NCBI GenBank assembly: GCA_025358925.1
Contig: JANYHT010000048.1
Coordinates: 1-64,000 of the forward strand
From: Gemmatimonadaceae bacterium
Lineage (GTDB): Bacteria; Gemmatimonadota; Gemmatimonadetes; Gemmatimonadales; Gemmatimonadaceae
DNA: 64,000 nucleotides
Direction of reading: 5' to 3'
Both the position numbers and the translations under genes were made by a program. This document shows positions 1 to 64,000 of the stretch, one piece after another. Below the pieces are notes generated by a model. It was not told the DNA's origin, ran no database searches, and was given only the letters and a program-made list of their open reading frames with translations. Each line of letters starts with the position of its first letter. Within the stretch, counting starts at the first letter, position 1.

Positions 1-277
1 TCCGATGACGCGCGTGTATGAGTGCCACGCCAACATCCACGTGGTGCTGGTCTCCCCGCAAAGCCGTGGCGGTGAGTGCCAGCAGCGCGTCGGTCACGCC
101 CGCCAACGCCGACACCACCGTCACGATTCTCGCGCGAGGCGGCGCCGCGATGATCTCGATGGCACGACGTATGGCGGCGGCGTCCGCAAGAGACGCACCG
201 CCAAACTTGAAGACCTCGATGGAAATTTGGCGAGGCGACATCGAATGACCAAAGTGGGGGCGCAGCCTTCTATGCAT
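1..277 (-). CDS. Aspartate kinase, N-terminal part (cut by window edge)
   Basis: Reading leftwards, the translation begins with MHRRLRPHFGHSMSPRQ and then gives IEVFKFGGASLADAAAIRRA and, about 20 residues on, VVSALAGVTDALL. KFGGxSxxD followed by VVSAxxGVTD is the nucleotide-binding start of aspartate kinases, which phosphorylate L-aspartate in the first step of lysine, threonine and methionine synthesis. Only about 92 residues are present. It therefore cannot be told whether this is a monofunctional kinase or the kinase half of a fusion with homoserine dehydrogenase or diaminopimelate decarboxylase. The ATG at 277 was chosen because GAAGG sits 6 nt upstream. A second in-frame ATG at 241 gives a more usual N-terminus but has a poorer ribosome site. 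The gene is divergent from glgP. Confidence 0.85.
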   Translation of the reverse strand, partial: MHRRLRPHFGHSMSPRQISIEVFKFGGASLADAAAIRRAIEIIAAPPRARIVTVVSALAGVTDALLALTATALRGDQHHVDVGVALIHARHR

Positions 278-407
278 TGACCGCCTTCTCGCAGGTTAGT
301 TGCGGTTGAACGACCTGTCCACACCCGCGCACCCGTACGTACCTTATGTCCAGTCTTATAGGCGTATCGCCACGACGGCGAATGGCCCTCTCAGTCGTCG
401 AATCTCC

Positions 408-2594
408 ATGACCGCACCCGTCACCGCTTCGCTCACTCCGTCGGCTTCGCCGACGTTGACCTCGTTCACAACGATTCCCGATCGGCTCGCCGGATTATCA
501 GAGGTCGCGCACAACCTCGCGTGGAGTTGGAATCGTGATGCGCGCGCGCTTTTTCGCGAGATCGACGAAACACAGTGGGCAATGTTGCGTCACAATCCGA
601 TTGTGCTTTTGCAGCAAGCGTCGCCCGCGCGACTCGCGATACTTGCGTCCGATCCGTCCTACTGCGCGCGCTACGATCGCGTCATGCAGTGGCTCGCCAC
701 GGAACGCTCGGACGAGCACACCTGGTATGCGCGCACGTTTCCAGAGCTACGCGGACAACCGGTGGCGTATTTTTGCGCGGAATTTGGCATTCATAACTCC
801 GTGCCGATCTACTCCGGTGGATTGGGCGTGCTGGCTGGCGATCATTTGAAAACCGCGTCCGATTTGGGCGTGCCGCTTGTCGCTGTCGGCCTGATGTACC
901 GCAATGGCTACTTTGATCAGCGCATTCGACCCGACGGGTGGCAGGAAGATTCCGACGATCGTTTTTCGCTCGATTCGGTACCCATCGTTGCCGTGCCAGG
1001 CGTTGATGGTGCGAAGCACCTTGTCGTCGTCAAAACGTTCGGGCGCGACATTTACATTCGCGTGTGGACCTTGCAGGTTGGTCGCGTGCCGGTGTACCTG
1101 CTCGACGCCGATCTCGAGGAAAATCATCCGGATGATCGGCCACTGTTGTCGAAACTCTACTCCGGCGGTCCCGCAACACGGTTACGTCAAGAGTGGCTGC
1201 TGGGCGTCGGCGGCGTCCGTGTACTGCGAGCGTTAGGAATTGCACCGGCGGCGTGGCACGCCAATGAAGGGCACGCCGCCTTCATGATGGTCGAACGGGT
1301 GCGCGAGCTGTGCGTCAGCGGTGTTGCGTATGACGACGCCGTGCGACAAGTACGCAATCGCAGCGTCTTCACGACACACACACCAGTGCCGGCCGGGCAC
1401 GATCAATTTGCCGTGACGGAAGTCGCCCAATGTGCTGGGGAGATGTGGAAGGACATGGGCATTAGTGCGGAAGCATTTGTGCGCATCGGCTATCATCCCG
1501 AAGCGGGTCCCAACAGCTTCCACATGACCGCCGCATCCATTCGCATGTCGCGTCGCGTGAACGCCGTTTCGCGTCGCCACGGTATCGTTACGCGTGAAGC
1601 AAGTCGCGCACTCTGGCCCGGGCATACGGCAGACGAGGTGCCGATTGGGCATGTCACCAACGGTGTGCATCTCGCCACGTGGATGGCCAGTCCGATCATG
1701 AAGCTCCTCGACAAACACCTCGGCCCGTGGTGGGGCCATGGACAGGATCCGTCCATCTGGGATCAAGTGTTGTCGATGGATGACGAAGCCCTGTGGTTCA
1801 CCCACATGCGGCTCAAGCATTCGTTGATGCGTGTGGTGCGCGAGGAAGCGCGACGTGCGTTCGCACAACGCACGCTGGAGACGGCGCAACTCGTCGGCGC
1901 TGGAACGCTGCTCGATCCACAAGTGCTCACGATTGGCTTTGCGCGACGCTTCGCCACATACAAGCGCGCCGATTTGATTTTTCGCGACGTTGAACGATTG
2001 CGCGCCCTCGTGACGAACAGCGCGCGCCCCGTGCAAATCGTGTTCGCCGGCAAGGCACATCCAGCCGACAATCCGGGTAAGCAAGTTTTACAAAACGTGT
2101 ATCAGTTCACTCGCGATCCGCGCTTCGAAGGGCGGATCGCGTTCGTCGAAGACTACGGTATGCATCTCGCGCACATGCTGGTGCAGGGCGTGGATCTCTG
2201 GATGAATATGCCGCGCGTCCCGATGGAAGCATCGGGCACCAGTGGTATGAAAGCGGCACTCAACGGCGTGCCGCAGTTCTCCACGATTGATGGTTGGTGG
2301 GAAGAAGGATATGAGGGCAACAACGGATGGGCGATCACGCCGGAAGAAGACAGTGACGACGGGACCTCCACCGCAAATCGCCTGTACACACTGCTCGAAA
2401 CGGAAGTCGTGCCGCGCTACTACGAGCGCGATGTAAACGGCCTTCCCTACTTGTGGTTGACGACGATGAAAAACGCGCTTCGCGTTGCCGGCCAGCACTT
2501 CACGGCACGTCGCATGGTGGAACAATATGCACGCGGCTATTACGCGCCCTCCATCCTTGGCGACGTGTTGCCTGACGATCCGCCAACGGCCTGA
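408..2594 (+). CDS. glgP: Alpha-glucan (glycogen/maltodextrin) phosphorylase, DUF3417 type
   Basis: This cytosolic GT35 enzyme of 728 aa releases glucose-1-phosphate from alpha-1,4-glucans using pyridoxal phosphate. The first about 100 residues (LAGLSEVAHNLAWSWNRDA) form the DUF3417 segment typical of the AgpA-like phosphorylase branch. The cofactor-lysine motif EASGTSGMKAALNG is intact, with the lysine at residue 615. AYFCAEFGIHNSVPIYSGGLG and the TNGVH motif also fit. The ATG at 408 was taken as the start. The frame stays open upstream to a TTG at 300, but that extension (PAHPYVPYVQSYRR...) shows no conserved sequence. The gene is followed 28 nt later by glgA and then a GH57 gene, so it probably belongs to one alpha-glucan operon. 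Confidence 0.95.
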   Translation: MTAPVTASLTPSASPTLTSFTTIPDRLAGLSEVAHNLAWSWNRDARALFREIDETQWAMLRHNPIVLLQQASPARLAILASDPSYCARYDRVMQWLATERSDEHTWYARTFPELRGQPVAYFCAEFGIHNSVPIYSGGLGVLAGDHLKTASDLGVPLVAVGLMYRNGYFDQRIRPDGWQEDSDDRFSLDSVPIVAVPGVDGAKHLVVVKTFGRDIYIRVWTLQVGRVPVYLLDADLEENHPDDRPLLSKLYSGGPATRLRQEWLLGVGGVRVLRALGIAPAAWHANEGHAAFMMVERVRELCVSGVAYDDAVRQVRNRSVFTTHTPVPAGHDQFAVTEVAQCAGEMWKDMGISAEAFVRIGYHPEAGPNSFHMTAASIRMSRRVNAVSRRHGIVTREASRALWPGHTADEVPIGHVTNGVHLATWMASPIMKLLDKHLGPWWGHGQDPSIWDQVLSMDDEALWFTHMRLKHSLMRVVREEARRAFAQRTLETAQLVGAGTLLDPQVLTIGFARRFATYKRADLIFRDVERLRALVTNSARPVQIVFAGKAHPADNPGKQVLQNVYQFTRDPRFEGRIAFVEDYGMHLAHMLVQGVDLWMNMPRVPMEASGTSGMKAALNGVPQFSTIDGWWEEGYEGNNGWAITPEEDSDDGTSTANRLYTLLETEVVPRYYERDVNGLPYLWLTTMKNALRVAGQHFTARRMVEQYARGYYAPSILGDVLPDDPPTA

Positions 2595-2622
2595 CTCTCG
2601 TTCATCTCTTGACCTGCGCGCC

Positions 2623-4137
2623 ATGACAGCGATTGGCCAACCCACACCGGGCTTCGGTTCACCGGTTGTTGCATCGTCCAAGGATGCAGCGCCGACCATT
2701 GTGCATCTCTCGGCCGAATACAGTCCTTTTGCGCGCACGGGCGGTCTCGCCGAAGCGGTGATGGGGCTGGCCAATTTCCAAGTCAAGGCTGGTGCGACGG
2801 TCGTCGTCTTCGTCCCCCTGTATCGGACCGTGCGCGACTTCGCCCCCGATCTCGCGCCACTCGGTCGACCAATTCGGATCGAACTTGGTTTTCGCGGATC
2901 TGAGGTGCGCTTCTTTCGCGAAGTGCAGCCGGCGCCCGGTCCAAAGGTGGTGTTCGTTGACATACCGGAGTACTTCAATCGCGTCGGCCTGTATGGTGAA
3001 GGTGGTCGGGACTACACCGACAACGCACGTCGCTTTGCCATGTTTTCGCGCGCCGTACTCGATGCGATTCCGCGCCTCATCGCGGGGCCGGTGCTCGTGC
3101 ACGCACATGATTGGCACACGTCACTTGCATTAATGTTTATGCGCAGTTACGGCGATCTGCAGCAACGATACGCCGCCACGCCGACGGTGCTCTCGGTGCA
3201 CAATGCCGGCTATCAAGGGCATTTTCCGAAAGAGCAGCTAAATGACTGCGGAATTCCCCCGGAACTGTACACTTTTCGTCATCTCGAGTGGTACGACCGT
3301 ATCAACTTTCTGAAAGGGGGTTTGACCTTCGCGGATATGGTAGTGACCGTAAGTCCGACGCATGCGACGGAGTTGCGTACACCGGGTGGTGGATTCGGAT
3401 TGCATGACCTCTTTCGCTGGCTCGGTGATCGCTTTACCGGCATCACGAACGGCATCGATCAAACATTGTGGGATCCGCATGTCGATGAGCAGATCACCGC
3501 GCATTACACGCGCGACGATCCGTCGGAGAAGGCCAAATGCAAGGCGGCGCTGCAACGTTCGTTTGGTTTGCCGCAGCGACGCCGCACACCGATGTTCGGT
3601 ATGACCGGGCGCATGGTCACGCAGAAAGGTTTGGATTTGATTTTGAACTCACATCTTGTCTGGAACCTCGACGCCCAGTTTGTGTTTTTGGGCCAAGGTG
3701 AGAAACGGTATGAAAACGCGTTGCAGGCGCTCGCCGCAGCGCGACCGCGACATGTCGGTGTCCAACTCGATTTTACGGATCGCCTCGAACATCGCCTCAT
3801 GGCGGGCGCTGACATGTTCTTGATGCCGTCGCAGTATGAGCCATGCGGTCTCACACAAATGCGCGCGCAACGTTACGGCGCCCTCCCTATTGGACGACGC
3901 GTTGGTGGTATAGCCGACACGGTCGAGGATGACGTGACCGGATTCTTGTTCGACGAGTTCAAGGCCGGCGCGTTGGATTGGGCCATGTCTCGCGCGCTTG
4001 CGCGTTTCTCAGACCGCGATCAGTGGGCGACGCGCATGGACACCGCGATGGGTCGCGACTTCGGCTGGGAACGCTCCGCCGAACGGTACAGCGAGGTCTA
4101 TCGTCGCGCGATGGCCATCGCGCGCGCTGCCCGTTAG
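2623..4137 (+). CDS. glgA: Glycogen synthase (GT5)
   Basis: This 504-aa GT5 starch/glycogen synthase elongates alpha-1,4-glucan from ADP- or UDP-glucose. The catalytic N-domain shows HAHDWHTSLALM and SVHNAGYQGHFPKEQL. The C-domain shows GITNGIDQTLWDP, MTGRMVTQKGLDLI and the donor-site motif PSQYEPCGLTQMRAQRYG. The canonical N-terminal KTGGL loop reads FARTGGLAEAV, with arginine at residue 38 where lysine is usual. The start is the ATG at 2623. The frame is open further upstream, but that part overlaps glgP and has no family similarity. It lies between glgP and the GH57 gene, with a 6-nt gap to the latter. No glgC or glgB is seen in the window. Confidence 0.94.
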   Translation: MTAIGQPTPGFGSPVVASSKDAAPTIVHLSAEYSPFARTGGLAEAVMGLANFQVKAGATVVVFVPLYRTVRDFAPDLAPLGRPIRIELGFRGSEVRFFREVQPAPGPKVVFVDIPEYFNRVGLYGEGGRDYTDNARRFAMFSRAVLDAIPRLIAGPVLVHAHDWHTSLALMFMRSYGDLQQRYAATPTVLSVHNAGYQGHFPKEQLNDCGIPPELYTFRHLEWYDRINFLKGGLTFADMVVTVSPTHATELRTPGGGFGLHDLFRWLGDRFTGITNGIDQTLWDPHVDEQITAHYTRDDPSEKAKCKAALQRSFGLPQRRRTPMFGMTGRMVTQKGLDLILNSHLVWNLDAQFVFLGQGEKRYENALQALAAARPRHVGVQLDFTDRLEHRLMAGADMFLMPSQYEPCGLTQMRAQRYGALPIGRRVGGIADTVEDDVTGFLFDEFKAGALDWAMSRALARFSDRDQWATRMDTAMGRDFGWERSAERYSEVYRRAMAIARAAR

Positions 4138-4143
4138 CACGTC

Positions 4144-5973
4144 ATGAAGGAGCAGCAGATAGTCGCGAGTAGCCAACAATCGGTCATTGTCCATGCGCAT
4201 TGCTACCAGCCGCCACGCGAAGATCCGTGGCGTGAAGTCGTCGACGCCGAACCGTCTGCTGCACCCGACCATGATTGGAACGCGCGCATCGATCGCGAGT
4301 GCTACGCGCGCCTCGCCGCAACCGAGGTGCGCGTGCGCCGACGTTTCGCGTCGCCCACCGATCCAGAGGCGAAAACCGGAGTTCAACGCCTGATCAATTT
4401 GTACGCGTGGTGTTCATTTGACGTCGGTGCTACACTGTGCGAATGGCTGGAAAGCGAAGCGCCAGAAACGCTCGCGGCGATACAGGCAGGCGATGCAGCG
4501 AGTGTGCGACGATGGGGGTATGGCAACGCGATTGCCGCACCGTATCATCACGTGATTCTGCCACTCGCCTCACCACGCGACCGCCTCACGGAAGTGCGCT
4601 GGGGCATTGCAGATTTCCGAAGACGGTTTGGTCGTGAGCCCGACGGGATGTGGCTGCCCGAATGCGCGGTCGATGAGGATACCCTCGACGTGCTCGCACA
4701 AGAAGGCATTCGCTTTACCATTCTGGCACCGTACCAAGTGCGCGGCGCGGACGGGAGCGGAATGCCCGTCCGATGGCGCGGTGCAAACGGCCGCGAGATC
4801 GCGATTGTCCCATACGATGGGAATCTTGCGGGCGAAGTTGCATTTGGCGGACTGTTGCAAAGCGCAGATGCGCTCGCGCAACGACTCGCGCCTCTCGCGC
4901 CTCTCGCGCCTCTCGTGCCCGATGGCAACGTGGACCGTCGAACGCGATGTACGACGCTCGCAACCGATGGCGAGACATTTGGGCACCATCATCACGGCGG
5001 TGAGCGCACCCTCGCACACGCGATGCTCCGCATTGCCCGCGAGTCTACGGCGCGTCTCACAAATGCTGGCGCCCTAGTCGCGACACATGCAGCCTCGCAG
5101 GTCGTCAGTCTCGTTGCGCCATCGGCGTGGAGTTGTGCACACGGCGTCGAGCGTTGGCGCAGCAACTGCGGATGTCGCATCGATGGGAGTAAACCGCCGG
5201 CACAAGAATGGCGTGGCCCGCTTCGCAGTGCGCTCACCGCGCTCGCTGACCAATGTCATGAGATCTATGAACGCGAAGGGAGCACGTTGTTTCAGGGCGA
5301 CGCATGGTCGGTGCGCGATGCCTACGGCAGTGTCGTCGCGCTCGACGGCGCGCCGCTCGACGCATTCGTCCGCGAGCACATCATCATTGATGCCAGCGAA
5401 TCACAAGTCCTTCGCGCGCGCGAGCTCCTCGAACTCGCACGCGCCTCCCTGCGCACGTTTACTTCCTGCGCGTGGTTTTTCGACGAGGTGGATCGCATCG
5501 AAGTACGACAAGTGCTGCGTTACGCCGCACGCGCGCTTGAGCTCTCGGGCAGATCGGCGCGACTTGAACCCGACCTCGTACGTTGGTTGGCAACCGCAGT
5601 TGGCAATCGTGCCAATAGCCCGACGGCGGCTGACGTCTTTGTGCGCGAGGCCGTGCCGCATGACGACGCCGCGCTGATCACTGCGGCGGGCGCCATCGCC
5701 TGCGCCGCGCGTGACGATTTCGTTTCGCGCGCCGCAGTCTTTGACATCACCGTGAAGAAAAGTGGCACAGAGTGGGAAGCCATGCTTCTGCATCGCCGCA
5801 CCGGTCAACTTCGCGCATTCGTTGGCACCGCGTGCGGACTCGGCGCCGACGTCATCGTGACAATCGGAGAGCAAGGTGCAGCCGCCACGTGCGAGGTGCG
5901 CATGAGCGAATTCCCCGAGTCGATCGCGATGCGCTTGCTCACGCACACAGTCCTAGATGCGCTGGGGGAGTAA
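4144..5973 (+). CDS. Glycoside hydrolase family 57 protein with DUF3536 C-terminus
   Basis: This 609-aa protein opens with VIVHAHCYQPPREDPW, the start of the GH57 (beta/alpha)7 barrel. GMWLPECAVDEDTLD holds the expected nucleophile (Glu173), and LATDGETFGHHHHGGE holds the expected acid/base (Asp275), so the enzyme should be active on alpha-glucans. The C-terminal half (about 320-600, with FQGDAWSVRDAYGSVVAL and SCAWFFDEVDRIEVRQVLRYA) resembles DUF3536. GH57 includes amylases, amylopullulanases and branching enzymes, and the exact activity cannot be read from the sequence. The start is 6 nt after the glgA stop. A short LAP repeat (about residues 249-258) comes from a 9-nt tandem repeat. Confidence 0.88.
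   Translation: MKEQQIVASSQQSVIVHAHCYQPPREDPWREVVDAEPSAAPDHDWNARIDRECYARLAATEVRVRRRFASPTDPEAKTGVQRLINLYAWCSFDVGATLCEWLESEAPETLAAIQAGDAASVRRWGYGNAIAAPYHHVILPLASPRDRLTEVRWGIADFRRRFGREPDGMWLPECAVDEDTLDVLAQEGIRFTILAPYQVRGADGSGMPVRWRGANGREIAIVPYDGNLAGEVAFGGLLQSADALAQRLAPLAPLAPLVPDGNVDRRTRCTTLATDGETFGHHHHGGERTLAHAMLRIARESTARLTNAGALVATHAASQVVSLVAPSAWSCAHGVERWRSNCGCRIDGSKPPAQEWRGPLRSALTALADQCHEIYEREGSTLFQGDAWSVRDAYGSVVALDGAPLDAFVREHIIIDASESQVLRARELLELARASLRTFTSCAWFFDEVDRIEVRQVLRYAARALELSGRSARLEPDLVRWLATAVGNRANSPTAADVFVREAVPHDDAALITAAGAIACAARDDFVSRAAVFDITVKKSGTEWEAMLLHRRTGQLRAFVGTACGLGADVIVTIGEQGAAATCEVRMSEFPESIAMRLLTHTVLDALGE
4885..4920 (+). repeat. 9-nt tandem repeat inside the GH57 gene
   Basis: CTCGCGCCT occurs three times in a row, followed by one diverged copy (CTCGTGCCC). 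It adds the in-frame tripeptide Leu-Ala-Pro repeatedly between the barrel strands and does not break the reading frame. It looks like a replication-slippage repeat. Confidence 0.9.
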
Positions 5974-6047
5974 AGCGCTACCTCACCGCGTCCAAATCGC
6001 AATCAACCCACACGCCCTGAAATATTGTCACCCTCCCGATTGCTCAT

Positions 6048-6840
6048 CTAATTGTATTGCACCGGCACCGTGGCGACGCGGGAGAACACCTCAATCGCGT
6101 AGATCTCACTTGGTGGCGGAAGGTTCGCGAGAGTGACACGCACTTGCGATTGCAGCATGCCGTCTATCGCAACGCGAAAAAACATGGCTCGCTCATATGT
6201 CGCGACAATTAGCCCGACACTATCCACAATCGACACAGAGGGGACGCGCGTGAGCATCTGCCATAGGCTCACGGGATTTCGCTTTTCGATCTCCTCTCGT
6301 GAAATACTCGCCGTGGCATCACCACGACGTCGGCGCGCCGCAACGGCCGCGTATCGCATAAGTACAGGCGTGCCAGAAAGGACGCGCATGGTATCCAACG
6401 AAGGGACGTGCGCGCGATCAAGCACAATCGGAATGGTATTGCCTCCAAGCGCGACGCTGCTAACCCTGCTCAGGCGGCGCACTCTGAAATGCATGCTGCG
6501 TGGGATTGCGCGAATTGGTGAGCTGTTGCTGTTGAATCGTGCTGCCGGATGAATCGAATGAACGACGATACTCGGTCCATTCGGCTACGACGAGTTCGGA
6601 CGACGACGAGAGCTGTAATGTGAGCAGCGCGGTCCGTGCCTCATCCTAAATTCGCACGACAAGCGCGCCGTCGGCCGAGTGCCCGCGATAATCATCTGCA
6701 CCACGACGGAGACTTTCGGCAAAGCGCTCACGATCCAGCAACCATGAACGCACACCACCTCTCGCGTCAGAGTGATGATGCCGAATATTTCTCGCGCGTC
6801 AACGTTGGCAAGGGAGATGACAAGCTCTCGGGGCGTGCGC
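6048..6840 (-). pseudogene. Decayed plug-domain / carboxypeptidase-regulatory-like protein
   Basis: The best-preserved piece is the frame 6494-6048. It reads ISREEIEKRNPVSLWQMLTRVPSVSIVDS, then VAIDGMLQS and IYAIEVFSRVATVPVQYN. This is the layout of secreted plug-like domains, compare FSRADIDAVRPQVMTDLIRR and VEAIEVYSGFASIPAQF in the gene at 57755-58945. It stops where intact relatives continue into a Cys-containing strand. Upstream, a different frame gives ARTALLTLQLSSSSELVVAE and then QQQLTNSRNP, which looks coding but is separated by a stop and a frame change. A further frame just after the TonB-receptor stop gives ELVISLANVDAREIFGIITL, similar to the end of a second plug copy. I read the region as one or two decayed copies. 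The 148-aa frame could still be expressed. Confidence 0.5.
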
Positions 6841-6853
6841 CGCTACAATCGCG

Positions 6854-9010
6854 CTATGGTGCACCCACCCACTGCAACCGCACGCCGGCGTACCATTGGC
6901 GCGCATATGCTGGCGTCCACAGCGCGGGATGCTGACCGAGTACATTGTTCACGCCCGCTGACAGCTCTGCGCGACGCGTCACGGCACAACGAAATTGGGT
7001 ATCGATCGACAGAAACGCACCTTGCCGGCCAATAATGCCCGACCCCGTCGAGAATGCGCCGGTAATCGGAGCGCCGCTGGGAATACCCACCAGCGAAGCA
7101 GCGCCGGTATATCGCGCCGACACATCAGACGACAATCCTCGACGCACCGCCCACTCTCGCGACAAGCGCACGCGCGCCGTGTGCGTCGCGCGACGACTCA
7201 GCGGCAGCCCCGTCCCGAGATCGCGCGCGCGTAAGAAGTCATACCCAGCGGCAAATTCTGTTGCACCGAACGTCGCGTGCACATTGCTCTCAACGCCCTG
7301 TGTTCGTGCTCGCGCCACGTTCACGTTGGTGTAGACTTGAAACCCGGCGGCATTATTCCCTCGATACCGCCAGTCAATCAAATCAGACACGTTATTGCGA
7401 TACCCTTCAACGTCGATGGAGAGTGTCGATACAGGCGCCCACGTGATGCCCAGCGAGCTGCTCCACGAGGATTCCGGTGTCAACGCCGGATTGCCAACTA
7501 ACGTGTAACCTGCGGCTGGATTGAAAAACGTGTAACGCAACTCCTTGAATCCGGGTGCGCGAAATCCACGCGCAACATTGCCGCGGAGACGCAATGACGA
7601 TGTGCTCTGCAATGCAATACCCACAGATGGATTCGTTGCGCTGCCCCAGAGTTGGCTCGCACTGTGTCGCGCACCAATAGTCAGGAGCAGCGGGCCCGTC
7701 GACCACGCGTCGCGCGCATACACTTCATTGACTTCATCCCGCGCGCTATCGCCATCTACTTTACGCGGCGCAATAAGTGTCCGCACAGAACGCTGCACCC
7801 CAATGTCCATCGCGTGCGCGCCGAATACGCGCGTAAACGCGAGCAGATACCGCGACTGGTGTTCCTGCTGCTCCACCGAATCAGCCGATCCACGAATCGG
7901 CAGCAGGCCACGCGATTGTCGGTATTGATACACGAACCGCTGTTCAAACACGCGCGCTCGTAATCCGCCACCCAGCACGGCCGCCTGCGCTTCGAGAAAT
8001 CCTTGCGCACCCTTGTTGTCGATGAAGCCATTGAATTGCGCATCCAAGGGGAAGCGCTGCCGCTCTTGGGATGCTTGGCCATCGACGCGCAGCGTGAGCC
8101 GCCGATTCACTGCAAAACGCAGATCGGTTCGTACATCATAAACGCGATTCAACGTCGAACCTACCGCGTCGTAGCCCGTCACACGATCTGATTGTCGCCA
8201 GCCGCCATTGACGCGATAGCCAAAGCTTCCCACGGTCTGACTCGCGCCAACCGTGCCTTCGCTCCGCCCCAATGCACCAGTGCGCGCCAACGCATCGAGT
8301 GTGAGCCTGCGTGTTGGTGCCGATTGCACAATGTTGATGACACCACCAAGCGCGTCACTCCCGAACTCGACGCTTGATGGGCCCTTCGTCACTTCGATGC
8401 GTTCCGTTGCAATCGTCGACAAACGTCCAATATCGCGACTCTCGATCAGCGAACCGGCCACCGGTTCTCCATCGATCAAGACCAACACACGCGCGTCATC
8501 AAAACCCCTCACGGAAATTGACGTTTTCGACGGTGCTGACGGTATTTCTTGCAGCCCCGGCACTTGACGCAATAATTGATTGACGGACACGGCCGCCACT
8601 GCCGCAATGTCGCGTTTGTCCAGCACGGTCACACTACGTGTCGACTCGCTTGCACGAATGACCCGTTGACCAACCGTCGTCGTGAATACCGGTAACACCG
8701 TTGGCAACGCATCGAGCTGTATTCGCATACTGTCACGCAATACTACAACGCGCTGTTCCCGAAATCCGAGCGCGCGTACCACCAACGTATCACCCGGCCA
8801 GACTGCAAGCGCGAAGTGGCCAACGTCGTTACTGCGCGTCCGCGAATGCGATCGCGCGGCGCGGATGTCCGCCGCGAGCACGCGGCCGCTATCCGCCCGA
8901 CCAAGAACGGTGCCGTTCACCACTATCAACGGCGGAGCCACACGCTCCTGAGCTCGCACCGCCGTGAACGGTAGCACACATAACACCGCCGCCAATCCAC
9001 GTACGATCAT
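6854..9010 (-). CDS. TonB-dependent outer-membrane receptor
   Basis: This 718-aa receptor has a signal peptide (MIVRGLAAVLCVLPFTAVRA), a short carboxypeptidase-regulatory-like domain (about 30-100) and a plug domain (about 120-235). The plug contains LDKRDIAAVAAVSVNQLLRQ, SISVRGFDDARVLVLIDGEP and IEVTKGPSSVEFGSDALGG, the BtuB/haem-receptor style. A long beta-barrel follows, ending near ARQWYAGVRLQWVGAP, an aromatic-rich last strand. It would import a ligand across the outer membrane using TonB energy. Its ATG overlaps the stop of the HmuY-like gene (ATGA), so the two are co-translated. That pairing suggests haem or another iron source, but the ligand is an inference. Confidence 0.92.
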   Translation of the reverse strand: MIVRGLAAVLCVLPFTAVRAQERVAPPLIVVNGTVLGRADSGRVLAADIRAARSHSRTRSNDVGHFALAVWPGDTLVVRALGFREQRVVVLRDSMRIQLDALPTVLPVFTTTVGQRVIRASESTRSVTVLDKRDIAAVAAVSVNQLLRQVPGLQEIPSAPSKTSISVRGFDDARVLVLIDGEPVAGSLIESRDIGRLSTIATERIEVTKGPSSVEFGSDALGGVINIVQSAPTRRLTLDALARTGALGRSEGTVGASQTVGSFGYRVNGGWRQSDRVTGYDAVGSTLNRVYDVRTDLRFAVNRRLTLRVDGQASQERQRFPLDAQFNGFIDNKGAQGFLEAQAAVLGGGLRARVFEQRFVYQYRQSRGLLPIRGSADSVEQQEHQSRYLLAFTRVFGAHAMDIGVQRSVRTLIAPRKVDGDSARDEVNEVYARDAWSTGPLLLTIGARHSASQLWGSATNPSVGIALQSTSSLRLRGNVARGFRAPGFKELRYTFFNPAAGYTLVGNPALTPESSWSSSLGITWAPVSTLSIDVEGYRNNVSDLIDWRYRGNNAAGFQVYTNVNVARARTQGVESNVHATFGATEFAAGYDFLRARDLGTGLPLSRRATHTARVRLSREWAVRRGLSSDVSARYTGAASLVGIPSGAPITGAFSTGSGIIGRQGAFLSIDTQFRCAVTRRAELSAGVNNVLGQHPALWTPAYARQWYAGVRLQWVGAP

Positions 9011-10089
9011 CGAATGCGCGCGTAGCGAATGGTTGGGAAGCCCGCGACGCCAGTGTTGCTGTAGTAATCCGTGACCTGCAACTTGTAGATCTTTACTCCG
9101 CTCTTGACGAGATACACGTTGAACGCCGGATGGAGGCGATCCGTACCGGTCAGGTTGTAGCGAAAGGGCGCACTCTTGTCGACAACTGAATTGGGAATCG
9201 GGCCTACAAGCGTCGCCAGGTATGCCGCGTATTGTGGTGCATCCGTCGCGGACGTTGCAGTGGCGAATGTTGGTGATGCAGGCCCCGGATATGTGCCCAC
9301 ACTACACGCGGTATTTAACGTCAACGCCAACTGTGATGGCGACGGATCAAATCGCACATCCCAATTGCAGCCGATCGCCGACGCAACCGCTGCGTTCGCC
9401 GCAATGTTGATGGCAACCGGTTGCCCATTGGGAGTGAGCAGCACCGACTGCGGCGCGCCAAGCACCGAGCCATTCTGCACACGCGTTTCCAGCGTCAACG
9501 ACTGCACCGCAAACTGCGGCGTGAAAACAATGCTCGTTGCGTGCAACGTCGCATAACCACCGCCGGCAAGCCGCACCTTCCAGTAGTTTGCGGCATTTGC
9601 CGATGGAATGCCGCTGAGATTCAAATAGCCTTGTTTATTTTCCGTCAGTCGATCCGTCTGAAATTTGTCATCCGACGGAATAGATGCGTCACGCAGCGCG
9701 TCAAATGCGGACAATGTACTGGTTGGAGAAAGCGCGAGCACCTCGGCATCTGTGGCCCCCTTATTGTTGTCAAACGCATAACCCAACACGTTCTTACTCG
9801 TCGCACCACCAATAGCCGGACTATTCAGGCGCAATTCGTAGCGACGAAAGGCCAGATCCCAATCGGCCGACTTCGCCACCAAACCTCCGGTCGCAAAGCT
9901 GAAATACACGAGCGTGTCCGTGCTGCTCGCGTTGAGCGGCCCAAAGGTCACGATCTGATTGACTGCAGGTTCTGGCGTGGACGTACCCGGACCGGTCGGG
10001 TCAGTCTGCCCTTCTGAGCACGCGGTGGCGCCAATCACGACGGCAACTTGGCACATAGCGCCCACATAACGGCGAACGGAAAACTGCAT
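9007..10089 (-). CDS. HmuY-family secreted lipoprotein
   Basis: This 360-aa protein has a lipoprotein-type signal (VAVVIGATACSEG), so lipidation at a Cys near residue 24 is expected. The features resemble the HmuY family: SADWDLAFRRYELRLNSP near the start of the mature protein, a central beta-rich region, and a C-terminal YKLQVTDYYSNTGVAG...RYARI. In Porphyromonas, HmuY is a haem-binding lipoprotein that works with the TonB receptor HmuR. Here the gene precedes and overlaps a TonB receptor by 4 nt, which is the same arrangement. Haem binding is inferred, since the haem-ligating histidines of HmuY cannot be placed by eye. The protein is longer than typical HmuY, with an extra Thr/Pro-rich N-terminal linker. 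Confidence 0.78.
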   Translation of the reverse strand: MQFSVRRYVGAMCQVAVVIGATACSEGQTDPTGPGTSTPEPAVNQIVTFGPLNASSTDTLVYFSFATGGLVAKSADWDLAFRRYELRLNSPAIGGATSKNVLGYAFDNNKGATDAEVLALSPTSTLSAFDALRDASIPSDDKFQTDRLTENKQGYLNLSGIPSANAANYWKVRLAGGGYATLHATSIVFTPQFAVQSLTLETRVQNGSVLGAPQSVLLTPNGQPVAINIAANAAVASAIGCNWDVRFDPSPSQLALTLNTACSVGTYPGPASPTFATATSATDAPQYAAYLATLVGPIPNSVVDKSAPFRYNLTGTDRLHPAFNVYLVKSGVKIYKLQVTDYYSNTGVAGFPTIRYARIR

Positions 10090-10233
10090 CGGCGAGGTAT
10101 CCTGAAGTCGGTGGAAGCACGGAGCGCCGACTCAGAGGGGTCGTGACACGCTCTCATGCTGCCAGACTAGTGCATTGCTCGCGCTCCCTGCATTCGTATT
10201 AGTGCGCATAGCACCTCCGCAATTGTCGGCAGC

Positions 10234-11460
10234 TTAGGGGATGGACTGTCCACGCACCGCACCGACTGGACGCTCCGCTTGCACAGCCAAGGTGCCTTCG
10301 CTGGATGGATGCAGCGGTGCACTCACCCGTTCGAGCGGAGGACCAAGCGTCGGCTCGCACACGCCTTCCGCCGTCTCACGAATCAGCTGATCGACCACCG
10401 CGCGCAAATCACCCGTGCGCGCGTACGTTGCCAATTGTCGCTGTGCGCTGGAGCCGTGCTCCATAATATGAAATGCATATTCGACCTCCTTACGGGTGCC
10501 TAACTCGTCCAGTACGTCATCAAGAAACCATTCGATGAGCTCGCGAATAAGCACCGGTGCGGGCATTTCCTGCTTTTTACCGAAATCAATGAGTTTTCCT
10601 CCTAATCCCCATCGCACCGCGCGCCACTTGTTTTCTTCGATCAGGTCCGAGGCATAGACGCGAAACGTCAGGTTATCTCGGCGCAGCTTCCACATCTTTG
10701 CCACCACTGCTTGCAAAATAGCCGCAACACAAATCGCTTCATCAATGCGCGTATTCACGTCGCAAATGCGAAACTCAAGTGTCGGATACAAATGGTGTGG
10801 ACGCACATCCCACCACACCTTCGATCCGTCCGGTATGCTGTTGGTGCGCACCAGCGTATCGGTCAGATCCGCAAAGTCGCTCCACCCGTTCAGGATGCGC
10901 GGCACACCGGTGCGCGGAAAATTCTTGAACACTATACTGCGGTACGAATGCAGCCCCGTATTGCGACCAAACCAAAACGGCGAACTCGTCGACAAACACA
11001 AAATGTGCGGCAAGACATACCGACACGCATTCAGGCAGTCGATGCGAAACTCGTTGTCCTCAATACCAACGTGCACGTGCGTACCGAAAATCAGCAGACG
11101 ATGCGCGAGATCCTGCAGCTCCGCCTTCACGCCGAGATAGCGCTCCTTGGGCGTCATTTCTTGGTTCATCCAGTTCGAAAACGGATGCGTACCCGCCGAG
11201 GCGATGGTCAGCCCGTGTTGCCCTGCCGCCTTGATCACCAGTCCGCGTAGCTTCGTGAGCTCCGTACGCAACTCCGCGATGGACGAACACACCTTCGTAC
11301 CAATTTCGACTTGGCACTGGTGCAGCTCGGCTTTCACGTCGGCGAGGACGGCATCGTCACTGGTCATCAGCGCATCAAAGCCCGGCGTGAGATCACGCGT
11401 CACGGGATCGATAATCTGGTACTCCTCCTCGATGCCCACTGTCAGGCTTGGTCCGCGCAT
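10234..11460 (-). CDS. Carboxylate-amine ligase, GCS2/YbdK family
   Basis: This 408-aa protein begins MRGPSLTVGIEEEYQIIDP. The IEEEYQ acidic cluster is the nucleotide/metal-binding start of the YbdK branch of glutamate-cysteine ligases (GCS2). Further family-like stretches are LLIFGTHVHVGIED, FNACRYVLPHILCLS-like text with TSSPFWFGRNTGLHSYR, and VWWDVRPHHLYPTLEFRICD. The family forms an amide (often gamma-glutamyl) bond from a carboxylate and an amine with ATP, and YbdK itself has weak glutamate-cysteine ligase activity. The start was set at 11460 because its ATG overlaps the upstream stop (TAATG). It is the last gene of a four-gene coupled operon with two ATP-grasp ligases and a PuuD-like hydrolase, so its substrate is probably their product or precursor. 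Confidence 0.88.
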   Translation of the reverse strand: MRGPSLTVGIEEEYQIIDPVTRDLTPGFDALMTSDDAVLADVKAELHQCQVEIGTKVCSSIAELRTELTKLRGLVIKAAGQHGLTIASAGTHPFSNWMNQEMTPKERYLGVKAELQDLAHRLLIFGTHVHVGIEDNEFRIDCLNACRYVLPHILCLSTSSPFWFGRNTGLHSYRSIVFKNFPRTGVPRILNGWSDFADLTDTLVRTNSIPDGSKVWWDVRPHHLYPTLEFRICDVNTRIDEAICVAAILQAVVAKMWKLRRDNLTFRVYASDLIEENKWRAVRWGLGGKLIDFGKKQEMPAPVLIRELIEWFLDDVLDELGTRKEVEYAFHIMEHGSSAQRQLATYARTGDLRAVVDQLIRETAEGVCEPTLGPPLERVSAPLHPSSEGTLAVQAERPVGAVRGQSIP

Positions 11461-12254
11461 TACCGCACCTGTCCTGCGTGGGCCGACCGCGATTGTCGCC
11501 ATTCGACCGATGCACTAATAAAACTGCCGAACAAGTGACGCGTATGCGGATCAGCCATCTCGAACACCTCGGGATGCCACTGTACGCCAACCAGAAACGA
11601 ATCGCCTGCGCCTTCGAGCGCTTCGATCAATCCGTCTGGTGCTGTTGCCGAGACAATAAGCTCGCGACCGACATGCTTGACGCCTTGATGATGCATGCTA
11701 TTCACCGCCACCGTTTCCGTGGCCAACAACGTGGCCAGCCGCGTACCAGCCACAAGATCGACATCGTGCGCCAGATGGTCGCGATCATATCCCGCATTCG
11801 GGAAATAATCATGCTTCTGAAAGGCGGCGTTTTGCGCCGCGAGATCCTGCCAGAGCGATCCGCCGGACGCGACGTTAATCACTTGCAATCCACGACACAG
11901 CCCAAGCACCGGCTTCTGCTCCTCAATGGCCCAACGAACCAACTGGATCTCGACGCGGTCGCGTGCCGGATCGAGGTTACCACATTCCTGTCGAACCGCC
12001 TCGCCATACTCGGCCGGATTTACATCAACACCGCCGGGAATGAGAATGCCGTCAAGCCGTTCGTAGATCTCGCGCAACGTCGCAAGATCGTCGTCGAGCA
12101 AGGGAATCATCCACGGTACCCCGCCGACCATTGTTGCTGCGAGGAAATAGCGCTGATTCATCACCCACGACGCAGGCAGCGCCGGTGGAATGCCATCGAT
12201 TGAATGCAACGTCTGCGTTGTCAACCCAATCACTGGTCGGGTAACCACGGACAT
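11460..12254 (-). CDS. Class I glutamine amidotransferase-like peptidase C26 (PuuD-like)
   Basis: The 264-aa protein has the nucleophile elbow PVLGLCRGLQVIN (Cys120) and the dyad VQWHPEVFE (His227, Glu229). GILIPGGVDVNPAEYGE is characteristic of the gamma-glutamyl-GABA hydrolase (PuuD) branch of C26. Such enzymes hydrolyse gamma-glutamyl amides or transfer ammonia. Its ATG overlaps the stop of the circularly permuted ATP-grasp gene (TGATG), and its own stop overlaps the GCS2 start (TAATG). Placement between ligases suggests removal of a gamma-glutamyl group from an intermediate, or supply of ammonia to a ligase. The sequence cannot decide between these. Confidence 0.9.
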   Translation of the reverse strand: MSVVTRPVIGLTTQTLHSIDGIPPALPASWVMNQRYFLAATMVGGVPWMIPLLDDDLATLREIYERLDGILIPGGVDVNPAEYGEAVRQECGNLDPARDRVEIQLVRWAIEEQKPVLGLCRGLQVINVASGGSLWQDLAAQNAAFQKHDYFPNAGYDRDHLAHDVDLVAGTRLATLLATETVAVNSMHHQGVKHVGRELIVSATAPDGLIEALEGAGDSFLVGVQWHPEVFEMADPHTRHLFGSFISASVEWRQSRSAHAGQVR

Positions 12255-13603
12255 CAGCGTTCCTCCACAAGAAAAGTTGGCACGTTTGAACCACCGCCGG
12301 CGGTGACGTTGAGTAGCGGATCGGTTGCGATGCGGGTGAGTACGCCGGACATGACGGTGCCGTCTATTAAGAATGGCGCCGTATCCAACATGCGCTCGCC
12401 GATGTGCAGCGCACCGTCAGTCCACGCCGGCCAATCTTCACTCGGCACCGTGACCCGTTCTTGGACAATGTGCGGTTCCGCGAGCGCCGACTGAATGGCA
12501 GCCTGCCACGTAGTATCGTTGACTGTCCACCCTAAGACGATCCCCTTGCCCCCGTACTCGTCGTTGGGCTTCAACACCATCGTTTCACGGTTCGCCGCAA
12601 CGTAGGGCAACAGGTCGACGGATTCGCCCCGTACGCTCGTGTGACGTTCCTCCACAACGCGAGTCCACGGCACGTGTTGGGTGACTGCGTCGCGCTGTGC
12701 ATCCGTGAGCAAATGTGCCTGTCGTTCATCACTCACCACGGCCAGCGACGCCTTTTTGTGCAGCACTTTGCAGCGGAAGGGATTGACCATGCACACGGCT
12801 CCGTCGCGTACCGCGCGCACGACGGGTGAGTCTAGCCCTTCACGTGACACCAGTTCGTCGATGAGCACACGCTTATAAATCAGCGTGACGCGCTTGCCCG
12901 CGACCGTAAGCACGCCGTTGTCGTACGCCGCATCACGCGGATCGCCAATAAACGCATCGATTCCTAGCGCCGAGAACTCACGTTCAAAGAGCACAAATTC
13001 ACTGCGCGTTGGAACCGCCGCCCAATCGAGGATGACGACGTTGGGCTTCTCACGGACGCCGCGCCATTGGTGAAATGCAGTGAGCATCGCGTGGACAATG
13101 GACGGCGCCGCAGGAATTGGAAACGCGGCGTGGGTCCGCGAGAACGCGTGCATGGCCGGCAACGCCATGAAGACGCGGGAAAGGGCATCGTTATACGCGC
13201 CTCCCGCAGGCGTCTCCGCGTTGTACTCCGTAAATTTGAGGCCGCCAGCGCCAGGCGCAAAAAACGCATCAAGACGAGACGTCGGACTGGCCACCGCAAA
13301 GCCAGGGTCGGCGTGGATGAGCTGTTCTTCCCATGCCGTCAGGCCGAATTGCGCGCGCAGCGCGTCATTGCCCATCGCCGACACGCGCACGGCTTCAAAT
13401 GCGGAACCCACTAACGCGCAGGCGCGAGCAATATGCCGATATTCGCCGGGCGAGAGAAAGCGCGGACGCAATACCCCGCAGAGTGGACGGTCGCCGAAGA
13501 ACAAACCTTCCCGGCGCAGCAGCTCGTCCAACATGGAGGCCGAGGCTTCAGCCAGATCACCGTGTTCGAGGCTCCCGTGATAGCGTTCTATCATCGCCAG
13601 CAT
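12254..13603 (-). CDS. Circularly permuted ATP-grasp ligase
   Basis: This 449-aa protein shows the order seen in circularly permuted ATP-grasp proteins. An N-terminal alpha/beta part with LKFTEYNAETPAGGAYND is followed by MVNPFRCKVLHKKASLAV, and the ATP-binding MVLKPNDEYGGKGIVLGW comes late, with PHIVQERVTVPSEDWP after it. The family is related to glutathionylspermidine-synthetase-type domains and is expected to form amide or peptide bonds through an acyl-phosphate. The ATG at 13603 was chosen because GAGCGGGGG lies just upstream and it starts 13 nt after the previous stop; a GTG at 13639 is also in frame. It is operonic with a standard ATP-grasp upstream and a C26 hydrolase overlapping downstream. 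Confidence 0.85.
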   Translation of the reverse strand: MLAMIERYHGSLEHGDLAEASASMLDELLRREGLFFGDRPLCGVLRPRFLSPGEYRHIARACALVGSAFEAVRVSAMGNDALRAQFGLTAWEEQLIHADPGFAVASPTSRLDAFFAPGAGGLKFTEYNAETPAGGAYNDALSRVFMALPAMHAFSRTHAAFPIPAAPSIVHAMLTAFHQWRGVREKPNVVILDWAAVPTRSEFVLFEREFSALGIDAFIGDPRDAAYDNGVLTVAGKRVTLIYKRVLIDELVSREGLDSPVVRAVRDGAVCMVNPFRCKVLHKKASLAVVSDERQAHLLTDAQRDAVTQHVPWTRVVEERHTSVRGESVDLLPYVAANRETMVLKPNDEYGGKGIVLGWTVNDTTWQAAIQSALAEPHIVQERVTVPSEDWPAWTDGALHIGERMLDTAPFLIDGTVMSGVLTRIATDPLLNVTAGGGSNVPTFLVEER

Positions 13604-13616
13604 GCGCGGCCCCCGC

Positions 13617-14567
13617 TCAATTCGGACCGATGGGCGCACCCGTCAACGTTGGTGGACGTGGTGCGGTAGCCAATTTGATAGCGAGGTCGGTCATGTGCGT
13701 CACCACCCACTCAAAGTACGATGGCGTCAGCGAATTGATGTCCATGTCCGGCGCCGGATTCATGAAGTCAATCGCATATGGGATGTCGTCTTTTACGGCA
13801 AACTCAACGGTGTTCATGTCGTAGCCGAGCCCGCGACAGAGCGTGAGTGCATCTCGCACGCATCGACCCTCAACCTCTTTCGATAGATAGCCAGGGTCTG
13901 GGATGTAGGCGCGCGCGCCTGGATCATACGGCATGGGCAGCACATGCTCGCGTCCCAGCACCATACAGCGGACGTACTGATCCCATTTCACAAACTCCTG
14001 CACCACCATCGTCAGCGTGCCGCTGCTGTTGTAATGCTTCATCAGTTCGTCCATAGACTGACAGATATAGACATCGCGCCATCCGCCGCCATGCGCGTCC
14101 TTGAGCACACAGGGAAAGCCGATATGCTTTGCAACCCTGGCCCAATCGAGCGGATACGAGAGGTTGCGCAACGACTCCGAATGCGAAATTCCGGCGATGT
14201 AATCTTTGTTGGGGAGCACCATCGTCTTCGGGTGAGCGACGCCCAGCTGCACGGACATGGTCGCGTCGTAGAATTTGTCGTCGGCCGACCACATGAACGG
14301 GTTGTTGATGACCGTCACGCCCATTCGGGTCGCGTGCTTGAGAAAGGTTCGGTAAAAGCCGACTTCGTGCGAGATGCGATCAATAATGAGCGTATACGGC
14401 ACCGGCTGTGCCATATGCGTCGCGTCCAGCCTGATGTATTCCGCAGTGACGCCAGACTGCCGCTTGGCTACGGCGTCAATGAATGCAGGTGGGAATGACC
14501 ATTCTCGCCCAACCAACAAGCCAATCCGAGGTTCGATCGCCAATCTCGTCTCCAGAATGATGTACAT
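13617..14567 (-). CDS. ATP-grasp ligase, RimK-like
   Basis: The 316-aa protein looks like an ATP-grasp ligase of the RimK/glutathione-synthetase shape. There is an N-terminal Rossmann-like part (PRIGLLVGREWSFPPAF), an ATP-binding segment (HIGFPCVLKDAHGGGWRDVY), TMVVQEFVKWDQYVRCMVLG and a metal-binding end, IPYAIDFMNPAPDMDINS. It should activate a carboxylate with ATP and join it to an amine. It is the first gene of the four-gene operon ATP-grasp, permuted ATP-grasp, C26 hydrolase, GCS2. Upstream lies the DnaA-box region with no other gene, so the operon promoter should be between about 14568 and 14640 or within the box cluster. The substrate is unknown. Confidence 0.87.
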   Translation of the reverse strand: MYIILETRLAIEPRIGLLVGREWSFPPAFIDAVAKRQSGVTAEYIRLDATHMAQPVPYTLIIDRISHEVGFYRTFLKHATRMGVTVINNPFMWSADDKFYDATMSVQLGVAHPKTMVLPNKDYIAGISHSESLRNLSYPLDWARVAKHIGFPCVLKDAHGGGWRDVYICQSMDELMKHYNSSGTLTMVVQEFVKWDQYVRCMVLGREHVLPMPYDPGARAYIPDPGYLSKEVEGRCVRDALTLCRGLGYDMNTVEFAVKDDIPYAIDFMNPAPDMDINSLTPSYFEWVVTHMTDLAIKLATAPRPPTLTGAPIGPN

Positions 14568-14639
14568 GAGGGCGTTCCAACAGCGTTAGCAAGAATGAAG
14601 CATTTGCCCAGTTGCCGCCATGGGGAATATCGAGGCGTG

Positions 14640-14869
14640 AGTGGATAATTGTCGCCGCGTGAGGCGTTACCGGGCACGTCCGTGGGCTCGTGTTTGCAGT
14701 CCAGTAAAAAGCATATTTGTGATATCGCGCTCTGTGGATAATTATGCACTGCAGCCCGTTAAATACGGGTGTATCACGGATGATGTTTTCCACAAAAAAC
14801 GAAATGTCGATGATACATTGCCACAGTCACTTACCTGCTTTTCCACATCATTACTAACGTATATCCACA
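14640..14869. other. DnaA-box cluster in a gene-free region; candidate oriC or DnaA-binding locus
   Basis: The stretch 14568-15004 holds no convincing gene. It contains a perfect DnaA box in reverse (TGTGGATAA, 14733-14741). One-mismatch boxes are AGTGGATAA (14640-14648), TTATGCACT (14742-14750), TTTTCCACA (14786-14794), TTTTCCACA (14839-14847) and ATATCCACA (14861-14869). A weaker TGCCACA-type site ends at 14825. Sequence between the boxes (14755-14820) is visibly AT-richer than the flanking genes and contains GATGAT runs. The genes to the left run leftwards and the first gene to the right runs rightwards, as around an origin. No dnaA, dnaN, gidA or parAB is present, so origin function is inference. 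Confidence 0.6.
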
Positions 14870-15004
14870 AGGACATCAACAAGTTAGGGTGCAGGCCTCG
14901 TATTGCGTGGACGGGTAGATCGTCATAACATCACCGCCCGCCACGGAACTGGAACGCAAAGTTTCTGCGGGGCTCACGTTTCTGACTTCAGCCAAATCCC
15001 GCTC

Positions 15005-15397
15005 ATGCTCGTCGTCGCCTGCGCCGCTCCATTGGGTTCCATCGAATCCGCTCCGCTTACCTCGCTGCCACTCGGCATCAGTGATTCGGTCTTTGGACTT
15101 GCGGCGTTCTGGGCGTCCGACGACAACTACTTCGTGCGTGCCGAGTCGGCGGACGGCATGGCCTGGTATCGCATTGAGATGGAGGCATTACCCGAGGCGG
15201 GCGACGATGCGACTCGGCGTGCAATGGCTGATTTACTCGCGGACGTCACACCGATCGGCGGCGGGCGCGTTGCGTTTCCGTGGGGTAGTTCGGGTCGGAC
15301 CGTGTATCGCGTATGGCGTTCGCGGAGCACGGGCGCAGCTGCTCGTTTTAAAATCCTGGCAGTTCGAGCTGCGCGGTCACGCCGCCTGCCAGCGTAA
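15005..15397 (+). CDS. Hypothetical protein
   Basis: This is a 130-aa frame with normal-looking composition. Its central part reads ISDSVFGLAAFWASDDNYFV and then GMAWYRIEMEALPEAGDDAT, with VTPIGGGRVAFPWGSSGRTV near the end. I do not recognise a family. The start is the ATG at 15005, though the frame is open to about 14903 and no good ribosome site is seen. The last 50 nt overlap the 3' end of the convergent gene on the other strand, and the Arg/Ala-rich tail encoded there may be of little functional weight. It is the first gene to the right of the DnaA-box cluster. Confidence 0.5.
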   Translation: MLVVACAAPLGSIESAPLTSLPLGISDSVFGLAAFWASDDNYFVRAESADGMAWYRIEMEALPEAGDDATRRAMADLLADVTPIGGGRVAFPWGSSGRTVYRVWRSRSTGAAARFKILAVRAARSRRLPA

Positions 15398-16289
15398 CTC
15401 CGGCCGCCTGTAGCCACGCTAATAGCAGATCCTGCCCATGATCCCCAGCCATGGCGGAGCGTGCCGCGCTCAGATGGAGTTTGAACTCGGCCGAGACGTC
15501 TGGCAGGGTTCGACGGAGGACGGCCACTGTCAGCAATTCCGTGGCATCGGCCATGTGTCGAATGGCGAACTCCGTCATCCGAGCACGCAGCGCAGCGGCA
15601 TTCAACACCGGTCCTTCGGTGGGCACTTCATGGTCAGCGCGACGTTCGCGAAAGGCCGCCAATCGACTTCGCGTGGCGGACAGCGTGGGCAACTCCTCGT
15701 GGGCCTGTTCAGCCAAGGTGGCGACAGGCGCACCGACCAGTCCAAGCCAGGCCATCCACAGCGTACCTCGTGCGTAGGCTTCCCAAGGCTCGCTATCGAG
15801 TGCACGGCCCGTTTTCCGCACCAGCTCTGCAACCCCGTTCCGAACTTCCCACCATCGGAGATAGCTGTCGGATTGTCTGGCCACCAGCGCGAGCGCGCCA
15901 AGTCGGAGCGCCCATTTGACGGCGGACTCGCCGTCGTCGACGGGCGGTCGCAGCGCGGCAGAACATCGAAACGCTCGTGCTGCACCTACGGCCAGTACTG
16001 CTTGAGCGATGTCTCGGTTCGCCGAGGGCATGGGCTGCATCGCGGCTTCCAAGTGGCTCAACGCGGCGAGTTCGTACGCCGTGCCCAACAGTGCCAAACC
16101 GTCCGCGATGGGCTCACCAAGGCCATCGCCTGGAAGCAGCGACGCGGCTTCCGCCCGCTCGAGCAACAGCGCTCGTCGTTCGGGCGGAATAGCGGCGACG
16201 GCCCAGTGCTCGTCCAGCGTGCACTTCGCGAGTACACCCAGATCGCGCGTCGCGCTATCGCGCTCCACCGTGGGGGTGAGGACGTGCAT
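15348..16289 (-). CDS. Hypothetical helical protein
   Basis: This 313-aa protein is mostly alpha-helical in appearance and rich in Ala and Leu (PPERRALLLERAEAASLL, LGTAYELAALSHLEAAMQ, EFKLHLSAARSAMAGDHG). No signal peptide or membrane segment is visible. A good ribosome site (AGAGGAG, about 7 nt) precedes the ATG at 16289, which supports the call. No family is recognised. The repeated helical blocks, including LRLGALALVARQSDSYLRW, could be TPR-like, but no canonical repeat can be defined. It converges on and overlaps the 130-aa gene by 50 nt. Confidence 0.6.
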   Translation of the reverse strand: MHVLTPTVERDSATRDLGVLAKCTLDEHWAVAAIPPERRALLLERAEAASLLPGDGLGEPIADGLALLGTAYELAALSHLEAAMQPMPSANRDIAQAVLAVGAARAFRCSAALRPPVDDGESAVKWALRLGALALVARQSDSYLRWWEVRNGVAELVRKTGRALDSEPWEAYARGTLWMAWLGLVGAPVATLAEQAHEELPTLSATRSRLAAFRERRADHEVPTEGPVLNAAALRARMTEFAIRHMADATELLTVAVLRRTLPDVSAEFKLHLSAARSAMAGDHGQDLLLAWLQAAGVTLAGGVTAQLELPGF

Positions 16290-16523
16290 TCAGCCGTCTC
16301 CTCTGGAGGGATCGAACCCTTCCGCTCCTTCGCCGACCGGATGTGGTGGCGACACGAGCCGTTTCACGGCACCGGCAGTCGACGATCGAGCGACTGATCG
16401 TGACCCGCGACGCCGCGTCCTGCGCTGAACGCTAATCCAACTGTTCAAACAGAAGTAACCCCATGCGGTTACGACCGCATTGGCGACCCCTTCGCACTAC
16501 TGTCGCATTTATGTAACAGGTCC

Positions 16524-16548
16524 GCGTCTGTCAACCCCTGACAGACGC
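16524..16548. promoter_or_regulatory. Perfect 10-bp inverted repeat upstream of a small gene
   Basis: GCGTCTGTCA, a 5-nt spacer and TGACAGACGC form a perfect inverted repeat ending 17 nt before the GTG at 16566. It could be an operator for a dimeric regulator or an RNA hairpin in the leader. There is no T-run after it, so a simple terminator is unlikely. Confidence 0.55.
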
Positions 16549-16565
16549 CATTCCGGAGATTCCTG

Positions 16566-16973
16566 GTGGGTTTTGAGTCCTCTCGCGCCGCTAGTCGGCG
16601 CTTTGCAACACTCGCCGCGACAAATGATCGCGTGCACGAAGCATTGTCGCCGAGTGCCTTTCCTGGATTTTTCGGCGAGCAAACGCGGCCGCCGTCTACT
16701 GACTCTTCCGTAATAGCAAGCGCTTGTTCGCCGGACGCCGATCCTGCGAAGGCGCTCGTTCTACAGCTCGATACATTGGCGCAAGATATCGTCTCTACAC
16801 CAGGAGCCGGTGGCGCGTTGCTTGCTGCATTCGCGTCGCAAGCGCGTGCGCTGACGATGGTGCTCGAAGCCGCGAAGCGCTCGGGATCGTCACCACTGCC
16901 TGCGTCTGTTCTCCGAGCCGCCCAGGCAGCACTGAGCATGCCGGAGGCGTTAACGGGGCTCGCGCTTCGATAA
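16566..16973 (+). CDS. Hypothetical small protein
   Basis: This 135-aa frame starts with GTG at 16566, about 8 nt after GGAG. It opens MGFESSRAASRRFATLAATN, and its C-terminal half is Ala-rich and probably helical (AKALVLQLDTLAQDIVS, SVLRAAQAALSMPEALTGL). No family is recognised. It is followed 55 nt later by a secreted protein gene on the same strand and preceded by a perfect inverted repeat. The opposite strand also has an open frame here, but that one lacks a ribosome site. Confidence 0.5.
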   Translation: MGFESSRAASRRFATLAATNDRVHEALSPSAFPGFFGEQTRPPSTDSSVIASACSPDADPAKALVLQLDTLAQDIVSTPGAGGALLAAFASQARALTMVLEAAKRSGSSPLPASVLRAAQAALSMPEALTGLALR

Positions 16974-17028
16974 TTTGGTGCCGCATGCTGTTGTTGTTTC
17001 GTCTACAAGCGGTCCCGTCTCCTCTGCA

Positions 17029-17880
17029 ATGAGTATGCGCGTGCAAATTTTTCCGTACCTTCTCACCGTCGGCATCGCGGCGCTCATTGCCAGCACGCCA
17101 AGCGCGGCGCGGGCGCAGCCGGATGAAGCGCGCGTCGCGTTCCGAGCTGGTCGCGCCCTCGCGCTCGCCGGGCAACCAGACTCAGCGCTCGTCACATTCG
17201 CCGCCGTCGGCTCCATGGCGCGCGCAAGTGGAGATTGGGCAATGGTAACGGCCGCAGCTCGGGCCACCGCCGATGTCTATCTCGTCTACCGAAGTTGCGC
17301 GGATTCGGGGATACGCATTTTACAAGATGCCGTGACCATTGCGTCACCGGGTGACCGTTCTGCGGCTGACGCGCTCGTTCGTGTGCTTGCGGCGCACGGT
17401 GATGCGGCCGGTGCACGCGCCGTGCTCGTCAGGGCGTATGCCGATGTGCCGTCGGTGGGTCGCAACATCACGCGCGAAAGCGTGACCTTTCTGCAAGGTA
17501 TGGCAGCGGTGGAGCGGGCGGCGAAGCACGAAGACGCTGCGGCTACGGCGCTGAGCTCCGCGCTACAGATCGCTACGCGTGTGCACGAAGGGGATATCCA
17601 AGACAGTGCGACTCACGCGGTCGGTAACGTCACCGCTGAAAATGCGTGGGTGCTCTTTGATCTGGCACAACTGCGATTGCACGCGAAGAGTGCTGGAGTT
17701 GCGTCCGTGAAGGAAGGGACGCGATTGATGGATCAACTCAGCGCTGCATGGCCCACCATAGAAGATCCCGATACGGTGCGCTTCCCCACCTCACGTATCG
17801 GCGATCGACTCCTGCTACTCGCGCGTGAGTGCCAGAAAAACGGAAGGTCCTGCCCTGTTCCAAAACCAACAAAATGTTGA
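17029..17880 (+). CDS. Secreted helical-repeat (TPR-like) protein
   Basis: The 283-aa protein has a clear signal peptide (MSMRVQIFPYLLTVGIAALI... ending SAARAQ). The mature part is made of paired-helix segments such as ARVAFRAGRALALAGQPDSA, GDRSAADALVRVLAAHGDAA and AERAAKHEDAA-like blocks, which resemble degenerate tetratricopeptide repeats. It is therefore probably periplasmic. The C-terminus is Cys- and Pro-containing (CQKNGRSCPVPKPTKC). The start at 17029 places the charged N-region just before the hydrophobic core. No enzymatic motif is visible and the function is unknown. It converges on the RND adaptor gene, whose stop lies 2 nt away. Confidence 0.7.
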   Translation: MSMRVQIFPYLLTVGIAALIASTPSAARAQPDEARVAFRAGRALALAGQPDSALVTFAAVGSMARASGDWAMVTAAARATADVYLVYRSCADSGIRILQDAVTIASPGDRSAADALVRVLAAHGDAAGARAVLVRAYADVPSVGRNITRESVTFLQGMAAVERAAKHEDAAATALSSALQIATRVHEGDIQDSATHAVGNVTAENAWVLFDLAQLRLHAKSAGVASVKEGTRLMDQLSAAWPTIEDPDTVRFPTSRIGDRLLLLARECQKNGRSCPVPKPTKC

Positions 17881-17881
17881 G

Positions 17882-19072
17882 CTAGTGCGCCGAAGTTGGC
17901 ACGGCGATCGTGACGGCTGTGCCTTCCACAATGTCATCGCCCGGATTCACGATGAGCACGGCGTCAGTCGGAAGGCCGCTCGCAACTTCCACTTCTGTGC
18001 CGTAGTCCCGACCAAGGGTGACACGCACGATGCGCACGCGCCCGTCCACCACGACAGCGATGTGTGGCCCGTCCGCACGCAGCATGAGTGTGTTGGTAGG
18101 TATGAGCATGGGCCGAGTGACGCGTTGCAGCACCAACTTGACTTGCGCATACATGCCCGGAAGGAGTCGGCCGGTGCTGTTCGCGAGTTGAATTTCTGTC
18201 AGCAAGGTTCGTGTCGACGGATCAAGCGCGTTCGACGTTCGCGTGACACGTCCAATAAATGCGGTCGCGCCGAGCTCCTGCACCAAAATTTCCGCGACCT
18301 GCCCCACGCGCACACTCGGCGCGGCGTTTTGCGGGACGTTGGCGATAACGCGCAACGAATCTGTTTGTGCGAGCGTGAAGAGCGGTCGAACATTGGCATT
18401 GCCGCCCGGCACAACGAGCGCACCGACGTCAACGTTGCGCGCCGTGACCACACCTGCGAAGGGCGCGAGAATCCCACCAAAATGTTTCAGCGCGGTGAGG
18501 CGTTCCACATTCGATGCTGCAGCACTCGCGCTCGCCCGAGCGGCGTCATAGGCACCCTGTTTTTCGTCGAGCTCTTGTCGCGTGGCGACATTCTGTTGGA
18601 TAAGGTTACGCCATCGATCCAACGTGGTGCGCGTAAGTTCGGCAGTCGCTTGCATTTGTGCCAAGGTAGATTTGGACTGCGCTAATTCCTGATCGAGTTC
18701 TGGCGTTTCGATCTCCGCCATCGCTTGCCCGGCCTTGACGCGCGAACCCATGTCCACAAGCCAGCGCTTCACATATCCACTAGTGCGGGCATATAGTGCT
18801 GTTTCGTGCAATCCATACAGTGTACCCGGCACCGTGAGCGCTTGCGTCGAGTCGCCGCGCCGCGCGTAAGCAACCGTGACAATTGGTTGTGCCGATGACG
18901 ACCGTGTCGCCGCCGCCAGTTGCTTCGCGCGCGAGAGTCGCGGCAAAATCCCAGCCACGAGCAGCGCGACAATCAACACGACGACGCCAAGGATCATCGC
19001 CATTCCACCACGCCGTTCGCGATGCGCGACGGAGTTGGTGTCGCAACGGACTGCGGATTCCGTTAAGGTCAT
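17882..19072 (-). CDS. RND efflux periplasmic adaptor (membrane fusion protein)
   Basis: This 396-aa adaptor has an N-terminal membrane anchor (MAMILGVVVLIVALLVAGIL). A biotinyl-lipoyl half-motif follows (GTLYGLHETALYARTSGYVK), then a coiled-coil hairpin (about 120-190, LDQELAQSKSTLAQMQ), the second lipoyl half (GILAPFAGVVTARNVDVGAL) and beta-barrel/proximal domains. It links an inner-membrane RND pump to an outer-membrane channel. Its ATG overlaps the stop of the RND gene (ATGA), so the order is pump then adaptor, the reverse of the common acrAB order. No outer-membrane factor gene is adjacent. Confidence 0.92.
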   Translation of the reverse strand: MTLTESAVRCDTNSVAHRERRGGMAMILGVVVLIVALLVAGILPRLSRAKQLAAATRSSSAQPIVTVAYARRGDSTQALTVPGTLYGLHETALYARTSGYVKRWLVDMGSRVKAGQAMAEIETPELDQELAQSKSTLAQMQATAELTRTTLDRWRNLIQQNVATRQELDEKQGAYDAARASASAAASNVERLTALKHFGGILAPFAGVVTARNVDVGALVVPGGNANVRPLFTLAQTDSLRVIANVPQNAAPSVRVGQVAEILVQELGATAFIGRVTRTSNALDPSTRTLLTEIQLANSTGRLLPGMYAQVKLVLQRVTRPMLIPTNTLMLRADGPHIAVVVDGRVRIVRVTLGRDYGTEVEVASGLPTDAVLIVNPGDDIVEGTAVTIAVPTSAH

Positions 19073-22000
19073 GCGGCACGCTCATGCACAGGAATGATCG
19101 CTTGCAACGGCGTCGCGACGGCACGATTGCGCAATGCACTGAACGCAATCGGCACAATGAACAGTGTGGCCAGCGTGGCCACGCTCAGTCCGCCAATCAC
19201 AGCGCGACCGAGCGGCGCATTTTGTTCGCCACCCTCGCCAAATCCGAGCGCCATCGGGAGCATGCCAATGATCATCGCGACGGCGGTCATGATCACAGGG
19301 CGAAGACGCGTATCACCGGCTTCAAGCGCGGCATCGTACGCACTCACGCCGGCCAGTTGACGTTCGCGCGCAAAAGAGACGATGAGAATACTGTTCGCCG
19401 TCGCCACACCAATGCTCATGATGGCACCCATCAAGGAAGGTACGCTGAGCGTCGTTTGCGTAGCAAAGAGTGCCCAAACAATCCCCGCGAGTGCGCCGGG
19501 CAACGCGGTGATGATGATGAAAGGATCGAGCCAGGATTGGAAATTCACGACCATAAGCAGATACACGAGTACGACCGCAAAGGCGAGGCCAAATCCCAAT
19601 CCGCGAAACGCCGTACGCATGCTCGCGACTTGTCCTCGCATCGCGATGGTGGTGCCACGCGGCAGTGTTGGTGTGACGTCGGCGATGATCTTGTCCACTT
19701 CACTCGCGACGGCGCCAAGATCACGATCTTGCACATTGGCAAATACGTCGAACACTCCTTGCACGTCGTAATGGCTGACGTTTGCGATGCCTGTACGGCG
19801 TGAAATCTCGGCGACATTCTCCAACGTTTGTGCGCCGCCTGCGCTCGTGCCGGACGATAAAATTGGCGCGCCGGTGATGGCTTCGAGTGTGCGAATACGC
19901 GACTGCGGTGTTTGCACGCTCACTGCGTACTGCACGCCATTGAGTGGATTGAGCCAAAAATTCGGCGCCGACTGTCCGCTGGACGCGAGCGAAACGAGCA
20001 AATTATTGGATACGTCGCGCTGCGTCACGTTCAGCGCGGCCGCGCGATCACGATCCACCGTGACAAACAGTTGGGGTGCGTTGATGAGCTGCTGCACGTA
20101 CACGTCTGCGGCGCCTGGAATTTTCCGCACGCGCGCTTCGATGGAGCGCGCAATTTGATAGTTCTTGGTTTTATTGGGGCCAATGACTTGGACGTTAATC
20201 GGCGCCGGGAGTCCAAAATTGAGAATCTGTCCCACGATATCTGCCGCTTGGAAAAACACGGTGACATCCGGAAACTCAGCGTGCAGTCGGGCCCGAAGCG
20301 CACGCCGATAGTCATCGACACCCCCGTGTCTGTTGCTCGAAAGACCAATGAGAATATCTGCATCGGTCGAGCCGATGGTCGGGTTGTCACTAAACGCGAG
20401 ATTGGCTGCACCGGATGACGTGATACCGATGTTGTCGAGCACCAGCGCCAATTCGTCGGCAGGAATGACTTGGCGAATAATGCGTTCGATGCCCGCCACA
20501 TACTGCTCCGTCGCCTCGACGCGCGTCCCGACGGGTGCACGCACGTGCAGGCGAATCTGTCCGGCGTCGACGCTTGGGAAGAAGTTTTGTCCGAGAAACG
20601 GAATGAGCGCGCACGACGCAATGACGCCGCCAGCAAAGCAGGTCACCACGCGACCACGATGCGCCAACGCGCCTTTCAGTGCCAATCGATAACGCGCGCG
20701 TAACCGTTCGAAAGCAGCGTCAAAGCGCAGGTGCACGCGTTCCATAGGCCCTGACGCTCCGTGATGGTGGGCCTCGTACTGCAGCGCATAGCGCACCAAC
20801 GTTGGTACCAACGTGCGCGAAATTGCGTAAGAGGCGAGCATCGCGAACACGACGGCCATCGCCAGCGGCGCAAACAATGACCCAGCAGCACCACCGAGAA
20901 AAAAGATGGGTACGAAAACAATGCAGATTGACAGTGTGGACACGAGTGTTGGCACGGCAATCTGCTGCGCCCCTTGTACAATGGCGTCGTCAATCGCGAG
21001 GCCGCTTTCAAGCACGCGATGAATATTTTCGATCCCAACCGTCGCATCGTCAACCAACACGCCGACGGCCAAAGCCAGCCCGCCAAGCGTCATCACATTC
21101 ATCGATTGTCCCAGTGTGGCGAGCGCGATGATTGAGCTCAGGATGGACAGCGGAATGGATAAGGCAACGATCAGCGTGGAGCGCCAACTGCCTAAAAAAA
21201 GGAGGATCATCGCAGCGGTGAGTAACGCGGCAATCAGTGCTTCGTTCAGTACTCCTTTGAGCGCGGCGACAACGAACAGCGATTGGTCGGCGAGTACCTC
21301 AACGTTGAGTGTTGGTGGGAGCGTCGCCAGAATGCCTGGCAGCGCCGCGCGCACGCGCTGCACAACATCCACCGTTGACGCACCTCCAGATTTGAGCACG
21401 GTGATCAGCGCCCCGCGCTTCCCGCTGCGCCTGACAATGTTGGTTTGCACCGCGTATCCATCACGCACCTGCGCGACATCGCGAACATGCACCAGCGCCC
21501 CGTTCACCACCTTGATCGGAAGGTCGTTGAGTGCATCGGCGACATCCGGACTCCCATTCATACGCACGGCGTATTCACGATCGCCAATTTTTGCCGTACC
21601 GGACGGCAAAATGAGATTCTGTGCGTTGATTGCCGCGCTCACATCGGACGGAGAGATGCCGCGCGCCAAAAGTTGTTGCGGATCGAGATCGACATTGATT
21701 AAGCGCGCGCGACCTCCGTACGGCTGCGGCACGCTCGCCCCCTGTACCGTGGCCAATTTGGTCCGGATACCATTGGACCCCAAATCGTACAGTTCCTGCT
21801 CGCTGAGCGTGGCACTGCTCAACACCAGCTGCAGCACGGGGACATTTGACGCATTAAAGCGCAGGATAAAGGGGGCCGACGCGCCGGGCGGCATAATGCG
21901 CAAAATCGTTTGCGAAACAGCGGCGAGTTGGGCGACCGCCGCTTCGATTTTGGCCTTCGGTTGAAAAAACACCTTAATGACGGTCACACCAGCCAACGAC

Positions 22001-22251
22001 TGCGACTCAATGTGCTCGATATCATTCACGGTTGTCGTAATCGCCCGCTCGTACACCGTGCCAAAACGCCGTTCCATTTCCTCCGCAGGCAACCCATTAT
22101 ACTGCCAAATGATCGACACCACGGGGATGTCGATTTCTGGAAAAATATCGGTGGGCGTGCGTACAATGGACAGCACGCCGAAAATGACGACGAGCAGCGC
22201 ACCAACGATGAATGTATAGGGGCGCCGAAGCGCGAGTTGAACGATCCACAT
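19069..22251 (-). CDS. RND multidrug efflux transporter (HAE1/AcrB family)
   Basis: This 1060-aa inner-membrane pump has the usual RND length and duplicated layout. TM1 is in the N-terminal ALRRPYTFIVGALLVVIFGV, followed by large periplasmic loops. TM4 carries the proton-relay pair in LAVGVLVDDATVGIENIHR. A second half follows, with ALPGALAGIVWALFATQTTL and IGVATANSILIVSFARERQL. It exports hydrophobic compounds or drugs using the proton gradient. The ATG at 22251 was chosen because it gives the family N-terminus MWIVQLALRRPYTF. The frame is open to 22437 without similarity. It is translationally coupled to the adaptor downstream. Confidence 0.93.
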   Translation of the reverse strand: MWIVQLALRRPYTFIVGALLVVIFGVLSIVRTPTDIFPEIDIPVVSIIWQYNGLPAEEMERRFGTVYERAITTTVNDIEHIESQSLAGVTVIKVFFQPKAKIEAAVAQLAAVSQTILRIMPPGASAPFILRFNASNVPVLQLVLSSATLSEQELYDLGSNGIRTKLATVQGASVPQPYGGRARLINVDLDPQQLLARGISPSDVSAAINAQNLILPSGTAKIGDREYAVRMNGSPDVADALNDLPIKVVNGALVHVRDVAQVRDGYAVQTNIVRRSGKRGALITVLKSGGASTVDVVQRVRAALPGILATLPPTLNVEVLADQSLFVVAALKGVLNEALIAALLTAAMILLFLGSWRSTLIVALSIPLSILSSIIALATLGQSMNVMTLGGLALAVGVLVDDATVGIENIHRVLESGLAIDDAIVQGAQQIAVPTLVSTLSICIVFVPIFFLGGAAGSLFAPLAMAVVFAMLASYAISRTLVPTLVRYALQYEAHHHGASGPMERVHLRFDAAFERLRARYRLALKGALAHRGRVVTCFAGGVIASCALIPFLGQNFFPSVDAGQIRLHVRAPVGTRVEATEQYVAGIERIIRQVIPADELALVLDNIGITSSGAANLAFSDNPTIGSTDADILIGLSSNRHGGVDDYRRALRARLHAEFPDVTVFFQAADIVGQILNFGLPAPINVQVIGPNKTKNYQIARSIEARVRKIPGAADVYVQQLINAPQLFVTVDRDRAAALNVTQRDVSNNLLVSLASSGQSAPNFWLNPLNGVQYAVSVQTPQSRIRTLEAITGAPILSSGTSAGGAQTLENVAEISRRTGIANVSHYDVQGVFDVFANVQDRDLGAVASEVDKIIADVTPTLPRGTTIAMRGQVASMRTAFRGLGFGLAFAVVLVYLLMVVNFQSWLDPFIIITALPGALAGIVWALFATQTTLSVPSLMGAIMSIGVATANSILIVSFARERQLAGVSAYDAALEAGDTRLRPVIMTAVAMIIGMLPMALGFGEGGEQNAPLGRAVIGGLSVATLATLFIVPIAFSALRNRAVATPLQAIIPVHERAA

Positions 22252-22366
22252 CGAACAGCTTACGCAATTCGGGCCCGAAACGTTGCCGACGGTCGCGTCG
22301 CGTTCAGCGATATAATTTGGTATCGTTCCATCGACGCACGTTCTTCCTTCTCGACGGAGCACGCTC

Positions 22367-23066
22367 GTGCGGAAACTGTTTGCTGGCGGCGTGCTCGGGC
22401 TGATCCTGCTTGAGATCGCCAACGTGTATTTCATCATGCCGATGCCAGGCAGTCAGCGCGTGCGCGGCATTGACTGGGCGTATCACGTGTACGCATGGCG
22501 ATGGGCGTTTCGCGCTTGCTTTGCTGTGGGCATCGCCGCTGGACTCGCTGCCGCGTGTACGCGTTCAATTTCCGTCTGGCCGCCATCAGGTGCGCGACTC
22601 CATCGGTGGCCAGCCAGTGTTGAATTAGCTACTGCACCGTATGTCGCACGGGTCGTGCATTTGTTCCCATCGTCAATGGAACGCTGACAACATTTCGTTT
22701 GGTGTGAGGCGATCGCGGGCGCGCGGAAAGGGGCGATGCTGCCCGAATTGCCGAGTCGTCAGGTCACGTTGCGTCAGTGGGTGACGTTGTATCCGCGCAG
22801 TCTCGTGATGCAAGCCGATACCAACTGCGCGAACGAATATGCGCGCGATTCTGCCTACGAACGCGGCACAAGCAGGAATGCATTAATCGGTACGAATTCC
22901 GCATCATGGCAGGAGAAATCGTGGGCGCAACGATTCACTGGTCACTGCGAATACCGCGTACGATTTAACCGGTCGCGGCATGCACAGCGTGTTACCACCG
23001 CTCAACGCCAGCCAGGAGTATTGGCACAGTTGGCGAACATTTCATGCGACAACCGCTCGATACTAG
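22367..23066 (+). pseudogene. Remnant of a DUF3179-family gene
   Basis: Pieces of one protein appear in successive frames on the same strand. An intact N-terminus (MRKLFAGGVLGLILLEIANV, 22367 onward) runs into VRGIDWAYHVYAWRWAFRA. A scrap VNGTLTTFRLV then ends at a stop near 22712. Next comes EAIAGARKGAMLPELPSRQV with TLRQWVTLYPRSLVMQ and YERGTSRNALIGTNSASWQE. After another frame change YDLTGRGMHSVLPPLN follows, and the C-terminus QEYWHSWRTFHATTARY stops at 23066. GEAIxG..LPxL, W..W...HP and QEFWHSW are the layout I know for DUF3179 proteins. At least two frame changes and an internal deletion make this a pseudogene. Confidence 0.75.
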
Positions 23067-23072
23067 CGCCTG

Positions 23073-24554
23073 CTATCGTTCGTACGTTGCGATCAACTCA
23101 CGCAACCGATCAAGAATTCCCGGCGTGAGCTGTTCCCACGTGAAACGAAAACCCCAGTTGCCGGTGGGACGTCCGGGCATGTTCATACGCGCTTCGCTGC
23201 CGAGTCCAAGCAAGTCCTGCAAGGGTATCAGTGCCGTATTCGCGACGGACGCGAGCGCGGCACGTATGAGGGTCCAATGCATGTCGTGGCCATCGGCATT
23301 CAAATAGCGTAGCGCGTACGCCTTCTCTATCGCAACGTCCGCAACCTTTCGCGTAGAATCCGTTGTCCCTGAAGACTTCCACCAACCAACCGTTGTGTCG
23401 TTGTCGTGCGTGCCCGTGTACACGACGTTGTCGCGTGATAACCGATGTGGCGTGAAGTCAGTCGCCTTTCCGTCTCCACCAAACGCAAATTGTAAAATGC
23501 TCATGCCGGGAAACCCCAGCGATTCGCGCAGCACTTCGACCGCTGGTGTGATCATACCGAGATTTTCCGCAACAATCGGCAGTGGTCCAAGGGCGGTCGC
23601 CACGGCGTCAAACAGCGCGGCTCCCGGGCCCGCCACCCAGCGACCATGTGCTGCGGTTGTCGCGTCGCCTGGCACCTCCCAGTAAGCCTCGAAGCCACGA
23701 AAGTGATCAAGGCGTACCACGTCGAACAGTCGAAATGACGCCCGCATGCGCTTGACCCACCACGCGTACTTGTCGGCAGCGTGCGTTGACCACGCGTACA
23801 GCGGATTGCCCCATAACTGCCCGGTGGCACTGAAATAGTCGGGCGGTACACCCGCTTGCACGCGGGGATGTCCGCGCTCATCGAGATCAAAGAGTGCGCG
23901 GTTCGCCCAGACGTCGGCCGAGTCGTGCGCGACGTAAATGGGCAAGTCTCCCATCAGGCGAATGCCACGGACGGTGGCCGCTTTTTTGAGGGCAAAAAAT
24001 TGCGCGAAAAAGAAATATTGCTCGCGCTGCACGCGCTCGATTGACGTCGCGAGAGCGCGGCGCCAGCGATCAAGCGCGGCCGGATGACGGGCGACCGCGT
24101 CCGGCTCCCAGTCGGTCCACGGCGTGCCATTGTGCGCCTCTTTAAGCGCGATGAACAACGCGAAGTCGGGCAACCACGTGGCGTTTGCCGCCACAAACGC
24201 GCGATAGCGTTCGTCGGGCACCAAGCGCGCAGTCGCCGCGTCAAGCAGCGCGCGTTTGTGCGGAATAACTCGGCCAAAGTCGACGACGTGTGAAGAAAAA
24301 TTCTCAACCGGCCCGACCTGCGTTGGCGCGGCGACGTCGATGAGCAATGGGTTGCCTGCAAACGCCGAAAAACACTGATACGGCGAATCGCCATATCCGG
24401 TTGGTCCCAACGGAAGCATTTGCCACACGCGCAAGCCTGAAGCAGTCATCACGTCGAGAAAGCGCAAAGCGGCTGCGCCAACATCTCCGACGCCGTTTGG
24501 GCTCGGGAGGGACGTTGGATGTAAGAGTATGCCAGCGGCGCGAGGAAGCTTCAT
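23073..24554 (-). CDS. malQ: 4-alpha-glucanotransferase (amylomaltase, GH77)
   Basis: This 493-aa cytosolic enzyme transfers alpha-1,4-glucan chains between maltodextrins. GH77 signatures are present: AAGILLHPTSLPSPNGVGDV at the start, YGDSPYQCFSAFAGNPLLID, YVAHDSADVWANRALFDL, VRLDHFRGFEAYWEVP (nucleophile Asp), PIVAENLGMITP (acid/base Glu) and YTGTHDNDTTVGWW. The ATG at 24554 was preferred over a TTG at 24590 because the family N-terminus begins right after it. It complements the glgP/glgA/GH57 operon at 0.4-6 kb but is a separate unit, divergent from the small secreted protein gene. Confidence 0.95.
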   Translation of the reverse strand: MKLPRAAGILLHPTSLPSPNGVGDVGAAALRFLDVMTASGLRVWQMLPLGPTGYGDSPYQCFSAFAGNPLLIDVAAPTQVGPVENFSSHVVDFGRVIPHKRALLDAATARLVPDERYRAFVAANATWLPDFALFIALKEAHNGTPWTDWEPDAVARHPAALDRWRRALATSIERVQREQYFFFAQFFALKKAATVRGIRLMGDLPIYVAHDSADVWANRALFDLDERGHPRVQAGVPPDYFSATGQLWGNPLYAWSTHAADKYAWWVKRMRASFRLFDVVRLDHFRGFEAYWEVPGDATTAAHGRWVAGPGAALFDAVATALGPLPIVAENLGMITPAVEVLRESLGFPGMSILQFAFGGDGKATDFTPHRLSRDNVVYTGTHDNDTTVGWWKSSGTTDSTRKVADVAIEKAYALRYLNADGHDMHWTLIRAALASVANTALIPLQDLLGLGSEARMNMPGRPTGNWGFRFTWEQLTPGILDRLRELIATYER

Positions 24555-24654
24555 GCGTTCAACGCTATGGGACGTCTGCGGTGCATTCAACTGCCCGTTG
24601 CATTCCGCTTGAAACAGCGCGATCCTCCGCGGACACCCTTACAGGAGTTATTTC

Positions 24655-25089
24655 ATGCGTCATTCATCGATCGTCGGCATTTCAGCGCTACTTACGTTGT
24701 CGTCATCTGCCGCACTCGCGCTCGTGTTGCATGAGGAATGGAGCGGTATGGTGATGGGTAAGGACGGTTCTGCTATACACGGCAGTGCGACTATGAAGGC
24801 AGGCAAAGAGGCGAACACCACCGATGTCATGCTCAAATTGTCGGGCGACGCCGCCGCCGGGGCGCGGCCGTGGCATGTGCATTCGGGGAGCTGTGCAAAA
24901 GCGGGTGGCGTGTTCGGCGGTGGCAAGTCATACACAGCCGTCGCAATTGATGCAAAGGGCGCGGGCGAAAGCAAGGCCACGCTTCCTGTCGCGTTACCGG
25001 ACACTGGCATGTATTACATCAACATCCATGAGTCGGCAACAATGATGGCGAAGATTGTCGCATGCGGCGATTTGAAGAAAGCGAAATGA
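24655..25089 (+). CDS. Secreted CHRD/SOD-like small protein
   Basis: The 144-aa protein has a signal peptide (MRHSSIVGISALLTLSSSAA...). One beta-rich domain follows, containing SGDAAAGARPWHVHSGSCAK, GGVFGGGKSYTAV and TGMYYINIHESATMMAKIVA ending with CGDL. The WHVHxGSC and YYxNxHxS pattern resembles CHRD and Cu/Zn-SOD-like folds, with two cysteines that could pair. The full set of SOD copper ligands is not evident, so enzymatic activity should not be assumed. AGGAG lies about 8 nt before the ATG. The stop overlaps the start of the M28 peptidase (ATGA), so the two secreted proteins are co-translated. Confidence 0.7.
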   Translation: MRHSSIVGISALLTLSSSAALALVLHEEWSGMVMGKDGSAIHGSATMKAGKEANTTDVMLKLSGDAAAGARPWHVHSGSCAKAGGVFGGGKSYTAVAIDAKGAGESKATLPVALPDTGMYYINIHESATMMAKIVACGDLKKAK

Positions 25090-26897
25090 GGCTATGGCAC
25101 GTGGCCAGCCTCATGGCGTTGCTGGCCACTATGCCAGTTGGCGCCCAACCGGGCGCATCGTCCGATCCAAACCTGCAGCGCATCTGGCGACTTGGCATGG
25201 ATAGCTCCCATGTCCAGCAACTGTCACAGACGTTGTTCGATTCGATTGGACCGCGGTTAACGGGCAGCCCCGGGTTGACATCGGCGAGCGATTGGGTGAT
25301 GCGCGAGTACAAGGCCTGGGGCATTGAAGCAAAGCGTGAGCAGTATGGCACGTGGCGCGGTTGGCGTCGCGGCATCTCGCATATCGATCTCATGGCGCCA
25401 CGGGTGCGTTCGCTGGAAGGCACAATGCTCGCGTGGAGTCCGGGAACAAGAGGCGTTCCCGTACGTGCCGAAGCGATCATTTTGCCGATGTTCAAGGACA
25501 GCACCGAGTTCGTGAAGTGGCTGCCGCAGGCGAAGGGCAAGATTGTGTTGTTGTCCCCGGCGTATCCCACATGTCGCCCATCGGAAGATTGGATCAAGTT
25601 TGCCACACCCGAATCGAAAGCGCGTATGGACACTGCGGTTGCGCAGACGCTGAAGGATTGGACAATCATGACTGGTACGGATTTGCGTCCCGACAGCTCC
25701 AAGCTGTATCGCGGCACTGGTTACGCGCTCGCACTCGGTACCGGCACACTCGGCATGCGATTGGAGAAGGCCGGCATTGTTGGCATGATCTCGTCGCGCA
25801 ACAAGTTGAGTGGCTTTGCAAACCCGTTTGCCGCGCAAGGCGGTGGGCAGTTCCCGACAGGCGGCGGACGTGGCGCCGGCGGTGGCGGCGGTCCGGGCGG
25901 TCGCGCGGGTGGCGGTGCGAGTGAACGCGGCGGCGGACCCGCCACTAGTCTCGCGGCGGCAGCACAAGCACGTGGCGGATTTGTCGCACCCGGCGGAGCC
26001 GGCGGATGGGGCGTGATTGAAGTTTTCGAGACGTACAACAAAATCGCACCTGCCGTTACGCTCACGTGCGAAGATTACGGTCTGGTGTATCGCTTGGCTG
26101 AGAACAAACAGAAACCAATGGTCCGCCTCGATCTTGATGCGTCGTTGCTCGGTGAGCAGTCGGCGTTCAACACGATCGGTATGATCAAAGGTACTGAGAA
26201 GCCCAACGAATACGTGATGCTCTCCGCGCATTTCGACTCGTGGGACGCGTCCTCAGGGGCAACAGATAACGGCACGGGTACGATGATGGCGATGGAAGCG
26301 ATGCGCATTCTCAAGCAAGTGTATCCGCATCCGAAACGCACGATCATGGTCGGACATTGGGCCAGCGAGGAACAGGGACTCAACGGTTCGACGGCGTTTA
26401 CGGAAGATCATCCTGAGGTGATGAAGGGCTTGCAGGCGTTGTTCAATCAGGACAACGGGACCGGGCGCGTGCAGTCGTTGACGTCATCAGGCCTTACGGA
26501 CATCGGGCGTCATCTCAAGTCGTGGTATAATCAGTTGCCGGCGTTCTACACCGATAGCATGAGCTCCAATGTGGTGTCGTGGAGTTTTAACGACATACCA
26601 ACCGGCAACCCGGGCGGTACCGACGGCGCCGTGTTCGCATGCTTTGGCACGCCATCGTTTGGCATGGGTGGGGTGGGTTGGAATTACAGCACCTACACGT
26701 GGCACACCAATCGCGACACGTACGATAAAGTCGTGTTTGATGATCTGAAGCACAACGCCACGTTGGCGGCGATGATGGTCTATCTCGCAAGCGAAGATCC
26801 GGATTTTATTAAGCGTGATCGATCGCCCGGCACGTGGCCGGCCACGTGGCCTGCAAACTGTGGTAAAGTGCCGCGCGTCACGCGTCCTCGACTCTAG
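25086..26897 (+). CDS. Secreted M28-family metallopeptidase with Gly-rich insert
   Basis: This 603-aa protein begins with a signal peptide (MRLWHVASLMALLATMPVGA). The M28 zinc-peptidase core shows VMLSAHFDSWDASSGATDNG (His382, Asp394), GHWASEEQGLNGSTAF (Glu428/429) and a late YTWHTNRDTYDKV (zinc His). It should act as an extracytoplasmic aminopeptidase or carboxypeptidase. A low-complexity Gly/Ala insert (about 250-305) sits between the N-terminal part and the catalytic domain. The ATG at 25086 overlaps the stop of the CHRD-like gene. An upstream ATG at 25062 would give a non-signal N-terminus and is less likely. Substrate specificity is unknown. Confidence 0.9.
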   Translation: MRLWHVASLMALLATMPVGAQPGASSDPNLQRIWRLGMDSSHVQQLSQTLFDSIGPRLTGSPGLTSASDWVMREYKAWGIEAKREQYGTWRGWRRGISHIDLMAPRVRSLEGTMLAWSPGTRGVPVRAEAIILPMFKDSTEFVKWLPQAKGKIVLLSPAYPTCRPSEDWIKFATPESKARMDTAVAQTLKDWTIMTGTDLRPDSSKLYRGTGYALALGTGTLGMRLEKAGIVGMISSRNKLSGFANPFAAQGGGQFPTGGGRGAGGGGGPGGRAGGGASERGGGPATSLAAAAQARGGFVAPGGAGGWGVIEVFETYNKIAPAVTLTCEDYGLVYRLAENKQKPMVRLDLDASLLGEQSAFNTIGMIKGTEKPNEYVMLSAHFDSWDASSGATDNGTGTMMAMEAMRILKQVYPHPKRTIMVGHWASEEQGLNGSTAFTEDHPEVMKGLQALFNQDNGTGRVQSLTSSGLTDIGRHLKSWYNQLPAFYTDSMSSNVVSWSFNDIPTGNPGGTDGAVFACFGTPSFGMGGVGWNYSTYTWHTNRDTYDKVVFDDLKHNATLAAMMVYLASEDPDFIKRDRSPGTWPATWPANCGKVPRVTRPRL

Positions 26898-26908
26898 GTG
26901 ATACGTAC

Positions 26909-27781
26909 GTGATATCGATGGACTTGCGAAACCGAGTTGCGACGCGACTCGGTTTCGACAGTGCGCAGCCTCGCGATCTTGCGGGGCTGCGTGCGTTGTA
27001 TGCGGCGTGGTGTGGGAGCGTCCCATTCGACAACGTGCGCAAACTGATTGCGTTGCGGACCGGTGCAACAGGTCCGTTGCCCGGCAGTGATGCAACAGAC
27101 TTTCTCGAAAACTTTTTGTTGCACGGCACCGGCGGTACGTGTTGGTCGAGCAGTAATGCGCTGTTCGAAATGGTGCACGGCTTTGGGTTCAACGCGCGTC
27201 GTGTCGCGGGTTCGATGCGCGACGTGGGCGTGCCGGGTCATGGCTCAATTAAAGTGCTGATTGACGCCGTTGATTGGTTGGTGGATTCTTCGATGCTCAC
27301 GATGTATCCGATCCCCATCCGCGACACACTGCACGTTGATCGACATCCGATCTTTGGCGTTGAGGTAGAGCCGGGGGTAGGCGACCACGCGGGCACACAC
27401 GTGGTGTGGTTTGATTCACCACCGCACGAGGACTACTTCCCGTGTCGCTTGCTGTTCGATCCGGTCGATTACGATTTTTACTTAGAGCGGTACGAGATTT
27501 CGCGCACGAAGGGGCCGTTCAATCATCATCTGTCGGTCCGCTATAATCGCGGTGATGCGCGCAGCGTCCTTCAGGGACATACGCGACATCGGCAAACCGT
27601 GCATGGCGTGCAGTCCCTTGCGCTCACACGCGATGAGTTGTGCAACGAACTGCGTGAAGTCGTTGGACTGTCGAGTGACATCGTCGCGCAGTGGGTGGCG
27701 TGTGGCGCGCTTGACGCGGCGTATGAGCCGTACGCGGGCCCGACACCAGCACCGTTGGGGACACCGCCATCGCGCCGGTAG
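26909..27781 (+). CDS. Arylamine N-acetyltransferase-family protein
   Basis: This 290-aa protein looks like an NAT (PF00797) homologue. VPFDNVRKLIALRTG matches the usual PFENL region and HGTGGTCWSSSNALFEMVHG carries the expected catalytic Cys. GHGSIKVLIDAVDWLVDSSM supplies the catalytic His and Asp, where family members read H..L.V......LVDVGFG. NATs transfer acetyl or other acyl groups from CoA to aromatic amines, and relatives work in polyketide or aromatic-metabolite release, so the substrate is uncertain. A GTG start at 26909 is placed 8 nt after AGGTGA; an ATG at 26918 is the alternative. It follows the M28 gene by 11 nt. Confidence 0.75.
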   Translation: MISMDLRNRVATRLGFDSAQPRDLAGLRALYAAWCGSVPFDNVRKLIALRTGATGPLPGSDATDFLENFLLHGTGGTCWSSSNALFEMVHGFGFNARRVAGSMRDVGVPGHGSIKVLIDAVDWLVDSSMLTMYPIPIRDTLHVDRHPIFGVEVEPGVGDHAGTHVVWFDSPPHEDYFPCRLLFDPVDYDFYLERYEISRTKGPFNHHLSVRYNRGDARSVLQGHTRHRQTVHGVQSLALTRDELCNELREVVGLSSDIVAQWVACGALDAAYEPYAGPTPAPLGTPPSRR

Positions 27782-27828
27782 GTTCGCCTGACCGCACGCT
27801 TCGTGCGCCCACCGAGCGTGTCATACAA

Positions 27829-28614
27829 TTGATCTGCATCGACCTGGACGGCACGTTGGTTGGGTCGGGTGGTGCGGTGCATCCAGATAATTGGATCGCT
27901 GCACACGAGGCACGCGACGCCGGCATTCAGCTTGCCATTTGCTCCGGCCGACCAAACTTCGGGCTCGCGCGCGACTACGCGACGCAGATGAGTGCGAGCG
28001 GATGGCACAGTTTTCAGAATGGCGCAAGCGTCGTGCAACTTGCCGACAATACGTCGCGCTCAACGTATTTGCCGGTGCATCTCGTCGACATGTTAAAAGC
28101 GCGTGCGCACGCGACCGGATTCACATTGGAGCTCTACTCTGACGATGCATTTGCTGTCGAGAGCAACTCTGATCGTGTGCGTCAGCACGCGGCGCTACTC
28201 GGCGTGCCGTTTCTGCCACGTCCGTTTGACACGCTGCACGGTGACGTTGTGCGCGCGCAATGGCTGTTGTCGCATGCGGAGGCAGCGCTGATCCTTGCGG
28301 AGCCACACGATGGGCTTGAGGTATCACCTTCTACGTCACCGGTGATGCCTGATACCACGTTTGTTGGAATGACGCGCGCGGGCGTCACGAAGGCGACCGC
28401 AGTGCGTGCGATAGCCGCCGAGTATGGCATTGCGATGACGAACGTGATGTTCGTGGGTGACGGCGGCAATGATGTGTCGGCAATGCGCGTAGTGGGCTGG
28501 CCCGTGGCGATGGCCAATGCGGAGGCAGGCGCGTTGGCCATTGCGCGAAATGTGGTCGCTGATGTGGACAGCGGGGGCGTGGCAGAGGCGCTTCGCATGG
28601 GCATGCGACGATAG
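27829..28614 (+). CDS. HAD-superfamily phosphatase, Cof type
   Basis: The 261-aa protein contains the four HAD motifs: ICIDLDGTL at residues 2-10 (nucleophile Asp5), AICSGRP, the Lys in TRAGVTKATAVRAIA and MFVGDGGNDVSAM. A cap domain lies between motifs II and III, as in Cof-type (HAD-IIB) sugar-phosphate phosphatases. The only start compatible with the frame is a TTG at 27829 placed right before motif I, with a weak ribosome site, so the true start is uncertain. It is 47 nt downstream of the acetyltransferase gene and followed by a strong bidirectional terminator. Confidence 0.85.
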   Translation: MICIDLDGTLVGSGGAVHPDNWIAAHEARDAGIQLAICSGRPNFGLARDYATQMSASGWHSFQNGASVVQLADNTSRSTYLPVHLVDMLKARAHATGFTLELYSDDAFAVESNSDRVRQHAALLGVPFLPRPFDTLHGDVVRAQWLLSHAEAALILAEPHDGLEVSPSTSPVMPDTTFVGMTRAGVTKATAVRAIAAEYGIAMTNVMFVGDGGNDVSAMRVVGWPVAMANAEAGALAIARNVVADVDSGGVAEALRMGMRR

Positions 28615-28645
28615 CGTGCGAGGTTTCGACGTTCGCGCGCGCGCC

Positions 28646-28689
28646 GCGCACAGAAAACGCCCCATCTCGATGGGGCGTTTTCTGTGCGC
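28646..28689. terminator. Bidirectional rho-independent terminator
   Basis: Two arms of 20 nt (28646-28665 and 28670-28689) are perfectly complementary around a CTCG tetraloop. The core has the form AAAACGCCCCAT / ATGGGGCGTTTT, so a T-run follows the GC-rich stem in either direction. It separates the HAD gene (plus) from the tRNA pair (minus). Confidence 0.93.
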
Positions 28690-28713
28690 ATGTACGACTT
28701 GGTCCATATGCAA

Positions 28714-28787
28714 TAGCTGGGGCGGGACTCGAACCCGCGACCCCGGCATTATGAGTGCCGTGCTCTAACCAGCTGAGCTACCCAGCC
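28714..28787 (-). tRNA. tRNA-Met (CAT), elongator type
   Basis: A 74-nt cloverleaf has acceptor GGCTGGG pairing with CCCAGCT (one G-U), D-arm GCTC/GAGC, anticodon stem CGGCA/TGCCG with loop CTCATAA, and T-arm GCGGG-TTCGAGT-CCCGC. The discriminator is A and CCA is not encoded. The fully paired acceptor end argues for elongator Met. A tRNA-Ile with modified CAT anticodon cannot be fully excluded. It lies downstream of the initiator tRNA, both on the minus strand and ahead of the terminator at 28646-28689. Confidence 0.93.
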
Positions 28788-28878
28788 GTACTCCAACTTC
28801 CGACAAACTGATGCTGCCACGCAAACGGCCGACCCTGGTGAGGACCGGCCGATGCGTACTTTAACGCTTCCCAACTGA

Positions 28879-28952
<74 letters not shown>

Positions 28953-28987
28953 GCAGTTCGAGGAACCTAGCCGCCAGCCCCACGGAG

Positions 28988-31447
<2,460 letters not shown>

Positions 31448-31451
<4 letters not shown>

Positions 31452-32446
31452 TCCGTAAAGTGGTCATGCCCGACGATGAATTCAACGCGTACGTCGGGAT
31501 CGGGCAAACCCACAATCTCCACTGCGCCCTCGGATTGGACACCAACGACCTCGCCGACATCCGTGAGCGACACGTCAAACTGCTCGCGCCATCGTTCACA
31601 CAGCTGAGTCGCGACAGTGACGGACGCGGCTATGAGCAGCTCGTACTCTTCACCGCTCTGAAGCGCAGCAACGACATCAACCTGAGGCCCGATTGGAATA
31701 CATGCGGCGTCAATTCGCAGACGTACGCCGCTTGCAGCGGCAAGATGCCGCGCGTCGGCCGCCAATCCATCCGAGATATCCAGCATGGCGTGTACACCGG
31801 CCAAAGCCAGTGCCATTCCTTCGCGCAATCGTGGCACGGGGCTGGCGAACCGACCACGCGCCCAGGCTGCGGGCTCGTGTCCCGCGTAAAGCGCTGCTAC
31901 AGCCTGCCCAGGGCCGCCAAGTGAACCTGTCACGAGCAAACGGTCACCGGTCTGCGCGCCCCGACGAGCCACGGCGTGCAGCGTCGAGCCAATCACCGTA
32001 GTCGTCAGCGAAAACGTTCGTCCGTGACTCAAATTCCCACCAACGATTTTGGCGCCAGTCGGCCGTACAACTTGCGCAGTGCCATCGGCAATATCGACCA
32101 GCGACGCACGCCAGAGATCCGGTACCACAAAAGCGAAGAGCACGGCGTCCGCTCGCGCGCCCATCGCCGCAAGATCACTGAGTGCCGCCGCAACGGCACG
32201 TGCACCAATCTCATGCGGCGTGAGCCAACCGCGCAAAAAATGTGTGCCCTCCACGCACGCGTCGGTGCTGACTATCAGTTCGCGACCAGTAGCGACGATC
32301 TCGCGCGAGAGTGCGCGCAATACCGCCGCGTCGTCGCCAATGTCCACCGCGAGTGCACCCCACTGCGCCATCATCAATCGAACCATGTCAAACTCATTGC
32401 CCGGACCCATGGCTTGATGCGCGCGCCTCGCCGCATCGTCGCTCAC
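31448..32446 (-). CDS. thiL: Thiamine-monophosphate kinase
   Basis: This 332-aa AIR-synthase-fold kinase phosphorylates thiamine monophosphate to the diphosphate cofactor. Family-like stretches are GNEFDMVRLMM, LAVDIGDDAAVLRA, IVSTDACVEGTHFLRG, TGAKIVGGNLSHG, RLLVTGSLGGPG, AMLDISDGLAAD and SGEEYELLIAA. GGNLSHG replaces the more usual GGDxT-type metal site (Asn for Asp), which is a small oddity. The GTG at 32446 overlaps the propeller-gene stop (GTGA) and was preferred to an ATG at 32410. It is operonic with plsC, eno and ftsB. Confidence 0.92.
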
Positions 32447-34116
32447 GGCAAACCGCCATCGCTCGCACGACGCAGTCGCACGAGTCCGAATGGCGTCGCA
32501 ATCCATAACCAGTCACGACTCGCGACAACATCGAGCGCCGGACCGGGCAAGTCGGTGGGTATGCGCAGCAGGCGCGTTGCGCCAGTATTGCGCGCCATGA
32601 TCAATACGCCGTTACTGCCTGCGAGCCAAATCGTTCGATCATCCATGGCGAGTCGCGTGACCGTTCCCACTTGGCGCATATCCAACGCCACGATGCGCGA
32701 CGGTTCCACGCCACCTTTTGGCGAGAGTTGCAGGACGGCGTCGTCTGTTGCCGCAAGCAGGACGGTGTCGCTCCACGCGAGCGCGCGAATTGGTCGACGT
32801 AACGCCGGATCAACGCCGGCCGGACGCAGCAACGCTCCATCTGCGGGCATCGCGACGACACCGCCCGACGTTCCCATCCACAGGGTATCGCCGATTTGCT
32901 GCAGCGCGTAGATCGTCGTTCCATCGAGCACGCGCGTGCCTAGCCCACGCGTTTTTCGATCACGCGATGCACCGCTGTCGTTGACCCACACGAGTCCGCG
33001 CGCTGTGCCGGCCCACGCACCTTCGCCACGCGCGGAAATTGCATACACGCGATCGTCCAGCATCCCGTCCAACGTGGTCCACGTCGCGACATCTTCACCC
33101 GCATCAAGGCGCACGCGAACGACACCGCGATCGGTGGCGAGCCACGCGCGCTGCGCACGCAACGACATGGCGTGCACCCGTACACCAAGCAGCGGCGCGC
33201 TGATCGTACCATCCACCCAACGCCATCGCTGCAAGTCGTTACTCGTGAAACTCAAACCTCCGCGCACTTGTGACTCGCCCAGTCCCGCGCTCCAGACACC
33301 ATCGGAAGCGAGCGCCAGTGCCCCAATGCCACTTTCGATCGGTCCAAAACGCAGCGGCGTGGCTTGTTGAAATGTTGGATCAACTTTGTACAGGCCGTCG
33401 CCATTCGTGCCCAGCCACACCTCACTCGCACGTTCCGGCGACGACGCGCCGCTGCTTATGGCAAATGACCGCAGAGCACGATCGCCCTGCTGGTTGCGAA
33501 ACAGGAGTGACTGTGAGGAACGCAAAGCAGGAAATTGCGCGTACAAATCAGTGAGCGTTTTTGGCAGCACGAGCGTGCTCGCCGCCGGCGGATTCGACAC
33601 GCCAAACGCCATGCCGGTGCGAGAAACACGCGTCCATTGGCGACCCGCGCGCACGTACGCGTCGCCGGTGCCGCCTTTGTCAAACGCGATATAGTCTGGG
33701 ATCCCTGGAATAATCGTGCGTTGCACCTGCTCTACTTGCGGTCGATACATCACGACGGCGCCCGGCACGCCAATCCACACCGCATCCTCAACGGGATCGC
33801 CCACCATGAGCGAAATGCGCGCGTCCGTGAGACCATTCTCTCGCGTGAACGGTGCGCTCCACGTGTTGAACAATCGATCGTAAACACCCACACCGCTTGG
33901 AGTGGCAGAAAACACGTAGCGACGCGATACCGCGACGGCGAGCACCTCACTAAAGCTACCGATGTATTGCCGTTCGTCACGTCGACTGTAACCGTCACTA
34001 CTGGAACGACTACTGCTGGTGCCGACACTTGCGCACCCATTCACGGTTGCGGTGAGCGCCGTCATGAACCAGATGATAATCGTGAGTCCACGAAGCCTTC
34101 GCCGTTGATTCTGCAT
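32443..34116 (-). CDS. Beta-propeller lipoprotein (two-component-regulator-propeller-like)
   Basis: The 557-aa protein has a lipoprotein signal (TIIIWFMTALTATVNGCASV), so it should be anchored in a membrane at its Cys near residue 25. The rest is a series of repeats with the pattern DxVWxGxxxGVxxxD: EDAVWIGVPGAVVMYRP, SEVWLGTNGDGLYKVD, RAWLATDRGVVRVRL, GAWAGTARGLVWVND, TLWMGTSGGVVAMPAD, TIWLAGSNGVLIMARN and WLWIATPFGLVRLRRA. These look like Reg_prop propeller blades, possibly two propellers. No kinase or DNA-binding domain is attached. The ATG at 34116 was used because the signal sequence follows it. It sits between nnr and thiL. Confidence 0.8.
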   Translation of the reverse strand: MQNQRRRLRGLTIIIWFMTALTATVNGCASVGTSSSRSSSDGYSRRDERQYIGSFSEVLAVAVSRRYVFSATPSGVGVYDRLFNTWSAPFTRENGLTDARISLMVGDPVEDAVWIGVPGAVVMYRPQVEQVQRTIIPGIPDYIAFDKGGTGDAYVRAGRQWTRVSRTGMAFGVSNPPAASTLVLPKTLTDLYAQFPALRSSQSLLFRNQQGDRALRSFAISSGASSPERASEVWLGTNGDGLYKVDPTFQQATPLRFGPIESGIGALALASDGVWSAGLGESQVRGGLSFTSNDLQRWRWVDGTISAPLLGVRVHAMSLRAQRAWLATDRGVVRVRLDAGEDVATWTTLDGMLDDRVYAISARGEGAWAGTARGLVWVNDSGASRDRKTRGLGTRVLDGTTIYALQQIGDTLWMGTSGGVVAMPADGALLRPAGVDPALRRPIRALAWSDTVLLAATDDAVLQLSPKGGVEPSRIVALDMRQVGTVTRLAMDDRTIWLAGSNGVLIMARNTGATRLLRIPTDLPGPALDVVASRDWLWIATPFGLVRLRRASDGGLP

Positions 34117-34120
34117 CCGA

Positions 34121-35710
34121 CTATTGCAACGGTGCGGGAAAACTCGCCAACACACTCGGCGGAAGTGCCGGCGCGCGCGCCATTTCGTTCCACGCTGCGG
34201 GGAGCGCATCGAGTACGGCGTCGAGCGTGAGACCGCGAATGGTAGTGCTGGTCGTAACAGCAAACTCTGCGGCGAGTCCGTGCGCCGTCGCGCCGAGCAT
34301 CGCTGCATCGTGACCTGATACACCTTGTGCAAGCAACGCGCCGATGATCCCGGTGAGAATATCACCACTGCCGCCGGTGGCGAGCAGTGCATTGCCGCGC
34401 GCCATTACTGTGACCGGCAAACCATCAGGCGTCGCGATGAGCGTTGGCGTGCCTTTCAACAACACGGTCACATTCGCGCGCCTCGCGAAATCACACAGCA
34501 CGTCACTGCGCGTTTGCCAGTCCATGGTCGGCGACACGCGCGCGAGAGCGACAAATTCACCAATGTGTGGCGTGATCACAGCGTGTGGTGCTCGCGACGT
34601 CACGGCGCGTAAAATTGTCGCTGCATCATGCGCGTCCGTGGGCAACGTGCCATCCACGTTGTACATCGTCATCAACGTCAACGCGTCCGCGTCGAGGACA
34701 ACCGGACGCTCGGCGTTTTCCCGCAACGCGCGGAGCAACACCGCAAACGACGCGCGACTACGCCCGAGACCGGGTCCAATCGCGAGCGCGTGCGCCCAGG
34801 GTGCTCGTGCCACATCATCGGACGGCCAGTCGTGCGCGATGGCCTGCGGCACAGCTTGCTGCACCGACGCAACTCCACGATGATCCACCCAGACCTTGGC
34901 GAGCCCACAGCCCGCGCGCAGTGCGGCTCGTGTGGCGAGCATGACGGCGCCCGCCATACCATCCGCGCCACCGACGAGCGCGAGGTGCCCACGCGTGCCT
35001 TTGTGCGCGTTCCACGCAATGGTTGGCAGCGCGCGCTTGAGTACCGCATCATCGGCGATGCACCATGCTTCGTCGTTCAGCGCTACGGCGCTACGCAAAC
35101 CAATATCGAGGATCTGCAACACGCCAACATGTGATCGCGCGATGAGTTGCCCGCGCTTAATGGTGCCAAAGCTCAACGTGCGATGCGCGGCAACGCTGCC
35201 CGCTGCGATATCGCCGCTCGATGCGTCGAGTCCTGACGGGAGATCAAGCGCGACAATTTGCGCACCCCGTTCGCGCGCCAACGCGAGCATCGCGCACGCA
35301 ACGATAACGCCATCACGCAACGGTCCGCAGTGGCCTGTACCGAGCACCCCATCCACCGCGACGAGTTCTCGACCCGTTGGCGCGCCGTGGACGAGATACG
35401 GTGACGCAATCGCACACGCGTGCTGTGCGTCCGCCGATCGTGGAGGAGCGGTGGCATGCACGCGCACCACAACGCCAGCGCGCGCTAGTTGCGCCGCGAC
35501 GATATACGCATCACCGCCATTGTTCCCCGTGCCGGCATACAGGGCCACGCCATGCGCGAGCCGCTCCGGAAATGCGCGCAACATGTCAGCGGCAGCAACG
35601 GTACCTGCCTGCACCATGAGGGCGGACGATGCGGCACCGTCGCGAATGGCGGCTTGATCGCGCGCTGAAGATTCTGCAGCGGATGTGACGCGCAGGAGTG
35701 AACCGCGCAT
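34121..35710 (-). CDS. nnr: Bifunctional NAD(P)HX epimerase / ADP-dependent NAD(P)HX dehydratase
   Basis: This 529-aa two-domain repair enzyme restores damaged (hydrated) NAD(P)H. The N-terminal YjeF-N epimerase part (about 15-215) has ALYAGTGNNGGDAYIVAA, VDGVLGTGHCGPLRDG and IVALDLPSGLDASSG. The C-terminal kinase-fold dehydratase (about 235-525) has GTRGHLALVGGADGMAG, ALAIGPGLGRS, VVLDADALTLM, VITPHIGEFVALARV, LLKGTPTLIATPDG and LATGGSGDILTGIIGALLAQ. The ATG at 35710 lies 4 nt after the upstream stop. A longer open frame to 35788 overlaps that gene and is not similar to the family. Confidence 0.93.
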   Translation of the reverse strand: MRGSLLRVTSAAESSARDQAAIRDGAASSALMVQAGTVAAADMLRAFPERLAHGVALYAGTGNNGGDAYIVAAQLARAGVVVRVHATAPPRSADAQHACAIASPYLVHGAPTGRELVAVDGVLGTGHCGPLRDGVIVACAMLALARERGAQIVALDLPSGLDASSGDIAAGSVAAHRTLSFGTIKRGQLIARSHVGVLQILDIGLRSAVALNDEAWCIADDAVLKRALPTIAWNAHKGTRGHLALVGGADGMAGAVMLATRAALRAGCGLAKVWVDHRGVASVQQAVPQAIAHDWPSDDVARAPWAHALAIGPGLGRSRASFAVLLRALRENAERPVVLDADALTLMTMYNVDGTLPTDAHDAATILRAVTSRAPHAVITPHIGEFVALARVSPTMDWQTRSDVLCDFARRANVTVLLKGTPTLIATPDGLPVTVMARGNALLATGGSGDILTGIIGALLAQGVSGHDAAMLGATAHGLAAEFAVTTSTTIRGLTLDAVLDALPAAWNEMARAPALPPSVLASFPAPLQ

Positions 35711-35714
35711 CAGA

Positions 35715-36098
35715 TCAGACGTGCGTGGTACTCCACGGATACTCTCGCTCAAACGCATCTTCAAAAGCGAAGACACCAATAAAATCATCGCGCGAATCGT
35801 GTGGCTGACTGATTAGCAAGCCCATATCGACGAGCGTGAACACAATGTCACCAATATCGCTCGTGGAGCAGACGCCCCAATGCTCAAGCACGATGCGCGC
35901 CGTAACACCAAAGCGCTGCAACGCCAACGTGCGGCAGGACCGCGCGAGTTCCGGCCCCGTGATGTGGCGCCGCTCGGTGAGATGTGTCTGCGAGTGTTCG
36001 AGTGCGGCGAGCACAAACATGTACGCGCGCTCGTCAAAGCGCGGTTCTCGCAGTCGAATTTGCTCCATGATGCCATCGCGAAACGCCAGCTCGGTCAC
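35715..36098 (-). CDS. Minf_1886-family protein (conserved, unknown function)
   Basis: The 127-aa protein begins VTELAFRDGIMEQIRLREPR, then FDERAYMFVLAALEHSQTHL, ITGPELARSCRTLALQRFG, WGVCSTSDIGDIVFTLVDMG and DDFIGVFAFEDAFEREYPW. This arrangement matches the short conserved family known by the name Minf_1886, found in Planctomycetes, Verrucomicrobia, Gemmatimonadota and others. No function is established that I know of. A GTG start at 36098 has GGGAG 8 nt upstream. It is the first gene of the nnr-propeller-thiL-plsC-eno-ftsB series and is 129 nt downstream of glyA, so a promoter may lie in that gap. Confidence 0.8.
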   Translation of the reverse strand: MTELAFRDGIMEQIRLREPRFDERAYMFVLAALEHSQTHLTERRHITGPELARSCRTLALQRFGVTARIVLEHWGVCSTSDIGDIVFTLVDMGLLISQPHDSRDDFIGVFAFEDAFEREYPWSTTHV

Positions 36099-36227
36099 TG
36101 CGGCTGCTCCCTCACACGGTACACTACGTTGATGTCGACAAAAGACGAGCGGTAACCGCGCGATGCAACCGCCGCTAGCGCACCCGTAAATGATGCAGGC
36201 ACGCCGCGGGTGCCACAATGCCTTGCG

Positions 36228-37532
36228 CTACCCAACCGCACGATACAGCGGATAGCGATCCGCCAACAGCTTCACGTCGGCGCGCACCGCGGCAACAGTC
36301 GCCGCATCGTCGGGCGAGAGCAACACACGATCAATCAACGACGCAATCTGTTGCATCGCGCTCGCGTCCATGCCACGCGTAGTCACCGCTGGCGTACCAA
36401 TGCGAATGCCGCTGGTGACAAACGGAGATTGCGTTTCCTTCGGCACCGTATTTTTGTTGACCGTGATACCGGCCAGATCCAACACCTTCTCGGCCACCTT
36501 ACCCGTCAAGCTCTTGCTGCGTAGATCGACCAGCATGAGGTGATTGTCAGTGCCACCGGAAACGATGTGATACCCACGTTCCATGAGCGCAGACGATAAG
36601 ACCTGCGCGTTGGTGACCACCTGCCGACAATACGCGGTGAACTCTGGCTGGAGTGCTTCGCGAAACGCGACGGCCTTGGCCGCGATCACATGCTCCAGCG
36701 GACCACCCTGCATACCGGGGAACGTCGCCTTATCGACAGCCTTCGCATACTCCGCCTTGCAGAGAATGATGCCACCACGCGGTCCACGCAACGTCTTGTG
36801 CGTCGTGCTCGTCACGACATCAGCAAACGGCACCGGTGACGGATACACACCAGTGGCGGCGAGGCCAGCAAAGTGCGCCATGTCGACCATAAACAGCGCG
36901 CCGATTTCTTTTGCCACATCGGCGAAGGCCTGCCAATCAATCGTGCGGGAGTACGCGCTGTATCCCGCGATAATCATCTTGGGCTTGTGCTCACGCGCCT
37001 GCGCTCGCATTTGCTCATAATTGATGATGCCGTCATCCGTCACACCGTACGACACCGCCTTGTACAACAATCCGGAAAAGTTCACAGGCGAGCCATGCGT
37101 AAGGTGACCGCCCTGCGACAAATCCATGCCGAGAAACGTGTCACCAGGTTTTAGGAACGCGAGGAAGACCGCCGCATTTGCCGAAGCCCCACTGTGCGCC
37201 TGCACATTCGCATGCTCGGCACCGAACAACTGTTTTGCTCGATCAATCGCCATCTGCTCTACCTTATCTACCACCTCGCAGCCGCCGTAATATCGCTTCC
37301 CCGGCAGTCCTTCGGCGTACTTGTTGGTGAGCGGCGACCCCATCGCTTCCATGACGGCTGGCGACACAAAATTCTCGCTGGCAATGAGCTCGAGCCCGTC
37401 GCTCTGCCGAACAATCTCTTCTTCAATGAGATGCGCGATTTCAGGATCGGCCGCCAATAGCGCCGCCCCCGGTGGGCAGCGATCCCACAAGTGCCATGCG
37501 GTGCTGTCACCCGCGCGGTGTGTGGTGCTCAC
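36228..37532 (-). CDS. glyA: Serine hydroxymethyltransferase
   Basis: This 434-aa PLP enzyme interconverts serine and glycine with tetrahydrofolate, the main source of one-carbon units. Motifs include [94 protein letters not shown] and the PLP-lysine block [19 protein letters not shown]. The start is a GTG at 37532 overlapping the rpiB stop (GTGA), which adds about 25 residues before the conserved core ([11 protein letters not shown]). A start nearer the core is possible but not obvious. Confidence 0.97.
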
Positions 37533-38020
37533 GATGTGCTCTCCACGATATCGAGATCGTCGCGCTCTATTTTTTCGATGCGACGGAGATGACGTCCACC
37601 TTCAAATTCGGTGCTCAACCACGTTGTTAAAATCTCCAGTGCATCTTCATCCGAAATGAAGCGCGCGGGCAACACGAGCACATTCGCATCGTTGTGCTTG
37701 CGCGACAACGCGGCAATCTCCGGCGTCCACACGACAGCGGCACGCACACCCGGATACCGATTGGCTACGTATGACATACCGAGGCCCGTTCCACAGAGAA
37801 GTATTCCGCGTTCGGCTGCGCCCGTTGACACTTCTTGCGCGAGTGGATGCCCGAAGTCGGAGTAGTCAGAACTGGCCGTGCTATGCGCGCCGATATCCTC
37901 GACAGCAAAGCCACGGTCGACGAGGGATGCGCGCAAGCGCTCCTTCATCTCAAAACCCGCGTGATCGGATGCGATGGGAATACGTTCGCCTGCATGCGCG
38001 ATGTGTGTAATGTGTGTCAT
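37529..38020 (-). CDS. rpiB: Ribose-5-phosphate isomerase B
   Basis: The 163-aa protein has the RpiB/LacAB signatures [52 protein letters not shown] (catalytic Cys) and [16 protein letters not shown]. It interconverts ribose-5-phosphate and ribulose-5-phosphate in the pentose phosphate pathway. The ATG at 38020 begins 2 nt after the upstream stop; a TTG at 38026 is the less likely alternative. The C-terminus ([16 protein letters not shown]) is slightly extended. It shares an operon with glyA and leucine dehydrogenase. Confidence 0.95.
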
Positions 38021-38022
38021 GA

Positions 38023-39099
38023 TCAAGTCTCGCGATTAGGGTACTGTGGCCATGTCTGCAACATGCCGCGCACGGCTTTGATACGCTGCTCTGCAACACG
38101 GTCAGCTGCTTTGTACGTTGGAATATGCGTCTCTTTTGCCAGACGGAATACGCTCAACACCGTGTGATAAATCTCATCCGCTTTGCGCAGCGAACGCTCA
38201 CGATTCCATCCGGTCAATTCGCTATACACGTTAATGACGCCGCCAGCATTTGCCACGTAGTCCGGCGCGTACAAAATACCCTGCGCTTCAAGCGCGTCGC
38301 CATGCCGATCTTCGAGTAACTGATTGTTGGCCGCACCTGACACAATTTCGACCTGTAGCTGCGGAATGGTGTCGTCGTTGAGCACGCCGCCCAAAGCACA
38401 CGGTGCAAAGATGTCGGCTTTTACACGGTAGATGTCAGCGAGCGCGACAACTGTGGCGCCAGTCGCGTCGACGACACGTTGCATGCGCATCGCATCAATG
38501 TCGGTGATGACGAGTAACGCACCCGCTTTATGCAGTTCGACGGCGAGATGATAGCCCACATGACCACAGCCCTGAATCGCGACCGTACGCCCGTCTAACG
38601 AATCGCTACCCCATCGCTCACAGGCGGACGCCTGAATAGCGCGAAACACGCCGTGCGCGGTGACCGACGATGGATCGCCAGACTTCGACCCGATGCCGGT
38701 CACGTACTTCGTTTCCATGTGCACGAAGTCCATATCTTCGACGGTTGTTCCGACATCCTCGGCCGTCACATACCGTCCGCCGAGTGAATCGACAAATCGT
38801 CCGTGTGCGCGAAAGATCATTTCGCGATTGACAGTCTTGTTGTCGCCGATGATTACCGACTTTCCGCCGCCAAGGTTGAGACCTGCGACGGCATTCTTGT
38901 ACGTCATGCCGCGCGAAAGCCGCAACGCGTCAGTGATCGCGTCCTCGTCCGTAGCGTAGTTCCAAAATCGACAGCCGCCGAGTGCGGGGCCAAGCGTTGT
39001 ATCGTGAATCGCGATCACACCACGATACCCCGTGGCTTTGTCGTGGCAGAGCACGACCTGCTCGTGCCCCATGTCCGCAATCGTGTCGAAGAAGCGCAT
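38023..39099 (-). CDS. Leucine/valine dehydrogenase (Glu/Leu/Phe/Val dehydrogenase family)
   Basis: The 358-aa protein has GPALGGCRFWNYATDEDAIT, MTYKNAVAGLNLGGGKSVII (catalytic Lys region), RYVTAEDVGTTVEDMD, RTVAIQGCGHVGYHLAVEL (NAD-binding Rossmann) and EIVSGAANNQLLEDRHGD. The short N-terminal domain fits leucine or valine dehydrogenases rather than the longer glutamate dehydrogenases. It deaminates branched-chain amino acids to 2-oxo acids using NAD. It follows the acyl-CoA dehydrogenase gene by 5 nt, which suggests a shared operon for branched-chain or short-chain acyl-CoA catabolism. Confidence 0.93.
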   Translation of the reverse strand: MRFFDTIADMGHEQVVLCHDKATGYRGVIAIHDTTLGPALGGCRFWNYATDEDAITDALRLSRGMTYKNAVAGLNLGGGKSVIIGDNKTVNREMIFRAHGRFVDSLGGRYVTAEDVGTTVEDMDFVHMETKYVTGIGSKSGDPSSVTAHGVFRAIQASACERWGSDSLDGRTVAIQGCGHVGYHLAVELHKAGALLVITDIDAMRMQRVVDATGATVVALADIYRVKADIFAPCALGGVLNDDTIPQLQVEIVSGAANNQLLEDRHGDALEAQGILYAPDYVANAGGVINVYSELTGWNRERSLRKADEIYHTVLSVFRLAKETHIPTYKAADRVAEQRIKAVRGMLQTWPQYPNRET

Positions 39100-39104
39100 G
39101 AAAA

Positions 39105-40289
39105 TTAGTCCGGAAGAGAGCCGTCAGCAGCCGCGGCAGCGGCCAGCACTTCACGCGCGATCACCATGCGCTGTACCTCCGAGGTTCCCTCGTAGATCTC
39201 AGTCACTTTGGCATCACGGAAGAAACGTTCGACGGGATAATCGGTGACGTAACCATAGCCTCCGAGAATCTGAATGGCTTGGGTCGTGACCCACATCGCC
39301 GTTTCGCTGGCGAAGAGTTTCGCCATGGAGCTGAAGCGCGTGATTTTTTCGCCGCGCTCCTTTGCCGCCGCGGCCGCATGGAGCAGCGTACGCGAGGCGG
39401 TAATACGGGTTGCCATATCGGCGAGCTTGAACTGTATTGCTTGGAACTCGGTAATGGGCCGGTCAAACTGTTTGCGATCGACTGCATACCGCATGGCCGC
39501 CTCGAGGGCGCCGCGCGCAATGCCGATGGCTTGCGCCGCAATGCCCAAGCGACCGTGATCGAGCGAACCGAGCGCGTAGATCAGTCCTTTCCCCTCATCA
39601 CCGAGGAGGCGATCGCCCGGCACTCGGCAGTCGTCAAGAATAATTTGCAGCGTGGGTGACGCGCGCAGTCCTAACTTCGATTCTTTCTTGCCCAACTGAA
39701 AACCGGGCAAATCGGGCGTGAGGATGAATGTTGAAATGCCCTTCGTGCCGCGTCGCGCATCGGCGGTGTCTGTGCGCGCCATGCAGAGAATCACCCCTGC
39801 TTCATTCCCGTGCGAGACCCATGCTTTCGTACCGGTGAGAATCCAATCGTCGCCATCGCGAACGGCCTGACAGCGCAGCGATGCTGCGTCGGACCCTGCT
39901 TCCGTTTCGGACAATGCGAACGCGCCGATGGTGTCGCCTCGCGCCATCGGACCGAGAAAGCGCGTGCGCTGCGTTTCGGTGCCGAAGTTGAGAATCATCT
40001 GCGTGGGCAACGAATTGTGTACGCTTAACAACACGGCCGCGGACGCATCGACGACGGCAATTTCTTCAAGGGCTAATAGATAGCTTTGCGCATCAAGTGC
40101 GAGTCCATCATACGCTTCAGGGGTGAGCATGCCGAAAAACCCGAGTTTCGCCATCTGCGCGACCATGCTGCGATCGAAGCGAGATTCGCGATCACGTTCG
40201 GCGGCGAGCGAGGCGAGTTCACGCTGCGCAAACTCGCGCGCCAGCGTCTGAATTTGCTGTTGCGTTTCGTTGAGATATATGAGCGACAT
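39105..40289 (-). CDS. Short-chain acyl-CoA dehydrogenase
   Basis: This 394-aa flavoprotein begins MSLIYLNETQQQIQTLAREF. It contains AFALSETEAGSDAASL, ILTGTKAWVSHGNEAGVI, YAVDRKQFDRPITEFQAIQF, QILGGYGYVTDYPVERFFRD and VTEIYEGTSEVQRMVIARE. The Glu in YEGT is the catalytic base of the butyryl/medium-chain branch. It oxidises acyl-CoA to enoyl-CoA and passes electrons to ETF. The ATG at 40289 is used. The frame extends to 40403 inside the upstream gene without similarity. It is operonic with 3-hydroxyacyl-CoA dehydrogenase and thiolase, but no enoyl-CoA hydratase or ETF gene is present here. Confidence 0.95.
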   Translation of the reverse strand: MSLIYLNETQQQIQTLAREFAQRELASLAAERDRESRFDRSMVAQMAKLGFFGMLTPEAYDGLALDAQSYLLALEEIAVVDASAAVLLSVHNSLPTQMILNFGTETQRTRFLGPMARGDTIGAFALSETEAGSDAASLRCQAVRDGDDWILTGTKAWVSHGNEAGVILCMARTDTADARRGTKGISTFILTPDLPGFQLGKKESKLGLRASPTLQIILDDCRVPGDRLLGDEGKGLIYALGSLDHGRLGIAAQAIGIARGALEAAMRYAVDRKQFDRPITEFQAIQFKLADMATRITASRTLLHAAAAAKERGEKITRFSSMAKLFASETAMWVTTQAIQILGGYGYVTDYPVERFFRDAKVTEIYEGTSEVQRMVIAREVLAAAAAADGSLPD

Positions 40290-40305
40290 GCGTTCGTGTG
40301 CGCGA

Positions 40306-41187
40306 TCAGTAAGTGTAGAAACCGCGACCGGCTTTTTTGCCGTACCAGCCTGCCGCAACGTATTTGCGGAGCAATGGGCACGGTCGGTACTTCGGATCAC
40401 CAAGGCCTTTGTGCAGGACTTCGAGAATAGCGAGACAGGTATCGAGGCCGATGAAATCCGCGAGGGCTAACGGCCCCATGGGATGATTCATCCCCAGCTT
40501 CATCACGGTGTCAATCGACTCGACCGATCCAACGCCTTCCATCACACAAAAGATGGCTTCGTTAATCATCGGCATGAGAATCCGATTGGCCACGAAACCC
40601 GGATAGTCGTTCACTTCCACCGGTGTTTTACCCAACGCCTTCGCGAGCGCCATCACCTGCTGCGTGGTGGCATCCGACGTGGCGAGGCCGCGAATCACCT
40701 CTACCAACTGCATCACGGGTACCGGATTCATGAAGTGCATGCCAATGACGAATTCCGGACGTTTCGTGCGCGCGGCAATTTCCGTGATGGCAATCGAGCT
40801 GGTATTGGATGCGAGAATGGCGCCCGCTGGCGCCAAACGATCCAGCTCTTCAAAGATTTTGAACTTGAGGTCCACGCGCTCCGTCGCGGCTTCTACCACG
40901 CACTGCGCGTTCGCAACCGCATCGAGCGACGTTGATGTGTGCACGCGCGCCAGTGCAGCGGCGGCCGACTCCGCAGTCACGGCACCCTTTTTCACTTGAC
41001 GATCAAGATTTCGCGCGATCGTATCCATTCCACGCGTGAGCGCATCGGCGCTCACGTCAATGATGGTCACGTGATGACCACTCGTTGCGAAAACATGCGC
41101 GATGCCATTTCCCATCTGTCCGGCACCCACCACGGCGACGTTGGTGATCGCGCTCGTCGACACGTCCATCGTATGCTCCGAGATCAT
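40306..41187 (-). CDS. 3-hydroxybutyryl-CoA dehydrogenase
   Basis: The 293-aa enzyme has an N-terminal Rossmann motif ([20 protein letters not shown]), [38 protein letters not shown], the catalytic region [20 protein letters not shown], and the C-terminal helical domain with [19 protein letters not shown] and [19 protein letters not shown]. It reduces acetoacetyl-CoA or oxidises 3-hydroxybutyryl-CoA. Two starts are plausible: ATG 41187 (GGAG 8 nt upstream) and ATG 41169 (GGAG 6 nt upstream). The longer one is given. It lies between the CPBP protease and acyl-CoA dehydrogenase genes. Confidence 0.95.
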
Positions 41188-41191
41188 AACG

Positions 41192-42103
41192 TCAGCTCCG
41201 TAATTGCGTGAAGAACAGTAGCGCGCCACCAAGCACAACGGCTGCAGCGATTCCACCTTCAGGGCCCCACGCGCCGCCGCTCCACCAGTCCGGTGCAGAT
41301 AGCACGCTCCGATAGGCCGGTGTGGCAAAGGGAAGTCCGCTCACCGGCACGTGCAGCACCGCCGCCATCACGACGTTCCATCCCACGTGTGCGCTCCACG
41401 CTGCGGGCACGCTGTGCAGTCGTTCGCGTATCGTGCCCAGACAAAGCCCGGCTAAGACAACCAACGCCGTCGTTCGCACACTTGCGCCCGGATTATTCAG
41501 GTGCACTGCACCAAATGCGACGCTTGTGCTCCACAAGGCAACGCGCGCGCCACCCGCCGAGTTCGCAACGCTCCACAAGTACCCACGAAAGAACAGTTCT
41601 TCCCAGAGCGCGGCCGGTGCAAGCAAGAGCACGATCCGTAACGTCGCCGCATTCCACGCACGCACACCGGATGTGCTGTCGCCAAAACTCACCGCCATCG
41701 ATTCCACGTGCAACGCACGCGTTGCGAACAATAGCAAGGCGGTGCCGACGATCGCGCCCGTGCCGAACAAAAATCCCCGGCCAACAGTGCGCGGTCCCCA
41801 CGACGCAACACCAAGTCCAGCCGACGACCACGTCGCATCGTCAACGAAGCGAAGCGCACCGACCAATGCCGCGAACACCGACGCCACCAACACCCATGGA
41901 TACGCGGGCACGGGTTCGCTAACCACACGCGACAACGCGGCAAACGCCGGTATGAGCACGGCGCCAAGTATTCCCTGCGCCAAGACCAGGCACACACCAA
42001 ACGACAAAAGTCTCCATGGGGCACGCAGCATGCCCGACGGCGCATACAGGAACGAGGGCGCGTTGTCGGAGCTGTCCGCAGCGCGCCCTGATTTGCGCAA
42101 CAC
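41192..42103 (-). CDS. CPBP-family intramembrane protease
   Basis: The 303-aa polytopic membrane protein shows the three CPBP (ABI/CAAX-like) motifs: [14 protein letters not shown] (EExxxR), [11 protein letters not shown] (FxxxH) and [12 protein letters not shown] (HxxxN). Several hydrophobic segments are visible, for example [19 protein letters not shown] and [17 protein letters not shown]. Members cleave or process prenylated or other membrane substrates, or assist in bacteriocin immunity. The substrate here is unknown. It starts with GTG at 42103 directly after the thiolase TAA and ends 4 nt before the next start, so it is embedded in the acyl-CoA operon. Confidence 0.87.
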
Positions 42104-43315
42104 TTATCCGACCCGTTCCACCGACAACGCGACCGCATCACCGCCACCGAGGCAGAGCGTGGCCAATCCTGTTCGCGCGCCGCGGTCGGCCAAAGCATGA
42201 ATGAGTGTGATAAGCACGCGCGCGCCGCTCGCACCAATGGGATGACCGAGCGCGATGGCTCCACCGTTGACGTTGACGCGATCCGCGTTCAGCTCGAGGC
42301 CGACGAGGTCAGCGATGGACTGTGACGCAAACGCTTCGTTGGCCTCAACGAGATCGTAGTCGTTGATGGTGGTGCCTTGCTTCGCCATCAAATTCTTTAC
42401 GGCCGTAATTGGCGCGAAGAAGAGATCTTGCGGGTTGCCGGCGCCTGTCGCATAGGCCGTGATGCGCGCGAGAATTTTTAGTCCGTGCGCAATAGCATAC
42501 GCTTCTGACGTGACGACCACGGCAGCGGCACCGTCGTTCAATGACGATGCGTTGCCCGCAGTGACTGTCAGCGTCGCTGCGTCGGCGCCCTTCGAGGGAA
42601 ATGCAGGTTTGAGTTTCGCCAACGATTCTTCGGTAGTATCGGCGCGCGGTCCTTCGTCCACGCTGACGATGGTCGGACCTTTGCGACCCGGCACTTCGAC
42701 CGGTACAATTTCCGCATCAAACTTACCAGTCGTTTGCGCGACAATCGCGCGACGATGCGACTCGGCGGCAAAGGCGTCTTGCTGTTGGCGCGTGACATTC
42801 GCTTTGGTCGCCGTATACTCCGCATGTACGCCCATGTGTACATCGCAGGTACCGCACCACAGGCCGTCGCGAATCATGCCATCCACCATCGTTTGATCGC
42901 CAATCTTGATACCGCCGCGCATACCAAACACGTAGTGCGGCGCATTGGACATCGACTCCTGTCCGCCCGCGATAATCACTTCGGCGTCGCCGGCTTTGAT
43001 CGCTTGTGCCGCGAGCATCACCGCTTTGAGGCCCGAGCCACACACCTTGTTGATGGTGACTGCGGAGACCGTGGCGGGTATACCCGCCTTGAGCATCGCC
43101 TGTCGCCCGGGTGCTTGGCCCGTACCACCTTGAAGCACGTGCCCCATGATGACTTCCTGCACTTGATCGCCCGATACTCCGGAGCGTTGCAAGGCAGCGC
43201 GAATGGCAATGGCGCCAAGCTCCGGCGCAGACAGGGAGGCGAGCCCCCCGAGGTAACGCCCGATTGGTGTGCGGGCTGCGCCCACGATCACCGGCTGGCG
43301 TGAAAGATCGGACAT
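42104..43315 (-). CDS. Acetyl-CoA acetyltransferase (thiolase)
   Basis: The 403-aa thiolase has the acyl-Cys motif VTINKVCGSGLKAVMLA (Cys92), EVIIAGGQESMSNAPHYV, ANEAFASQSIADLVGL, VNVNGGAIALGHPIGASGAR (catalytic His) and LATLCLGGGDAVALSVE (second Cys). It condenses two acetyl-CoA or cleaves acetoacetyl-CoA. As the first gene of an operon with 3-hydroxybutyryl-CoA and acyl-CoA dehydrogenases, it points to short-chain fatty acid or branched-chain degradation, or to C4 (PHB/butyrate-like) metabolism. The terminator-like hairpin at 43335-43367 separates it from the creatininase gene. Confidence 0.96.
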   Translation of the reverse strand: MSDLSRQPVIVGAARTPIGRYLGGLASLSAPELGAIAIRAALQRSGVSGDQVQEVIMGHVLQGGTGQAPGRQAMLKAGIPATVSAVTINKVCGSGLKAVMLAAQAIKAGDAEVIIAGGQESMSNAPHYVFGMRGGIKIGDQTMVDGMIRDGLWCGTCDVHMGVHAEYTATKANVTRQQQDAFAAESHRRAIVAQTTGKFDAEIVPVEVPGRKGPTIVSVDEGPRADTTEESLAKLKPAFPSKGADAATLTVTAGNASSLNDGAAAVVVTSEAYAIAHGLKILARITAYATGAGNPQDLFFAPITAVKNLMAKQGTTINDYDLVEANEAFASQSIADLVGLELNADRVNVNGGAIALGHPIGASGARVLITLIHALADRGARTGLATLCLGGGDAVALSVERVG

Positions 43316-43334
43316 AGAGAGTGCGGAAGAAAGA

Positions 43335-43367
43335 CACGTGGCCCCCCGAATCCCGAGGAGCCACGTG
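43335..43367 (-). terminator. Terminator-like hairpin after the creatininase gene
   Basis: CACGTGGC and GCCACGTG are perfect complements around a 17-nt C/G-rich loop, and TCTTTCTT follows on the minus strand. This fits termination of the creatininase transcript before the thiolase gene. The long loop and imperfect T-run make it moderate. Confidence 0.6.
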
Positions 43368-43410
43368 AAAGATAGTCGATGCGCCTTCTGATTCCCGCTA
43401 TGTGAAGCCC

Positions 43411-44274
43411 TTACTTCGTCCCCGCCTGAAACGCTTTGATCTGACGAACGCCATATTCGATTTTGATATCGAATTGCTTCTTTCCAAGCTCGGCCGTGGC
43501 CTTTCGCCCATCGCCAGAAATACCGTTGTTTTTGCGCGGCGCGTTGGGATCACGCGTTTCACCAGGCGCCGGTGGCACGTCACCCAACGCATCCTTCACG
43601 AGCTCCAGTCGTACGCATTCGGCGCCGCAGAGGTACATCAACTCACCCGTATCGGGGATGCCTGCGTGTCCGCTCACCGGCAAGTTTTTCGACTTGAGGT
43701 ACACGTCGAAATCGCCCTGCGCTTTCGCGTACACTTCGTCGCAGTAGAAGACGTGTATCCCTTGCGCGGCGTATTTCGCTTCGAGCTTTGCGGCGACGTC
43801 GGCATATGGTCCCTTCGCCCCTTGGCCACCGCCGTGATCGCCCATCAAAATGATGGTTTTAAATCCGGTCACAATAGACTGTTCCGCCACGCGTTCGAGC
43901 ACTGCGCCGAGGAGATCAGGCGTAAGACCAATCGTGCCAGGCAAGGTAGCGCTGGCGTTATTCGGCGTGTACGGCAGCACGGGCATGGCGATAGCATTGC
44001 CCAACTGAATCGCAATTTCTTTCACGATCGCGCGACCCATGATGTTGTGTCCACCATTCACGTTTTGCGGACCACGCTGTTCGGTACCACCCGTATAGAT
44101 CAACGCTGTGGTTTTTCCAGCAGCAAGCGCCTGCTTGACTTCGGGCCACGTCATCATTTCAAACTCTACCAGCGGACCCTTGGACCGAACCGTTGGCGCG
44201 GCCGGTCGTTGCGCCAGCGCCAACGAGGCCGGAAGTGCGAGAAGAGCGATTGTCGTTGCGAGAGAATACGTCAT
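43411..44274 (-). CDS. Secreted creatininase-family amidohydrolase
   Basis: The 287-aa protein has a signal peptide (MTYSLATTIALLALPASLALAQ), so the mature enzyme is periplasmic or secreted, which is unusual for this mostly cytosolic family. The creatininase fold is suggested by ALIYTGGTEQRGPQNVNGGH (metal Glu and His), VLPYTPNNASATLPGTIGLT, TIILMGDHGGGQGAKG (Asp/His) and GIPDTGELMYLCGAE (Glu). Relatives hydrolyse creatinine or formamide-type amides in cofactor biosynthesis and mycofactocin or riboflavin-related pathways. The substrate is unknown. It is monocistronic, with a hairpin downstream. Confidence 0.88.
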   Translation of the reverse strand: MTYSLATTIALLALPASLALAQRPAAPTVRSKGPLVEFEMMTWPEVKQALAAGKTTALIYTGGTEQRGPQNVNGGHNIMGRAIVKEIAIQLGNAIAMPVLPYTPNNASATLPGTIGLTPDLLGAVLERVAEQSIVTGFKTIILMGDHGGGQGAKGPYADVAAKLEAKYAAQGIHVFYCDEVYAKAQGDFDVYLKSKNLPVSGHAGIPDTGELMYLCGAECVRLELVKDALGDVPPAPGETRDPNAPRKNNGISGDGRKATAELGKKQFDIKIEYGVRQIKAFQAGTK

Positions 44275-44396
44275 CGGCGGTAGGGCATAGGGGAAACGTC
44301 ACGCAGGAGGGAGGCGGAACGCACAGCGGCAGCGAAACAATGTTCCGTACATAAATACTATTCGTGCGACGACAAAATTCGTTGACCCTCAGAACT

Positions 44397-44433
44397 CCTA
44401 ATCCCTAATCCCTAACCCTGATACCTAATCCCT
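44397..44433. repeat. Degenerate heptamer repeat CCTAATC
   Basis: CCTAATC appears twice exactly (44397-44410), then as CCTAACC. After a diverged unit, CCTAATC recurs at 44424-44430. It lies in the 164-bp gap between the GGDEF gene stop and the creatininase gene start. No gene or clear promoter is seen in the rest of that gap. The unit resembles telomere-type repeats but is far too short to be one. Confidence 0.75.
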
Positions 44434-44438
44434 GCCGT

Positions 44439-45692
44439 TCACGCATCATATCCCACCACCAAATTCATGCCCGCCTGTTTCGCTCGCCCCACCGCCGTCG
44501 CACCGGCCGTCAGCAAGCCATCCACACTCGTCACATCGTCCGTTAATTCGGCCACGCCAACACTGAGCGTACAACGCACGCCCTGATGCTCACCCTGAAA
44601 GACGTGGCGTTGCATCCGCTCACGAATACGTTCCGCGAGCACAAGACCGCCCGAGAGTTCGGTGCTGGGTAACAACACCGCGAACTCTTCGCCACCAACG
44701 CGACCGACGATGTCAGTGGTCCGCGACTCTTGCCGACATAGCGAGGCGATGGCGCGCAACCATTCATCCGCGAACGCCTCTCCGTGCGCATTCACAAGTT
44801 CGCGGACGCGATCCGGATCGACCAACAAGAGCGATAACGGTTGACCGTATCGACGACCGCGCGACACTTCCGAGCCCGCGACGTCAAAGAAGGCGCGTCG
44901 CGTTGAAACACCAGTGAGATAGTCCGTAGTGCTGGACGCATCCTCACGCGTCACTTCATCGAGCTTGCGCCGCTCAGACACGTCGCGCGTGATCACAGAG
45001 TATCCCAACACCACGTCGTTCGCACCACGCAACGCCGTAATAATCGTATTGGCCCAAAACGTGGTCCCGTCCCGACGCGCTCGCTCGCCTTCTTCTTCGC
45101 TCCAGCCGTTACGCGCGGCCAAACTCAGGGCGTCCTGCACATGAGCGTCGGCGCTGGCGTCTCCGGGCAGGAGCGTTGAAAGTGGCTGACCAAGAATTTC
45201 AGTGACCGGCCATTGATGCACCCGCTCGGCCGATTCATTCCACGTATCAATCGTGCCGCTCACGGACGCAGTGAAAATCGCGTAGTCGCGCACCGCACCC
45301 TCGACCGCGCGAAGCCGCTGTTGCAACCGTGCCACTTGCACGCGTGCGTCGGCGAGCCCACTCGCATCGGTTGCCACTGCCACCACACGACCCGGGGCAA
45401 CTTTCACGAGCGACAGATACACACCGCTGCCATCGCGTGGCGCCAACAGCTCCATCGAATCGACGATGACCCCGCGCGGACCTTCGTAGCTGCGCACGCG
45501 TGAGGCGAGATCGGGCGCCACCGTTGCAAGCGCGGCGAACAGATCGTCAAGCGCATCGCCACGCGTAAATGGTGCGAGGAGCTTTCGAGCTGCCGCGTTG
45601 GCCACCTCGACGCGACCGTCTTCGTCTATTTCTACCAACCCAACAGGAGCCAAAACAAAGACGTCGAGCAGGGTGGCAGAGCTGGTTGTCAC
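44439..45692 (-). CDS. PAS-domain diguanylate cyclase (GGDEF)
   Basis: The 417-aa protein has two PAS-like sensor domains. The first is at about 8-110 (VFVLAPVGLVEIDEDGRVEV). The second is at about 130-245 (FTASVSGTIDTWNESAERVH, GYSVITRDVSERRKLDEVTR). A C-terminal GGDEF domain begins YLTGVSTRRAFFDVAGSEV, with the active loop GRVGGEEFAVLLPS. The metal Asp (VDPD) and the downstream Asp (EAFADEW) are kept. The conserved FKxxND segment reads VRELVN, so the guanine-contacting Asn is Val. It probably makes cyclic di-GMP or a variant. The GTG at 45692 overlaps the thrS stop (GTGA). Confidence 0.88.
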   Translation of the reverse strand: MTTSSATLLDVFVLAPVGLVEIDEDGRVEVANAAARKLLAPFTRGDALDDLFAALATVAPDLASRVRSYEGPRGVIVDSMELLAPRDGSGVYLSLVKVAPGRVVAVATDASGLADARVQVARLQQRLRAVEGAVRDYAIFTASVSGTIDTWNESAERVHQWPVTEILGQPLSTLLPGDASADAHVQDALSLAARNGWSEEEGERARRDGTTFWANTIITALRGANDVVLGYSVITRDVSERRKLDEVTREDASSTTDYLTGVSTRRAFFDVAGSEVSRGRRYGQPLSLLLVDPDRVRELVNAHGEAFADEWLRAIASLCRQESRTTDIVGRVGGEEFAVLLPSTELSGGLVLAERIRERMQRHVFQGEHQGVRCTLSVGVAELTDDVTSVDGLLTAGATAVGRAKQAGMNLVVGYDA

Positions 45693-47683
45693 GCGGTTGC
45701 CTCGCTCACATCGCTCGTGGCATCGGCCATCGGCGTCAGTGCGCGCGTGCGAACTTCATCGACCACGCGATCAAAAAATGCATCCGTCGAAAGAATTTCT
45801 TGTTTCTTTCCCGTACCGCGCACGCGCAGCGCGACGGTATTCTCTTCCGCTTCACGTCGTCCGATCACACACATGTACGGCACTTTCTGCATCTCACCTT
45901 CACGCACGCGGTAATTGAGCGTCTCGTTGCGTGCATCCAGATGCGCCCGAATACCTGCCGCCTTTAAGCGACGAACAAACGCCTCAGCATGCTCGTTGTA
46001 GTCGGGGGCGATGGGCAAGACACGCACCTGTTCTGGTGAGAGCCACACCGGAAACGCGCCGGCAAAGTGTTCGATGAGAATGGCGATAAAGCGTTCAAAG
46101 GAACCGCTCACCGCGCGATGAATGACGACCGGACGATGCGCCGCGTTGTCCTCGCCTGTGTATTGCAAGTCAAAGCGTTCGGGCGCGTTGTAGTCAAGCT
46201 GGATAGTGCCGAGCTGCCACGCGCGCCCAATCGAATCCGTCACGTCGAAGTCGATCTTGGGACCGTAAAACGCGCCATCGCCTTCCTTCAACTCATACGC
46301 GCGACCCGTGGACTCGAGCGCCGCACGCAACGCCGCTTCGGCGCGATCCCACAACTCGTCCGATCCGATGCGTTCGGCAGGCCGCGTCGCAAACTTTAAA
46401 CGCGCCGTGAGACCAAACGTGTCGTAATAGCTGAGAATGAAGTTCATCAGCAGCTGCACTTCATCGGCAATCTGATCTTCACGCAAATACACGTGACAGT
46501 CGTCCTGCGCAAACTGACGGACGCGGGTCAGACCGGACAACGCACCAGAAAGCTCGTTCCGATGCAGCACGTCAAACGTGACGTACCGAATGGGCAATTC
46601 GCGGTACGAGTGACGCTGCGATGCGTAATACAAATGATGCGACGGACAGTTCATCGGCTTGAGCGACATGTCGTGCTCGCCCGTTTCTTTGTCGAGCACG
46701 AGAAACATATTCTCGCGATACTTGCCCCAGTGCCCAGACTGCTCCCACAGCTTTTTTGTGTAGAGCAACGGCGTTTTGATTTCGCGAAACATTTCGTGCT
46801 GCCGTTCACGTACAAACGCTTCGAGTGTGTTGTACACGATGGTGCCCTTCGGCGTCCAAAACACTCCACCCGGCGACACCGGGAATAGCTGAAACAAATC
46901 GAGCTGCTTGCCGAGTACCCGGTGATCGCGCTTCTTCGCTTCTTCGAGCTGTTGGAGCCGCGCGTCGAGATCTTCTTTCTTAAAATACGCCGTTGCGTAA
47001 ATGCGCTGGAGCATCTGTCGCTTCTCGTCACCGCGCCAATACGCGCCGGCAGCGGAGAGCAGTTTGAAATGCCTGAGATACGAGGAGTCTTGCACGTGCG
47101 GCCCACGGCACAGATCGATGAACGGTCCGTCAGTGTACGTCGAGATGACTTCGTCGCTCCCTTCAAAATCGTCGAGGCGTTCGAGCTTGAGCGGATCATC
47201 CACAAAACGTTTGCGCGCTTCGCTCAATGAAACTTCTTCGCGCACGAAGGGGTATTTTTCAGCGATCACCTTCCGCATTTCCGCTTCGAACGCGTCCAGA
47301 TCATCCGGCGTGAACGGTTGCGCTACTTCAAAGTCGTAGTAAAAACCGTCGTCAATGGCGGGACCAAACCCTATGTGTGCGTCAGGGCGCAATCGACGGA
47401 CTGCCGTGGCGAGGATGTGCGCGGCAGAGTGACGCATCACCGCTAACGCGCGCGGATCCTTGTCCGTCAGCACGACAAAGGCACCAGACTTCCGGAGCGG
47501 GGTCATCAAATCCTGCACGTCACCGTCGACTGCCACTGCAATAGATGCTTGGAGCAACCGCGCACCGATGGTGGCCACGACCTCACGCGGAAACGTGCCA
47601 AACGGCACCTCTCGCGTGGAGCCATCGGGGAGCGTTAGAACCAGCGTCGTGGGCGGGGCGTCAGAAGGCGAACCGGCAAGCAT
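45689..47683 (-). CDS. thrS: Threonyl-tRNA synthetase
   Basis: The 664-aa class II synthetase has the TGS domain (about 15-75, LVLTLPDGSTREVPFG) and the editing domain with VMRHSAAHILATAVRRL and FIDLCRGPHVQDSSY. The catalytic core follows (PMNCPSHHLYYASQRHSYRE, LHRNELSGALSGLTRVRQFA, AHRPVVIHRAVSGSFERFIA), then the anticodon-binding domain (LPIAPDYNEHAEAFVRRLKA). It charges tRNA-Thr. The ATG at 47683 was chosen; the frame continues upstream to a GTG at 47764 without similarity. It is divergent from the BON-domain gene, so promoters for both lie in 47684-47807. Confidence 0.97.
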   Translation of the reverse strand: MLAGSPSDAPPTTLVLTLPDGSTREVPFGTFPREVVATIGARLLQASIAVAVDGDVQDLMTPLRKSGAFVVLTDKDPRALAVMRHSAAHILATAVRRLRPDAHIGFGPAIDDGFYYDFEVAQPFTPDDLDAFEAEMRKVIAEKYPFVREEVSLSEARKRFVDDPLKLERLDDFEGSDEVISTYTDGPFIDLCRGPHVQDSSYLRHFKLLSAAGAYWRGDEKRQMLQRIYATAYFKKEDLDARLQQLEEAKKRDHRVLGKQLDLFQLFPVSPGGVFWTPKGTIVYNTLEAFVRERQHEMFREIKTPLLYTKKLWEQSGHWGKYRENMFLVLDKETGEHDMSLKPMNCPSHHLYYASQRHSYRELPIRYVTFDVLHRNELSGALSGLTRVRQFAQDDCHVYLREDQIADEVQLLMNFILSYYDTFGLTARLKFATRPAERIGSDELWDRAEAALRAALESTGRAYELKEGDGAFYGPKIDFDVTDSIGRAWQLGTIQLDYNAPERFDLQYTGEDNAAHRPVVIHRAVSGSFERFIAILIEHFAGAFPVWLSPEQVRVLPIAPDYNEHAEAFVRRLKAAGIRAHLDARNETLNYRVREGEMQKVPYMCVIGRREAEENTVALRVRGTGKKQEILSTDAFFDRVVDEVRTRALTPMADATSDVSEATA

Positions 47684-47807
47684 GCGAGTCGGGCGGGAGA
47701 AGGACAGACTGCACGCGCGGCGGGCATCGGGATCGGTCCCAATGCCTCGCCGCGCTATTATCACAACTTATCGTTGCGTGGATACCCGCGCCACCAGAGG
47801 AAAGTCC

Positions 47808-48311
47808 ATGGCACCACGGCATTTCGAGCGTCGCATGACCCGACAAGAGGCGCGACTGCAGGCCCGTCGTCGAGAGAGGGCGTCCGCGCCTGGTTTGTTG
47901 TTACTCCTGGCTGGCGTGGTCGCCGGAGCCGTGCTCACGTTGGTCGTGTCGAACCGTCTCGGTGGCCCAACGCCGAAGCGAAGTGCCGCCGTCCGCAAAC
48001 GGGAGGCCCGCACGCTATTGAACCGTCCTGCCAGGCACAAAACCACCGAATTCGAGCGCGCCGACTTGGCCAGCGATGCGCTTAACGAGACCGATGAAAT
48101 CGAGCTGGAAGCGCGCGTGCTCGAAGTCTTCCGCAATGATCCCATCCTCAGCGTACGCGCCATCGATCTTTGCGCGAATGTGGACGGGACGATCGAGCTG
48201 ACCGGTTGGGTGCATGCAATCTCGGAAGTCCGGCACGCGGTAACAGTGGCTCGCGGTGTTCCCAACGTACTCGACGTCGTTGAACGACTGGCGGTTCGCC
48301 GCGTCGTTTAG
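47808..48311 (+). CDS. BON-domain protein with N-terminal membrane anchor
   Basis: The 167-aa protein has a basic start (MAPRHFERRMTRQEARLQAR) and one hydrophobic segment (about 29-47, LLLLLAGVVAGAVLTLVVS). A Lys/Arg-rich linker follows, then a C-terminal BON-like domain with DPILSVRAIDLCANVDGTIE and LTGWVHAISEVRHAVTVARG, VPNVLDVV. BON domains bind phospholipid membranes or other ligands in envelope proteins. AGAGGAAAG precedes the ATG at 47808. It is the first gene of the valS operon and the spacing to valS is 10 nt. Confidence 0.75.
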   Translation: MAPRHFERRMTRQEARLQARRRERASAPGLLLLLAGVVAGAVLTLVVSNRLGGPTPKRSAAVRKREARTLLNRPARHKTTEFERADLASDALNETDEIELEARVLEVFRNDPILSVRAIDLCANVDGTIELTGWVHAISEVRHAVTVARGVPNVLDVVERLAVRRVV

Positions 48312-48321
48312 TTTTCCCGCC

Positions 48322-51084
48322 ATGACTACGCCCGACACCAATTCGCTCCCGTCCAACTACGACTTCGCGGCCACCGAGGCCGAGTGGTATCCCCGTTGGT
48401 CGGAGCGTGGCGTGTTCACGGCCAGCGCCGCGCGCGCGGCACATCGTGAACCGTTCGTGATCGTGTTGCCCCCACCCAATGTGACGGCCGTTTTGCACAT
48501 GGGGCATGGACTCAACAGCACGGTGCAAGATGTGCTGATTCGGTGGCGCCGCATGGCGGGTGACGAAGCGTTGTGGGTGCCAGGCACCGACCACGCGGGA
48601 ATCGCGACGCAAAACGTGGTCGAAAAACAGCTCGCCGCCGAAGGACACACGCGCTTCGATCTCGGACGCGAGCCATTTGTCGAACGTGTTGAACAATTCG
48701 TCGCGCAAACCGGCGGCGAGATCTTGCATCAGTTGAAATCGTTGGGTTCGAGCGCCGATTGGACGCGCACCGCCTATACGTTTTCACCCGGACTCTCCGT
48801 TGCCGTGCGCGAAGCGTTCGTGCGATTGTGGGAACGCGGTCTCGTGTACAAAGGTCATCGCGTCATTCATTGGTGTCCGCGATGCGGAACGTCGTTATCA
48901 GACGAAGAAGCGGAGTTTACGGAGACGGCAGGGAAGCTGTATCACATCCGTTATCTGCTCGCGGATGATGCATCACAGTCCATCACCGTCGCCACGACGC
49001 GTCCGGAAACGATGCTCGGCGACGTCGCCGTGGCCGTCAATGCGGATGACGCGCGCTATACGCCGTTTGTCGGTCGTGAGTTATTGCTGCCCATCACCGC
49101 CGTGCGTATTCCGGTCATCGCGGACAGCTACACCGATCCGACATTCGGTTCGGGTGCGGTAAAGATCACGCCAGCACACGATGCGAACGACTTCGATGTG
49201 GGCAAGCGGCACGCGCTAACAATGCCGGTGATCATCGATGCCGACGGCATTGTGCGCGAAGTAGAACTCGCCGCCGGACGCGTACCGCCATCGCTCGCCG
49301 GACTGGATCGCTTTGTTGCGCGCGATCGCATTGTCGAATTGCTCACTGCGGAAGGCGCGCTCGTAAAAGTTGAGCCGCATCAACACAACGTGCGCCATTG
49401 CTATCGCTGCGACACGGTGGTGGAGCCGCGTCTTTCCGACCAATGGTTTGTGCACATGCAGCCGCTCGCCGAGAAGGCGCTCGCGGTGCTACGGAGCGGG
49501 CAGTTGCGCATTTTGCCCGAGCGCTGGGAAGCCGTGTATGTGAATTGGCTGGAAGGTATTCGCGACTGGAATATCTCGCGTCAGATTTGGTGGGGACATC
49601 GCATACCTGTGTGGTATTGCGATGCGTGCGACAGCACCGCCGAGCGCAGCACGCCAATTGTTTCGCGCGATCCCGTGTTGTTTTGTCCGACCTGCGGCGG
49701 CGCTGTGCGTCAGGACGAAGACGTGCTGGACACGTGGTTCTCCTCCTGGCTATGGCCGTTTTCGACACTTGGCTGGCCGGACCGGAACAGCGCCGATCTC
49801 AAAGCATTTTATCCAGGCGATGTGCTCGTCACGGCGCCCGAGATTTTGTTTTTTTGGGTGTCGCGCATGGTAATGGCTGGCTGTTGGTTTCTCGATGCAA
49901 CGCCATTTCACACGGTGTATTTGCATGGCACCGTCCGCGATATGCAGCATCGCAAAATGTCCAAGTCCCTCGGCAACGGCATTGATCCGTTGGACGTGGT
50001 GCGACTGTACGGTGCCGACGCGTTACGATGGACCATGGTGGCGGGACTTGGGTTGGGTGTTGATGTGATGCTCGATCCGGACGATCTCGAAAAGTCATTT
50101 GCGCCTGGCCGCAACTTCTGCACGAAGTTGTGGAACATCGGACGGTTTTTGCTGTCGCGTGTTGGCACTGAACACGTCGATCCTATTGGTGTGCTCGCGC
50201 CGGAGGCACTCACGGCCGCAGACGCGTGGATTCTTGACCGACTCGATCAAGCCATCGCTGATTGTGACGCAGCACTCGGGCCACCGCGACCGTCATTTCG
50301 CGGTGCGTGGACAGAGGTCGAGAAGGGTCGCGGGCTGCGCTTGTCGGAGTATGCTGAAGCAGCGCGGCGCTTTGTATGGAATGAGTTGGCCGATTGGTAT
50401 CTCGAATCGGTGAAGCCACGCCTCGCCACAGAAGGTGCGGATCGCGAAGTGGCGCGCGCAGTGCTTGCACATGCGTTTGACGGTGCGTTGCGCCTGTTGC
50501 ATCCGATGGTCCCGTTCATCACGGAAGCGTTGTGGCAGCAGTTACCGCAAACGCCGCACCCAGCACTGCTGGCCACGGCAGCATGGCCAAAGGAACGTAT
50601 CACGCGCGTCCTGAGCGGTGACGCGTTTGAATACACGCGCGAAACGGTGCAAGCGATTCGCAAGGTGCGCGCAGAATACAATGTGCAGCCCGGTACTTGG
50701 GTTGACGCGGTCCTCGTTGCATCGGGTACGATTGCGACGGTGCTTGAGGCACAAATCGAGACGATCGGTGTGATCGCACGGGGGCGCGTCACCGTTGTGC
50801 AGGTCGCGCCAGCCGGACTCGCTTCGCGAATTGTGTTGGCGAACGGCGTGGAATTAGTGGTGCCGTTGGCCGGGATGATCGACGTCGCGAAGGAACGTCA
50901 ACGATTGGATGGCGAGATCGCGCAGCTCGATAAACAACTCACGGCACTCGACGGTCGATTGGCCAACGAAAAATTCACGGCGAAGGCGCCACCGGAGTTG
51001 GTCGACGCCGAACGGGCAAAGGCCGAGGAATGGCGTTCACGTTTGGCGCAGCTCACGGCAAAGCTGAAGGCGTTGGGCGAATGA
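48322..51084 (+). CDS. valS: Valyl-tRNA synthetase
   Basis: The 920-aa class I synthetase starts MTTPDTNSLPSNYDFAATEA, with the HIGH-type motif PPNVTAVLHMGHGLNSTVQD. Zinc-binding Cys pairs (HWCPRCGTSLSDEEAEF, CDACDST, CPTCGG) and the editing domain (VATTRPETMLGDVAVAV) follow. WNISRQIWWGHRIPVWY and the KMSKS motif (HRKMSKSLGNGIDP) come next. A C-terminal coiled coil (about 855-920, ERQRLDGEIAQLDKQLTAL) is typical of ValRS. It charges and proofreads tRNA-Val. The next gene overlaps its stop (ATGA). Confidence 0.98.
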   Translation: MTTPDTNSLPSNYDFAATEAEWYPRWSERGVFTASAARAAHREPFVIVLPPPNVTAVLHMGHGLNSTVQDVLIRWRRMAGDEALWVPGTDHAGIATQNVVEKQLAAEGHTRFDLGREPFVERVEQFVAQTGGEILHQLKSLGSSADWTRTAYTFSPGLSVAVREAFVRLWERGLVYKGHRVIHWCPRCGTSLSDEEAEFTETAGKLYHIRYLLADDASQSITVATTRPETMLGDVAVAVNADDARYTPFVGRELLLPITAVRIPVIADSYTDPTFGSGAVKITPAHDANDFDVGKRHALTMPVIIDADGIVREVELAAGRVPPSLAGLDRFVARDRIVELLTAEGALVKVEPHQHNVRHCYRCDTVVEPRLSDQWFVHMQPLAEKALAVLRSGQLRILPERWEAVYVNWLEGIRDWNISRQIWWGHRIPVWYCDACDSTAERSTPIVSRDPVLFCPTCGGAVRQDEDVLDTWFSSWLWPFSTLGWPDRNSADLKAFYPGDVLVTAPEILFFWVSRMVMAGCWFLDATPFHTVYLHGTVRDMQHRKMSKSLGNGIDPLDVVRLYGADALRWTMVAGLGLGVDVMLDPDDLEKSFAPGRNFCTKLWNIGRFLLSRVGTEHVDPIGVLAPEALTAADAWILDRLDQAIADCDAALGPPRPSFRGAWTEVEKGRGLRLSEYAEAARRFVWNELADWYLESVKPRLATEGADREVARAVLAHAFDGALRLLHPMVPFITEALWQQLPQTPHPALLATAAWPKERITRVLSGDAFEYTRETVQAIRKVRAEYNVQPGTWVDAVLVASGTIATVLEAQIETIGVIARGRVTVVQVAPAGLASRIVLANGVELVVPLAGMIDVAKERQRLDGEIAQLDKQLTALDGRLANEKFTAKAPPELVDAERAKAEEWRSRLAQLTAKLKALGE

Positions 51085-52415
51085 TGTACGCGCGACATGT
51101 GTTGCTGGTCGGTGCGCTTGCCGCGTCCATCATCGCGGGCGCGTGCGCCAACGTCACGGTGCCACCGGGTGGTCCTGAAGACAGAGATCCGCCGTTGGTG
51201 TTGAAGACCACACCGTCAAACGGATCTGTTGGTGCGAAGCCGAAAGCGGTCGTGATTCAGTTTGATGAGGTCATCGCCGAAGCGCCGCGCGGAGCGCAGG
51301 ACCTCCGGTCGTTGGTGTTCATTAGTCCGAAGGCCGGATTACCAGAAGTCGAATGGGGACGCACGCGCATTTCCATTCATCCGCGCAAAGGGTGGAAGCC
51401 CAATACGGTGTATTCCGTCACTGTCACTCCAGGCATCGCGGATCTGCGCAACAATACGCTCGATAGTACCATTCGTGTGGTGTTTAGTACCGGTGGCGCC
51501 ATTCCGCAAACACACATCACCGGTTTGGTATTTGATTGGGTGTTGGGCAAAATCGCGCCGAAGGCGTTGGTGGAAGCCGTCGCACCCGACAGCACGACAT
51601 ACCAAGTGTTGAGCGATTCGATTGGTCGCTATGACCTGGGCTTTCTCCCGCCCGGACCGTACGTCGTGCGTGCGTTTATCGATAAGAACAACAACCGCGA
51701 CCTCGATCCGCTCGAAGCGTGGGACACGGTGGGTGTGACGCTGACGACAACGGCGTCGCTCGAGTTTTACACGTTCACGCATGATACCGTGGGCCTGCGC
51801 ATCAGTGATCTGTCATTGCTCGACAGCAATCGCGTGATCAAGGTGACATTCGACAAACCGTTTGTGCCAGATCAACAATTTGTCCCCGCGCAATTCAAAG
51901 TCAAACGGAAGGATTCAACGCTTGTTGGCGTCAGGAAAGTGGAGACGAGCGTGCAGCGCGGCATCACCGATTCGCTTGCAGCAAAAGTGCGGAGCGATTC
52001 GATTCGTGGGAAGGCGGACACGAGCGCGGTGGCCCGTGCGCGCGCGGATTCAATCACCCGAAAAAACCGCGCCGACAGTGTCTTTGCTGCTGATCGCGCT
52101 GATCGTGAGGCACGTCGTCTCGCGATTTTACGCGGCGGTCGTCCGCAACCAAAGCGCGACACGACGCCGCTCCCAAAAATGAAACGTCCGATGGTGTACT
52201 CCGATGTCTTTATCACGTTGGCGGAGCCTCTGGATTTTGCATCATCGTACCGCGTGCAGGTGGCGAGCGTGAAAAGCTTGTCGGGGACGGTGCGATCGCC
52301 CGCACGCTCGCTCACGACTCCCAAGCCGCCGAAACGCGACACGTTGCCTGCAGTAAAGCGAGATTCGATCGTGCCGCCCGCTATCCGACGCGACACGTTG
52401 CCCCAACGACGGTGA
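51081..52415 (+). CDS. Ig-like (Big_5/SbsA-type) lipoprotein
   Basis: This 444-aa lipoprotein (signal LVGALAASIIAGACANV) has an N-terminal Ig-like domain (about 35-145, PPLVLKTTPSNGSVGAKPKA, TPGIADLRNNTLDST) like those in SbsA/Big_5 proteins. A carnitine/collagen-like beta-sandwich follows (SIGRYDLGFLPPGPYVVRAF, DKNNNRDLDPLEAW), then a charged Arg/Asp/Ser-rich region (about 300-380) and a Pro/Lys tail. It is probably an outer-membrane or surface lipoprotein. Bacteroidetes and Gemmatimonadota carry similar proteins of unknown role. Its start overlaps the valS stop and its end overlaps gmhB. Confidence 0.82.
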   Translation: MMYARHVLLVGALAASIIAGACANVTVPPGGPEDRDPPLVLKTTPSNGSVGAKPKAVVIQFDEVIAEAPRGAQDLRSLVFISPKAGLPEVEWGRTRISIHPRKGWKPNTVYSVTVTPGIADLRNNTLDSTIRVVFSTGGAIPQTHITGLVFDWVLGKIAPKALVEAVAPDSTTYQVLSDSIGRYDLGFLPPGPYVVRAFIDKNNNRDLDPLEAWDTVGVTLTTTASLEFYTFTHDTVGLRISDLSLLDSNRVIKVTFDKPFVPDQQFVPAQFKVKRKDSTLVGVRKVETSVQRGITDSLAAKVRSDSIRGKADTSAVARARADSITRKNRADSVFAADRADREARRLAILRGGRPQPKRDTTPLPKMKRPMVYSDVFITLAEPLDFASSYRVQVASVKSLSGTVRSPARSLTTPKPPKRDTLPAVKRDSIVPPAIRRDTLPQRR

Positions 52416-52999
52416 GCGCTGCACTACAAACGCGCCCTGCACTGTTTATCGACCGTGATGGAACGATCATTGCCGACGCGCACTATCCATCGCTTGCCTC
52501 GCAAGTGCGGTTAATACCCGGAGCTGCCGCCGCGATCGCGCGCGCAAATAGTACCGGTGTCTTAGTGATTGTGGTAACAAATCAGTCGGGCATTGCGCGC
52601 GGCATGATCACGTTGGCGCAATACGAAAGTGTTCGAATGCGGATGGACACGTTGCTCGTCGCCGCCGGCGCGCGCGTTGACGGCACGTTTCATTGTCCGC
52701 ACTGGCCCGACGTCAATGGTCCGTGCGATTGTCGAAAGCCGGGGCTTGGTATGTACCGCGATGCCTCCGCGCAGTTCGATATCGATCTGACGCGCTCCGC
52801 GTATATCGGTGATCGCTGGCGTGACGTGCAGCCCGCGATTGCCACTGGTGGGTTTGGCGTTCTGGTGCCGGGCGTTGAAACATCGGAATCTGACGTCGAG
52901 AAGGCGCGCACGCACGTGTCGGAGCGCCTACGCATTGCGGCATCACTTGGCGACGCCGTGGAGATGTCGTTGGACGCTGTTCGCGCGTCGCACGTCTAG
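52412..52999 (+). CDS. gmhB: D-glycero-D-manno-heptose-1,7-bisphosphate 7-phosphatase (HAD-IIIA)
   Basis: The 195-aa HAD-IIIA phosphatase has motif I ALFIDRDGTIIADAHY, motif II VVTNQSGIARGMI, the zinc-binding CPHWPDVNGPCDCRKPG and motif IV AYIGDRWRDVQPA. This matches GmhB, which removes the C7 phosphate in ADP-heptose synthesis for LPS, or the related histidinol-phosphatase. Other heptose genes are absent from the window, so the pathway role is inferred from family. The GTG start at 52412 overlaps the upstream stop (GTGA). Confidence 0.85.
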   Translation: MSAALQTRPALFIDRDGTIIADAHYPSLASQVRLIPGAAAAIARANSTGVLVIVVTNQSGIARGMITLAQYESVRMRMDTLLVAAGARVDGTFHCPHWPDVNGPCDCRKPGLGMYRDASAQFDIDLTRSAYIGDRWRDVQPAIATGGFGVLVPGVETSESDVEKARTHVSERLRIAASLGDAVEMSLDAVRASHV

Positions 53000-53009
53000 A
53001 CATCATCAC

Positions 53010-53648
53010 ATGCGCATCGGCGTGCTGGCCTCCGGCGGAGGCTCAAACCTGCAAGCGTTGCTCGATCATTTCGCACACGTCGACAAAGACGCTGGTGAGA
53101 TTGTCTGGGTTGGATCAAACTCGGCAAGTGCAGTTGCGTTGGCCCGTGCGACCGCAATGGACATTGCCACCGGCGTAATTGCTGACGCGACGGATGGCGT
53201 CGCGATACTCACGCAGCTCGCAGCCGCGAATGTAGAGCTATTAGTCCTTGCTGGATATCTCAAGCTTGTGCCGACCAACGTGGTGCACGCGTTCGCCGGC
53301 CGCTTGCTCAACGTGCATCCATCCATATTGCCCGCATTTGGTGGCGTCGGTATGTATGGCGAGCGCGTGCACGCAGCGGTGTTGGCATCAGGCGCTACAC
53401 AAAGTGGTGTGACGGTGCACTTCGTCGACGACGCGTTTGATCGCGGAGCAATTATTGCGCAGTGGCCCGTACCAGTGTTGCCCAACGATACGCCGAGCAC
53501 ATTGGCCGCACGCGTGCTACGCGCTGAACATGCGCTATATCCGTTGTGCGTTGCGGCCGTTGCATCCGGTGCCATTACCCTTGGGCCCGATGGACAGTCG
53601 CACGGCCGTATAAATCTTGCTGCACTCGACACACTTTTCACTCGCTGA
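53010..53648 (+). CDS. purN: Phosphoribosylglycinamide formyltransferase
   Basis: The 212-aa enzyme begins MRIGVLASGGGSNLQALLDH (substrate phosphate loop). It contains ELLVLAGYLKLVPTNVVHAF, LLNVHPSILPAFGGVGMYGE (catalytic Asn/His) and GVTVHFVDDAFDRGAIIAQW (Asp). It formylates GAR in the third step of purine synthesis using 10-formyl-THF. The ATG at 53010 is 10 nt after the gmhB stop. The next gene, purH, starts 13 nt after it, so these are one purine unit in the valS operon. Confidence 0.95.
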   Translation: MRIGVLASGGGSNLQALLDHFAHVDKDAGEIVWVGSNSASAVALARATAMDIATGVIADATDGVAILTQLAAANVELLVLAGYLKLVPTNVVHAFAGRLLNVHPSILPAFGGVGMYGERVHAAVLASGATQSGVTVHFVDDAFDRGAIIAQWPVPVLPNDTPSTLAARVLRAEHALYPLCVAAVASGAITLGPDGQSHGRINLAALDTLFTR

Positions 53649-53661
53649 CCGCAGATCATCA

Positions 53662-55194
53662 ATGCCACGTGCTTTACTTTCCGTCTCCGACAAAACCGGA
53701 CTCGTTCCTTTCGCGACGCGTCTCGTGCAACTGGGGTTTGAACTTGTGTCGACGGGTGGCAGCGCGCGCGTGTTGCGCGAGAGCGGTCTCACGGTGCTCG
53801 ATGTCAGTGATATCACAGGCTTTCCGGAAATGCTTGATGGGCGTGTGAAAACGCTGCACCCCGTTGTGCACGGTGGCCTCCTTGCGCGCCGCGACGTACC
53901 TGAGCACATGGCGGCGATTGCGGCCCAAGGTATCGGTCTGATCGATTTGGTGGTCGTAAACTTGTATCCATTTCGCGAAACGGCCGCACGTGCTGGTGTG
54001 CATCCCGACGAGGTGATCGAGAACATTGATATCGGTGGCCCATCGATGCTTCGCTCCGCTGCAAAAAACTTCGAAGCGGTGTGGGTGTTGGTCGATCCCG
54101 TCGATTACACGCCAGTGCTTGATCTCATCGCCGCTGGCGCTGACGATCCGGCACTGCGAAAGCTGTTGGCCGAGAAAGTGTATGCGCACACGAGTAGCTA
54201 CGATGCGGCCATCGCACAGTGGTTCTCAGCGCAACGGGGCGAACCGTTTCCTGATCGCTATCCATTGGCCTTTGAAAAGCAGCAGACATTGCGCTACGGA
54301 GAAAATCCACAACAGCGCGCCGCCTTTTATGTCGAACGCCCAGGCGCTGGACTCGGCGCGCTTAAACAATTAGGCGGCAAAGAACTATCGTTTAATAACT
54401 TGCTTGATCTCGAAGGTGCGCTCATGGCCATCGAACCGTTCAGCGAGCAAGTGGCGTGCGCGATTATCAAACACACAACGCCGTGCGGCCTGGCCACTGG
54501 CAGTACTGCATTGGATGCGTATAAAAAAGCGCTCGCCTGTGATCCGGTGTCCGCCTTTGGGTCGGTGATAGCGTTCAACGTGCCCGTTGACGATGCGACC
54601 GCAGAAGCCATCAGCAGTTTGTTTGTGGAGTGCATATTGGCACCTTCGTTCGCGGATGATGCAGTCGAAATTTTAGGTCGCAAGAAAAACTTGCGAGTCT
54701 TGTCTGGATCCGCAGCGTGGCCCACGAACGGCATGGACTACAAGCGGGTGCGTGGCGGACTATTGGTGCAGGATCGCGCGCCCGTGCCGTCGGTGCAAAA
54801 CAAGTGGGAGGCGGTCACCAAGCGGCAGCCAACGCGTGATGAACAGCGCGATTTAAACTTTGCATGGCGGGCCGTGGCTAGTGTGAAGTCGAATGCCATT
54901 GTCCTCGTGCGTGACGGCGCCACGATTGGTATTGGTGCCGGTCAGATGTCTCGCGTGGATGCATCGTTTGTCGCCGTACATAAAGCGACGAGCGCCGGAC
55001 ATCTTACGGCCGGATCCGCACTCGGTTCCGACGCCTTCTTTCCGTTCCGCGACGGGATCGACCACGCGGCCGCTGCGGGTATTCGCGCCATTGTGCAGCC
55101 AGGCGGCTCGGTGCGCGACGCTGAGGTGATCGCCGCGGCAAATGAGCACAATATGGCGATGATTTTTACTGGGGAGCGACTTTTTCGACACTAG
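53662..55194 (+). CDS. purH: Bifunctional AICAR formyltransferase / IMP cyclohydrolase
   Basis: The 510-aa enzyme has an N-terminal MGS-fold cyclohydrolase (about 1-190: ALLSVSDKTGLVPFATRL, LVSTGGSARVL, VKTLHPVVHGGLLARRD, ENIDIGGPSMLRSAAKN). The C-terminal formyltransferase follows (about 195-510: LRYGENPQQRAAFYV, ACAIIKHTTPCGLATGST with catalytic Lys/His, PGGSVRDAEVIAAANEHNMA). Together these carry out the last two steps to IMP. It ends 119 nt before the GT117 gene. Confidence 0.97.
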   Translation: MPRALLSVSDKTGLVPFATRLVQLGFELVSTGGSARVLRESGLTVLDVSDITGFPEMLDGRVKTLHPVVHGGLLARRDVPEHMAAIAAQGIGLIDLVVVNLYPFRETAARAGVHPDEVIENIDIGGPSMLRSAAKNFEAVWVLVDPVDYTPVLDLIAAGADDPALRKLLAEKVYAHTSSYDAAIAQWFSAQRGEPFPDRYPLAFEKQQTLRYGENPQQRAAFYVERPGAGLGALKQLGGKELSFNNLLDLEGALMAIEPFSEQVACAIIKHTTPCGLATGSTALDAYKKALACDPVSAFGSVIAFNVPVDDATAEAISSLFVECILAPSFADDAVEILGRKKNLRVLSGSAAWPTNGMDYKRVRGGLLVQDRAPVPSVQNKWEAVTKRQPTRDEQRDLNFAWRAVASVKSNAIVLVRDGATIGIGAGQMSRVDASFVAVHKATSAGHLTAGSALGSDAFFPFRDGIDHAAAAGIRAIVQPGGSVRDAEVIAAANEHNMAMIFTGERLFRH

Positions 55195-55313
55195 AGATGT
55201 CTGATCGGTTGCGCTAATCGGTTGTCTGTGCCGCTCCCGCAGACCATTTTTCGTGATTGTGCCGGACTCGCCGTCGTCGAGCGTCTGTCGCGCTGAAACC
55301 CTTTGTCTTTCTC

Positions 55314-57626
55314 ATGACCGCACCCGCAATATCCGCAGGCGTTGCCGATCTCGATTATCGGCCGTCGTACCTTGCCGCTGCGATCGCCGGACTCGCCGTT
55401 TTCGTGCTGTATGTGCTGACGCTTGCACCCACGACGTCGATGTGGGACACCAGCGAATACATCACCGCCGCGTTTGTGCTTGGCATTCCGCATCCGCCGG
55501 GCAATCCGTTGTTCGTGCTGATTGGACGCGTGTTCGCCATTCTGCCAATCGCGCCAACGGTGGCGATGCGCATCAATGTGTTGGCCGCGGTGTCGAGCGC
55601 GGTATCGGCCGGCTTCTGGTTTTTAGTGACTGAACGCGTGCTTGTGGGTTGGATGCCACGTCGTTGGCAGCGCATTACTGGTGGTGCGCTCGCGGCACTG
55701 ATTGGTGCAACCGCATTTAGCGTGTGGAATCAGTCGGTGGTCAACGAGAAAGTGTACACGGTTTCGTTGCTCGGACTTGCAGTGATTTGTTGGCTCACGG
55801 TCCGGTGGTGCGACGAGCCCGATACGAAGTCGGCGGATCGATTGCTGGTGCTTGTCGCGTATCTGCTGGGATTGGGTTACGCGAATCACATGGCCGGTAT
55901 GTTGGCGGCACCTGCGGTTGGACTCGCGGTGCTGTTACGCGCACCAAAAACCGTGTTGCGTTGGAAGCTGTTAGTGGCGTGCGCTGCGGCCTTGGTGTTT
56001 GGTATGACGCCGTTTGCCACGCAGCCCATTCGCGCCGCGCATTTCCCGGCGATTAACGAAGGTGAGCCCACCGGTTGCGCCATGAAGCTTGAATTTGGCT
56101 GCACGTTTAGTGCGCTGACATACGATCGCTTCAAGTACAATTTTGATCGTGGCCAATACGGAAAGCCGGAACTTGGTGAACGTCAGGCGCCGCTGTCCGC
56201 GCAGTTTGGCATGTGGTGGTTGTACTTCAAATGGCAGTGGCTGCGCGACGCATACAACGAAAATCCCGGTGTGCAGAACGGGTTGGCCGTCTTCTTCTTT
56301 ATCCTGTCCGTATTGGGCGGTTGGATGCACTTCAAGAAAGACCGACGAAGTTTTCTCTTTTTCGGTCCGCTGATCTTCACAATGACGTTCGTGTTGATCT
56401 TCTATCTCAACTTCAAGTACGGACACTCGCAGTCGCCCGAGCTTGGAGAGTCGGTGAACCGCGAAGTACGCGACCGAGACTATTTCTATCTGTGGAGTTT
56501 TTCGGCACTCAGTGTGTGGGCCGCGCTTGGCCTGATGTACATCTGGGAAACCATTGCCAGTTTGTTTGGCACCGACGACGTGAAGCTGGGTCGCGTAGTC
56601 ATTGCTGAGCCGCGTGAGCGCAGCTACTTCATGGCTGCGCCAATTTTGCTCGTGGCTTTTGTGCCGCTCTTTGGTAATTGGCAGCAAGCGTCACGCGCCA
56701 ATCAAACCGATACCACCGATTTCGCGCGGGATCTCCTCAACTCCGTTGAGCCCTACGGTATTTTGGTGACCGTTGGCGACAACGACACGTTTCCGTTGTG
56801 GTATGCGCAGGAAGTGGAAGGTATTCGCAAAGATGTGATCGTTGCGAATACGTCGTTGCTCAACACCGATTGGTATACGCGACAGCTTATTCGTCGCCCC
56901 GTGTACGAGTACGACGCGGCGAAGGGTCCGGCTATCTATCGCAATCAACAGTGGACCAAGCCAACAGGTCCGCCAGTCAAGATGACGTTCGAAGAAGCCG
57001 ATGCCATTCCACTCGGCATCCAGATTCCGAAAAACATGGCTTTTCAGAGCGGCGGAATTATTGCGACGCCGCGTTCGGAGCAGTTGATGCGCGCCGATCA
57101 GTTAGTGTTTTTTATGATTCGCGACGCGTTTCCAGCGCGGCCGATTTACTTCAGTCGCACGGCCGGTGGCTATCCGTATGAGTTGGGTCTCGAGCGATAC
57201 ATCCTCACGCAGGGTATGGCGAAAAAGTTGCTCGATCACCAAATCGTTGCGGGCAAAGACACCGTGCTCATTCCCGGCGAAGGGTTGGTGGATGTGAAGC
57301 GCAGCGAAGCGTTGTGGAATACTGTTTTCACCGCGAACAAGTCGCTCGCCAAACGCAACGGCTGGGTGGACGATGCATCTGTTGGCATTCCGGATTTGTA
57401 TGTCATCAGCGGCATTACATTGGCTGAAGCGTTGGCGCAGAGCGGTCGGATGAAAGAATCAGAGGCCGTATTTGCAGAGTCGCGCGCAGTGGCGAAAGCG
57501 ATGCGTCGTGAGAAGGTGTTTGGCTTTGATCGACCGCAAACACCGGCTGGATTGTTGGGTGATAGCAGTGCGAGAGAGTTGCCGGTCACGGCACCGGTTA
57601 AAACGCCGCCGGCGAAGAAAAAGTAG
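55314..57626 (+). CDS. DUF2723 / GT117 membrane glycosyltransferase-like protein
   Basis: This 770-aa polytopic protein has its first membrane segment at AAAIAGLAVFVLYVLTLAP. TSMWDTSEYITAAFVLGIPH follows, the acidic loop typical of DUF2723 (GT117) O-mannosyltransferase-like proteins. Further hydrophobic segments include LLVACAALVFGMTPFA, AVFFFILSVLGGWMHF, FLFFGPLIFTMTFVLIFYLN and AAPILLVAFVPLF. A soluble C-terminal region (LVTVGDNDTFPLWYAQEVEG, IPDLYVISGITLAEALAQSG) follows. The family is abundant in Bacteroidota and Gemmatimonadota. In Bacteroidota it has been linked to protein O-glycosylation, but the activity here is inferred. The ATG at 55314 was chosen. tRNA-Ser follows 10 nt later. Confidence 0.87.
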   Translation: MTAPAISAGVADLDYRPSYLAAAIAGLAVFVLYVLTLAPTTSMWDTSEYITAAFVLGIPHPPGNPLFVLIGRVFAILPIAPTVAMRINVLAAVSSAVSAGFWFLVTERVLVGWMPRRWQRITGGALAALIGATAFSVWNQSVVNEKVYTVSLLGLAVICWLTVRWCDEPDTKSADRLLVLVAYLLGLGYANHMAGMLAAPAVGLAVLLRAPKTVLRWKLLVACAAALVFGMTPFATQPIRAAHFPAINEGEPTGCAMKLEFGCTFSALTYDRFKYNFDRGQYGKPELGERQAPLSAQFGMWWLYFKWQWLRDAYNENPGVQNGLAVFFFILSVLGGWMHFKKDRRSFLFFGPLIFTMTFVLIFYLNFKYGHSQSPELGESVNREVRDRDYFYLWSFSALSVWAALGLMYIWETIASLFGTDDVKLGRVVIAEPRERSYFMAAPILLVAFVPLFGNWQQASRANQTDTTDFARDLLNSVEPYGILVTVGDNDTFPLWYAQEVEGIRKDVIVANTSLLNTDWYTRQLIRRPVYEYDAAKGPAIYRNQQWTKPTGPPVKMTFEEADAIPLGIQIPKNMAFQSGGIIATPRSEQLMRADQLVFFMIRDAFPARPIYFSRTAGGYPYELGLERYILTQGMAKKLLDHQIVAGKDTVLIPGEGLVDVKRSEALWNTVFTANKSLAKRNGWVDDASVGIPDLYVISGITLAEALAQSGRMKESEAVFAESRAVAKAMRREKVFGFDRPQTPAGLLGDSSARELPVTAPVKTPPAKKK

Positions 57627-57636
57627 TAAGTAGTGG

Positions 57637-57723
57637 GGCGTGGTGGCCGAGTGGTTTAAGGCAGCGGTCTTGAAAACCGCCGAACCTGAAAGGGTTCCGT
57701 GAGTTCGAATCTCACCTACGCCG
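57637..57723 (+). tRNA. tRNA-Ser (TGA)
   Basis: This is an 87-nt type II tRNA. Acceptor GGCGTGG pairs with CTACGCC (one G-U), the anticodon stem is GCGGT/ACCGC with loop CTTGAAA (anticodon TGA), the long variable arm is GAACC..GGGTTC, and the T-arm is GTGAG-TTCGAAT-CTCAC. The discriminator is G and CCA is not encoded. It starts 10 nt after the GT117 stop. A T-run (57728-57734) after the gene may end transcription. Confidence 0.96.
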
Positions 57724-57754
57724 TAAATGTTTTTTGTAGCGCATGCAGGACGAA

Positions 57755-58945
57755 CTACACTTTCTTCCCCGCCGCCACTGCCTCACCCGTCAGCGCACGA
57801 AACCGAAACGGCCACTGCACCGCTTGCCTGACCTTCCTTCCCTCCTTTCGTGCGGGATTAAACCGCGCGTCCTGCACCGCCTTCTCAACCGCCGCACTAA
57901 ACGCCGGATGCGAGCTGGAAATAATGCTGAAATGCTCCATCAATACACGCCCCATCGTGTCTACCACAAACTCGGCCAGCACGTCACCACCCGCGCGCAA
58001 TCGCAATAGCGAATCCGGGTACGCGGGCTGCACAAATCCCACACTATCATGTCGGGCCTGAATATCCACTTGTTCGGCTGAGAAGACAGCCAGCTCTTCT
58101 ACCATCACCGCGAGATCTGACGCCGCCGAATTATTCTTGCGACGACGCGGCGTACCTTCGCCCTGTCGCGACCACACGAGAATGGCGCCGCACTGCTGCT
58201 TCAAGCTGAGCGACATAGTGAATTGCGCAGGAATACTCGCGAATCCCGAATACACTTCGATGGCTTCGACGGAGCCGGTGGAGAGCGCGTCAATATCAAA
58301 TTCACTTGATCCAAGTGGCAGGCCGTCCAGCCATACGAGCGGCGGACATTTCGCACCGCGAAATCGTATCGCATTGCGCGTATTGCCCACGGCCGCGACA
58401 CGCGCACCAGGAACGCGTCGAATGAGATCCGTCATCACCTGCGGCCGAACGGCATCGATGTCCGCGCGAGAGAAGTAATGCCCGCCACCAGACTTGTTGC
58501 GGCGATCGGACATGCCGCGCGTGGGGTCCCGCATGACGTTCATATTGGTCACCACCACCGTTGGCAAAATGACCTGCACACGAGCCAACGTCAGCACCAC
58601 ACGCGTCACGGTGCCCAATTGCACATCCACTGACATCGTCATGGGCCGAAAGCCCAATCGGCGAACGGAAACGAATTCAAGGCCTTCGGTCATTCCCACC
58701 AATCGAAAACCACCGTCGTCTGACGTCACTGCGCGTAATCGCGTGCCATCAATCATCACGTCAGCGCCGGCGATAGCCATGCCCGCAGAGTCCCGGACGC
58801 TGCCGCTCACCACGGTGTTGATGCGCAGATTGGCACTCGTCTGCGCAAATGCACTTTGCGACGCGCACACAACAAGCACGCCAACTGCGCGCAGGCGAAA
58901 GCGCTTCAACCGGCAACGTTGCAACACCACAGAAAGAGTTTGCAT
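57755..58945 (-). CDS. Plug-like domain fused to a TonB C-terminal domain
   Basis: The 396-aa protein has a signal sequence or membrane anchor (about 12-34, LKRFRLRAVGVLVVCASQSA). A carboxypeptidase-regulatory-like domain follows (about 40-125, SGSVRDSAGMAIAGADVMID, DDGGFRLVGM). Next is a TonB-receptor-plug-like domain (about 155-260, ADIDAVRPQVMTDLIRRVPG, FRGAKCPPLVWLDGLPLG, VEAIEVYSGFASIPAQF, QQCGAILVW). The C-terminus (about 300-385, VQPAYPDSLLRLRAGGDVLA, FVVDTMGRVLMEHFSIISSS, AVQDARFNPARKEGRKV, WPFRFR) is a TonB_C domain. Cys200 and Cys252 may pair. The start at 58945 gives the signal sequence. The biological role is unknown. Confidence 0.8.
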   Translation of the reverse strand: MQTLSVVLQRCRLKRFRLRAVGVLVVCASQSAFAQTSANLRINTVVSGSVRDSAGMAIAGADVMIDGTRLRAVTSDDGGFRLVGMTEGLEFVSVRRLGFRPMTMSVDVQLGTVTRVVLTLARVQVILPTVVVTNMNVMRDPTRGMSDRRNKSGGGHYFSRADIDAVRPQVMTDLIRRVPGARVAAVGNTRNAIRFRGAKCPPLVWLDGLPLGSSEFDIDALSTGSVEAIEVYSGFASIPAQFTMSLSLKQQCGAILVWSRQGEGTPRRRKNNSAASDLAVMVEELAVFSAEQVDIQARHDSVGFVQPAYPDSLLRLRAGGDVLAEFVVDTMGRVLMEHFSIISSSHPAFSAAVEKAVQDARFNPARKEGRKVRQAVQWPFRFRALTGEAVAAGKKV

Positions 58946-59103
58946 AACGCACTCAGCGAGAGCCCGCGCGGCTGCTGCCGCACGGAAAGGACCGCGCTCG
59001 ACTACCCGGAAAATGTGTAACCACGTCACGCTGGGCGCGAGACTCATTGGCCACAACGTTGGTACGCAACTACAGTAGACTCCGCCATTCCGACAATTAT
59101 TCC

Positions 59104-59145
59104 GCATAAAGAAAACGGAAAAGCGGGAACCCGAAGGCTCCCGCT
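59104..59145 (-). terminator. Rho-independent terminator of the Big_2 gene
   Basis: On the minus strand AGCGGGAGCC, loop TTCG and GGTTCCCGCT form a 10-bp stem (one G-U), followed by TTTTCCGTTTTCTTT. It lies 32 nt past the stop of the gene at 59177-60355. The remaining gap up to the plug/TonB-C gene start (58946-59103) shows no gene. Confidence 0.93.
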
Positions 59146-59176
59146 CTGCCGCAACGAGCCCGAACGCATCCTCCAA

Positions 59177-60355
59177 CTACGGCGTGGTCACCGTTGCCGT
59201 CAACGTCACGTTCGCGTACGTCGTGAAGCCAAGAATCGAGATGCGCCAGAGACCCGGCACGACGTTGGCGGTAATGTTGCACGTCTCGTTTGGCCCGTCC
59301 ACTTCAGACACGCACGTCGCCGCGGCAGCACCTGGCGCGAACACGTTCAGGTCGGGATCCTGACCTGCTGCGCCGCGCAACGTCACATTCAGTGCGCGCG
59401 CGTCAGACGGCACGAGAATAAAGAAGTTGTACGTGGAGTTGACCGGGCCGGCCACCACGATGCTGGTCCCGCTCACCAATTGATTGATCGTCGCTGTTGC
59501 CGTCTTGCCTTCACTCGTCGCCGTAATCGTCACCGAACCCGGGGTAAGCACGGTGACGAGCCCTGTCGCCGATACAGTCGCCACGGTCGCGGCCGAGGTG
59601 GTAAATGCAACGGTGCGACCCGTGATGAGCGTACCGTCGGCTGCGCGCAAGGTGGCCGTCAACTGCACGGTCGAACCTGTCGCTGCGGTTGACGCAATCG
59701 GTGTTAACGCCACTGTTGCAACGGGTGCAAGCGGTGCGACCGTCACGTTCACCGTGGCCGTCTTACCTTCGGTTACCAGTGAGACCGTGGCAGTGCCCGC
59801 CGCTACGCCGGTCAGCAAGCCGGTGTTGGACACCGTCACCACTGATGGTGCCGACGATGTAAAAGTGAATGGACGACCGAGAATGAGACCACCGGTCGCG
59901 TCGGTCGTTGAATACACCAATTGCACGCTCTGGCCCGGCGGCAACACGCCACTGAGCGGTACAATGCTGACAGTCGAGATTGGCGAACTGCCAACAATCG
60001 CGGCGAAACCACTGACATTGTCCACGCTCGCAAAGATCGACGTTGACCCAGCTTTGAGCACGGTGACCAAGCCGGTCGCCGAGACGGTGGCAATGGTGGG
60101 TTCGGCCGAGGACCACACAAAGTTTTTGCCCGACACCGCGCCGCCCGCGACATCGAATGCCGATGCAGCAAGCTGCTGGGTGGCGCCAATGCGCAAGTCG
60201 GTGACACGCGGCGTGACCGCAATGCTTGAGACAGAACTTGCCGGTTCAGTGGTCTTGTCGCTGCATGCGCTCAGCGCAAAGAGTGCGCTCGCCAACCCAA
60301 GCAGTGGCGCACCAGACAACCGACGGCGTGACGGAAACGAAAGGAAAGTGGACAT
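59177..60355 (-). CDS. Big_2 Ig-like repeat lipoprotein with PPC-like C-terminus
   Basis: The 392-aa lipoprotein (signal PLLGLASALFALSACSDKTT) has three bacterial Ig-like (Big_2) repeats. Each follows the pattern VxLxxGxxxxLxAxxxDxxG...TVSxTGLVTxxxxGxxxIxA: SSIAVTPRVTDLRIGATQQL, VSIVPLSGVLPPGQSVQLV and VALTPIASTAATGSTVQLTA. The C-terminal about 95 residues (YNFFILVPSDARALNVTLRG, DPDLNVFAPG, CNITANVVPGLWRISILGF) resemble a pre-peptidase C-terminal (PPC) domain. A surface-exposed adhesive or scaffolding role is likely but not proven. It is divergent from the BNR-repeat gene; the 171-bp gap between them shows only presumed promoters. Confidence 0.85.
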   Translation of the reverse strand: MSTFLSFPSRRRLSGAPLLGLASALFALSACSDKTTEPASSVSSIAVTPRVTDLRIGATQQLAASAFDVAGGAVSGKNFVWSSAEPTIATVSATGLVTVLKAGSTSIFASVDNVSGFAAIVGSSPISTVSIVPLSGVLPPGQSVQLVYSTTDATGGLILGRPFTFTSSAPSVVTVSNTGLLTGVAAGTATVSLVTEGKTATVNVTVAPLAPVATVALTPIASTAATGSTVQLTATLRAADGTLITGRTVAFTTSAATVATVSATGLVTVLTPGSVTITATSEGKTATATINQLVSGTSIVVAGPVNSTYNFFILVPSDARALNVTLRGAAGQDPDLNVFAPGAAAATCVSEVDGPNETCNITANVVPGLWRISILGFTTYANVTLTATVTTP

Positions 60356-60526
60356 TCTGTCCCGAGGTGGAGTGTTGCGATAATGAATTCGTGATTCTTA
60401 CAACTCACAATAGAAGCAACGTGCCCGCGTCGCGCCAGAGAGCGGCCGATGGAACCGTGCATGGCCGGGCGCTCGGCGTCGCGATACGTTCCGAAAACGC
60501 TTTCCCATCTCCCAACATCGCTCGCC

Positions 60527-61603
60527 ATGCCCGCAGCACCACGCAGCCGTCGCTCGCACGTCAGACACGCCGCTGTTGCGCTCGCCATCTTCGGCCCACT
60601 CCACGTCGGCGCGCAAGCGTTTGCGCCAGCGCTGCGTGTGACGGAACAGGAGAGTGGGACCAAACAGCTCATCCAAGCCGTGCACGCCGTGAATGATCGC
60701 GTGGTGTGGGCATCGGGACACGGCGGCGTCGTGCTGCGTACGCTCGACGGCGGCGATCACTGGAGCACCGTCGCAACACCCAGCGGCGATACGCTTGAGT
60801 ATCGCGACGTACACGCCGCGAGCGCAGACACCGCGTGGATTTTGTCCGCCGGTGCTGGCACCAAGTCGCGGATCTATCACACGACCAACGGTGGCGTGAC
60901 GTGGACACTCCAATTTACGAATCGCGATACGTTGGCGTTCTATGATTGTCTCACGTTTCTCGACGCCAAGCGCGGCATCGCCTTTAGTGATGCCTCAGCC
61001 GGACGCACCCTCATCTTGCGTACCGACAATGCGGGCACGTCGTGGTCGTTGTTGGCACCAAGCGCCGTACCAGTGCCGCTCGTCGGCGAAGGGGCGTTTG
61101 CATCAAGCGGATTGTGTGTCGCGCACAGTAGCGCAACGCATGTTTTTATTGCGACTGGCTCACCAAGGGCACGCTTGTTTCGCAGCACCGATGCAGGACT
61201 GACATGGCGCGCATCGGAGACACCGTTCGTCCGCGGAAAGGTTGCGGGACTCACGGGGCTCGCGTTTCGTGACGGCATGCACGGTATAGCGACGGCGGCG
61301 GACATCAGTGGTTTGCGCATTGACACATCAAGCGCAGTTGTCGGCGTCACAGATGACGGCGGCGCCACGTGGACCTTGCGCCCGCGACCGCCACTTCCAG
61401 GCGCGCTGTCCGGTGTCGCATGGGTGCCGGGTGAAGGCACGCAAACCGCCGTCGTTGTTGGATTCGGTGGCGCGTTCGTTACCAGTGATGGTGCGAAAAC
61501 ATGGCGCACGATCAGCGATCAAATTTTTACCGGCGTTGACGCGGCTGGACATCGCGCGTGGATGGCCGGCGGTGGTGGTCGCATCACGCGACTTGATTGG
61601 TAA
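60527..61603 (+). CDS. BNR/YCF48-type beta-propeller secreted protein
   Basis: The 358-aa protein has a signal sequence (HAAVALAIFGPLHVGAQAFA) and repeated BNR (Asp-box) motifs. Blades are SGHGGVVLRTLDGGDHWSTV, SRIYHTTNGGVTWTLQFTNR, GRTLILRTDNAGTSWSLLAP, RLFRSTDAGLTWRASETPF, GVTDDGGATWTLRPRP and FVTSDGAKTWRTISDQ. This is the seven-bladed Asp-box propeller style found in YCF48-like and sialidase-like proteins. No sialidase active-site residues are obvious. A ligand- or surface-binding role is plausible. The ATG at 60527 was chosen to start the signal peptide. Confidence 0.85.
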   Translation: MPAAPRSRRSHVRHAAVALAIFGPLHVGAQAFAPALRVTEQESGTKQLIQAVHAVNDRVVWASGHGGVVLRTLDGGDHWSTVATPSGDTLEYRDVHAASADTAWILSAGAGTKSRIYHTTNGGVTWTLQFTNRDTLAFYDCLTFLDAKRGIAFSDASAGRTLILRTDNAGTSWSLLAPSAVPVPLVGEGAFASSGLCVAHSSATHVFIATGSPRARLFRSTDAGLTWRASETPFVRGKVAGLTGLAFRDGMHGIATAADISGLRIDTSSAVVGVTDDGGATWTLRPRPPLPGALSGVAWVPGEGTQTAVVVGFGGAFVTSDGAKTWRTISDQIFTGVDAAGHRAWMAGGGGRITRLDW

Positions 61604-61636
61604 TCCCGTTTCGTTCACCATTTTTAGAAAAACGCT

Positions 61637-63364
61637 ATGCGTCTATCTCGCGCCCATCTTCCGTCACTCGCCTTCTTTGCTGCGACAATACTCGTCGCTG
61701 CGTGCGCTGGCGATAAGCCGGCCCTCCAAGACGTCACATCGACAAATCCCGATAGCTCCATGCTCGCTCCTGCACTCGCCGCCATCACAACCGACGGCCT
61801 GCTCGCACACACGAAAGCATTGAGCGACGACTCGCTCGAGGGCCGAGGTCCAGCAACGCCGGGCGAAGATAAAACCATTCGCTATCTCGCTGATCAATTC
61901 AAGCAGTTGGGGCTGACATCGGGCAATCCCGACGGCTCGTATTTACAGGATGTCGCGCTGCGCGGATTTACTTCGCATCCCGAAGCCTCGGTCATGATTG
62001 GTAGTCGCGTGATCCCAATGTCGTTTCCGTCCGACTACATGGCCATCTCGCGTCGTGATGTCCCGGTGGTTGACGTAAACGCCGAGCTGGTGTTTGTCGG
62101 CTATGGCGTTGTCGCTCCGGAATACGGATGGGACGATTACAAAGGCGTGGACGTGAAAGGCAAGATCATCGTCATGCTGATCAACGATCCGGCCGTTCCC
62201 GACGCAAAAGATTCGACCAAACTCGATGCCGCGATGTTCAAGGGCAATGCGATGACATACTACGGACGCTGGACGTACAAATACGAAATTGCGTCAGCGA
62301 AGGGGGCGGCTGGCGCGATCATCATTCACGAGACAGGCCCGGCGGGCTATCCGTACCAAGCGATCAGCGGCGTTGCGCGAGAAAACTTCGATGTCGTGTC
62401 ACTCGACGGCAACAAGACACGCACGCAGTTCGAAGCGTGGATCACGCAGCTGAAAGCAGAAGAACTTCTCACGGCTGCGGGAAAGAATTTCGCCACACTC
62501 AAAGCGGCCGCACGGCGCAAAGATTTCACGCCCGTGCCACTCGGCGCCATTGGCAAGTTTCATCTGCGCATTGATTCGCGTGTGGTGAAGTCACACAATG
62601 TGGTGGCCACCATTGAAGGCTCGGACCCGGCGCGCAAAAACGAATATGTACTCTACACCGCGCATTGGGATCACTTTGGACGCGACACTGCGTTGAAAGG
62701 CGATCAAATTTTTAACGGCGCATTGGACAATGCCTCGGGGTGCGCATCGATTCTGGAAATTGCGAAAGCATTTACCAAACTGCCGACGCGCTCGGCACGC
62801 TCCATCATGTTTATTGCGCTCACCGGCGAAGAAAAGGGTCTCGTCGGCGCGAAATATTTTGCCGAGCATCCGCTCGTGCCGTTGAATAAGGTGTTGGCGG
62901 ACATCAACATTGACGAATTCAATCAATGGGGACGCACGAAAGATTTAGTCGTCGTGGGCTTTGGTAATTCAACGCTCGACGGCATTCTGGCCGACGTGAT
63001 TAAGCCGAGCGGTCGTGTGCTGGCGGCTGATCCCGAACCAGAGAAAGGGTTTTTCTTTCGCTCTGATCATTTTGAATTTGCGAAGAAAGGCGTGCCGTCG
63101 CTGTTCGTCAACGCGGGCACGCAATTCATTGGCAAGGATTCAACGTACGGCAAAACGAAGCGCGACGAATATACGTCGAAGGACTACCACCAACCGAGCG
63201 ACGAAGTAAAACCCGATTGGGATTTGACCGGCGCGGTGGACGATATGCGGGCGCTCTTTCAGGTGGGATGGCGTGTGGCTGGTGCGGAGGCGTGGCCGCG
63301 CTGGAGTGACGGCACGGAGTTCAAGGCTCGACGCGATTCGTCGCTGATGGTGATCAAGAAGTAA
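61637..63364 (+). CDS. M28-family metallopeptidase lipoprotein with PA domain
   Basis: The 575-aa lipoprotein (signal LAFFAATILVAACAGD) has an N-terminal helical region (LLAHTKALSDDSLEGRGPAT). A protease-associated (PA) insert follows (about 130-265, AELVFVGYGVVAPEYGWDDY, AKGAAGAIIIHETGPAGYPY). The M28 catalytic core has VLYTAHWDHFG (His343), FNGALDNASGCASILEIAKA (Asp364), FIALTGEEKGLVGAKYFAEH (Glu398/399), ADINIDEF and a final KDYHQPSDEV (zinc His). It should be an extracytoplasmic aminopeptidase. It starts 33 nt after the BNR-protein stop. Confidence 0.92.
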   Translation: MRLSRAHLPSLAFFAATILVAACAGDKPALQDVTSTNPDSSMLAPALAAITTDGLLAHTKALSDDSLEGRGPATPGEDKTIRYLADQFKQLGLTSGNPDGSYLQDVALRGFTSHPEASVMIGSRVIPMSFPSDYMAISRRDVPVVDVNAELVFVGYGVVAPEYGWDDYKGVDVKGKIIVMLINDPAVPDAKDSTKLDAAMFKGNAMTYYGRWTYKYEIASAKGAAGAIIIHETGPAGYPYQAISGVARENFDVVSLDGNKTRTQFEAWITQLKAEELLTAAGKNFATLKAAARRKDFTPVPLGAIGKFHLRIDSRVVKSHNVVATIEGSDPARKNEYVLYTAHWDHFGRDTALKGDQIFNGALDNASGCASILEIAKAFTKLPTRSARSIMFIALTGEEKGLVGAKYFAEHPLVPLNKVLADINIDEFNQWGRTKDLVVVGFGNSTLDGILADVIKPSGRVLAADPEPEKGFFFRSDHFEFAKKGVPSLFVNAGTQFIGKDSTYGKTKRDEYTSKDYHQPSDEVKPDWDLTGAVDDMRALFQVGWRVAGAEAWPRWSDGTEFKARRDSSLMVIKK

Positions 63365-63378
63365 CACGTCAAGCCCGT

Positions 63379-63402
63379 TGACCGCGGCCAGCCACGCGGT
63401 CA
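63379..63402. terminator. Possible hairpin after the M28 gene
   Basis: TGACCGCG and CGCGGTCA are perfect complements around an 8-nt loop, starting 15 nt past the M28 stop. No T-run follows, so it is a weak terminator candidate or a processing hairpin before tRNA-Ser. Confidence 0.4.
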
Positions 63403-63444
63403 GATTCACAATCTGGCCGACCCACGGTGTGTGGCAGAGCTAGA

Positions 63445-64000
<556 letters not shown>

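Follow-up and report, generated by a model that had tools for sequence, protein, structure and literature searches.

A conserved DnaA-box array predicted to control the promoter of a small gene in Gemmatimonadaceae

DnaA is the initiator of bacterial DNA replication, and a cluster of its boxes away from dnaA raises the question of whether the site is a replication origin, a site that takes up DnaA or a locus through which a gene is regulated. Such a cluster was described in an earlier note on a 64,000-nucleotide stretch of Gemmatimonadaceae DNA (the window), which lies on an 81 kb contig (C15) of a 4.0 Mb genome in 72 contigs. All six matches to TTATNCACA that the note had placed within 230 bp (14640-14869), in both orientations, were found, at 14640 and 14733 on the reverse strand, the latter exact, and at 14742, 14786, 14839 and 14861 on the forward strand. 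Genes diverge around the cluster and neither dnaA nor dnaN is present near it, as the note had said. The region is also the AT-richest gene-free stretch in the left half of the window (50% GC), but, contrary to the note, other long ones exist, since ORF picks leave gaps of 359, 635, 471 and 409 bp as well.

Across 300 dinucleotide-shuffled versions of the window, the maximum was 3 matches per 230-bp stretch versus the 6 observed, and in local shuffles of the intergenic region, which gave a mean of 0.44 matches, 6 or more were seen in 0 of 5000. The box density of the whole window was ordinary (22 observed versus 26 expected), indicating that the signal is local to the cluster. A chance cluster was ruled out by the shuffles together with conservation across relatives. 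A box density above that of the rest of the genome, for which the earlier note had asked, was found in the complete genomes of three relatives; in G020 nowhere else do two exact TTNTCCACA boxes lie 300 bp or less apart, and in G028 and G029 it is the densest box group among the groups listed.

In all 30 aligned elements, which come from two genera, four of the six boxes are kept, three on the forward strand and one on the reverse. The boxes at 14640 and 14742 are missing already in G018, the closest relative, and seem to be matches by chance. The adjacent pair reported at 14733-14750 is thus correct in its positions, but its second member is probably fortuitous. The boxes, and a further conserved block, are:

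14640-14648, reverse strand: reported box TTATCCACT, not conserved, absent in G018 and all others
14716-14722, no strand assigned: TTTGTGA block left of box 1, in 29 of 30 aligned elements and degenerate in G251
14733-14741, reverse strand: DnaA box 1 (TTATCCACA), exact match, TTNTCCACA in 30 of 30 aligned elements
14742-14750, forward strand: reported adjacent box TTATGCACT, not conserved, absent at that position in G018 and all others
14786-14794, forward strand: DnaA box 2 (TTTTCCACA), at most one mismatch to TTNTCCACA in 30 of 30
14839-14847, forward strand: DnaA box 3 (TTTTCCACA), at most one mismatch in 30 of 30
14861-14869, forward strand: DnaA box 4 (ATATCCACA), weaker, consensus NTATCNACA, at most two mismatches in 97%

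The array was present at every same-genus locus beside the ATP-grasp gene that had enough sequence, and its layout in the second genus, g37, was identical to that in the genus of the window. Offsets from box 1 were constant in the 30 aligned elements at +53 for box 2 (30/30), +105 for box 3 and +127 for box 4, and the exceptions were 1-bp changes only, in this genome, G019 and G023. Boxes 2 and 3 are 53 bp apart in this genome and 52 bp apart in nearly all relatives, and boxes 3 and 4 are separated by 22 bp. Mean pairwise identity over the 30 elements was 0.92-0.93 for boxes 1-3 and 0.84 for box 4; spacer 1 reached 0.43 and spacer 2 0.35, though each was nearly always of the same length from element to element. 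The boxes accept any base at position 3, and the sequence of box 4 is degenerate.

Beyond box 4, on the right, come TCAANNNNTTA, a promoter and then the gene hyp_15004:

14876-14886, forward strand: IHF-type core TCAANNNNTTA (TCAACAAGTTA), TCAA-N4-TTA in 30 of 30 elements
14903-14931, forward strand: promoter, -35 TTGCGT at 14903-14908, 17-bp spacer, -10 TAACAT at 14926-14931

The IHF consensus of Escherichia coli is WATCAANNNNTTR (PMC4585315). Because a weak DnaA-like site coincides in part with the TCAANNNNTTA core in relatives, assignment of the core as an IHF site is uncertain. The promoter pattern, TTGCG[TC]-N17 followed by a TA-rich -10, was conserved in five genera with the -35 at 40-42 bp beyond box 4; this comparison covered the elements other than the second G313 copy and that of G028, the alignment row of which has the usual layout. 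The spacings of 53, 52, 22 and 42 bp are near whole helical turns and would suit proteins bound on one face of the DNA. Transcription is inferred to start near 14938, with the ATG at 15005, which places the centre of box 4 near -73, and the -35 and -10 are free of boxes. The array keeps a constant distance from the promoter on its right, whereas the gap to the ATP-grasp gene on its left is variable.

The genes on either side of the element are:

13617-14567, reverse strand: ATP-grasp protein, divergent left neighbour, in g1 and g37 only
15005-15397, forward strand: hyp_15004, 130 aa, putative target gene, a small conserved ORF immediately following the element
15348-16289, reverse strand: hyp_15348, 313 aa, all-helical, convergent with hyp_15004, 3' ends overlapping

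hyp_15004 is conserved throughout the genomes compared and is under purifying selection (dN/dS about 0.1-0.3). Profile searches of Pfam and PDB with hyp_15004 and hyp_15348 gave nothing credible, and assigned hyp_15004 to no family in either database. The predicted structures, which are of low confidence (mean pLDDT 57.5 and 64.2, respectively), gave no Foldseek match at E <= 0.001.

A class-wide profile search covering 394 genomes identified the array in 32 and the hyp_15004 gene in 28. The array was located directly upstream of hyp_15004 homologues in five genera (g1, g37, g36, g41 and g43), and hyp_15348 adjoins the element in each of these and in g4. Arrays in three genera beyond g1 and g37 were partial and preceded the same gene and convergent neighbour; that of g36 has more boxes, closer together and spaced 10-13 bp. 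In g36 and g43 the left neighbour is Ku-LigD instead of the ATP-grasp operon. As the pair on the right stays while the left neighbour changes, the array appears to go with the hyp_15004 promoter, not with the left gene or with a position on the chromosome. The ATP-grasp operon was considered as the target and is unlikely, since its distance varies and it is absent beside the element in g36, g41 and g43. This operon (window 10234-14567) encodes a GCS2 carboxylate-amine ligase, a C26 peptidase and two ATP-grasp proteins, and is conserved in the genus.

Two arrays, each with its own hyp_15004-type gene, were found in G313, where both copies surround Ku/LigD-like reading frames (contig 37, 52573-58587; L311). 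A partial array is present in g4 (G032 and G387) where the hyp_15004 profile gives no match. Array-like matches also occur beside different genes in G297 and G275, which belong to other families. The multi-box array of G297 (L316, about 7044-7180) lies directly before a Nif3-like gene that was recognised by eye, and it may be the origin of that lineage, as a ParB-like frame, likewise recognised by eye, is ~2 kb away. Elsewhere in the window, four tRNA genes were seen (28714-28952, 57637-57723 and 63445-63533).

The box cluster lies upstream of the promoter of hyp_15004 and is tied to this gene across relatives, in five genera and in both G313 copies. It is probably a cis-regulatory DnaA array acting on that promoter in the manner of Bacillus subtilis sda. 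DnaA would load on the strong boxes 1-3 and then spread toward box 4, possibly helped by bending of the DNA by the single IHF/HU-family protein of the genome. Transcription of hyp_15004 would then be set by the level or nucleotide state of DnaA, and the gene would be coupled to the replication cycle, as sda is in Bacillus. With the -35 and -10 left clear of boxes, activation is a likelier outcome than repression or occlusion. However, boxes 1 and 2 lie 100-200 bp from the promoter, beyond what simple activation needs, and what is taken as an IHF-type core may in fact be a weak site for DnaA. Box pairs 2-3 bp apart, which E. coli DnaA prefers (PMC11317965), are not seen in the array, the partial array of g4 has no hyp_15004 profile match, and the box-like sites might serve a different protein. 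That array and gene together form a replication-coupled checkpoint or feedback module in Gemmatimonas and its relatives, in which the phased array would sense the state of DnaA and hyp_15004 would be a new small regulator of the cell cycle or of DnaA, is a tentative extension and rather unlikely.

The earlier note had proposed an oriC separated from dnaA, or else a DnaA-titration or regulatory locus. An origin at the array would agree with its being the densest box cluster found, and with the near absence of canonical boxes within 20 kb of dnaA. However, dnaA is on another contig of this genome (C12), where it encodes a full DnaA by TIGR00362 and is followed by a dnaN-like frame in a canonical dnaA-dnaN locus. 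Skew was sampled from 16-20 kb stretches in three single-contig genomes of the same genus (G020, G028 and G029), and the skew minimum that had been proposed as a check did not fall at the array, the switch fitting dnaA instead. The log-likelihood of an origin at the array versus at dnaA was -13.8 in G020 and -9.1 in G029; in G028 the signal was weak and the best fit likewise at dnaA. Within the window itself, cumulative skew does not reach a minimum at 14.7 kb. The dnaA-dnaN intergenic region carries an AT-rich tract with TAGTAGCAGCAG-like repeats in 5/5 genomes, and these repeats fit the DnaA-trio consensus 3'-GAT-5' (PMC6669920), whereas no DnaA-trio tract was noticed by eye at the array. 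As both the skew switch and the AT-rich tract with trio-like repeats are found there, oriC is most likely at dnaA-dnaN. The array as oriC was ruled out by the skew in complete relatives and by the anatomy of dnaA-dnaN, and this reading is now highly improbable. The regulatory part of the earlier interpretation is supported, as the locus is conserved, present in single copy, rigidly spaced and joined to one promoter.

A locus like datA or DARS, at which DnaA assembled on the array would hydrolyse or exchange its nucleotide, or would be soaked up, with the promoter incidental or serving to displace the complex, is unlikely but has more in its favour. Strong boxes and an IHF-type site are present in single copy, and datA requires one IHF site plus boxes (PMC10950094). 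A DARS has three boxes, the opposed pair I and II defining its core (PMC8682772); in the array box 1 opposes box 2, but from 53 bp away. The array also lies at mid-replichore in the three complete genomes, separated from dnaA by 0.35, 0.39 and 0.36 of the circle. This location is possibly a conserved property, though one confounded by synteny within the genus. However, the array is bound to one gene and promoter at a fixed distance despite a changing left context, it was duplicated together with the gene in G313, and four boxes would be a small sink for titration. Finally, the tolerance of any base at box position 3 and the degeneracy of box 4 might point to a transcription factor other than DnaA that prefers TTNTCCACA-like sites. 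This is quite improbable, as the consensus is that of the DnaA box and the same box occurs in the dnaA promoter in 5/5 genomes. There, a single perfect TTATCCACA follows TTGAC (L001 1033-1152, and in G015, G020, G028 and G029), suggesting that DnaA is autoregulated through it and indicating that promoters of the genus make use of this type of box.

Each genome checked has one IHF/HU-family gene, and its product matches IHF better than HU, with scores below the equivalog cut-offs. A frame with two DnaA-type AAA+ domains was found on contig C26 (G000:C26:43140-44699; L002, L003), with no match to the DnaA DNA-binding domain. Homologues, of 587-747 aa overall, are present in G015, G020, G025, G028 and G029. 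The frame is preceded in this genome by a small-GTPase-like gene (PF00025 match), and in four genomes the array is 57-107 kb away from it. It could be an Hda-like regulator of DnaA.

To our knowledge, DnaA is known as a transcription factor in few phyla only, and no literature joining Gemmatimonadota and DnaA boxes was found among open-licence papers. In the complete genomes, the densest DnaA array found fronts one uncharacterised gene and not the origin, with its spacing kept over several genera, making it a clear and testable case for replication-coupled gene control that points to a new protein family, hyp_15004. A further caution is that, in genomes of this kind, whose probable oriC contains few canonical boxes, origin prediction from box clusters alone is misleading.

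Among known systems, the B. subtilis sda promoter, upstream of yqeG/sda, is similar in being a non-origin box cluster in a divergent intergenic region with a small gene downstream, and there DnaA activates a small checkpoint gene from the upstream boxes (PMC4447404, PMC8203912). However, the box layout differs, and no sequence relation was found between hyp_15004 and any named family. E. coli DARS1 and DARS2, of the class that promotes release of ADP from DnaA, share opposing strong boxes, an IHF-type site and a non-origin position (PMC4245941, PMC8682772), but the array differs in its box spacing of about 53 bp and in being tied to a conserved promoter and gene. E. coli datA, where an IHF site and boxes stimulate hydrolysis of DnaA-ATP, likewise has DnaA boxes and one IHF-type site outside oriC (PMC10950094); the layout differs, the IHF-type site of the array being between box 4 and the promoter. 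A dnaA-dnaN oriC also has its boxes in an AT-richer intergenic region, but the array is off the skew switch, and in the genus it is another region, dnaA-dnaN, that is oriC-like. The array probably adds a member to the known class of promoters under DnaA-box control, and is not classed as datA, DARS or oriC.
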